35,278 nt of DNA from Methanofollis sp. (GTDB lineage: Archaea; Halobacteriota; Methanomicrobia; Methanomicrobiales; Methanofollaceae). The position numbers and the translations under genes are program-made. This document shows, piece by piece, positions 1-35,278 of this stretch. Within the stretch, counting starts at the first letter, position 1, and each line of letters opens with the position of its first letter. The notes under the pieces were generated by a model, which searched no databases, had not been told where the DNA came from, and saw only the letters and a list, made by a program, of their open reading frames with translations. Location of the stretch: contig NZ_JAQVNX010000014.1 in NCBI RefSeq assembly GCF_028702905.1, forward strand, positions 1 to 35,278, written 5' to 3'.

Positions 1-594
1 GCAAGCGGCATCCCTGCCGTCGTGATGCCGGGCATCCACCGCGGCTCCCCGACAGATCCCCGGTTCAAGGCGTACTCCCACCAGACAAGCCCGGAGAAGA
101 TCGGGATCGCCTACGAGGTCTGCCACGACCTCGGGCCCGACGTCGTGGTCTGCGACACCTCCTCGAACACCGTCACCCTCCTGGTCTCCGGGGGGCGGAT
201 CGTCGGCGCCTTCGATGCCTGCGTCTTCGCCCCCGGCACCCAGCACGGCGCCCTGGACGTCGATGCGATCCGGAGGATCGACGCGGGGGTCGAGACCGCG
301 AACGAGGCCTTCCTCCATGCCGGCGTCTCCCACACCCTCCCGCCCGAGGAGCAGGACAGGACGATCGCGATGTTCGCGGCGATGGAGTGCGCCGCGATGC
401 TCCTCCTCAACCCCGGGGCTCATGTGGCCCTGGCCGGGTCGAAGGGGCCCATCGTGGCCGAAGAGGTGAGCGCGTTGCTCGGCCGCCCGGTCGCTGTCTA
501 TGACGAGTGGTGTGCGGCCCGCGGCCTTGCCCGGGTAGCGCGGGACGTCTTCTCCGGGAAAAAGGAGATCCTGGGACTTTCCGTCGACTTCTGA
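1..594 (+). CDS. Methanogenesis marker protein 12 (UPF0285), 3' part
   Basis: This frame is open from the first base of the window, so the gene begins upstream; about 197 C-terminal residues are visible, ending with TGA at 592-594. The visible part resembles methanogenesis marker 12 (UPF0285), a family largely confined to methanogens and thought to have an actin/Hsp70/sugar-kinase-like ATPase fold; its function is not established. Features I used are the MPGIHRG stretch, the HQTSPEKIGIAYE segment, a DTSSNTV strand followed by GGRIVGAFDA, and the late GSKGP turn typical of the second half of such folds. The following T-rich stretches near 713-729 could end the transcript. The assignment rests on recalled family resemblance; another member of the same fold is the main alternative. 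Confidence 0.78.
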   Translation, partial: ASGIPAVVMPGIHRGSPTDPRFKAYSHQTSPEKIGIAYEVCHDLGPDVVVCDTSSNTVTLLVSGGRIVGAFDACVFAPGTQHGALDVDAIRRIDAGVETANEAFLHAGVSHTLPPEEQDRTIAMFAAMECAAMLLLNPGAHVALAGSKGPIVAEEVSALLGRPVAVYDEWCAARGLARVARDVFSGKKEILGLSVDF

Positions 595-890
595 CGCCGT
601 GCAGGGAACCGTGACCCCCGCGCGGGAAAGAGTCCGTGTGCCTCCCTCCCCTTCCCCGGTGGACAGGCGAAAAGATCCTTGAATATTATTTGCCGGGGTA
701 TTTTCTCGTTTCCTGTTTTTTCCTTCTTTTCGGAAGGTTGAAACCCGATGAGGTTTTTACTTTATGTGATACGTTGATGTCCCGGGATATGCATGGGAGG
801 ATGCGGGTTTTTTTCCGCGATTCCGGGTCGATTGTCCCCGGCACAAGATTCTTATTTATTAATCATGATAAATTCTATGGGGTAGTCTGA
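595..890. other. Intergenic region between the marker gene and the por operon
   Basis: I see no convincing gene in these 296 bases. The region is much richer in A and T than its flanks. It carries T-rich tracts at about 713-729 and 806-815 that could terminate the upstream transcript, and the por promoter at its right end. An 84-codon open frame here (636-890) ends at the por start and has no recognisable features. Confidence 0.6.
852..862 (+). promoter_or_regulatory. TATA box of the porCDAB operon
   Basis: An A/T-only block (TTATTTATTAA) lies about 34 bases before the GTG start at 891. Archaeal transcription starts about 25 bases after the TATA centre, which would put it near 880 and leave a leader of only about 10 bases. 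The GGGG at 879-882 is the only candidate ribosome-binding sequence. Confidence 0.6.
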
Positions 891-1433
891 GTGAGAGAGT
901 TACGCATCCATGGCAGGGGTGGGCAGGGTTCTGTCACTGCTGCCGAACTGATCGCCGTCGCTGCATTCGAAGACGGCGTCTATTCGCAGGCATTTCCTGC
1001 ATTTGGAGTCGAACGGCGCGGCGCCCCCGTGCAGGCGTTCGTCCGGTTCAACGACGCGAAGATCCGCCTGCGTAGTCAGGTCTATGAGCCCGACTACATC
1101 ATCGTCCAGGACAGCAGCCTGATCCGCGACGTCGATGTCTTCGGCGGTCTGAAGAAGGGGGGCATCGCGATCGTGAATACAGAACGCTCGATCGACGCCG
1201 CTGTTCCCGAAGGGGTCAGGCTGATCACCCTCGACGCCACCGGCATCGCCCTTGAGAAACTCGGTGTCCCGATCATGAACACCACGCTCATCGGCGCCTT
1301 TGCCGCGGCGACCGGCGAGATCGCCCTCCCCGCGATCAGGAAGGCCCTTATGCGGCGCTTCCCGGGAAAACTTGGCGAGAAGAACGTGGCGGCAGCCGAA
1401 TATGCCTACAAACTCGTGAAAGGTGAGGCCTGA
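891..1433 (+). CDS. porC: Pyruvate:ferredoxin oxidoreductase, gamma subunit
   Basis: This is the 180-residue gamma subunit of pyruvate:ferredoxin oxidoreductase (pyruvate synthase). In methanogens the enzyme makes pyruvate from acetyl-CoA, CO2 and reduced ferredoxin, feeding carbon into biosynthesis. The N-terminus has the family signature GRGGQG (residues 8-13), followed by a helix and the FGVERRGAP segment. The start is GTG; no better start lies upstream, and the TATA box is placed to suit it. Its TGA overlaps the porD ATG by one base, so translation is probably coupled. The gene order gamma-delta-alpha-beta matches archaeal por operons rather than 2-oxoglutarate oxidoreductase (kor) operons, which usually begin with delta. 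Confidence 0.93.
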   Translation: MRELRIHGRGGQGSVTAAELIAVAAFEDGVYSQAFPAFGVERRGAPVQAFVRFNDAKIRLRSQVYEPDYIIVQDSSLIRDVDVFGGLKKGGIAIVNTERSIDAAVPEGVRLITLDATGIALEKLGVPIMNTTLIGAFAAATGEIALPAIRKALMRRFPGKLGEKNVAAAEYAYKLVKGEA

Positions 1434-1693
1434 TGGGGTTGAATGTCGGGTGCGCCGCCGCACCGGGCCGGGCGCGGGACAATAAGACCGGGTCCTGGCG
1501 GGTCTTCAAGCCTGTTTTCAAGTACGACAAATGCGTGAAATGTGGTCTCTGTGAGGTCGTCTGTCCCGAGGGCTGCGTGTACGAAGGCGAGGACGGCTAT
1601 TACCACCCTGACTATAACTATTGCAAGGGCTGCGGCCTCTGTGCCGAGGAGTGCCCTGTTGATGACATCGAACTCGTCCAGGAGGCGAAGTAA
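1433..1693 (+). CDS. porD: Pyruvate:ferredoxin oxidoreductase, delta subunit (2x[4Fe-4S])
   Basis: This 86-residue ferredoxin-like subunit moves electrons between the catalytic alpha/beta subunits and external ferredoxin. Two complete C-x2-C-x2-C-x3-C-P motifs are present: CVKCGLCEVVCP in the middle and CKGCGLCAEECP near the C-terminus, so it should bind two [4Fe-4S] clusters. The N-terminal 35 residues include a short Ala/Gly/Arg-rich lead before the conserved GSWRVFKP segment typical of PorD. The ATG overlaps the porC stop, and porA begins four bases after its TAA, so it sits inside one transcriptional unit. Confidence 0.93.
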   Translation: MGLNVGCAAAPGRARDNKTGSWRVFKPVFKYDKCVKCGLCEVVCPEGCVYEGEDGYYHPDYNYCKGCGLCAEECPVDDIELVQEAK

Positions 1694-1696
1694 GAC

Positions 1697-2851
1697 ATGA
1701 TGGAGATTCTGGAAGGTTCCCATGCGGTCGCCGAGGCCGTCAGGCTCTGCCGCCCCCAGGTGGTCGCGGCATACCCGATCACCCCGCAGACCCATATCGT
1801 CGAGGCGCTCGCGAGCATGGTCGCCGACTGCAAACTGGACGCCGAGTATATCTGTGTGGAGAGCGAGTTTTCGGCCCTTTCGGCCTGCCTCGGGGCAAGC
1901 GCCGCGGGGTCCCGCGTCTACTCCGCGACCACCTCGCAGGGCCTTGCCCTGATGTTCGAGGTCTGCTTCAATGTGGCCGGGATGCGCCAGCCGGTCATCA
2001 TGACGATCGCAAACCGCGCCCTCGGTGCGCCCCTGAATATCTGGAACGACCAGCAGGACTCGATCTCCCTGCGGGACTCGGGCTGGCTGCAGTTCTACGC
2101 CGAGGACAACCAGGAGGCGACAGACCTCCACTTCATCGCCTACAAGGTTGCCGAGGACCACAGGATCCTCCTGCCCGCGATGGTCTGCTTCGACGGTTTC
2201 ATCCTGACGCACACCTACGAACCGGTGGACATGCCCTCGCAGGAGGCGATCGACGCCTTCCTCCCGCCGTACAAACCGGTCACCATCCTGGACGCGAAGA
2301 AGCCGATGTCCCTTGGCATGTACGCGACCCCCGACTACTACATGGAGTTCAGGTACGAGACCGACCAGGCCCAGAAGCGGGCGAAGGAAGTCTTTGCCGA
2401 GGTCGGCGCCGAGTTCGCCGCAAAGTTCGGCCGCGACTACTCCGGCCTGGTCGAGGGCTACCGCCTTGAAGACGCCGACATGGCGTTTATCGCGCTGGGC
2501 TCGATCTGCGGGACTGTCAGGGAAGCGATCGACGAGATGCGGGCCGAAGGGAAGAAGGTCGGCCTGCTGAAGATCCGCAGCTTCCGCCCCTTCCCCTCCG
2601 AGGAGATCAGGGCCACCCTCTCGGGCGTCTCGAAGGTTGCGGTCCTCGACAAGAACATCTCTCTCGGCCAGAAGGGTGCGGTCGCACTCGAAGTGCGGGA
2701 CGCCCTGTACGGCAGCGGGATCGACGTGAAAGGCTATATTCTGGCCCTTGGCGGCAGGGACGTGCGGCAGGCAGACATCAAGGCGATCGCCGACCTCCTC
2801 GAAAAAGGAGAGGGCGACCAGTTCTTCGGCCTGCGGACGGAGGTGCTCTGA
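1697..2851 (+). CDS. porA: Pyruvate:ferredoxin oxidoreductase, alpha subunit
   Basis: This 384-residue subunit carries the pyrimidine-binding side of the thiamine pyrophosphate site. The hallmark [11 protein letters not shown] lies about 30 residues in. After it come the [19 protein letters not shown] region, the TTSQGLALM motif and the ANRALGAP stretch, all typical of PorA. A C-terminal transketolase-like domain includes the IRSFRPFP motif used in coenzyme A and substrate interaction. Two tandem ATGs (1697 and 1700) are possible starts. The stop is one base before the porB ATG, and the porB ribosome-binding sequence lies inside the porA end. Confidence 0.94.
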
Positions 2852-2852
2852 G

Positions 2853-3752
2853 ATGACCGAGGAATGCGAACTCTTCGAGTGCGGCCACCGCGCCTGCGGC
2901 GGCTGCGGCCCGGCCCTTGCGGCCAGGCTGATTATGAAGGGGACCGGCGAGAACACGATCATCGTCGCCTCCACAGGGTGCATGGAGGTTTTCTCGACCC
3001 CATACCCGGAGACGGCATGGGGCGTGCCCTGGATCCACTCCCTCTTCGAGAATGCCGCGGCCGTGGCATCCGGGATCGAGGCCTCCCTCAAGAAGCAGGG
3101 GCGGGACGAGCATGTCGTCTGCATCTGCGGCGACGGCGCCACCTTCGATATCGGGATGCTCTGCATCTCCGGCGCCTTCGAGCGGGGGCACGACATCACC
3201 TACATCTGCTACGACAACGAGGCCTACATGAACACCGGCATCCAGCGCTCTGGTGCGACGCCGTACGACGCCGACACGACGACGAGCCCTGCTGGCAAGT
3301 GCTCGACCGGCAACCAGCGGCCGAAGAAGGACCTCCCGGCGATCCTGGCGGCCCACGGGGCGACCTATGTGGCCACGGCCTCGATCGCCTACCCGAACGA
3401 CCTGATCAAGAAGGTGCAGCGCGCCGTCTCGACGCACGGCCCGAACTACATTCAGGTCCACGCCCCCTGTGCGACAGGCTGGGGCTTTGACGGCTCGCAG
3501 ACGATGGCGGTCGGCCGCCTCGCGGTCGAGACCGGTCTCTGGGTGAACTACGAGATGATGAACGGCGAGGTCGAGCGTGTGCGCAAGGTCGCCCACAGAA
3601 AGCCCGTCGACGACTACCTCTCCGTCCAGAAGCGGTTCCGCCACCTCTACAGGCCTGGTCGGAACGAGGAGGAGATCGCCAAGATCCAGGCGATCGCCGA
3701 CGCCAACGCCAGAAAGTTCGGGGTCGACCTGAACGTGAAGAAGGAAGAGTGA
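2853..3752 (+). CDS. porB: Pyruvate:ferredoxin oxidoreductase, beta subunit (TPP-binding)
   Basis: This 299-residue catalytic subunit binds thiamine pyrophosphate and a [4Fe-4S] cluster. The N-terminus has HRACGGCG with Cys15 and Cys18, then GCMEV (another cluster cysteine) and the pyruvate-enzyme hallmark STPYPETAW. The TPP/Mg2+ motif GDGATFDIG is at about residues 93-101, followed by [13 protein letters not shown] late CATGWGF supplies a further conserved cysteine. I chose the ATG at 2853 because GGAGGT (2839-2844) lies about eight bases before it and the protein then begins as PorB proteins do; the frame stays open further upstream, but that part only shadows porA. Confidence 0.95.
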
Positions 3753-3782
3753 CCGGGGATCCGGTCCATCGATCTTTTTTTT
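3751..3782 (+). terminator. Terminator of the por operon
   Basis: A perfect inverted repeat GACCGG-GGAT-CCGGTC (3751-3766) overlaps the porB stop. Eight bases later a run of eight T begins (3775-3782). Archaea can terminate on the U-tract alone; the hairpin probably adds to it. Confidence 0.65.
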
Positions 3783-3974
3783 GTGCGCACCTGACCGAAT
3801 CGCGTACGAGCGGTTGCTGGACGAAGACGGTGTCCCGGAATGGATCATACCCTCTGTGCTCGTTGCCCGGAGAAGGATGCCCATCTCTCTTCGGTCGTCC
3901 CCTGATCGTAGGATAGAACCGGGGATGAGCGAAAACGATACCCCAAAGAGGGAGATTGCCGTCCCCCGTTACCT

Positions 3975-5816
3975 TCAGTCCGTCTCCTGATATTTCCTGA
4001 GGGTGAACCGTATCGCCGCCCCCTCTCCCGGACGGCCCGCAACCCGGTCGTCCGCCCTGATCGTCCCGCCGTACCAGGTCACCAGGGACCGGCAGATATG
4101 GAGGCCGAGGCCCGTGCCCGACGCCGTGCTCTTCCCGCGCCTGAAGCGCTCGAAGACGGCGTCCTTGAGGTCGTCAGTGATGCCCGGCCCGGTGTCCTCG
4201 ACCGAGACCTCCACCTTATCGCCGCGGTCGGCGACGGCGATCCTGATCTCCGTGCCGTCGCCGCCATGTTTCCGGCTGTTCCCGATGAGGTTGGCGACGA
4301 CCTCCCCGAGGAGGTCGTCGGCCATCACCACGATGTCCGTACCGTCGTACCTGATCCTCGTGTCCGGGTGGAGGGCGACCTCCTCCCTGATGACCCTGTC
4401 GAGGGAGATGGGCGCAAGGTCGGTCCTCTTCTCGTAGGTCTTCCTGATCGTCCCGACATTCCTGATGATCTCGACGCTCTTGTGCGCACCGGCAAGGGCC
4501 TTCCCGGCGTACTCTCTCTGGTCGTCTGACAGGTCCGACTCTTTCAGGAACTCGAGGTACGAGAGGGTGACGGTGTTCGCGTTGTTGATGTCGTGGAGGA
4601 GGATGTCGATGTAGAGGTTTGCCTCCTCGTTGGCAACTTCCAGTTGTCCGGTCCTCTGGTCCACCATCTCTTCGAGGTCTCCGCTGTACTCCCTGACCTG
4701 CTCCTCAGACTCCCTCAACTTTTCGATGGTCTCCTTGAGACGCCCAACCATCATGTTGACGCTCTCTTCCAGGCGGGCGAACTCGATCCCTTTTGTCGCC
4801 CTGATCCTGTGGTCGAGGTCGCCCCGTGCGATGATCCCGACGTCCTCCACGATGGCGTCCACCGGGCGGGTGATGTACCACGAGGAGGCGAGGGCGACCA
4901 GCGCCCCGAAGAGGACGCCGAGCACCCCCGTGATGATATTGAACAGTTTGACCGCGTTGATGTGGTCGACTCTCTCCTGCAGGTTGTAGGTGACCTCGAC
5001 GATCCTGGTGTTCTCGTCTGTCCCCCTGTCAGGGTCGACGAAGAGGTACCTGGTCATCCTGTGGGTCTCTTCGTCCATGACCGCAACGTCCGCCCGCGTC
5101 GTGAGGGCCTGCTGCAACATCTCCGGCCCGAGCGTACCCCCCGTTGTGTTCATCGGGTCGGTGAGGTCGACGACCAGGTCTCCGGCAGTGTCGTAGACCC
5201 TGACCGATTCCATGAACGGGTTGACCTCCCGCGCTTTCGTGACGATATCCTGCTGGTAGATCGCTGGTATCCCGCCCTGCTTTGGGATGATGACGGCTGC
5301 TTCCAGGAGATAGGACCCGTCCGGCGTCAGGTCGTATGCGCTGGTGGTGACCGAACCGTCGGAGTTCGTCCTGACCTCCCATGTGGGCTGGAAATGGCTG
5401 CTGTACCTGACAATGTCGGCGACCTCGGTGGTTCTGGTGAGGTGCACCGATGTCGCGGTGTTTTCGCCGAACAGACGGTGCAGATGTTCCTCCAGCGGCC
5501 GGGTGTCGGGCAGGGACGCATTGTCCGGCGGCGGGGTGTACCCTGTGACGTACGTGTCGAGGATGGCGACCATCTCCGTGCTGTAGTCCCTTCCCCTGTA
5601 TGCCTCCTCTCTGTTGACCAGGACGACGGCCTCGCGGATCATCTCGTCGGTATGGTCCATCACCTCCTCGTACGCCTCGACGATCTCGCCCCTCACTTCG
5701 AGGTACGAGATCGTCGAGAGAAAACCGATGGTGACGCTGATGACCAGAAAAACGAAGAACAGCACGTAATGAAGATACGGCCTTCTGTCCCGGGAGGTGC
5801 TGCTGCTCTTATTCAT
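3975..5816 (-). CDS. Membrane sensor histidine kinase (HAMP, HisKA-like, HATPase_c)
   Basis: This 613-residue sensor kinase is anchored by two membrane segments (about residues 14-38 and 290-314) around an extracytoplasmic sensor of about 250 residues whose fold I cannot name. The second segment is followed by a HAMP linker, a coiled coil to about 385, and the phosphoacceptor region LLHDINNAN with His408. An N-box is near 513, DTGPGI near 540, and GTGLGLHICR near the end, so the ATPase domain is complete. The HDINN version of the H-box is common in methanogen kinases. No response regulator lies next to it, so the partner is unknown. It converges with por and has its own promoter. The input signal cannot be read from the sequence. 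Confidence 0.9.
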   Translation of the reverse strand: MNKSSSTSRDRRPYLHYVLFFVFLVISVTIGFLSTISYLEVRGEIVEAYEEVMDHTDEMIREAVVLVNREEAYRGRDYSTEMVAILDTYVTGYTPPPDNASLPDTRPLEEHLHRLFGENTATSVHLTRTTEVADIVRYSSHFQPTWEVRTNSDGSVTTSAYDLTPDGSYLLEAAVIIPKQGGIPAIYQQDIVTKAREVNPFMESVRVYDTAGDLVVDLTDPMNTTGGTLGPEMLQQALTTRADVAVMDEETHRMTRYLFVDPDRGTDENTRIVEVTYNLQERVDHINAVKLFNIITGVLGVLFGALVALASSWYITRPVDAIVEDVGIIARGDLDHRIRATKGIEFARLEESVNMMVGRLKETIEKLRESEEQVREYSGDLEEMVDQRTGQLEVANEEANLYIDILLHDINNANTVTLSYLEFLKESDLSDDQREYAGKALAGAHKSVEIIRNVGTIRKTYEKRTDLAPISLDRVIREEVALHPDTRIRYDGTDIVVMADDLLGEVVANLIGNSRKHGGDGTEIRIAVADRGDKVEVSVEDTGPGITDDLKDAVFERFRRGKSTASGTGLGLHICRSLVTWYGGTIRADDRVAGRPGEGAAIRFTLRKYQETD

Positions 5817-6206
5817 GGGGTGTACCGGAGGTGCTGTCCTGGTGTCACTTTCGTGCGATATTTTCTATTGTTATCATTTGATTATAAGAGTATCTATTTG
5901 GAAAAATCTTGATATATTTATTTTCAACACAATCTTCTGCTGAATTGCCCTTTATTGGGAGGTAATTATATATGTGGTCCCTCGTGTCCGGGGCTGGCGG
6001 TCTCGTGACCGTCCGGGAACCGACAGGGCTGTTGTCTGGCCTCCCTGGTATTCGCCGACAGCAGAGGCTGCACGGATGGAGGCGTGATCCTGATTTCCCT
6101 GTATGGCCCTGAGAGTGATGCTCTGATGAAACGCCCCCTGCCCCGGCGTCGGGTCATCTGCCTGACAGGGGAGGGGAAAAAGAGGACTCTGGAGAAAAAG
6201 TTTGTC
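5817..6206. other. Intergenic region upstream of the histidine kinase
   Basis: I see no protein gene or tRNA in these 390 bases. The left third is AT-rich and holds the kinase promoter. A second TATA-like block faces right at 5963-5972 (TAATTATATA) with no gene behind it. The remainder is GC-rich with short A5 tracts near 6177-6199; read on the minus strand these are U-tracts that probably end the DUF5803/threonine synthase transcript. Confidence 0.5.
5911..5920 (-). promoter_or_regulatory. TATA box of the histidine kinase gene
   Basis: Read on the minus strand this is TAAATATATC. Transcription would begin near 5890, leaving a leader of about 70 bases without a clear ribosome-binding sequence. 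Confidence 0.5.
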
Positions 6207-6821
6207 TCACTCCTGCCGTCTTCGCATCAGCAGGAAGGGGAAGAGGAGCACAACCGCCACGGTGAGCCAGACACTCCCGAAGATATAGAGGAGACGTTCC
6301 CGTGCCGGGTCGTAGAAGCGCACCTCGGCAGAGCGCACGCGGTCGAATGCGATCACGGTCGTGTTATTCTCCGTCGAGACCTCTCCCCCCTCGCTCACCC
6401 GGCCGAGGAGGGGGTTTTTGACGGCCTGACCTTCAGGGAGGGTGACCGTGATGTTCGAGGGCTCGGTAAAGATCAACTGGAGGTTCTTCTCCGTGATCGG
6501 GGCCTCGTAGGTCACCGTCACATTCCCCTTCTCGAAGGCGATGGTGTTCCGGTTCTTCTGCGTGTAGGTGCAGTTCTCCCCGCACGCCCCGGAGACCGTC
6601 ACGTTTTTGCCCGTAAGGGGCACCCTCTCCCCGAGCATCCCGGGCTCCCAGAAAGAGTATTCACTCTCGTTGACGAGGGTGACCTCCCCCCGGTAGGCAT
6701 CGCCGCCGGGGAGCACCGTCACCGTCGCCTCGAAGGCCGCGGCAGGCGCCAGCAGGATTACAAGTGCAAGACAGAGAGCAACGCCTGCTCGGTGGCGTCG
6801 ATCTCGATCGGGGGTGGACAC
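6207..6821 (-). CDS. Secreted, C-terminally anchored protein, DUF5803-like
   Basis: This 204-residue protein starts with an Arg-rich n-region, a hydrophobic signal segment (about residues 12-30) ending at APAAA, then a beta-rich extracytoplasmic domain with several N-x-S/T sequons. A membrane segment (about 177-197) is followed by MRRRQE, which would stay in the cytoplasm. Cys-x-x-x-Cys in the middle (GACGENC) could form a disulfide. The layout matches DUF5803, a family of unknown function in methanogens and haloarchaea; I assign it from recollection. The GTG start at 6821 lies 64 bases inside the end of threonine synthase; no ATG or GTG occurs between it and the signal segment, so this long overlap seems real. 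Confidence 0.7.
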   Translation of the reverse strand: MSTPDRDRRHRAGVALCLALVILLAPAAAFEATVTVLPGGDAYRGEVTLVNESEYSFWEPGMLGERVPLTGKNVTVSGACGENCTYTQKNRNTIAFEKGNVTVTYEAPITEKNLQLIFTEPSNITVTLPEGQAVKNPLLGRVSEGGEVSTENNTTVIAFDRVRSAEVRFYDPARERLLYIFGSVWLTVAVVLLFPFLLMRRRQE

Positions 6822-7963
6822 TGTTTTATCACCGTTTCCGGGTCCTTGAGGAGATGGCCGGTCACGACGCAGACGATCTTCTCGTCGCGATCGATCGCTC
6901 CCTCCTCCACGAGTTTCTTGATCCCCGCCACCGAGGCTGCCGACGCCGGTTCGACGCCGATCCCTTCCTTCCGGGCGAGGGCACGCTGCATGGCCAGGAT
7001 CTCCTCGTCTGTCACCGATGCCGCGGTGCCGCCGGTCGCCCTGATGGCGATCAGGGCCTTCTCGGCATTCACCGGGGCGCCGATCCTGATCGCGGTCGCC
7101 ACGGTTTCCGGGTGCTCGTCCGGCACGACCTCGCCGAGGTTGCCCTGGATCGCACGCACGAGAGGCTGCGAACCCGCGGCCTGGATGCCTGTCATCTTCG
7201 GGAGGCGGTCGATGAATCCGAGAGTCTCCAGTTCTTTCAGCCCCTTGTAGACTGCGGAGATGTTGCCCGCGTTGCCGACAGGGAGGACGAGCCTGTCCGG
7301 CACCTCGCCGAGCTGGTCGACCGACTCGAAGCCGATGGTCTTCTGCCCCTCAAGCCGGTAGGGGTTGATGGAATTGAGGAGGTAGATGCCATGCTTGATA
7401 CAGAGTTCGCGGACAAGGGCGAGGGCCACGTCGAAGTTGTCGCGGATCGCGATCACCTTGGCGCCGTGCATCAGCGCCTGGGCGACCTTGCCGAGGGCGA
7501 CCTTCCCTGCCGGGAGGAGGACGACCGCCGGGATGCCCGCCTTTGCGGCGTACACCGCCAGGCTTGCCGAGGTGTTGCCGGTGCTCGCGCAGGCCACGCT
7601 CTTCATGCCGAGCTGAATGGCCATCGAGACGCCGACGGTCATGCCGCGGTCCTTGAAGGAGCCGCTCGGGTTCATGCCCTCGTGTTTGGCATAGAGGTGG
7701 GGGAGGCCGAGTTCCTTTCCAAGCCTCTCAAGGTGGTACAGGGGTGTTCCGCCTTCCTGGAGAGTGACCGGCTTGATGGTGACCGGCAGGAGCTCCCGGT
7801 AGCGCCAGACCGAGAGGGGGCGCTGTTCCCACTCCTTCTTTGTCACGCTGATCGCGTCAAGGTCGTAGTTGACGGTGAGCAGGTGCCCGCATTTTTTGCA
7901 GGTATAGATGATCTCGCCGGGCGCGTATTCGGCACCGCAGTGGATGCACGAGAGACGGTACAT
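6758..7963 (-). CDS. thrC: Threonine synthase
   Basis: This 401-residue PLP enzyme converts O-phosphohomoserine to threonine and phosphate. A zinc-ribbon start (Cys6, Cys9, Cys22, Cys25) is typical of archaeal and plant-type threonine synthases. The PLP lysine lies in NPSGSFKDRGM (Lys104), the cofactor phosphate loop is VGNAGNIS near 225-232, and GVEPASAAS occurs in the C-terminal part as expected. The next gene on the same strand overlaps its end by 64 bases. A TATA box about 27 bases upstream suggests a leaderless transcript. Confidence 0.95.
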   Translation of the reverse strand: MYRLSCIHCGAEYAPGEIIYTCKKCGHLLTVNYDLDAISVTKKEWEQRPLSVWRYRELLPVTIKPVTLQEGGTPLYHLERLGKELGLPHLYAKHEGMNPSGSFKDRGMTVGVSMAIQLGMKSVACASTGNTSASLAVYAAKAGIPAVVLLPAGKVALGKVAQALMHGAKVIAIRDNFDVALALVRELCIKHGIYLLNSINPYRLEGQKTIGFESVDQLGEVPDRLVLPVGNAGNISAVYKGLKELETLGFIDRLPKMTGIQAAGSQPLVRAIQGNLGEVVPDEHPETVATAIRIGAPVNAEKALIAIRATGGTAASVTDEEILAMQRALARKEGIGVEPASAASVAGIKKLVEEGAIDRDEKIVCVVTGHLLKDPETVIKQCPPPIEIDATEQALLSVLHL

Positions 7964-7986
7964 GGAAGAGAGTAGGTCGTCAGGGT

Positions 7987-7994
7987 AGATAAAA
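7987..7994 (-). promoter_or_regulatory. TATA box of thrC
   Basis: Minus-strand TTTTATCT lies about 27 bases before the thrC ATG, which predicts a transcript starting at or next to the start codon. No ribosome-binding sequence lies between them, which agrees with leaderless translation. Confidence 0.5.
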
Positions 7995-8003
7995 TTCGGG
8001 ACG

Positions 8004-8717
8004 CTACCGCCCTATCCGGGCGGTGACGAGAAAGAGAAGCCAGAGAATACAGGCTGCAACGACGCCTGTCCAGGGGTAGAGGTCGGCCGGGACGAGTCCG
8101 GCGGGCCCTGCGGCCGCAAGGCCGAAGGCCGCGGCGCACATCGCGCCCGCATAGATGGCGGGCCTCTGGTCGCCGCTGCCTGTGACGATCTTCCCTCTCG
8201 TCCGGTGGTCGGAGAGGGGGAAGAGCCAGGCGACGCCGCTCTTCGTGCACGAGTCTTCGAGGAGGTGGCCGACTGCCCCGCCCAGGAACCCGAGGAGGAA
8301 GATGGTGAAGCCCATGTCCCAGGGTATCGCGAAGACGATGGCCCCGATCGCCCGGGCATAGAAGCCGAGGAGGGCCGTCATCAGCACGACGCCGATGAGG
8401 GAGTGGAGGACGCCGCGGTGCCGGGGCATGCCCCTCTCCCCGCAGAGGAGGATGAAGGGCAGGGAGATCGGGTAGTAGATCAGGTAGCGGATGCCGTAGC
8501 CGAAGACAGGGAGGATGACAAGCCTCTTTCCCCTGCCGCCCGGGACGCGGGTGTGGAAGATTGCGGAATCGTTTGCGTCGGCGTCCGGGGCGAGGGCCCC
8601 GATGAAGACGCCGAAGAGGCTGGCGATCAGCCAGGCCGGGTGGATGGACCAGAGCCAGGGGGCGAGCACGGCGGCGTCTGTAGCAAGGCTGATGGTGATA
8701 TGTTCATTACCGTTCAA
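8004..8717 (-). CDS. Membrane-bound metal-dependent hydrolase (DUF457/YdjM-like)
   Basis: This is an integral membrane protein of about 237 residues with several hydrophobic segments. It resembles the DUF457/YdjM family annotated as membrane-bound metal-dependent hydrolases: an early His, the ALAPDADANDSAIFH motif with clustered Asp and a His, RGVLHSL in the middle and GHLLEDSCTKSGVAWLFP later. These His/Asp residues probably bind metal. The physiological substrate is unknown. I prefer the TTG at 8717: it overlaps the upstream TGA (TTGA) and AGGAG lies five bases before it. An ATG at 8732 is the alternative and would overlap the upstream gene by 19 bases. It is the last gene of a three-gene coupled unit. 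Confidence 0.75.
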   Translation of the reverse strand: MNGNEHITISLATDAAVLAPWLWSIHPAWLIASLFGVFIGALAPDADANDSAIFHTRVPGGRGKRLVILPVFGYGIRYLIYYPISLPFILLCGERGMPRHRGVLHSLIGVVLMTALLGFYARAIGAIVFAIPWDMGFTIFLLGFLGGAVGHLLEDSCTKSGVAWLFPLSDHRTRGKIVTGSGDQRPAIYAGAMCAAAFGLAAAGPAGLVPADLYPWTGVVAACILWLLFLVTARIGR

Positions 8718-9454
8718 AGGCACTCCTTCCATGCAGCGTACAGGTCGGGCCGCCGGTCTTTCACGACCGGGAGGGCCGTCCGCATCGCTGAAATTTTCGT
8801 GAGGTCGATCTCGCCGATGACGAGGTCGCCCCTCTCTTCGCCGACGAGTTCCCCGTCCGGGCCGGCGATGCAGGACCCGGCCCCGGCGTTCGCGCCGGCG
8901 ACATAATATTCCCCGTCGAGGGCCCGCGCCCGCACGAGGAGGTCCCACTGGGCGAGGCGCACCGCCGGCCACGCGGCAGGGACGAGGACGCAGTCGGCCC
9001 CGCAGGCCGCGTAGTGGGCGAAGAGGTCGGGGAACCTGAGGTCGTAGCAGACCGCGAGGGCGAACCTGACGCCCCCGGCCTCGAAGGTCGCCGGGACGGT
9101 GCCCGGTGTGCAGGCCGCATCCTCGCCGTCAGGGGAGAAGAGGTGGACCTTCGCATAACTCGCGGCGATCCTTCCCTCCGGGCTGACGGCATAGGCCATG
9201 TTCCGCGGCCTGAGATAGCCTTCATAGCACGACCCGACGACCCAGATGCCGTGCTCCGCGGCGGTCCGGCAGAGGGACCGGAGGATGCTGGGGTCGGCCC
9301 GCGGCTCCGTGGCCGACCACCCGGTCGCGAATTGCTCAGGGAGGACGAGGAGGTCGGCCCCGGCGGCCCGTGCCTCTCCGGCGAGGGCGCCGGCCCGGGC
9401 AAGGCCGTCCGCGACCGTGGCGGCGGGCGCCATGCCGGCACAGCAGACCTTCAC
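8714..9454 (-). CDS. Carbon-nitrogen hydrolase (nitrilase superfamily)
   Basis: This 246-residue cytoplasmic enzyme belongs to the nitrilase/amidase superfamily, which hydrolyses amide or nitrile C-N bonds. The catalytic triad is complete: Glu40 in LPEQF, Lys102 in YAKVHLF, and Cys136 in AVCYDLRFPDLF. Length and the FPDLF continuation fit the omega-amidase/Nit2-like branch, but the substrate cannot be read from the sequence. The GTG at 9454 gives the usual VKVCCAGM first strand and overlaps the marC-like TGA (GTGA), indicating translational coupling. The frame is open far upstream, but that part only mirrors the neighbouring gene. Confidence 0.88.
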   Translation of the reverse strand: MKVCCAGMAPAATVADGLARAGALAGEARAAGADLLVLPEQFATGWSATEPRADPSILRSLCRTAAEHGIWVVGSCYEGYLRPRNMAYAVSPEGRIAASYAKVHLFSPDGEDAACTPGTVPATFEAGGVRFALAVCYDLRFPDLFAHYAACGADCVLVPAAWPAVRLAQWDLLVRARALDGEYYVAGANAGAGSCIAGPDGELVGEERGDLVIGEIDLTKISAMRTALPVVKDRRPDLYAAWKECL

Positions 9455-10107
9455 AGCCCCGCCCCTGTCAGGATGGGGAAGGCCGCCTTGATCCCGGTGA
9501 TCACGAACTGGACGGCGATGGCGATGAGCATCATACCCATCAGCCTGTTCACGGCGCGGTACTCCCGCTGCCCGACATGGCGCATGATCCTCTCGGAGTT
9601 GGCGAGCATCAGGTACGTGGTCCCGACCGCCAGGAGGATCGCCCCGATCACGACGGCGATCCCGACCGGGTTCCAGGACGTCGCCTCGTTGGTGAGCACG
9701 ATCGCCGTCGTGATGGCGCCCGGCCCCGCGATCATCGGGATCGCGAGGGGCATCACCCCGACGTCGTCGGCGTCCTGGCTCTCGTACTTTTCGGTCGCCG
9801 AGATCTTCGTCCGCGAGGTCTTCGCGTGGACCATCTCCATGCCGATGCCGAAGAGGAGAAGCCCGCCCGCGATCCTGAAGGCATCCAGGGTGATCCCGAA
9901 GAGTTGCAGGATCAGGCCGCCCGCGATCGCAAAGAGGAGGAGGACGGCGAGGGCGTACCAGCACGCCACCCTGGCGACCGACCTTTTCTGCACCTCCTCC
10001 ATCCCTTCGGTCAGGGAGACATAGAGAAGCGTCGCTGCCAGAGGGTTGATGACGATGAAAATCGATGATACGCTGAGCAGTACAAAACTCAGCATGTCGC
10101 CGCTCAT
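9451..10107 (-). CDS. MarC family integral membrane protein
   Basis: This 218-residue protein has six predicted membrane segments in two similar halves, as in MarC/NAAT family proteins. Marker segments are FIVINPLAATLLY near the start, RIAGGLLLFGIGMEM in the first half and AIPMIAGPGAITTAI opening the second half, with the paired NP and GPG turns typical of the family. Some relatives were linked to neutral amino-acid transport, but the function of MarC proteins is unsettled. It is the first gene of a coupled three-gene unit; its stop overlaps the start of the C-N hydrolase. Confidence 0.88.
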   Translation of the reverse strand: MSGDMLSFVLLSVSSIFIVINPLAATLLYVSLTEGMEEVQKRSVARVACWYALAVLLLFAIAGGLILQLFGITLDAFRIAGGLLLFGIGMEMVHAKTSRTKISATEKYESQDADDVGVMPLAIPMIAGPGAITTAIVLTNEATSWNPVGIAVVIGAILLAVGTTYLMLANSERIMRHVGQREYRAVNRLMGMMLIAIAVQFVITGIKAAFPILTGAGL

Positions 10108-10433
10108 GGAGAAAGGTAGGTTCTCTCCGGGTTAATGCCTTTCGAGGGATCTCTTCTGGGGGGAGAGAGGAGGAGAAGGCGGCGGATCGGTGTCTCCACC
10201 GGGGGGCTGTTGCCCCCGGTCCACTCCTCGGGGAAGGCGGTGGATCGGATCTCTCCCCTGTTTCAGATTTCAGGGCAGGCGCTTGCTCTCTCTCCACAAT
10301 TTCATCGCGCACACCTGACCGGATTCCGCACTAACAAAGTCGGCCCTGTGGAGACACGCACACAAAACCGCGAAGAAGAAAAGAACCGTACAGAACAGAC
10401 GAGAAAAAGAAACCGGGAAAATCCCGGTATTAT
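10108..10433. other. Intergenic region between marC-like gene and ndk
   Basis: No gene is seen in these 326 bases. They contain a strong hairpin (arms CCGGGGG and CCCCCGG within 10198-10220) and a 23-24 base imperfect direct repeat (10175-10197 and 10233-10256, both beginning GAAGGCGG and ending TCTCC). At the right end is the ndk terminator, preceded by an A-rich stretch. Confidence 0.55.
10398..10428 (-). terminator. Terminator of the rpl7ae-rps28e-rpl24e-ndk operon
   Basis: A 7-base perfect stem (ACCGGGA/TCCCGGT, 10412-10428, loop of three) lies just beyond the ndk stop. On the minus strand it is followed by a T-rich run, TTTCTTTTTCTC. Confidence 0.7.
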
Positions 10434-10883
10434 TTACTCGTACAGGACCGGTTCGTCGATCCTGGTGTAGGATACGATCTCGTCGCCGGCGAAGTGGATT
10501 GCAATCTCGCGGGCGGCGCTCTCGTCGGAGTCCGAGGCGTGGATCACGTTCTTGCCGGTCTCCATGCCGAAGTCTCCCCTGATAGTCCCGGGTGCGGCCT
10601 CGGCCGGGTTGGTTGCGCCGACGAGTTTCCGCACAATCGCCACGGCACCCTTGCCTTCCCAGACCATCGTGAGCACAGGGCCGCTCATGACGTACTCCTT
10701 GAGGGAGGGGAAGAAGGGCTTGCTGACGTGCTCGGCATAGTGCTCCATGACCTTCTCCTCAGGGAGCATGGTGAGCCGCGCCGCCATGAGCTTGAGACCC
10801 TTGGCCTCGAGCCGGGAGATGACCGCGCCGATGATGCCGCGCTGGACACCATCGGGCTTGATCATCACGAAGGTCCTGTCCAT
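10434..10883 (-). CDS. ndk: Nucleoside diphosphate kinase
   Basis: This 149-residue cytoplasmic enzyme transfers the terminal phosphate of NTPs to NDPs through a phospho-histidine. The active-site His115 lies in [12 protein letters not shown], and the start [16 protein letters not shown] matches the family. I chose the ATG at 10883 because AGGAG lies eight bases before it; a GTG three codons upstream overlaps the rpl24e stop and is less likely. Length is the usual one. It is the last gene of the L7Ae ribosomal operon, an arrangement found in many euryarchaea. Confidence 0.96.
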
Positions 10884-10888
10884 CAGGT

Positions 10889-11080
10889 TCACTCCTTGCC
10901 GAGGGCCTTGCGGCCTGCTTCGGTCCAGGCGACCTTACGGGGGACACGCCCGAGATCGTAGTTCTTGTGGCACTTCATGGAGCAGAAGTAGAAGAGAGCC
11001 CCGTCCTTCCGGACGAAGAGTCTCCCTGTTCCCGGCTCTATTGACTTGCCACAGAAATTGCACTTGTACGTCTCTACCAT
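10889..11080 (-). CDS. rpl24e: Ribosomal protein L24e
   Basis: This 63-residue zinc-ribbon protein of the large subunit has Cys7, Cys10, Cys33 and Cys37 (CNFC and CSMKC), the expected metal-binding set. It is full length for the archaeal family and begins with an ATG two bases after the rps28e stop. Its end carries the ribosome-binding sequence used by ndk. Confidence 0.96.
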
Positions 11081-11082
11081 CC

Positions 11083-11289
11083 TTACCGCCTCGAAAGTTT
11101 CTTCGCTTCGCGCTCGGTCTCGAGGAGCATCAGGATGTCACCCTCGCGGATGGGGCCGACGGTGTTGCGGGTGATGATCCGGCCCTTGTTGTTGCCTTCA
11201 AGGACGCGGCACTTCACCTGCATGGCCTCGCCGTGCATCCCGGTGCTGCCGATGACTTCAATGACCTCTGCGGGTGTTCCGTCTGCCAT
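11083..11289 (-). CDS. rps28e: Ribosomal protein S28e
   Basis: This 68-residue small-subunit protein has the S28e OB-fold core: [16 protein letters not shown], then QVKCRVLEG and [18 protein letters not shown], ending in the conserved basic [11 protein letters not shown] tail. Length is normal. It lies 13 bases downstream of rpl7ae. Confidence 0.96.
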
Positions 11290-11302
11290 TCTGAAAACCC
11301 CC

Positions 11303-11671
11303 TCAAGCGCGCAGTTCGCTGACCTGCTTCACGATCTCTTCGACGAGCTCTTTTGCCTTGCCTGACTTGACGATCGCCGCTGCCGCAGAGCCTACATTCA
11401 GGCCGGACGCCGCGCCGATCTCGTTCTGCTTGCTGATGAAGAGGTACGGGATCTTCTTCTCGTCGCAGAGAGGGGCAAGGTGCATGACGATCTCTTCGGG
11501 CTCGACGTCGGACCCGATGAGTACGAGCTGTGCTGTACCGCGCTCGATGCACTTGGTGGCCTCGTTCGATCCCTTCTTGATCTTACCGGTGTCACGGGCG
11601 ATCTCGAGCGATTCAAGAGCCTTGTTCTGGATTTCCTCCGGAACTTCGAATTTAACGTATATTTTTGCCAT
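11303..11671 (-). CDS. rpl7ae: Ribosomal protein L7Ae (kink-turn binding)
   Basis: This 122-residue protein binds kink-turns in rRNA and, in archaea, also in box C/D and H/ACA RNAs and RNase P. The RNA-binding segment [12 protein letters not shown] is near residues 35-46, and [17 protein letters not shown] forms the later RNA-contacting part. It opens the rpl7ae-rps28e-rpl24e-ndk operon, and a good GAGGTGA precedes the ATG. The leader contains a box C-like and box D-like pair that could be a kink-turn, reported separately. Confidence 0.96.
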
Positions 11672-11674
11672 AAC

Positions 11675-11763
11675 TCACCTCATTCAGGAGCGTAGATTCT
11701 CCCTCATCAATCATCAGTCGTGATTGAGCAACCATATCAATTCTACAGGGAAACTGATAAACC
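11675..11763 (-). promoter_or_regulatory. Promoter and leader of the rpl7ae operon
   Basis: On the minus strand a TATA-like TTTATCA lies at about 11754-11761. It predicts a start near 11730 and a leader of almost 60 bases. The ribosome-binding sequence GAGGTGA is at 11675-11681. Between them are TGATGA (11704-11709) and CTGA (11684-11687), flanking a stem of about five base pairs. Confidence 0.4.
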
Positions 11764-11768
11764 TTCCT

Positions 11769-13745
11769 TCACTGCCTGATATAGACCGTAACCCCACCGG
11801 CATTATACGCGGGCACAAGGCCCTCTGTCGGGAGGTTGATCCGGTAGTGCGAGCGTTCGAGGTCGCCGACGTACAGGTGCGTTACCCCGTATTTCTCCAT
11901 CAGGGAAAGAGTTCTCGACGAGTCTTCATAGATGGCCTGCACGTCATTTTTCCGCTGCGCGATCGCCGGCCAGTCGTCCCGCCACATCTGTTCGTGGGCG
12001 GGCATACCGAGAACCGCCGGGATGCCGGTGAAAGAGGAGACCCGCGAGTAGTAGGTGTAGTCCCCTTCCACCGCCTCGACGAGAGTGAGGTCTCCCTCCT
12101 GTGTCCTGAGCCACGCGATCGCTTCGGCATCGCCCGGGTGCTCGTCCGCGATCCAGGCGGCGCCGTCGAGGGTGTGGGTGCCGGTGCCGTACCCGATGGG
12201 GACGGTGAAGGGGATGACGACCAGGGCAAGGGCCGCGACTGCCCCGAGGGTCCGCCACTGTGCGGCGGAGAACCTCTCGGGCCTGACCACCCCTGCAAGC
12301 CTCTTTGCCGCCGCGACAAGGGTGCCGGTGCCGAGGAGGATCCAGGCGACCGAGTAGCACTTGAAGACGGTGTTCATCCTGAAATACGTCTCCCCCATGT
12401 TGTCCTTGAGATAGACGAACTCGCAGACGATGACGATGACGAGACCTGCGGCGCAGAGGAATGCCTCCGGTGAGACCTTCCGCCGGGAAAGGAGCGCCGC
12501 AAGAGGCAGGGCGGCGATCCCTGCCGCGAGGTAGCCCGCGAGGGCGAAGGGGACGGGCACCAGGAGGAGGGCCGGCATCCGTCTGATCTCCGGGATCAGG
12601 AGTGCGATGAGGACAACGAGGAAAAAGCCGTGGACGAAGAGGAACTGGGCCGGGTCCGACGGTGCGGTGACGAACTCCAGGCCCTTGACGCCGGCGCCGT
12701 GGAGCATGAGATAGTACGGCGCATAGAGGGCGATTCCGAGGGGCGGAACCGCCAGGAGGTAGCGCAGGTCGCCGTGCCGCCGCCAGATCAGGAGACCGAC
12801 GGCGACGATGGCGGGAGCGTACAGGAGGACGTCCCAGGAGTTGACCGCGGGCATCGACCCGAGGGCGAGGGCCGAAAGCCCGACGACCGTCCACCGCGCC
12901 CTCTCCCCCGACTCCTCCCAGCGGCAGAGGGCGTACGCGATCAGGAAGATGAGGAGGAACTGGACAGCGATCCCGGAGACATGGGGGTGGAGGTCGCCCC
13001 AGACGAACGAGAAGAAAGTGTACTCGTTGATCGTCCCGTCGATGACGCGGGTGCTGTTCCAGAGGACCTTCGCCACAGGCGTGCCGATGACGACCTCCCT
13101 GATGAACGCCGGGTTCACCAGGAGGAAGATCGCGAGCGGGGCCCAGGGAAGACGCGGGACCAGGAGACGACCGGTGGCATAGGCCGCCACCGCCGCGGCG
13201 CCCGCGATCGTCGGCAGGGCAAGGTTGTACGCCCCCGTCGAGGGGACGCCCGCCGTGACCCCGAGGACGCCCGCGATCCAGTAGCCGAGATAATAGTAGA
13301 CGTCGAGAGTCCCGCCGGCAAACCAGGGGTCCATGGGCGGCACGACCGGTTCACGCATGACCGAGGCGAGGAAGGCGTGGTCCATGAACTTCTCGGCAAA
13401 GGAGATGGACGGAGTGACGAACCGTGCGGAGAGCATCGCGGCGAAGAAGGTCAGGAAAACGGCGTCCCAGATCAGGGCCGACCGCAGGGCCTCCCGCGTG
13501 TACTCGCGCCTGTATACCGCGTACGCAGCGAGGACGACGAAAGGTACCAGCGCCGTCTGCACCGGAAGCCCCGCGAGGGCGGCGTACCACGAGACGGCCC
13601 CGTAGATGAGGACCGACGCCGGGTATGCGACAGGTGCGGCATACTCGCCGAGCGCCCCGGCAAGGCGGGGCCAGAGGGCGACCTGGAGAAACTTGACCAG
13701 CACGAGCCAGGAGAGGACCATCAGGACCTGCGCCTCAGGGCTCAC
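11769..13745 (-). CDS. DUF2298 multi-spanning membrane protein (putative glycosyltransferase)
   Basis: This 658-residue protein is built mostly of membrane helices and ends in a soluble C-terminal domain of about 120 residues. It matches DUF2298 (the archaeal/Chloroflexi 'YYY' family), named for the motif seen here as GGTLDVYYYLGYW. PPMDPWFAGG and VWGDLHPHV are further family marks; the acidic and His residues in these loops suggest a polyprenyl-phosphate-sugar-dependent glycosyltransferase of the GT-C type, though no activity is established to my knowledge. The GTG start overlaps the previous stop by 11 bases. It closes a four-gene overlapping cassette, so its substrate probably comes from the GT2 enzyme or flippase-like protein encoded there. 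Confidence 0.85.
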   Translation of the reverse strand: MSPEAQVLMVLSWLVLVKFLQVALWPRLAGALGEYAAPVAYPASVLIYGAVSWYAALAGLPVQTALVPFVVLAAYAVYRREYTREALRSALIWDAVFLTFFAAMLSARFVTPSISFAEKFMDHAFLASVMREPVVPPMDPWFAGGTLDVYYYLGYWIAGVLGVTAGVPSTGAYNLALPTIAGAAAVAAYATGRLLVPRLPWAPLAIFLLVNPAFIREVVIGTPVAKVLWNSTRVIDGTINEYTFFSFVWGDLHPHVSGIAVQFLLIFLIAYALCRWEESGERARWTVVGLSALALGSMPAVNSWDVLLYAPAIVAVGLLIWRRHGDLRYLLAVPPLGIALYAPYYLMLHGAGVKGLEFVTAPSDPAQFLFVHGFFLVVLIALLIPEIRRMPALLLVPVPFALAGYLAAGIAALPLAALLSRRKVSPEAFLCAAGLVIVIVCEFVYLKDNMGETYFRMNTVFKCYSVAWILLGTGTLVAAAKRLAGVVRPERFSAAQWRTLGAVAALALVVIPFTVPIGYGTGTHTLDGAAWIADEHPGDAEAIAWLRTQEGDLTLVEAVEGDYTYYSRVSSFTGIPAVLGMPAHEQMWRDDWPAIAQRKNDVQAIYEDSSRTLSLMEKYGVTHLYVGDLERSHYRINLPTEGLVPAYNAGGVTVYIRQ

Positions 13746-14706
13746 GCAGCTCCTCCCGGGAAAGGCCCTCCGAGAAGGAGCGCTTCATCAGGGAGACCGA
13801 CCAGTCGCCGAAGTAGTAGAGGGACGCGATGCCGCCGACCAGGGTGACGCCGTTTTTGATCAGGTGGTCGATGACCGCGATCACCGTCGCCGTCGCCGGG
13901 GCCATGCCCGCGAGTTCGAAGGTGACGGCAAGGGCGAACTCGTAGGTGCCGACGCCGCCGGGCGTGATCGGGACGGCCTTCACCAGGTTGCCGACGACCA
14001 CCGCAAGGACGATGATCGGGAAAGGTATCCACTCCCCGAACATCAGGACGACGATGGCGCAGACCGCGATGTCCACGAGCCAGATCGCGATGGACGAGGC
14101 GCCCAGGATGAGGACAGCCTGGAGGTTGAGGGAGGCCGCCCTGATCTCCGCGAGCATGCGGTAGACGACGGCCAGGATCCGGTTCTCCGAGTGCCGGTCG
14201 CCCACGAACCAGAGGAAGAGGGCGAAGGCGATCCCCCCCACGATCGGGACAGCGATCAGGGGCAGGAACCAGTCGGGCACGTCGAGGACGAAGGGCAGGG
14301 CGATCAGGCCGAGGACAGCGACGGTCACGACATCGAAGACCCGCTCGACGATGATGGACGAGAATCCCTGGGAATAGGTGGCCAGCTTCTCGTGCTTCAG
14401 GATAAAGAGACGCACAAGGTCGCCGAGGCGCGCCGGCACGATCAGGTTCGCCGTCTGGGAGAGGAAGATGCAGGCCGTCGAGAAGATAAGGCCCACCCTG
14501 ACGGTGAGCCCCCCCAGGACCGCCCGGTACCGCCAGCCACGCAGGAACCAGGCGGCCGTGCAGACGACGACGGCCGCCGCAAGGTACAGCGGGTCGGCGC
14601 TGGCGATCGTCATCACAAGGTCGTCCCAGACCCGCCAGAGCATGTACGCCAGGATTCCGACCGCGATGACGGTCGGAATGACAACCGCACTAATTTTTCG
14701 CCACAT
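13735..14706 (-). CDS. Flippase-like membrane protein (UPF0104/YbhN family)
   Basis: This 323-residue protein has about eight membrane segments and belongs to the UPF0104/YbhN/AglD-C-terminal family, related to the membrane part of lysyl-phosphatidylglycerol synthase. Marks are the ARLGDLVRLFILKHE segment, IIVERVFDVVT and the C-terminal TPGGVGTYEFAL. Members are proposed to move lipid-linked sugars or lipids across the membrane; in haloarchaeal AglD a similar domain is fused to a GT2 enzyme. Here the two parts are separate adjacent genes, and the start lies 17 bases inside the glycosyltransferase gene. Confidence 0.87.
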   Translation of the reverse strand: MWRKISAVVIPTVIAVGILAYMLWRVWDDLVMTIASADPLYLAAAVVVCTAAWFLRGWRYRAVLGGLTVRVGLIFSTACIFLSQTANLIVPARLGDLVRLFILKHEKLATYSQGFSSIIVERVFDVVTVAVLGLIALPFVLDVPDWFLPLIAVPIVGGIAFALFLWFVGDRHSENRILAVVYRMLAEIRAASLNLQAVLILGASSIAIWLVDIAVCAIVVLMFGEWIPFPIIVLAVVVGNLVKAVPITPGGVGTYEFALAVTFELAGMAPATATVIAVIDHLIKNGVTLVGGIASLYYFGDWSVSLMKRSFSEGLSREELREP

Positions 14707-15406
14707 GGATCTGCCACCAGAGCCCGAGGATCTGCGAGCCCATCGAGAAGACGTCCTTGAACCGGACAGTCGTCCCTGGCCCCTGCCGCCAGACCACAGG
14801 GAACTCTTTCACCACATAGCCTTTGCGCTGCCCCCGCACGAGCACCTCGGTGTCCCAGAACCAGTGCGGCGCCTGCACCCCGGGGACGAGGGCGAGGATC
14901 GTCTCCCGCCTGAAGGCCTTGAAGCCGCACTGGTGGTCGTGGAGACGGCTCCCGAGGACCGTCCTCACCAGGAGGTTGTAGCCCCTGCTTGCGACCTCCC
15001 TGCCGCCGCTCCTGACGATGTCGGAGTCGGGCATCAGGCGCGACCCCGTCGCGATGTCCGCACCCGACCTGATCGCCCCGACAAGTTCGGGGAGATGGGC
15101 GAGGTCGGTCGCCAGGTCCACGTCATAGTAGCAGACGACCTCGTAGCGTGCGGCCTCGATCGCGCGGTTCAGTGCCTTCCCCCGGCCGAGACGTTCGTCG
15201 GCATGGAGGAGACGGACGCGCGGGTCCTTCTCGTGCCATGCCCGCACGAACTCCGCACTCCCGTCCGTGCTCCCGTCCTCCGCGACGATCACCTCGAAGG
15301 CGTCGGTGATCGCCGCGAGTGCGGCGACCGACTCCGGGATAGCCCGTTCAAGGGCCGGCCTGTCATTGAAGACCGGCAGGATCACCGAGACCCCGTCCTC
15401 AGCCAC
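14690..15406 (-). CDS. GT2 glycosyltransferase, dolichyl-phosphate hexose synthase type
   Basis: This 238-residue enzyme has no membrane segment. It has the GT-A fold start VSVILPVFNDR, AEDGSTDGS for the nucleotide-sugar, and a metal-binding D-x-D in YYDVDLATDL. GRGKALNRAI and CGFKAFRRE are typical of polyprenyl-phosphate mannose/glucose synthases, so the likely product is a dolichyl-phosphate-linked sugar on the inner membrane face; the sugar is unknown. The GTG start lies eight bases inside the upstream FAD-oxidoreductase gene, and the downstream flippase-like gene overlaps its end, giving a chain of coupled genes. Confidence 0.9.
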   Translation of the reverse strand: MAEDGVSVILPVFNDRPALERAIPESVAALAAITDAFEVIVAEDGSTDGSAEFVRAWHEKDPRVRLLHADERLGRGKALNRAIEAARYEVVCYYDVDLATDLAHLPELVGAIRSGADIATGSRLMPDSDIVRSGGREVASRGYNLLVRTVLGSRLHDHQCGFKAFRRETILALVPGVQAPHWFWDTEVLVRGQRKGYVVKEFPVVWRQGPGTTVRFKDVFSMGSQILGLWWQIHVAKN

Positions 15407-16631
15407 GGAGCGCCTCCGTCATCTTCCGGGCGACCTCCTGCCCGGCGATGATCGACCCCTCCATCGAACGTTCGGGGTAGTTGGGCTTCGAGAACATCCC
15501 GGCAAGGTAGAGGCCGTGCTCCTCGTACGCCGGGATCTGGTCGGCGAAACCCGTCGTATAGACCGGGCCGGCGAAACGCTCCACCGCAAGTTCGCTCCAG
15601 TGGATTGCACTCTCCGGCACCGAGAACCGGCGGCAGAAATCGGCGAGCATCGTCTCTTTCAGTCCGGGCGCCGGCCTGTCGCTGAAATACGAGGCCAGAT
15701 AGACGATATCCTCGCCGTAACGCTCCCGCGGCGCGAAGTTCGTGTGCATGACGACGGCGCCGTACGGCGCCTGGTCCTTCATGTTCAGCCAGTAGATACC
15801 CTTCGAGACGTCGCGGTCGAGACCGATGGTCATGCAGGCCGCCCCCTGGTACGGCACAGGGGCGAACTCCCCGATCCCGCTGAGGCGTGCGACCTCCTGC
15901 GGCGGTATGGTGGCGAGCACGGCATCGAAGGGCCGATCATTGACGAGCCATTTCTCCCCCTCGCGTCTGATCGAGGTTGCGGGCGTCCCTTTCTCGATCG
16001 TGCACCCCTTGTCGAGGAGCTTCTCTTCCATCCCGTCGATGACCTGGTGCCACCCGCCCTTCAGGTACCCGAGCCTCTCCCCCTCGACGCCGCGGTCAGA
16101 CCTGATCGCGATCCTGGAGATGAGCCACGCCGCCGAGACCTCGTGCCGCCTCTCCCCGAACTTGCTCCGCAGCAGGGGCTCGAAGAAGGAGGTGTAGACC
16201 CGGTCGCCCAGATGCTCCCTGATGTAGTCGACCGCCGGCACCGCGTCCAGAGGTCCGAGGTCGAGGTGCTTTGCCCTGAGAGTGAGCATGCCCAGGCGGA
16301 ATTTATCGAAAAAGGAGAGGTGGGGATAGCGGAGGATCTCCATCGGGGAGGTCAGAGGATGGATCTTTCCGTCCACGTAGTAGCCTGTCGATCCTTTCAG
16401 CCATTCGAGACTCTCGTAGAGCCCGAGGTCGCGGAGGAGGGCGAAGAGGTGCTCGTCCCCGGCAAAACAGTGGTGGTAATATTCTTCGACCCAGGAGTCC
16501 CCGCGGTGATATGAAGCGAGGCAGCCGCCGAGGACCGGTCTTTTTTCAAGGATCGTGACCTCAGATATATCAGAGAGGGAGAGGGCGGCGACAAGGCCTG
16601 ATAAGCCCCCTCCGAGAATACAAATATCCAT
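15399..16631 (-). CDS. FAD-dependent oxidoreductase (amine oxidase/phytoene-desaturase-like)
   Basis: This 410-residue flavoprotein starts with a Rossmann motif ILGGGLSGLVAAL and the ribose-binding EKRPVLGG, placing it among NAD(P)-binding Rossmann/FAD proteins related to protoporphyrinogen oxidase, phytoene desaturase and UDP-galactopyranose mutase. A C-terminal GLYLAGMFS segment completes the FAD site. Similar proteins often neighbour polyprenyl-linked glycan genes; a role in modifying the lipid carrier or a sugar is inference. I chose the ATG at 16631, which begins right before the Rossmann strand; a TTG three codons upstream is possible. No clear ribosome-binding sequence precedes it. It opens the glycan cassette and is divergent from cetZ. 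Confidence 0.82.
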   Translation of the reverse strand: MDICILGGGLSGLVAALSLSDISEVTILEKRPVLGGCLASYHRGDSWVEEYYHHCFAGDEHLFALLRDLGLYESLEWLKGSTGYYVDGKIHPLTSPMEILRYPHLSFFDKFRLGMLTLRAKHLDLGPLDAVPAVDYIREHLGDRVYTSFFEPLLRSKFGERRHEVSAAWLISRIAIRSDRGVEGERLGYLKGGWHQVIDGMEEKLLDKGCTIEKGTPATSIRREGEKWLVNDRPFDAVLATIPPQEVARLSGIGEFAPVPYQGAACMTIGLDRDVSKGIYWLNMKDQAPYGAVVMHTNFAPRERYGEDIVYLASYFSDRPAPGLKETMLADFCRRFSVPESAIHWSELAVERFAGPVYTTGFADQIPAYEEHGLYLAGMFSKPNYPERSMEGSIIAGQEVARKMTEALRG

Positions 16632-16724
16632 AATCTGCAATACTGTGTATCATCGAAAGCGCATAAGAAAGTTTTTGAACTCATGGGAGAACTTTACTAT
16701 TAGCTAGATACCAGCAATAGTGTC

Positions 16725-16734
16725 CTTATACATA
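16725..16734 (+). promoter_or_regulatory. TATA box of the cetZ operon
   Basis: CTTATACATA lies about 31 bases before the cetZ ATG (centre to start), predicting a leader of under ten bases. The same 129-base divergent gap must hold the promoter of the glycan cassette, for which a weaker TTCTTATGC (minus strand, about 16660-16670) is a candidate. Confidence 0.5.
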
Positions 16735-16760
16735 TGGAGCCGACTGGATGGTGTAACTGA

Positions 16761-17936
16761 ATGAGGGTATTTTTCATAGGATTCGGTCAGGCTGGCGGGA
16801 AGGTCGTTGACATGTTTATCGAGCAGGACAGAGTGTCCGGCTCGAATAACTTCAGGGGCATCGTCGTCAACACCGCCCGCACCGACCTGATGGGGCTAAA
16901 GCATATCGAACTTAAAGATCGGATTCTCATCGGCCAGACAGTGGTCAAGGGGCACGGCGTGGGCACCGACAACGTCACCGGCGCACGGATCGCCGCGGAC
17001 GAGATCGACTCGGTCATCAATGCGATCGACACGCGCGGCACCCATGACGTCGACGCCTTTGTCATCGTCGCCGGTCTTGGCGGAGGAACCGGGTCGGGTG
17101 GCTCCCCTGTGCTCGCCCGGCACCTGAAGAGGATCTACCGTGAGCCTGTCTACGCGCTCGGTCTCATCCCCGCGCCGGAAGAGGGGAGGCTGTACACCTA
17201 CAATGCGGCACGCAGTCTCTCCACGCTTGTCAACGAGGCCGACAACGTCTTCGTCTTCGACAATGCCGCCTGGAAGAACGAGGGCGAGAGCGTCAAGACC
17301 GCGTACTCCCGTCTGAACGACGAGATCGTCAGGCGTTTCGGCGTCCTCTTCCGTGCCGGCGAGGTCGGCAAGGCCGGCGTCGGCGAGATGGTCGTCGATT
17401 CGTCCGAGGTGATCAACACCCTCCGCGGCGGCGGGATCACGAGTGTCGGCTATGCCGTCACCGAGGTCGTGAGCGAGCGGACGAAGCAGAAGAAAGGGTT
17501 CTTCGGGGGCCTGCGTAATACGTTCTCGAACAAGGAGCAGGCCGAGGAGATGCTGACCGGCGAGGACAAGTCCGCGAAGATCATCGCCCTCGTCCGCCGG
17601 GCCATGCTCGGGCGTCTGACCCTCCCCTGCGACTACTCGACTGCGGAGCGTGCGCTTGTTCTCGTCGCCGGCAACCCGGAAGAGATGGACCGGAAAGGTG
17701 TCGAGAAGGCGAAGAGCTGGGTCGAGGAGAACATCGCCGGTGTCGAGGTCCGTGGCGGCGACTATCCGGTTGCCAGCAACTATGTCGCGGCCGTGGTCGT
17801 CCTTGCGACCATTGGCGAGGCCCCGCGGGTTCGCGAACTCTTTGAAATTGCAAAGCAGACGAAAGAGGATGTTATCCAGTCGAAGAAGCGCTCTTCGATG
17901 TTCGATGACTCCGATGTCGATCCATTGTTTGAGTGA
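16761..17936 (+). CDS. cetZ: CetZ-family tubulin/FtsZ-like GTPase
   Basis: This 391-residue cytoskeletal GTPase starts directly with the first strand MRVFFIGFGQAGGKVVD. The tubulin signature GGGTGSGG is at residues 107-114. A T7-loop equivalent follows at DSSE (Asp213, Glu216), so GTP hydrolysis on polymerisation is expected. It differs from division FtsZ: the N-terminal FGQAGG and NTARTDL segments fit the archaeal CetZ family, which in haloarchaea controls cell shape and motility rather than division. The C-terminus ends in an acidic tail. The downstream gene begins six bases after its stop and is probably co-transcribed. Confidence 0.88.
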   Translation: MRVFFIGFGQAGGKVVDMFIEQDRVSGSNNFRGIVVNTARTDLMGLKHIELKDRILIGQTVVKGHGVGTDNVTGARIAADEIDSVINAIDTRGTHDVDAFVIVAGLGGGTGSGGSPVLARHLKRIYREPVYALGLIPAPEEGRLYTYNAARSLSTLVNEADNVFVFDNAAWKNEGESVKTAYSRLNDEIVRRFGVLFRAGEVGKAGVGEMVVDSSEVINTLRGGGITSVGYAVTEVVSERTKQKKGFFGGLRNTFSNKEQAEEMLTGEDKSAKIIALVRRAMLGRLTLPCDYSTAERALVLVAGNPEEMDRKGVEKAKSWVEENIAGVEVRGGDYPVASNYVAAVVVLATIGEAPRVRELFEIAKQTKEDVIQSKKRSSMFDDSDVDPLFE

Positions 17937-17941
17937 GGACT

Positions 17942-19060
17942 ATGAGGACGATAACAAAGGTATTGATCGGGCTTCTCATTGTCGCCTGTCTCGTCCAGGC
18001 GGCAACTGCAGCGTCAAGTTACACGGTTTCAGGAAATCCGGCGGTCAGTCCGTCATCGGGAGATCTCACCCCCGGCGAGAAAGTGACCGTTTCCATGAAG
18101 ATAACGCCGAAGGAGACGGCCGACAAGTACGAAGACGACCTGCTGGAGTTCTACTCCGACCTTGACAACATCAAGTGGACGTACTATGTCTCGGTCGACG
18201 GCAAGGACACGACAGGCGGCAAACCGACGGTCTCTTCCAGCCGCAATCTCCGGCTCAGCGTGTGGCTCCTTGAGTATAAGGGCGACGAGGCCCTTATCGT
18301 CGACTTCGAGGGGACTGTCCCGAAGGTGACGAGCACCCAGGAGAAGATTATCACCAGGTACAGGCAGGTCGATGCCAATTACAGGGTCCGGGATGGCACC
18401 GAGTACGTGATCAAGCGGACGGTCGTGAACCCGCAGGATGTCCAGGCAAACATCGGCACGGCAAAGACCCGCCTGAACACCCTCAAGGCCGACATCGACG
18501 AGAAGATCTCCCTTGGCGTCGACACCTCGGCGGCCCAGACGAAGTACGAAGAGGCGAAGGCCGCGATCAACCGTGCCGAGGCGACCTCCGACTATGCGGC
18601 GGCCCAGAAGGACCTGACCACAGCGCAGGACGCCATGGCCGTTGCAGAGACCGCACTCTCCCAGGCCTGGGCCCAGAAGGCGATCACGGACACCCAGACT
18701 ACCATCGGCCAGATCGACGGGATCATCACCTACTTCGAGGTGGAGAGGAAGATGAGCACCGACCAGCGGGTGATCAACCTCAAGACCCAGCGCGACCTCG
18801 CGGCCCAGTCTCTCTCTGCGGCGAACGAGAAGATGAACGCGAAGGACTATAACTCTGCCAGGATCAAGGCGAGCGAGGCCTACCAGAAGGCGAACTCCAC
18901 TCTCACCACGGGGACGCAGGTCCGCCAGGAGGTCGGCGAGGGTTTCTCCTTCAACTTCGGGAACCTCCCGCTCTATATCGGTGCTGGTGTCCTGATCGTC
19001 CTCATCGTCGCCGGTGTGCTCCACTTCAGGGGCCGGAGAAAGTGGGACGAACTGGGATAA
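17942..19060 (+). CDS. Exported coiled-coil protein with C-terminal membrane anchor
   Basis: I do not recognise a named family. The 372-residue protein has a signal segment (about residues 5-24, ending QAATAAS), a beta-rich domain to about 150 with SPSSGDLTPGEKVTVSM, then a long Ala/Lys/Glu/Thr-rich helical region (about 165-320) that reads as a coiled coil, and one membrane segment (342-362) followed by the basic HFRGRRKWDELG tail in the cytoplasm. I chose the ATG at 17942 (GAGG just before it); a GTG at 17933 overlapping the cetZ stop is an alternative. Being directly behind cetZ it may tie the cytoskeletal filament to the envelope; this is inference. Confidence 0.75.
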   Translation: MRTITKVLIGLLIVACLVQAATAASSYTVSGNPAVSPSSGDLTPGEKVTVSMKITPKETADKYEDDLLEFYSDLDNIKWTYYVSVDGKDTTGGKPTVSSSRNLRLSVWLLEYKGDEALIVDFEGTVPKVTSTQEKIITRYRQVDANYRVRDGTEYVIKRTVVNPQDVQANIGTAKTRLNTLKADIDEKISLGVDTSAAQTKYEEAKAAINRAEATSDYAAAQKDLTTAQDAMAVAETALSQAWAQKAITDTQTTIGQIDGIITYFEVERKMSTDQRVINLKTQRDLAAQSLSAANEKMNAKDYNSARIKASEAYQKANSTLTTGTQVRQEVGEGFSFNFGNLPLYIGAGVLIVLIVAGVLHFRGRRKWDELG

Positions 19061-19085
19061 ACCATATTTACCATCAGTCGGCCAG

Positions 19086-19112
19086 GGAGACCTCGTCTCT
19101 CTATTCTTTTTT
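19086..19112 (+). terminator. Terminator of the cetZ operon
   Basis: GAGAC-CTC-GTCTC (19087-19099) forms a short hairpin about 26 bases beyond the stop, followed by a T-rich run ending in six T (19107-19112). Confidence 0.6.
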
Positions 19113-19720
19113 GCCTGTTTCTCTTTCTGGTCTGTGTTTTCGATTGCTACCTGTCGTTTCGGTTTCTCGAACTCACTTCGTTCGCCCGGCCATGGTTTTC
19201 TCGACCTTCTCTGGTCGTCACTCAAACTGCGGATAGGGCCAGGGAAGAGTGAACAGGAAATTCCGGGGGGAGATAACCACTTCCTAATGGCGGGGGGATG
19301 AGGGGTGCGAACGAAGTGAGCATGAGAAAATCTTTGATTTTCGAGCGGCAGCCCCCCGGCACAGGTATTCTGACCCTGCAACGTTCTTACAACTGCCATC
19401 CCTCAATCAGGCCCCGGGGGGCAAGGCCCCCCAGACCCCTACATCAGGATAGGGGCAGGGATGGAAGAGCGCGGGACGGGAGATGGATCAGGAGAGAGTA
19501 CGAAGAATCAGTGGACCGTGACGACAATTCCCCGTCTATCCCGAGGGGGTTTCGGTGACGTCGTCCTCCGGCACGTGAAACCGATCCGCCGCCGTCCCCG
19601 CCCCCGCAACCGGAGACATGGTGGTCCCCAGGCACTCCATTCATAGGATAAGGCCGGGAAAGATCGGACACAGATCCCGAGGAGGGAGAGGGTCATCCCC
19701 CCTCTGCAAAAAAAAAGGAT
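19113..19720. repeat. Long non-coding stretch with nested inverted repeats
   Basis: I find no credible gene in about 600 bases. Direct observations: a 14-base perfect inverted pair CTCACTTCGTTCGC (19172-19185) and its complement (19307-19320), within a 20-base arm matching 17 of 20. CCGGGGGG (19263-19270) faces CCCCCCGG (19352-19359). GAAAATC-TTT-GATTTTC forms a hairpin at 19326-19342. GGGGGGC-AAG-GCCCCCC forms one at 19416-19432. The arrangement resembles a miniature repeat element or a decayed mobile-element end; I cannot name a family. The right end carries the U-tract of the leftward agl23-like gene. Confidence 0.5.
19708..19716 (-). terminator. U-tract terminator of the tuf-rps10-agl23 unit
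   Basis: Nine A on the plus strand give nine U on the leftward transcript, four bases beyond the stop codon. Archaeal polymerase can terminate on such a tract alone. Confidence 0.6.
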
Positions 19721-21322
19721 TCAGGCCGATGTCACGTTTCTCGTAAAGACATCGAGCTTCATGTTCCCCATCTTCCCGTCGCGGAGGACGTAATACTGGA
19801 GGAGACGGTCCTTGTTGTCGTACCACGAGAACCAGTAGTTGAGGTTGTAGGTCTTTTTCTCAAAACCCGGGAGAGAATCATAACTCTCCTGGTCCGAGGC
19901 GATGACCACGTCGAACTTTCCGTTCTTGAAAGTGCTCTCATCGATCTTCCGCCCGTAATAACTCAGATTCGCCGCCCGGTCGCCGCGGTAGTACCACGGC
20001 AGCGGCCAGTAGCGATCGGAGGCGATCGCCGTCGCGTTCGAGGCGTCGATCAGGGCCATCACCTCCCGCATGTCCTCGGAGTTCTGGACCTGCACGATCG
20101 GTTCGTTCACGTCGGCCGGGACATAGGCGACATGCCAGAGGGCGAGCACCAGGAAGATGCTCGACACTACGGCAACCACCGCCTTCTTCTTCGTCATCGC
20201 GTAGGTGGCGACGAAGATGAGGGGCAGGAGCTGGTGGACGATGAGCCAGGGCACTTTCTCGCCGATATAGGCATAGGCCACAAGCGAGAGGACCATCCAG
20301 ACGATACAGAACCTGAAGAACTCCTCTTTCTTGTCGAAGGGGGGATCGGCGGCTACGGGCACGTGGCCGTTGATCTGTGCAAGGGACGTCTCGACGACCT
20401 CGTGCAGGCTCTGGACCGCCGTCTCCGCCTTCTTTCGCCCCTTCTGAATAAACCGGGCCGTGCCCACAATGGCAAGGGCGAAGATCGGCAGCTCGTACAG
20501 CAGGAAGAAGATGATGTAGAAGAAGAACGGGCCGCCGAGCCTTTCCTGTTCGTGCATCGCCCACCAGTGACCGACGGCGTCGGGCACCCAGGTGAGCACC
20601 CGCTCGGGGTTGGCGCCGAAGGACGAGTAGAAGATGGCGATCACCCCGCCCATGACCAGGATGCCCAGGACGAAGTCGCGTATCCACCCCTTCCGGAGTT
20701 TCACCTTCTGTGTCCAGAGGAGGTACAGGATGTACGCCGCGAAGATGCCGAGCACGATCGGCATGTTCTCCTTGGACGAGATGCCGAGGCCCGCCGCAAG
20801 TCCTGCAAGGACGGCGTACCGCACCTGGCCCCGCTCGAAGTAGAGGATCAGGGCGAGGAGAAGGACGAACGTCAGGAAGAGAATGAAGATGTCGTTCCTG
20901 AGAAACCGTGAGAAATACACCATGTTCGGCGAGATCGCAAGGAACAGGGCCGCGACCAGCGCCTGCATCCGGTCGAGATATCCCAGGCGGTACAGGGGGT
21001 ACACCAGGGCCACGACCATGGTGCCGAGAAACGCCGGGACAAGCCTGCCGACAAGGTCGGAGTCGCCGAAAAGGGCGAACATCCCGGCCGTCACGTAGTA
21101 GAGGAGAGGGCCGTGATACGAGGGGTCGTAGATATAGGTGCCCTCGGTCAGGAGTTTGTACGAAAACCACGCGTGGATGGCCTCGTCGTGGTGAAAGAGT
21201 TTGAGATCCAGGAATGCGAACCGCAGGACCGCCGCAAGCACGAAGATAAAAAAAAATAGTCTCTCAAATGAGAGAGATTTCTGGATTCGAATGGCAAATC
21301 CGGCGGCGGAGGTGCCGCTCAC
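19721..21322 (-). CDS. Agl23-type multi-spanning membrane protein (GT-C-like, TIGR03663)
   Basis: This 533-residue protein has about ten or more membrane segments after a short N-terminus and ends in a soluble C-terminal domain of about 150 residues. The first loop carries FHHDEAIHAWFSYKL with Asp46-Glu47, the position of the catalytic acidic residue in mannosyltransferase/oligosaccharyltransferase-like (GT-C) enzymes, followed by YHGPLLYYV. This matches the family named flippase-activity-associated protein Agl23; biochemical proof of function is lacking to my knowledge. The GTG start at 21322 lies four bases after the rps10 stop, so the gene seems to be read from the tuf promoter. Confidence 0.83.
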   Translation of the reverse strand: MSGTSAAGFAIRIQKSLSFERLFFFIFVLAAVLRFAFLDLKLFHHDEAIHAWFSYKLLTEGTYIYDPSYHGPLLYYVTAGMFALFGDSDLVGRLVPAFLGTMVVALVYPLYRLGYLDRMQALVAALFLAISPNMVYFSRFLRNDIFILFLTFVLLLALILYFERGQVRYAVLAGLAAGLGISSKENMPIVLGIFAAYILYLLWTQKVKLRKGWIRDFVLGILVMGGVIAIFYSSFGANPERVLTWVPDAVGHWWAMHEQERLGGPFFFYIIFFLLYELPIFALAIVGTARFIQKGRKKAETAVQSLHEVVETSLAQINGHVPVAADPPFDKKEEFFRFCIVWMVLSLVAYAYIGEKVPWLIVHQLLPLIFVATYAMTKKKAVVAVVSSIFLVLALWHVAYVPADVNEPIVQVQNSEDMREVMALIDASNATAIASDRYWPLPWYYRGDRAANLSYYGRKIDESTFKNGKFDVVIASDQESYDSLPGFEKKTYNLNYWFSWYDNKDRLLQYYVLRDGKMGNMKLDVFTRNVTSA

Positions 21323-21326
21323 AGCA

Positions 21327-21635
21327 TCAACTCTCCAGCACGATCTCGATGCCGATATCCTTCGGCACCTGGATACGCATCAGCTGCCTGAGAGCACGCT
21401 CGTCGGCGTCGATGTCGATGAGCCGCTTGTGCACGCGCATCTGCCAGCGATCCCAGGTCGCTGTTCCCTCGCCATCAGGGCTCTTCCGGATCGGGACGAC
21501 AAGCTTCTTGGTGGGCAGAGGGATCGGCCCTGCCAGATTCACGCCTGTCCTCTCAGCGATTTCCCTGATCCTGTCGCAGACCATCTCAACCTTATCGTAG
21601 TCCGTCCCTGAAAGGCGTATTCTGGCTTTTTGCAT
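21327..21635 (-). CDS. rps10: Ribosomal protein S10
   Basis: This 102-residue small-subunit protein begins [12 protein letters not shown] and contains the conserved [10 protein letters not shown] loop and the VHKRLIDI segment, as expected for archaeal S10 (S20e). I chose the ATG at 21635: GGGTGA lies just before it, and a GTG three codons upstream is an unlikely alternative. Following tuf is the standard archaeal order. Confidence 0.96.
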
Positions 21636-21656
21636 TGACTTCACCCACTGACTGAC

Positions 21657-22937
21657 TTATCTCATCTGCTTTGCCTGGATGTCGATGCACATGCCGGCGG
21701 CAATCGTCGATCCCATATCACGGACCGCGAAGCGGCCGAGCTGCGGGATCTCCTTGATCTTCTCGATGACCATCGGGCGGGTCGGGCGGATCTTGACGAT
21801 CGCTGCATCGCCGGTCTTGAGGAAGGTCGGGTTCTCTTCCTTGACCTGGCCGGTGCGCGGGTCGAGCTTCTTCACGAGTTCGGTGAAGGTGCAGGCGACC
21901 TGTGCGGTGTGGCAGTGGAAGACCGGGGTGTAACCGACGGTGATCGCGCTCGGGTGGTGAAGAACGACGATCTGTGCGGTGAACTCCTCGGCAACGGTCG
22001 GCGGAGCCTCGACGGGACCACAGACGTCGCCACGGCGGATCTCGTTCTTGGAGACGCCACGGACGTTGAAGCCGACGTTGTCACCCGGAAGCGCCTCGAG
22101 TTCTTCCTCGTGGTGCATCTCGATGGACTTGATTTCGCCGTTCACATTTGCCGGCATGAAGGAGACCTTCATTCCCTTCTTCATGATGCCGGTCTCGATA
22201 CGGCCGACAGGCACGGTGCCGACGCCGGAGATCGTGTAGACATCCTGAAGCGGGAGGCGGAGCGGAAGGCTCGTGGGTTTCTCGGGCTCCTTGAGCGCGT
22301 TGAGTGCTTCGATGACCGACGGACCGGTGTACCACGGGGTCTTCTCGTTGGTCTTCGGCTTGATGTTGGTCCCTTCGTACGAGGAGATCGGAATGAACGG
22401 AACTTCCGACGGCTTGAAGCCGACCATCTTCAGAAGCTGGGAGAGCTGTTCCTTGACTTCGTTGTAACGCTTCTCATCGTACTTGACTGCGTCCATCTTG
22501 TTGATGCCGACGATGAGCTGGTTGATACCGAGGGTCCTCGAAAGGAAGACGTGCTCCTTGGTCTGCTCCATGACACCGTCGGGTGCGGCGACGACAAGAA
22601 GTGCGGCATCGGCCTGGGATGCGCCGGTGATCATGTTCTTAACGAAGTCACGGTGACCCGGGCAGTCCACGACGGTGAAGTAGTACTTCTCCGTGTCGAA
22701 GCGCTTGTGAGCGATATCGATCGTGATACCGCGGTCACGCTCTTCCTTGAGACTGTCCATGACCCATGCGAACTCAAAGGTACCCTTGCCCTTGGATTCG
22801 GCTTCCTTTCTGAATCCCTCAATGATATGAGGCGCTACGGCTCCTGTCTCGAAGAGAATGCGACCGACGGTAGTCGACTTGCCGTGGTCGATGTGCCCGA
22901 TGACAGCGAGGTTCATGTGTGGTTTTTCGGTTGCCAT
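21657..22937 (-). CDS. tuf: Translation elongation factor EF-1 alpha (aEF1A)
   Basis: This 426-residue GTPase brings aminoacyl-tRNA to the ribosome. G1 is GHIDHGKST (about residues 14-22), the switch region has [11 protein letters not shown]3 is DCPGHRDF, and G4 is NKMD. Domains 2 and 3 follow with VGRIETG and the C-terminal RFAVRDMG. Length and sequence are typical of methanogen EF-1A. A GGAGG precedes the ATG, and a strong TATA box lies upstream. Confidence 0.97.
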
Positions 22938-22961
22938 TGGTTATCCTCCACTCAAATATGG

Positions 22962-22977
22962 GACTGTTTACACAGTC
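22962..22977 (-). promoter_or_regulatory. Inverted repeat in the tuf leader
   Basis: GACTGT and ACAGTC form a perfect 6-base inverted repeat around a 4-base loop, between the predicted transcription start (about 22988) and the ribosome-binding site. It could be an RNA hairpin or an operator; nothing further supports either. Confidence 0.3.
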
Positions 22978-23010
22978 GGATTGAAGCGAGTATCATATAT
23001 TGGGCATCGA

Positions 23011-23020
23011 TCTATATAAA
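23011..23020 (-). promoter_or_regulatory. TATA box of tuf
   Basis: Minus-strand TTTATATAGA is the best TATA match in the window and predicts a start near 22988 and a leader of about 50 bases, in keeping with a highly expressed gene. Confidence 0.6.
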
Positions 23021-23113
23021 CCATTTCGATATCCATCTGCTCTCTGGTCCGCGGGGTTTATACTGGAGTATCGACACCCTCAAATTCCTGATTGTACAAA
23101 CACTCAGTGTCCT

Positions 23114-23413
23114 ATGAAAACACTGGAGTTCCACCGCGATACTGAAAAAGGCAGGGTAACCGTGACCTGCGCTACGGGAGAGGTTTCTGTCTACAGTCAC
23201 TGCGCTTACTGTAAAAACTGTACGGGCGTCAGAGTGGGCAAAAGGGTGCTCCCTGCCCCGCAACATGACACACTGAAAAAATCTGCCGGCATCGGGATGG
23301 ACGAGAACCTCCTCAATGCTGCGATGATGTTCAACTCTCTGGTGCGGGACGGCGACGCGATCGCCTGTGCCGATGATGCCTGCGCCGGCTATGTATCTAT
23401 GTTTCTCCGCTGA
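23114..23413 (+). CDS. Small cysteine-rich protein, unknown function
   Basis: I do not recognise a family for this 99-residue soluble protein. It has a cluster CAYCKNC in the first half, single Cys residues in VTCATG and in the C-terminal ACADDAC, and an NLLNAAMMFNSL helix. The spaced Cys suggest zinc or Fe-S binding. I chose the ATG at 23114; the frame is open upstream to 23000, but TTTATACT (23057-23064) looks like its TATA box and would exclude those codons. Its end overlaps the convergent sulfite-reductase-like gene by 17 bases, so the two may be regulated against each other. Confidence 0.6.
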   Translation: MKTLEFHRDTEKGRVTVTCATGEVSVYSHCAYCKNCTGVRVGKRVLPAPQHDTLKKSAGIGMDENLLNAAMMFNSLVRDGDAIACADDACAGYVSMFLR

Positions 23414-24263
23414 ACTCTTCCCGGATCTTCTTGCGGAAATCCTCAAAGCCGATCTCGTCGAGCTGGTCGGCGAGGTGCCTTCCGCTCCATGCTTTTCTGA
23501 AGATCCAGTAGACGGTCTTGTCGACCACTGCCAGGGCCTCCTCCTCGGTCTCGACGGTGACGAGTTCGCGGCCTGGCGCAGGGTGCCGTCCCCGCCGCCC
23601 CCCGACGGTGATGAGGTAGTGGCGATACTCCGACTTCAGGAGGTCGAAGGGGCAGGACTGAACACAGATCCCGCACTGGACACATTTTTCCGGGATGAGC
23701 TCTGAGATCCCGTTCCTGATCAGGATCGCCTTTTCCTTGCAGTATTCGGCGCAGGTCCCGCATCCTGTGCAGAGTCCTTCGATGCGAAGGGGCCGGATCC
23801 TGCCCACGATCCCGATCTCGTTGAGCACCGGGCTTGTGCAGGCGTTTGGACATCCTGAAAGCGAGATCCTCACACGGATTGGCATGTCTTTCCCGAAGAC
23901 CCGCTCGTCGATCCTCCGGGCGAGGTCATAGGTTTCGATATTGGAGAACTTGCACTGCGCCGTGCCAGGGCAGGCGATGATATTGACGACCTCGTCGTGC
24001 TCTGCCCCGAGGGGCGTTCCGTTCTTTTCGAGGTCGCGGGCGATCGCCTCGATGTTGTCGGGGTCCACCTGAGGGATCTCCAGGGTCTGGCGGGTGGTGA
24101 GGTGGACCTCGCCGTTCCCGTATTTTCTGGCGATCTCGGCGAGGCCGGCCATTTTATCTACCGGGAGGACCCCTGCCGGGATCCTGACCCTGATAACACA
24201 GAGATCAGGGTTTCTCTGGGTGATCACCCCGCCCTGCAGGTAGGTTGCTGTTTTCTGCATCAT
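23397..24263 (-). CDS. Dissimilatory sulfite reductase-like protein (siroheme, 4Fe-4S)
   Basis: This 288-residue redox protein belongs to the nitrite/sulfite reductase superfamily. The ferredoxin-like half contains VHLTTRQTLEIP. Next is the siroheme-[4Fe-4S] site: ACPGTAQCK (C-x5-C) and SGCPNAC (C-x3-C). A two-cluster ferredoxin insert follows with CTGCGTCAEYC and CVQCGICVQSCP. The size and layout match the small group I Dsr-like proteins of methanogens or AsrC-like sulfite reductases; the physiological substrate in methanogens is not settled. A TATA-like TTTTTATTC lies about 27 bases upstream (minus strand) and no ribosome-binding sequence is seen, so the mRNA is probably leaderless. Two tandem ATGs are possible starts. 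Confidence 0.88.
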   Translation of the reverse strand: MMQKTATYLQGGVITQRNPDLCVIRVRIPAGVLPVDKMAGLAEIARKYGNGEVHLTTRQTLEIPQVDPDNIEAIARDLEKNGTPLGAEHDEVVNIIACPGTAQCKFSNIETYDLARRIDERVFGKDMPIRVRISLSGCPNACTSPVLNEIGIVGRIRPLRIEGLCTGCGTCAEYCKEKAILIRNGISELIPEKCVQCGICVQSCPFDLLKSEYRHYLITVGGRRGRHPAPGRELVTVETEEEALAVVDKTVYWIFRKAWSGRHLADQLDEIGFEDFRKKIREEFSGET

Positions 24264-24307
24264 CGTGAATAGATCCGGGGAGGGGAGAATAAAAAGGTGT
24301 ATGCGCC

Positions 24308-25021
24308 CTAGATCGCGAGAGCGATAATGGCCGCCGCCCGTACGATCTCGTTTGCGGCGCCGGCGACGTCGCCGTTTACGCCGCCGAAGAGGCGGTACGC
24401 AAGGGCGATGAGGAGGGCGGTGACGATCCCGGTCGCGAGGAGGGCCTTCAGGAGGGGGACCGGGCCTGCCAGGAGGACGAGGGGAACGACCGGGAGCAGG
24501 GCGAGGCCCGCGAACCAGGGCCGTGCAAAGCTGTGGAGATAGGCATGGATGCCCTCGTGGAAGGGTGTGCCGAGGGCGGTGATCCCGGCCATGGCAAGTT
24601 TTGCGCAGACCTCGGCTGTCAGGACGGCGAGGGGGATTGAGGCGACGGTGGAGAGGCCCTGGACGGCGAGGAGGGTCGTGAGGATGCCGCAGGCGACGCC
24701 CCCCGCGCCGATCTGCCTGTCGGTGAGGGCCGTGATCCTCTTCTCACGGCTGCCGTGCGCCATCAGGCCGTCCCCGAGGTCGAGGAGGCCGTCGAAGTGG
24801 TTTGCCCCGGAGACGATGATCGCCGCGGCGACCGCTGCGGCTGCGGCGAGGCCTGGGTTGCCGGAGAGGAGGAAGGCGACGCCTGCGGCGCACCCGCCGG
24901 TGACCCACCCGGCAACAGGGTAGAGCCAGGAGTGGCGCGCGAAGGCGTCGAAGTCTGCGGGCCGTCCGAGCGGGAGGACGGTGCAGAACTGGAGGAGAGC
25001 GCGGATTGCATTCAGGGGCAT
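24308..25021 (-). CDS. cobS: Adenosylcobinamide-GDP ribazoletransferase (cobalamin synthase)
   Basis: This 237-residue membrane enzyme joins adenosylcobinamide-GDP with alpha-ribazole (phosphate) in the last steps of cobamide synthesis. The family motif NHFDGLLDLGDGLMA lies near residues 77-91, followed by TDRQIGAGG and many Ala/Leu/Gly-rich helices. The length is typical for CobS. Cobamides are needed for methyl transfer in methanogenesis. The leader of about 110 bases has no recognisable B12 riboswitch box. No other cob gene is adjacent in the window. Confidence 0.92.
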   Translation of the reverse strand: MPLNAIRALLQFCTVLPLGRPADFDAFARHSWLYPVAGWVTGGCAAGVAFLLSGNPGLAAAAAVAAAIIVSGANHFDGLLDLGDGLMAHGSREKRITALTDRQIGAGGVACGILTTLLAVQGLSTVASIPLAVLTAEVCAKLAMAGITALGTPFHEGIHAYLHSFARPWFAGLALLPVVPLVLLAGPVPLLKALLATGIVTALLIALAYRLFGGVNGDVAGAANEIVRAAAIIALAI

Positions 25022-25152
25022 GGTATGTACTGTTTCCGGGTCTGTTGCAATAAGGCCTCTGCTATCTGCTCCCGAAGGCCGTGTCCTGTCAGCGGCCCCT
25101 TCAAAAAGGCCGGAAAGTCCTTGCAGAATGATCCGGGGGTGGCGGATTACGA

Positions 25153-25163
25153 TTTATATTTTG
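25153..25163 (-). promoter_or_regulatory. TATA box of cobS
   Basis: Minus-strand CAAAATATAAA predicts a start near 25132 and a leader of about 110 bases before cobS. Confidence 0.45.
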
Positions 25164-25192
25164 TAACATACCATCTCACATCATTTAGAACA

Positions 25193-25202
25193 TTTTTAAT
25201 AA
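25193..25202 (+). promoter_or_regulatory. TATA box of the DUF3344-ABC operon
   Basis: TTTTTAATAA lies about 30 bases before the ATG at 25227 and predicts a leaderless or near-leaderless transcript. The absence of a ribosome-binding sequence before that ATG agrees with this. It is the only obvious promoter for the five genes up to 33899. Confidence 0.55.
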
Positions 25203-25226
25203 CTGGCGCCATCATCTGAATATCAT

Positions 25227-27008
25227 ATGCGCTCCATCCCCCCTCATTCCATACTTTTCGGTATCGTTCTGGCGGCGATCGTCCTTGCGGCTCCCGTATC
25301 GGCAGTCTATGATTTCGAAGGCATCCCTCTCGACGTGGTCGCGCAGGGGGAGGTGCAGGGCGACGTCCTCACCTTCGGGACCTACGGACTCGTGGCCCCT
25401 CCCCAGGAGTTGTCCTTTTCCCTCCCTTCAAGGCCCGTATGGGCCCGCGTCTACACCGGCGTCTGGGGAGGGACAGAACGGTATACCGGATGGGAAGAAC
25501 TTACCGTCAATAACGGCGTCCCGGTCAGGAGGAATCTCTTCGGGATAGACGATCGCCATGACGAGACCTATGTGACCGGCTATGGCGTCTACTGGATCGC
25601 GCACGACTGTACGACCGCGCTTCACGGCGGAAAGAACACGATCTCTCTTGCGACCAGCAGGGGCCAGGCCGAGAGCAAGATCGACGGCCGGGTCTATGGC
25701 ATCTTCGTCGTCGCCGTTGTGGAAGATAAATTTGGGCCTGTCACGAAGTACTGGATCGCCGAAGGAAACGAGAACCTCCATGGCGAGGGCTGGGCCGGCA
25801 CCAACCCCACCAGGCACGACAGTTGCGAGGTCTCCTTCGACCGGGCCGACCCGGCGGTTCTGACCGGTGCAAATCTCTCCATTCTCCTTCTGGCCTCGAC
25901 GAAGGGACAGCCCGACTATGTCGTCTTCAACGGGCAGGACCTCGGCGTCCCTCCGGCCGATATGTCGAATTATCCCGACGGCGCCCTGGATATCGGTGAC
26001 GAACGATGCGGTAATGCCATGGGCGGGGCCGGGACCGATACCCGGTACGTCGATTTCGAGACCTTCCCTGTCGGCGCTCTTCTCAAAGAGAATAACACCA
26101 TTCTCTTCGAGCGTGGGCGGGACCTGGACGGCGACGGCGTCATCACCACGACAGGAACGAAGCCCGAAGGCGAGGATTATATCCACCCCAGCATTGCCAT
26201 TCTCACCGCCAGAGTGTCCGGCACACAGAGCGGTTCCGACATTACGGTCGACACGCCGCGGGTGAAAGGGGCCTATGCCGGCGAGGAGGCCACGGTGCTT
26301 GCGACCGTGAGGAACTACGGGTCGAAGCCCGCCGGAAAGATCCCGGTGACCTTCTCGGTCGACGGAAAAGTTGTGCAGACCGTTGCCGCCGACCCGGCCG
26401 CGTCGGGCGTCCAGGAGGTCCGGGCGAACATGACCCTTGCCGAAGGCCGGCGCACGATCTCCGTGCGGGCCGGAGAGAGTGCCGAAGCCTCGGTCCAGGT
26501 CAGGGTCGGAACGATCCCCGACCTTTCGGTGCGCATCGGGGCGCCGGTGAGCGCGGGGGCCGGGACGACCGGAAGCCAGCAGTCGCCTCTTCCCCTCTTT
26601 GCCGCGTGTGCGGGGTTGTTTATCGCCGCGTTCCTGGTGCGGCGCCCGCCCGGTGGTAAGTGTGCCGCCGTCCTCATTGCGGGGGCGGTCATTGTCTCTT
26701 CATGCCCGCTGATCGCGCCGCCGGCGGCCGCCGCCGGGTATGCGGACTATACCGTGCCGGTCACGATCACGAACAGCGGCGGGAGCGACGCGCCCTCCTT
26801 CGACCTCACCATCTATCTTGACGGTGCGAGAGCAGCAGTGAAACACATCGACGACGGCGTGAAGGCCGGGGAGACGGTCACGATCGATGTCCCGCTCTAT
26901 ACGACGCCCGGTAAGCACCGGCTCAGGATCGTCGCGGACGAGAGCGGTGCGGTCAGGGATGCGAACCCGGGGAACAATGCCGCGGAGGGCGACTATGTCT
27001 TCCCGTAA
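25227..27008 (+). CDS. Secreted DUF3344 protein with two CARDB-like domains and a membrane hairpin
   Basis: The 593-residue protein has a signal segment (about residues 7-27, ending APVSA), then a DUF3344 domain opening with GIPLDVVAQGEVQGDVLTFG and continuing through WARVYTGVWGG, KYWIAEGNENLHG and the DGALDIGDERCGNAMG region. A CARDB-like Ig-fold follows at about 337-425 (VLATVRNYGSKPAGKIPVTF). Then come two membrane segments, 455-472 and 479-497, joined by the positively charged RRPPGGK, and a second CARDB-like domain (504-593, VPVTITNSGGSDAPSF). Both CARDB-like domains would lie outside the cell with a hairpin in the membrane between them. The last 14 bases overlap the next gene. DUF3344 has no known function. 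Confidence 0.8.
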   Translation: MRSIPPHSILFGIVLAAIVLAAPVSAVYDFEGIPLDVVAQGEVQGDVLTFGTYGLVAPPQELSFSLPSRPVWARVYTGVWGGTERYTGWEELTVNNGVPVRRNLFGIDDRHDETYVTGYGVYWIAHDCTTALHGGKNTISLATSRGQAESKIDGRVYGIFVVAVVEDKFGPVTKYWIAEGNENLHGEGWAGTNPTRHDSCEVSFDRADPAVLTGANLSILLLASTKGQPDYVVFNGQDLGVPPADMSNYPDGALDIGDERCGNAMGGAGTDTRYVDFETFPVGALLKENNTILFERGRDLDGDGVITTTGTKPEGEDYIHPSIAILTARVSGTQSGSDITVDTPRVKGAYAGEEATVLATVRNYGSKPAGKIPVTFSVDGKVVQTVAADPAASGVQEVRANMTLAEGRRTISVRAGESAEASVQVRVGTIPDLSVRIGAPVSAGAGTTGSQQSPLPLFAACAGLFIAAFLVRRPPGGKCAAVLIAGAVIVSSCPLIAPPAAAAGYADYTVPVTITNSGGSDAPSFDLTIYLDGARAAVKHIDDGVKAGETVTIDVPLYTTPGKHRLRIVADESGAVRDANPGNNAAEGDYVFP

Positions 27009-27969
27009 GATCGCGGCGCTCGTCGCCCTGGTCGTGCTCCTCTCTCTCCTCGCCCCCGCGTCGGCCACCTATGCCGGGGACCACCCCCTCGACACGGCGC
27101 TCCACGACGAGTTCAGGGGCGATTATATCTTTACTGCGGGGAACGGCACATATAGCGGCGCCGTCAAGCCCGGGGGCAGATATGCCGTCGCATATGACTT
27201 CGAACTCCCTCTCAACGCGACGGTCAGGTACCAGCGCCTCTATGTCTACTGGTCCTGGAGCAAGATCGACCAGAAGGCGATCTACCCTGCGATCTCGGTC
27301 ACCCGCACGGATACGGGCGAGCAGGTGAACAGGACCGGGAGATATGCAGACTCCAAGGGTTTCGTGAGCAGCAACGACTTCTTCTCCGGCATGGACATCT
27401 TCGAGACCGGTGGCGTCGAACCCGGGAAGAACACTTTTTCCGTCGTCCTGGAAAACACGGCCGACGACAACCGGACCTTCGTCGTCCAGGGGATCGGGGT
27501 GCTCGCGGTCTACGAGAACCCCTCGTCGCCTGAAGCGATCGTCTGGGTCAAGGAGGGGGCCGACCTCCTGTACAGCAACTATGGGATCACGCCCGCGATG
27601 GCGACAGGCCGGATCGACTTCGAAGGGACGATCGACCGGTCCTCCCTCTCGTCGGCCGAACTCCTGCTCGTCGCCCCTTCCGGTGGGTACACGCGGGAGA
27701 ATATCCCGGTGATCAACCGCCTCTTCGTGAACCGCGAGGGCGAGTCCAGCATGCCGTCCTTCTTCGAAGCGATCATTTCCGCCGTCTTCCCGGGATCGAA
27801 TGGGAAGGAATGGGTGAACGTCTTCGACTCCGACGAAACGAAGCAGGTCGGGATCGACCGGCGGGACGTCCTCCCGTACCTGCGGTCTGAAAACAATTTT
27901 GCTGCCGTGCAGGACGAGAAAGACTATCTTGTCCTGACAAATGCCGTTCTCAGGCTGGAACGGAGGTGA
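26995..27969 (+). CDS. Secreted DUF3344-type protein
   Basis: The 324-residue product starts with a signal segment (about residues 5-23, ending APASA), followed by DHPLDTALHDEFRGDYIF, the same pattern as the DUF3344 openings of its neighbours, then RYQRLYVYWSW and VVQGIGVLAVYENP, which match their cores. It has no membrane anchor, PEGA or CARDB domain, so it is probably released or bound to a partner. The ATG at 26995 lies 14 bases inside the previous gene with GGAGG six bases upstream. The DUF3344 assignment is by internal comparison with the paralogues here. Confidence 0.72.
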   Translation: MSSRKIAALVALVVLLSLLAPASATYAGDHPLDTALHDEFRGDYIFTAGNGTYSGAVKPGGRYAVAYDFELPLNATVRYQRLYVYWSWSKIDQKAIYPAISVTRTDTGEQVNRTGRYADSKGFVSSNDFFSGMDIFETGGVEPGKNTFSVVLENTADDNRTFVVQGIGVLAVYENPSSPEAIVWVKEGADLLYSNYGITPAMATGRIDFEGTIDRSSLSSAELLLVAPSGGYTRENIPVINRLFVNREGESSMPSFFEAIISAVFPGSNGKEWVNVFDSDETKQVGIDRRDVLPYLRSENNFAAVQDEKDYLVLTNAVLRLERR

Positions 27970-27973
27970 TCAG

Positions 27974-28638
<665 letters not shown>

Positions 28639-28642
<4 letters not shown>

Positions 28643-29862
28643 AAATGGAGAAATTTCTTGAGTACCTGAAGATTTCGGCACGGCAGGTGTCGCGGAAACG
28701 GATGCGCGTGCTGCTGACCGCCCTCGGCATCGCGATCGGTGTCGCGGCAGTGGTGGGGACAGTCTCCCTCGGGGAAGGGATCCGCTACCAGGCGGTGGAG
28801 GCGATCAAGGACCAGACAGACCTGACCCTCATCGAGGCGACGGCCGATATGCGGGGGGGGACGCTCCAGTTGATCACCCCGGCGAAGATCGACGAAATTT
28901 CGAGTCTATCGCATATAGGGGCGTCTTCGGCGATTGTCAGGGGCGCCTATGCGACAAAACGACAGACCTATCTCGGGGTCGTGGGCGTGGACCCGGGCGG
29001 TATCGGCGGGGTGATCCAGCCGAAGTACCTTAAAGGAGTACCTTTCGAGGCCGGGACGCGGCAGGCTGTCCTCGGTCACGACCTTGCCGAGTCCCTCCAG
29101 CGGTACGAAGGGATACGCCTGGGCGACACGATCCCGATCCTGGTCCGCGAGTACGACGAGAGCGGCATGCCCGTCGACACCGAGGTGGACTTCACCCTTG
29201 TCGGCGTCCTGCAGGAGCGGGACGACCAGTTCGACCAGGTGATGCTCATCGACCGCGGTGTCGCGCAGGAACTCCGCGGCGATGCGGCGTCGTTCGACGG
29301 CGTCCTTGTCAGGGTTGATAGTCCTGATACGGTCTTCTCCGTCGTGGACGGGATCAAGGGTCTCGGGCTCACCGCCACCGGAGCGTTCGAGCAGATCGAG
29401 TCGGTGAACAAACTTATGGACGTGGTCGTCCTGCTCCTTGCGTTCTTTGCGGGCGTGGCCCTGATCGTGGGGGCGCTGATGATCATGAACACGATGATCA
29501 CGTCGGTCTTCGAACGGACCCGGGAGATCGGGATCACGATGGCCGTCGGTGCGTCGTCGGGCGACGTGGTCAGGCTCATCCTCTATGAGTGCCTGTTTAT
29601 CGGCCTGATCGGCGGGGTGCTCGGGGACCTGCTCGGCATCGCTTTTGCGGGTGCGATCAATCTCGTCGGGAAACCGTTCATCATCGCGCAACTCGGCGAC
29701 ACCTTTGCCACGTTTGCCGATACCGATATCACCATGGTCACGCCCGGGATTCTCCTGCTCGGCATCGTCATCGCCATCGCCCTCTCCCAGATCTCGGGTT
29801 TCTATCCGGCGTTGAAGGCGGCAAAACTCGATCCCGTGGCGGCGATCAGGACGGGGGTGTAA
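28639..29862 (+). CDS. ABC transporter permease, MacB/FtsX type
   Basis: This 407-residue permease has the four-helix MacB layout: one helix at about residues 24-46 after the basic ARQVSRKRMR start, a large extracytoplasmic MacB periplasmic-core-like domain (about 50-255), then three helices at about 260-288, 319-341 and 365-390. TREIGITMAVGAS between the second and third helices is the conserved coupling loop of FtsX-family permeases, and ALKAAKLDPVAAIR closes the protein. Together with the ATPase it forms a MacB-like complex. In archaea there is no outer membrane, so the partner should be a surface or membrane-anchored protein; the flanking DUF3344 proteins are candidates by position. Confidence 0.92.
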
Positions 29863-29864
29863 AG

Positions 29865-32800
29865 ATGGCCCCTATGGAAAGAGCGGCGTGTCTTCTCCTC
29901 CTCCTGCTCCTGTTGCCCGTCTGTGCGGCCGCAGACCAGTACGTGGGCGGGATCCCGCTCACGACCGTCGAAGACGGCGTCGTGTCCGGGGGGGTCTATG
30001 TACGCTCCTTCGTCGGCAAGGCGAACGAGCGTGACGTCTCGGAGACGTTCACCCTCCCGGAGTACACGACGGTCAAATGGGCCCGCCTCTATACCTCCGT
30101 CTACTGCGGCCATATGCAGAACAACTACGAACACCGGGCGACCGTCCAGTTCGACGGCGGCAGCGGCATGCGGACGCTGGGCGTCGAAGACCTGCGGGTG
30201 CCGTACTCCTTCCCGATCGATGAGGGAACAGGGCCGGTCGCGGTGAACGATCACTGCAACCGTGTGACGAGCGACTACCTGATGTGGTACGACGTCACCG
30301 ACGCCATCAGGAAAGGAACGGTGACGGCCCATGTGAAGACCGAACAGCCCGAAGGGTTCAAGGGTACTTTCGACGGCAGGATCAAGATCGTCACCCTGGT
30401 CGTCGCCTACGATGATGGTGACGGTGACGAAGTGTATTACTGGGTGAACCAGGGCCACGATGTCCATTCGTACTATGTCGAGGAGTACCTCGGCGAGACG
30501 TACGAGGGCGAGACGACTTTTGACACCGCTGTTCTCCCCGAAGACGACGAACGGGAGTATGCGGCGGATCTTTCGATCGTCCACATGGCGAGTCAGGTCG
30601 GAGAGTTTTCTTTCAATGACGAGGATCTCGATGCAGATCCATCCCAGGGGGCCTATTCCGGATACCAGACCTGGGACGTCACCGCCGAGATCTCGCCGGA
30701 GAAGAGCAGCGAACTCACCTACACCCGCGACCTGAGCGTCTCCGGGAGCGGTGGGGGATATCTGGGTGCGTTCTTCAAGATCCCGCTGGCCGTTCTCACG
30801 GTGAAGTATCCTGAGAAGGATGTCGGGGGCCTCGCGGTGACCTCGTCCCCTGCCGGTGCGACGATCGTCCTTGACGACGAACAGACCTCGCGGGTCACGA
30901 ATGCGACGATCAACGGCATCGCCGCGGGAGACCACATGGTCAGGGTCGAACTGGACCGGTACCGCATCCCCGACGACCGCTCCGTCGAGGTGAAGAAGGG
31001 TGCGAATACTACGGTCCACTTTGATCTCCAGCCGATCACCGGGAGCATCGAGGTGACGTCCGAGCCGTCGGGGGCGTGGGTGTACCTCGACGGCGGGGGA
31101 TATAATAATCAGAATATGTCGGTTCAGACGCCGGCGACCCTGGACGGTCTCATCATCGGGGAATATACGGTAGAGGCACGTCTGAACGGTCAATGTTCAT
31201 ATAAGACCGTGCCTGTCCTGGAGGACGAGACAGCTGTCGTGGACCTGGTGTTCGGGTCGTCCGGGGGCGATTCGGATGGCTCCATACCCGACTACGGCTA
31301 TACCGGGATGCCGCTGAAGACGTACCAGACCGGGACGCTCCATGGGAATGTCTCGTATTATGAGTTCAGCAGTTATACCGGCCTTATCCATGCCGGAGAG
31401 AGCAGGGAGTTTTCCATCGATATTCCCTCGAATGATACGGTCGGGCTGGCCAGACTGTACATCTATACGACGTGGGGGCATGACGAGACGCTCAAGAAAG
31501 GAACGGAGCAGAGGATCACCCTGAAGGTCGACGGTATTGTTTTCCCGGCAGACAGGGTGTACGGCGACAGGAAAAACGAGGGGGTCTATGATTATCTCCT
31601 GGAAACCTTCGCCTATAATGTGACCTGCATGAAGGGCGGCGTGGCGGGTACGCATACGGTGACGGTCACGAACGACGGGCGGAAGGACGACGTCTTCGCG
31701 ACCTACGGTGTCGGCGTCCTTGTCGTCACCGAGGATCCGGCCCTCCCCGAGATTACCTACTGGATCGATGAAGGTTCCGATACCCTCTATGCGAACCCCG
31801 ACTTCGGGACGACGAACGACGACTGCATCACGACGGCACCGTTCAACGGCACGGTCGTTCTCTCCGGGATCGGGACTGCCCGGCTGATTCTCATATCGAC
31901 GGCAGCGTCGGGAGAGGATAACGACGAGCACAGGATCACATTCAACGACGGCGAGTGGTTCAATCTCCTCACCGGCGGTTCGTCGGCGATCAGCGTCGCA
32001 GAACTGGATGTCAGGCCCTATCTTGTGACGTCGGGAAACCTGGCCGGGATCCAGAGTTACATCACCACGACGAAGGGCGACTATATGGAGAACAGGGGTG
32101 CCGTCCTGGTCGTCAGAAAGGGAGGTGCCGTGGCCGGCAACGAGACCACGGTGAGCGAGACCGAGACGGCCACAGTGAAGAGGCCGTCCGCCGGGAGCAA
32201 CACGCGGGTCGCGCTCAACGAGTCGGGAGGACGTCTGGGTGCGACGCGTCTCCTCTCCGATGACGGCACTTTCGAAGTTTTTATTCCCGAGGGAACGGTG
32301 ATCACCGATGATGCGGGGAAACGCGTCACGGTGCTGACGCTGAAATCGTCGTGGGTCGGCGATAACTGGTCCTGTACGATCGGGGATGCGGATCTGCAGA
32401 CTGACATTTCCCTTCTGCTGGTCGTCCATACGGGCCGCCTCAACCTCTCCGGCACCTTCGGTCTCCTCGGGCCTGATGGGCACACCGTCGAGACGACGTC
32501 CGAGGAGAGCGATCTTTCTGCCAGGATTACGCGGGGCGGCGTCTATACCCTGGTGCCCGGCGGCAAGGAACAGCCTGAAAAGACTTTCGCGGATCAGGTG
32601 TCCGATTTCTTCGGGGGCGTCGTCACGGCTATTCTTGGCATCTTCGGCGTCCATGCCGAAGAGAAGGTCGTGTCGGTGGAGAGGAACGAAACTGTGCCGA
32701 CGGTAGTCGAGACGATTGCCCCTGCCGCGACCGAAACGCCGGTCGATATATCCTCGATGACGTTTGCGGTCTCGCTTCTTTCGAACCCGCCGGGGGCCCT

Positions 32801-33899
32801 GGTCGATCTCGACGGGGAGTATCTCGGGAAGACGACGCCGGTGACGATCACGGCCGCCGGGGGAGATCATGTGGTGAGGATGAGGCTGGAAGGTGCCGAT
32901 CCCGTGGAAAAGACGATCCATCTTGCACATGACGACGAACTTGCCCTCGATTTCGAGACGATTGGGGGCCAGCAGTTCGATCTCGATTCGTTACGTGCGT
33001 GGGACGCGAACCGGTACGGCGGGGTGTATGTTGACTCCTTCCCTGAGGGGGCCGAGATCTATGTGGACGGCAAGAAGACGGGAAGAAAGACGCCGTGGCT
33101 GGCGTACGGGTTGAAGGAGGGCCTGCACACGATTAAAGTGAAACTGGGCAAGGTGGAGTTTGCATCTGAAAAAGAAAGTGTATGGGTGCATAAAAATGCC
33201 GTCTCCTCGGTGACGTTCACCACCGGTCCGGAGGGGATCGCGTGTTCGATCTCCGTGGATTCGAATGGTCTCTCAGGATGCCCGTTCTCGGTGAAAGGCA
33301 GATATCTCGGGTATAAACTCCCGAAGAAGGTCGAGGTCGGCGGCGGGATCAACAGGTATGTCACGGTGTGCGTGAACGGGAGTTATATCTCGGAAAAAGT
33401 CTCGGATTTCATGGCATCAAACGGGACCCTGACGATCAGGAAGGATGTGCCGACGCCGTGTTCGGTCATGGTCGCCTCGAAACCTGTGGGAGCCGATATT
33501 TTTGTCGACGGGTTTGCGACGGGTGTTGCCACGCCCTATTGCATCGAAAATCTTTCCCCGGGGCGGCACCTGATCTCGGTCTCGAAACCAGGATATGCCC
33601 CGGCAGAGCGGACTGTCATGCTGGTGGGTGCGGCAACGTCTGGGCCGAGTGCGAACGTCGACCTGAGGATGGTCCCCTATGCGTACGGGTCGTTGACAGT
33701 TGACAGCACGTCGCCAGGTGCGAAGATCTACCTGTTTGGCAAGGATACCGGGGAGAAGACGCCGTTTTCGTTCTATTACATCCCGATCGGGTCGTACGAC
33801 GTGAAGGTGGTGAGCAAGGACGGGTCGAAGACGGTTGAGGACGTGGTGGTGGAGCCGTATACGAATACCGAATGCCGTGTGGACCTTTCAAAACAGTGA
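29865..33899 (+). CDS. Giant secreted DUF3344-PEGA protein
   Basis: This 1344-residue modular surface protein starts with a Leu-rich signal segment (about residues 5-23). A first DUF3344 domain covers about 25-320, with the opening GGIPLTTVEDGVVSGGVYV. Two PEGA-like repeats lie at 323-391 and 393-462, a second DUF3344 domain at 478-752, an unassigned beta-rich domain at 790-900, and a short hydrophobic stretch at 912-932 (FFGGVVTAILGIFG). Four more PEGA-like repeats lie at 965-1032, 1053-1119, 1201-1267 and 1274-1343, plus one degenerate copy at 1126-1198. Each repeat has the pattern SxPxGAxIxxDG, TP, GxHxVxV. There is no terminal anchor. The ATG at 29865 follows the permease stop by two bases; ATG at 29874 is possible. 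Confidence 0.85.
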   Translation: MAPMERAACLLLLLLLLPVCAAADQYVGGIPLTTVEDGVVSGGVYVRSFVGKANERDVSETFTLPEYTTVKWARLYTSVYCGHMQNNYEHRATVQFDGGSGMRTLGVEDLRVPYSFPIDEGTGPVAVNDHCNRVTSDYLMWYDVTDAIRKGTVTAHVKTEQPEGFKGTFDGRIKIVTLVVAYDDGDGDEVYYWVNQGHDVHSYYVEEYLGETYEGETTFDTAVLPEDDEREYAADLSIVHMASQVGEFSFNDEDLDADPSQGAYSGYQTWDVTAEISPEKSSELTYTRDLSVSGSGGGYLGAFFKIPLAVLTVKYPEKDVGGLAVTSSPAGATIVLDDEQTSRVTNATINGIAAGDHMVRVELDRYRIPDDRSVEVKKGANTTVHFDLQPITGSIEVTSEPSGAWVYLDGGGYNNQNMSVQTPATLDGLIIGEYTVEARLNGQCSYKTVPVLEDETAVVDLVFGSSGGDSDGSIPDYGYTGMPLKTYQTGTLHGNVSYYEFSSYTGLIHAGESREFSIDIPSNDTVGLARLYIYTTWGHDETLKKGTEQRITLKVDGIVFPADRVYGDRKNEGVYDYLLETFAYNVTCMKGGVAGTHTVTVTNDGRKDDVFATYGVGVLVVTEDPALPEITYWIDEGSDTLYANPDFGTTNDDCITTAPFNGTVVLSGIGTARLILISTAASGEDNDEHRITFNDGEWFNLLTGGSSAISVAELDVRPYLVTSGNLAGIQSYITTTKGDYMENRGAVLVVRKGGAVAGNETTVSETETATVKRPSAGSNTRVALNESGGRLGATRLLSDDGTFEVFIPEGTVITDDAGKRVTVLTLKSSWVGDNWSCTIGDADLQTDISLLLVVHTGRLNLSGTFGLLGPDGHTVETTSEESDLSARITRGGVYTLVPGGKEQPEKTFADQVSDFFGGVVTAILGIFGVHAEEKVVSVERNETVPTVVETIAPAATETPVDISSMTFAVSLLSNPPGALVDLDGEYLGKTTPVTITAAGGDHVVRMRLEGADPVEKTIHLAHDDELALDFETIGGQQFDLDSLRAWDANRYGGVYVDSFPEGAEIYVDGKKTGRKTPWLAYGLKEGLHTIKVKLGKVEFASEKESVWVHKNAVSSVTFTTGPEGIACSISVDSNGLSGCPFSVKGRYLGYKLPKKVEVGGGINRYVTVCVNGSYISEKVSDFMASNGTLTIRKDVPTPCSVMVASKPVGADIFVDGFATGVATPYCIENLSPGRHLISVSKPGYAPAERTVMLVGAATSGPSANVDLRMVPYAYGSLTVDSTSPGAKIYLFGKDTGEKTPFSFYYIPIGSYDVKVVSKDGSKTVEDVVVEPYTNTECRVDLSKQ

Positions 33900-34134
33900 A
33901 TTTTTGATCCATTTACCCCTTTTTTTGCGGAGGCGGTTCGGTCATCCCGTACGTTTCGTATGCTCCGCATTCCGTGCCGTTTATCTCAATTTTTTCACTA
34001 ATTGTAATACCAAATATAATAATAATAATCTGATCTGATACGAATAATATTATTTTATGTGTTGCTCGGTTGAGGTCCGGTGCCGGTGCGGCCCCCTGCC
34101 CCCCACGCATTGAAATGAAGTATGTGAGGTAAAA
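33900..34134 (+). promoter_or_regulatory. Terminator and promoter region between giant gene and pseudogene
   Basis: After the giant gene come T5 (33901-33905) and T7 (33920-33926), a likely terminator. The middle is strongly AT-rich. ATATTATTTTAT (34047-34058) is a good TATA box, predicting a leader of nearly 60 bases with TGAGGT just before the ATG at 34135. The signals of the decayed gene are thus intact. Confidence 0.5.
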
Positions 34135-34810
34135 ATGAAATCTGGCAGAATGTGCATGCTGGCGGTGCTCCTGATGGCGGCGCCGGTGGCGGCATGGCCG
34201 ACGAATTATTCCTATGACGGCTATACCCTTTTGACCAACGAAAGCGGCACCCTGAAAGGGTTCGTTTACATGGACAAAGAGCGCCGGGTCGTACCAGGAA
34301 CTCTCGAACACCTCCAGCGGTAGCGACACCACGCTCTCCGGCGAGGTGACCTCGAACATCGGCAATTACATCGTCAACGGCGACGTGACGGTGCTTGCGG
34401 TGCAGAAGAGTGCGTCGTATTATGATGAACAGGCTGAGATGGATCGTCTGTCTCATGTTGACACCGACTACGTGAAACCGGTCGTCGAACGGAAGGTCTG
34501 ACCACCAACCTCATTTTTGACCGGCGCGGGGAACCGGCCACTGGACGGCCTCCCCTTCCGGTTGCAGGACAGCATGTCGAGTGTGCGTCAGCACCTACGG
34601 CATTTTCCCCGAAGCGGTGGCCGAAAACCGGTCAAGATTGTAACGACACCTGCAACGGTGAACGCCGCCACCACCGCCGCAACGACAACTGCCCTCGCAA
34701 CAGAGTCCGGCGGTGTCACGCTGACCTCGATCGCCCGGGTCATTGTCGTTGCTGTGGCTATCGCAGGCAGGTATCTCTTCGTGAAGAGGCGCTCAACCTA
34801 TATTTTTTCG
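34135..34810 (+). pseudogene. Decayed secreted DUF3344 protein with C-terminal anchor
   Basis: Three pieces of one former protein are visible. The first (34135 to about 34275) has a signal segment MLAVLLMAAPVAAWP and a DUF3344-type opening (YDGYTLLTNESGTLKGFVYMD). The frame then shifts by one; the second piece, to TGA at 34499, reads TSNIGNYIVNGDVTVLAVQKS, like the end of a DUF3344 domain. The same frame continues beyond this stop into a third piece: a Thr/Ala-rich linker and a membrane segment (TSIARVIVVAVAIAGRYLF) followed by KRRS. The bulk of the DUF3344 domain between pieces one and two is missing. Thus one deletion/frameshift and one stop have broken it. Functional short products are not excluded. 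Confidence 0.75.
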
Positions 34811-35074
34811 GGGAAAGCGAGGCCGGATCAGATCCTTATCCGGCCATTTTCATTCCCATTTCAGTCGCAGAACTCTCTCATCGTAGTTATTAAAATTGCT
34901 AGTGAAGGTGCCAAAAATAACAATTAGAATAACAATGTTACGATCAAATGTGAATGATGTGAATATATATCATATCAAATGAAGAGTAGAACACTAATAA
35001 TTGACTCCATAACCGTCTGTCCGGCGATGGGGAACACAGGTGAATTTGGAATGCAAGACGGAGTTGAACGAAGT
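34811..35074. other. AT-rich intergenic region
   Basis: No gene is seen apart from in-frame codons upstream of the short signal-peptide frame at 35075. AATATATATC (34962-34971) is a good TATA box, predicting a transcript from about 34990 that would serve the short frame and the next DUF3344 gene. Confidence 0.5.
34962..34971 (+). promoter_or_regulatory. TATA box upstream of the last DUF3344 gene
   Basis: AATATATATC in an AT-rich setting; the predicted start near 34990 lies about 85 bases before the short frame at 35075 and about 180 before the gene at 35167. Confidence 0.45.
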
Positions 35075-35167
35075 ATGTCACGATTATTTCTGGTTCTTTG
35101 TATCGCTGCACTGCTGTGCATGACTGCGCTTGCTGCGCCTGCGAACAGTGTGGGAGAGTGGATGTGA
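35075..35167 (+). CDS. Very short signal-peptide-like frame (30 residues)
   Basis: The product would be a basic start, a hydrophobic core (LFLVLCIAALLCMTALAAP) and eight further residues. That is a complete secretion signal with almost nothing to secrete. Its TGA overlaps the ATG of the next gene (ATGA), as in a leader peptide that couples translation. It may be a remnant of another deleted surface-protein gene, or a true small peptide. An in-frame ATG at 34979 would add 32 unremarkable residues. Confidence 0.35.
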   Translation: MSRLFLVLCIAALLCMTALAAPANSVGEWM

Positions 35168-35278
35168 TGATATCTGTAGAGAAAACTGTGTGTCTTCTCC
35201 TCATCCTGCTCGTGGTGCCGGTCGGTGCCGCTGCCGATCAGTGCGTGGGCGGCATCCCGCTCACAACTGTTCAAGAAG
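35167..35278 (+). CDS. DUF3344-type secreted protein, 5' part
   Basis: Only the first 37 codons lie in the window. They encode a signal segment (CLLLILLVVPVGAAA) and DQCVGGIPLTTVQE, nearly the same as the mature start of the giant DUF3344-PEGA protein (DQYVGGIPLTTVED). The DNA is clearly similar too, so the two genes are tandem paralogues. Whether this copy is full length or carries PEGA repeats cannot be seen. The ATG overlaps the stop of the short signal-like frame. Confidence 0.75.
   Translation, partial: MISVEKTVCLLLILLVVPVGAAADQCVGGIPLTTVQE

What the first reader, a model, noticed from the sequence alone, without database searches (positions are those of the whole stretch)
25227..33899. 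DUF3344-MacB operon: a candidate uncharacterised archaeal surface system
Five genes follow one another with gaps or overlaps of only a few bases: DUF3344-CARDB, DUF3344, MacB/LolD-type ATPase, MacB/FtsX-type permease, giant DUF3344-PEGA. Seen directly: tight coupling and one promoter. Known: MacB-family transporters move or pull on extracytoplasmic proteins and lipoproteins, and archaea lack the outer-membrane partners used by bacteria. Inference: the transporter acts on, assembles or senses through the secreted DUF3344 proteins.
Basis: partly seen in the sequence, partly recalled or inferred. Interest (0 to 1): 0.68.

Follow-up and report, generated by a model that had tools for sequence, protein, structure and literature searches.

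The report
Archaeal surface-protein ABC transporter operon
Methane-related archaea carry a conserved gene set in which a dedicated MacB/LolCDE-like ABC motor is always inherited with DUF3344 surface proteins, and it often sits beside genes for importing and processing metal-containing ring compounds, which suggests a role in scavenging scarce metal cofactors at the cell surface.

Summary
Five genes (25227-33899) overlap or lie at most 4 bp apart: DUF3344-CARDB, DUF3344, ABC ATPase, MacB/LolC-type permease, and 2xDUF3344-6xPEGA. The same gene order recurs in about 30 other genomes. Permeases of this clade are next to DUF3344 genes in 34 of 34 genomes of the order and in 14 of 15 further genomes of the phylum. 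They form one branch (100/100 support) apart from 30 MacB paralogs. None of the 20 paralog neighbourhoods examined carries DUF3344. The core is the first four genes; the giant fifth is accessory. New here: the operon clusters with a cassette for metal-tetrapyrrole or siderophore-type import (Peripla_BP_2, FecCD, ATPase) plus CobN and ChlI/D-type chelatase. CobN lies within 25 kb in 17 of 34 genomes (0.8 expected) and FecCD within 15 kb in 20 of 34 (1.6 expected). In three genomes the binding-protein gene sits inside the operon. Most likely this is a membrane-anchored surface machine whose MacB-like motor works ATP-driven changes on DUF3344 proteins to help acquire a metal chelate. The transporter-DUF3344 partnership is strongly supported, the metal-cofactor role is moderate, and the mechanism is inference. 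The CobN link is absent in the window's own genome, and no substrate was shown.

The parts
25227..27008 (+). g1: signal peptide, DUF3344, CARDB, two-helix membrane hairpin, second CARDB (593 aa); the only membrane-anchored surface subunit
   Evidence: Pfam DUF3344 1.6e-34, CARDB 3.8e-21; hydrophobic pair at residues ~453-497 between the two CARDBs, with the second helix in nearly all orthologs and both in about half at the threshold used
26995..27969 (+). g2: secreted single DUF3344 protein (324 aa), signal peptide, no C-terminal anchor
   Evidence: Pfam 9.5e-64; alignment A1, 44-76% identity to 10 orthologs; AF2 model pLDDT 91.8, all-beta
27974..28642 (+). g3: ABC ATPase, LolD/MacB/FtsE type (222 aa)
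   Evidence: Pfam ABC_tran; NCBIfam LolD 5.1e-71, below its equivalog cut-off; Walker A, signature, Walker B and H-loop intact
28639..29862 (+). g4: MacB/LolC-type permease (407 aa), extracytoplasmic domain with conserved Hook-like hairpin at residues 170-180
   Evidence: Pfam MacB_PCD 1e-20, FtsX 4e-20; PDB MacB/LolCDE by sequence and fold; clade-specific tree branch; hairpin aligned to the LolC Hook
29865..33899 (+). g5: giant secreted protein, 2 DUF3344 + 6 PEGA (1344 aa), no anchor found; accessory, mainly in the window's order
   Evidence: Pfam DUF3344 1.5e-123, PEGA 4.7e-59; present in most order loci, lacking or replaced in other families
25022..25226 (+). intergenic region (205 bp) between divergent CobS gene and g1, AT-rich promoter-like stretch; the only upstream non-coding space of the operon
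   Evidence: sequence
24308..25021 (-). divergent neighbour CobS (cobalamin-5-phosphate synthase), beside DUF3344 loci in 4 genomes of the genus; context only
   Evidence: Pfam CobS 6.9e-40; neighbour cluster of 4 genomes

Best explanation
A dedicated type VII (MacB/LolCDE/FtsEX-like) ABC unit of methanogens and anaerobic methane oxidisers. A homodimer of g4 with two g3 ATPases works on a surface assembly made of the membrane-anchored DUF3344-CARDB protein (g1) and secreted DUF3344 proteins (g2, plus in many genomes the giant g5). ATP-driven movement of the permease's extracytoplasmic domain would open, reload or release the DUF3344 assembly, so that a metal chelate, most likely a metal-tetrapyrrole such as a corrinoid or heme-like compound, or a siderophore, is captured at or outside the S-layer and passed to the Peripla_BP_2/FecCD/ATPase importer. 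The cytosolic CobN-ChlI/D chelatase then inserts or removes metal. Shown: operon, co-inheritance, fold class, clustering with the importer and chelatase genes. Inferred: physical contact, ligand, direction and mechanism.
For: The clade permease is found only in genomes with DUF3344: 34/34, against 19/116 of the other order genomes (Fisher 2e-20). It is adjacent in 34/34, and in 14/15 other genomes of the phylum. Monophyly of 46 versus 30 paralogs is 100/100. Twenty paralog neighbourhoods: 0 DUF3344, PEGA, CobN, FecCD or Peripla_BP_2. CobN within 25 kb in 17/34 against 0.8 expected, FecCD within 15 kb in 20/34 against 1.6 expected, spread over 8 genera of 5 families, also G390 and G184 in other families. 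CobN present in 29/34 clade genomes against 29/116 others, p=3e-10. In G084, G124 and G064 a Peripla_BP_2 gene sits between permease and giant gene. The G084 copy is closest in PDB to a bacterial heme-binding protein, then iron, B12 and siderophore binders, and to IsdE and BtuF models. The linked CobN has no membrane segment or signal peptide and is paired with a TIGR02442 ATPase. The Hook-like hairpin RxYDExGxPxD matches the LolA-binding Hook of LolC, is conserved across the clade and absent in 30 paralogs. DUF3344 genes lacking this permease also sit by the CobN cassette (G040, G135).
Against: In the window's own genome and its closest relative (G045) CobN is not linked, and 17 of 34 operons have no CobN within 25 kb. 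Some clade genomes (G021, G023, G037, G136, G070) gave no CobN match at all, so the chelatase is not required. DUF3344 has no invariant His, Cys or Met that could ligate a metal. No PDB fold neighbour suggests ligand binding. Genomes are related, so the statistics overstate independence. Adjacency does not prove contact.
Confidence: 0.45

Rival explanations
1. Surface assembly or presentation: the MacB-type pair releases, folds or positions the DUF3344/PEGA proteins in the S-layer space, as LolCDE does for lipoproteins or FtsEX does for cell-wall enzymes, with adhesion or envelope structure as the function. Proximity to metal genes would be incidental or only co-regulation.
For: DUF3344 clusters were listed among candidate fibrillar-adhesin families of ambiguous function (PMC9210967). 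Large repeat-bearing secreted proteins without anchors would need a holding partner. MacB/LolCDE fold.
Against: CobN and FecCD clustering far above chance. Peripla_BP_2 gene inside the operon in three genomes. Only 3/41, 4/33 and 5/30 of g2, g1, g5 have a lipobox-like match, so Lol-type lipoprotein release does not fit.
Confidence: 0.3
2. Export: the pair pumps out a small molecule, either a metallophore or an unwanted tetrapyrrole or demetallated ring left by CobN, in the manner of HrtBA, and hands it to surface DUF3344 proteins.
For: Fold search also matches the heme exporter HrtBA with prob 1.00, after MacB, LolCDE and YtrF. Near the CobN cassette a dechelated by-product is conceivable; the CobN relative HmuS removes iron from heme (PMC12583661).
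Against: Sequence is nearest MacB, YtrF and LolF/LolCDE, and HrtB does not appear in the sequence search. No metallophore biosynthesis genes were recognised among the neighbours scanned. Export does not explain obligate DUF3344 partners.
Confidence: 0.15
3. Sensing: an ATP-driven or ATP-gated surface sensor that reports ligand or envelope state to the cytoplasm, like BceAB-type modules.
For: Type VII transporters include sensors such as BceAB (weaker fold match); one transporter is paired with several surface proteins.
Against: No kinase or regulator gene recognised in or next to the conserved core; the permease has no BceB-like long extracellular insertion (407 aa).
Confidence: 0.07

Closest known systems
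MacB / LolCDE / FtsEX (type VII ABC, mechanotransmission)
   Same: Split LolD-like ATPase, permease with four membrane helices and MacB_PCD extracytoplasmic domain; PDB matches MacB, YtrF, LolF/LolCDE; Hook-like hairpin in the LolC place
   Different: No MacA/HlyD-type partner recognised in the operon, archaeal cell without outer membrane, single permease, partners are DUF3344 proteins mostly without lipobox; all scores below NCBIfam LolD, LolCE and MacB equivalog cut-offs
Bacteroidota Hmu heme system (HmuS, a CobN-family dechelatase)
   Same: CobN-family protein near surface proteins and metal or tetrapyrrole importers; that paper states the role of archaeal CobN homologs is unclear (PMC12583661)
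   Different: Here CobN is cytosolic with a ChlI/D-type ATPase, there is no TonB system, and surface proteins are DUF3344
BtuFCD / FecBCD / heme and siderophore importers
   Same: Peripla_BP_2 + FecCD + ATPase cassette beside or within the operon
   Different: In most genomes a separate operon; substrate unknown
HrtBA heme exporter
   Same: Same permease superfamily by fold
   Different: Not found by sequence
Methanoperedens plasmid DUF3344 genes
   Same: DUF3344 surface genes beside NikR and CbiMNQO Co/Ni transporters (PMC9674854)
   Different: No MacB pair reported there

Membership tests
Type VII (MacB/LolCDE/FtsEX) ABC transporters | ABC ATPase with Walker A, signature, Walker B and H-loop | tested here: met
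   GRSGSGKS, MSGGEQ, IVLADEP, THE
Type VII (MacB/LolCDE/FtsEX) ABC transporters | Four-helix permease with a large extracytoplasmic domain between helix 1 and 2, MacB_PCD and FtsX domains | tested here: met
   Pfam; AF2 helices 21-59, 250-292, 307-352, 369-395 with alpha/beta domain 64-248, pLDDT 83.7, pTM 0.61; Foldseek MacB 3e-22
MacAB-TolC efflux | MacA-type adaptor gene with the permease and an outer-membrane exit duct | tested here: not met
   the five genes contain no HlyD-type domain and none was recognised among the neighbours scanned by Pfam; archaeal envelope has no outer membrane (established knowledge)
LolCDE lipoprotein release | Lipoprotein substrates, LolA chaperone, LolC/LolE heterodimer | tested here: not met
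   single permease; lipobox-like match in few of g1/g2/g5 orthologs; below equivalog cut-offs; LolA was not searched for separately
LolCDE-like partner binding | Hook hairpin that binds the extracytoplasmic partner | tested here: inconclusive
   conserved hairpin 170-180 aligns to the LolC Hook; binding untested
DUF3344 (PF11824) | match above the curated cut-off | tested here: met
   g1 120, g2 216, g5 412 bits against 27.2
Metal-tetrapyrrole uptake system | binding or transport of a metal chelate | not testable with these tools
   context only
CobN-linked system | CobN gene beside the operon | tested here: inconclusive
   17/34 within 25 kb, but unlinked in the window's own genome

The most novel reading that the evidence does not exclude
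An archaeal counterpart of energised outer-surface uptake: with no outer membrane and no TonB, a MacB/LolCDE-type motor drives DUF3344 surface receptors that capture metal-tetrapyrroles beyond the S-layer and deliver them to a BtuF/FecB-like protein for import and CobN-ChlI/D remodelling. This would also give the archaeal CobN homologs, whose role is stated to be unclear, a role in salvage.
Probability: 0.15. Interest if true: 0.9.

Novelty: new variant of a known kind. Interest (0 to 1): 0.66.

Why it matters
DUF3344 is a large surface-protein family with no known function and almost no literature (two papers found). Showing that a whole branch of MacB-type transporters exists only with it, and clusters with CobN and FecCD genes, gives the first concrete and testable functional hypothesis for both. 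It also bears on an open question raised in 2025 about what archaeal CobN/HmuS homologs do (PMC12583661). Methanogens and anaerobic methane oxidisers depend on nickel, cobalt and iron cofactors, so how they scavenge them matters for methane cycling.

Tried and rejected
Rfam scan of the window and five loci for riboswitches such as cobalamin: none. Search for a shared palindromic operator upstream of g1 in 33 loci: nothing beyond AT-rich promoter-like sequence. PDB sequence search with DUF3344: no hit. Fold search of DUF3344: only low TM-scores (below about 0.3) to assorted beta-sandwich and jelly-roll proteins, not used as evidence. Considered and rejected: that the neighbouring MacB and DUF3344 genes are a local accident (recurs phylum-wide); that all archaeal MacB genes sit by surface proteins (20 paralog loci have no DUF3344, and only two weak CARDB hits); MacAB efflux and Lol lipoprotein release as membership (see tests). 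No literature on MacB and archaeal surface proteins was found.

Full report
Observation. Two start sites need correction: g2 starts at 26995 and g5 at 29865. Pfam confirms DUF3344-CARDB2, DUF3344, ABC ATPase, MacB_PCD-FtsX and 2xDUF3344-PEGA. The window is a whole contig of a 2.4 Mb archaeal genome.

Conservation. DUF3344 occurs in 53 of 150 genomes of the order. The permease search gave a sharp break: 34 genomes have a homolog at 44% identity or more, nearly all at 48-100%, then nothing until about 30%. Mapping about 20 kb around each showed the same gene order. Gaps measured over 29-33 loci are at most 9 bp for g2/g3, at most 2 bp for g3/g4 and always overlapping for g1/g2. The g4/g5 gap is at most 103 bp in 25 of 29; the other four have one or more inserted genes.

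Phylum-wide search found the clade in a Methanocella-like family, in a family that includes ANME-1 and in a Methanosarcina-like family (named records). There g1, g2, ATPase and permease persist while the giant g5 is lacking or replaced. In the Methanosarcina-like family the set is split into g1-g2-ATPase and permease-DUF3344 units. One exception, G205, has permease and ATPase without DUF3344 neighbours, but a g1-g2 pair sits about 200 kb away.

Specificity. A maximum-likelihood tree puts all 46 DUF3344-associated permeases on one side of a branch with 100/100 support against 30 paralogs. Twenty paralog regions of 7-13 kb contain no DUF3344, PEGA, CobN, FecCD, Peripla_BP_2, ChlI/D, c167 or Gate gene, and only two weak CARDB hits. 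At genome level, 34/34 clade genomes have DUF3344 against 19/116 others (Fisher p 2e-20).

Anatomy. g1 has a signal peptide, DUF3344, CARDB, a two-helix hairpin and a second CARDB. At the hydropathy threshold used, the second helix is seen in nearly all orthologs and both helices in about half. g2 and g5 have a signal peptide and no C-terminal anchor. Lipobox-like matches are rare (3/41, 4/33, 5/30). g3 has all ABC motifs. g4 models as four membrane helices with an alpha/beta extracytoplasmic domain (pLDDT 83.7, pTM 0.61) and matches MacB, LolCDE, YtrF and, more weakly, HrtBA, FtsEX and BceAB. A hairpin at residues 170-180 with the pattern RxYDExGxPxD is conserved in the clade, matched none of 30 paralogs under the strict pattern (38 of 46 clade members matched it; the other eight carry close variants), and aligns to the Hook with which LolC binds LolA. 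DUF3344 models as an all-beta domain with high confidence (pLDDT 91.8), but no PDB entry is a convincing relative.

Context. Recurrent neighbours are Peripla_BP_2, FecCD, ABC ATPases, CobN/Mg-chelatase, a TIGR02442/ChlI-D-type chelatase ATPase, a small secreted tail-anchored protein (c167) and a Gate-domain membrane protein, plus CbiD, CbiA and CobS in the window's genus. Of 34 genomes, 17 have CobN within 25 kb of the permease (0.8 expected, never more than 7 in 200,000 simulations) and 20 have FecCD within 15 kb (1.6 expected, never more than 9). The CobN links span eight genera of five families, plus G390 and G184 outside the order. CobN is present in 29/34 clade genomes against 29/116 others after dropping five fragment-only genomes (p 3e-10). 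In G084, G124 and G064 a Peripla_BP_2 gene lies between permease and giant gene. The G084 copy's best PDB match is a bacterial heme-binding protein, followed by iron, siderophore and B12 binders. DUF3344 genes without this permease also sit beside the CobN cassette in G040 and G135, and on Methanoperedens plasmids beside NikR and Co/Ni transporters (PMC9674854). The linked CobN has no membrane segment. The 2025 HmuS paper states that the use of CobN/HmuS homologs in archaea is unclear (PMC12583661).

Limits. The genomes are related, so the simulation treats dependent cases as independent. The CobN link is absent in the window's own genome and in its closest relative G045. Several clade genomes gave no CobN match. 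No ligand, contact, transcript or direction of transport was tested. The co-localisation distances were typed in.

Reading. The ATPase-permease pair and the DUF3344 proteins form one system (about 0.9). A link with metal-chelate or tetrapyrrole acquisition is the best current reading (about 0.5-0.6). The ATP-driven mechanotransmission model is inference from the fold class and the Hook-like hairpin (about 0.3). Overall confidence in the combined statement is 0.45.

Noticed in passing
L079:11183-12343, L080:11326-12417, L085:11995-13098: Peripla_BP_2 gene inserted between the permease and the giant DUF3344-PEGA gene in three genomes; the L079 copy was checked and is nearest to heme, iron and B12 binding proteins.
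   Followed up: yes
L257 (G225), L266 (G040), L267 (G135): Conserved archaeal cassette c167 / Peripla_BP_2 / FecCD / ATPase / CobN / ChlI-D type ATPase, present also in an ANME-1-like genome; the small secreted c167 protein has no Pfam match.
   Followed up: partly
L141 (G205): The only clade permease-ATPase pair without DUF3344 neighbours; the DUF3344 pair lies about 200 kb away in the same genome.
   Followed up: yes
L249:3362-5180 (G418): ATPase of the split Methanosarcina-like unit appears as two fragments, possibly broken or frameshifted.
   Followed up: no
window 24308-25021 and 23397-24263: CobS and a nitrite/sulfite-reductase-like ferredoxin protein diverge from the operon; both neighbours were found near DUF3344 loci in 4 genomes of the genus.
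   Followed up: partly
L102, L103 (G000 contigs C43 and C8): Three further DUF3344 genes in the window's genome, one with PEGA repeats and one with a PGF-pre-PGF domain, none with this transporter.
   Followed up: partly
L087:11333-12538: In G102 an extra DUF3344 gene and a small ORF are inserted between permease and giant gene.
   Followed up: no
window 19721-21322: Match to Agl23-type flippase-associated protein (TIGR03663), an N-glycosylation-related gene in the same window.
   Followed up: no
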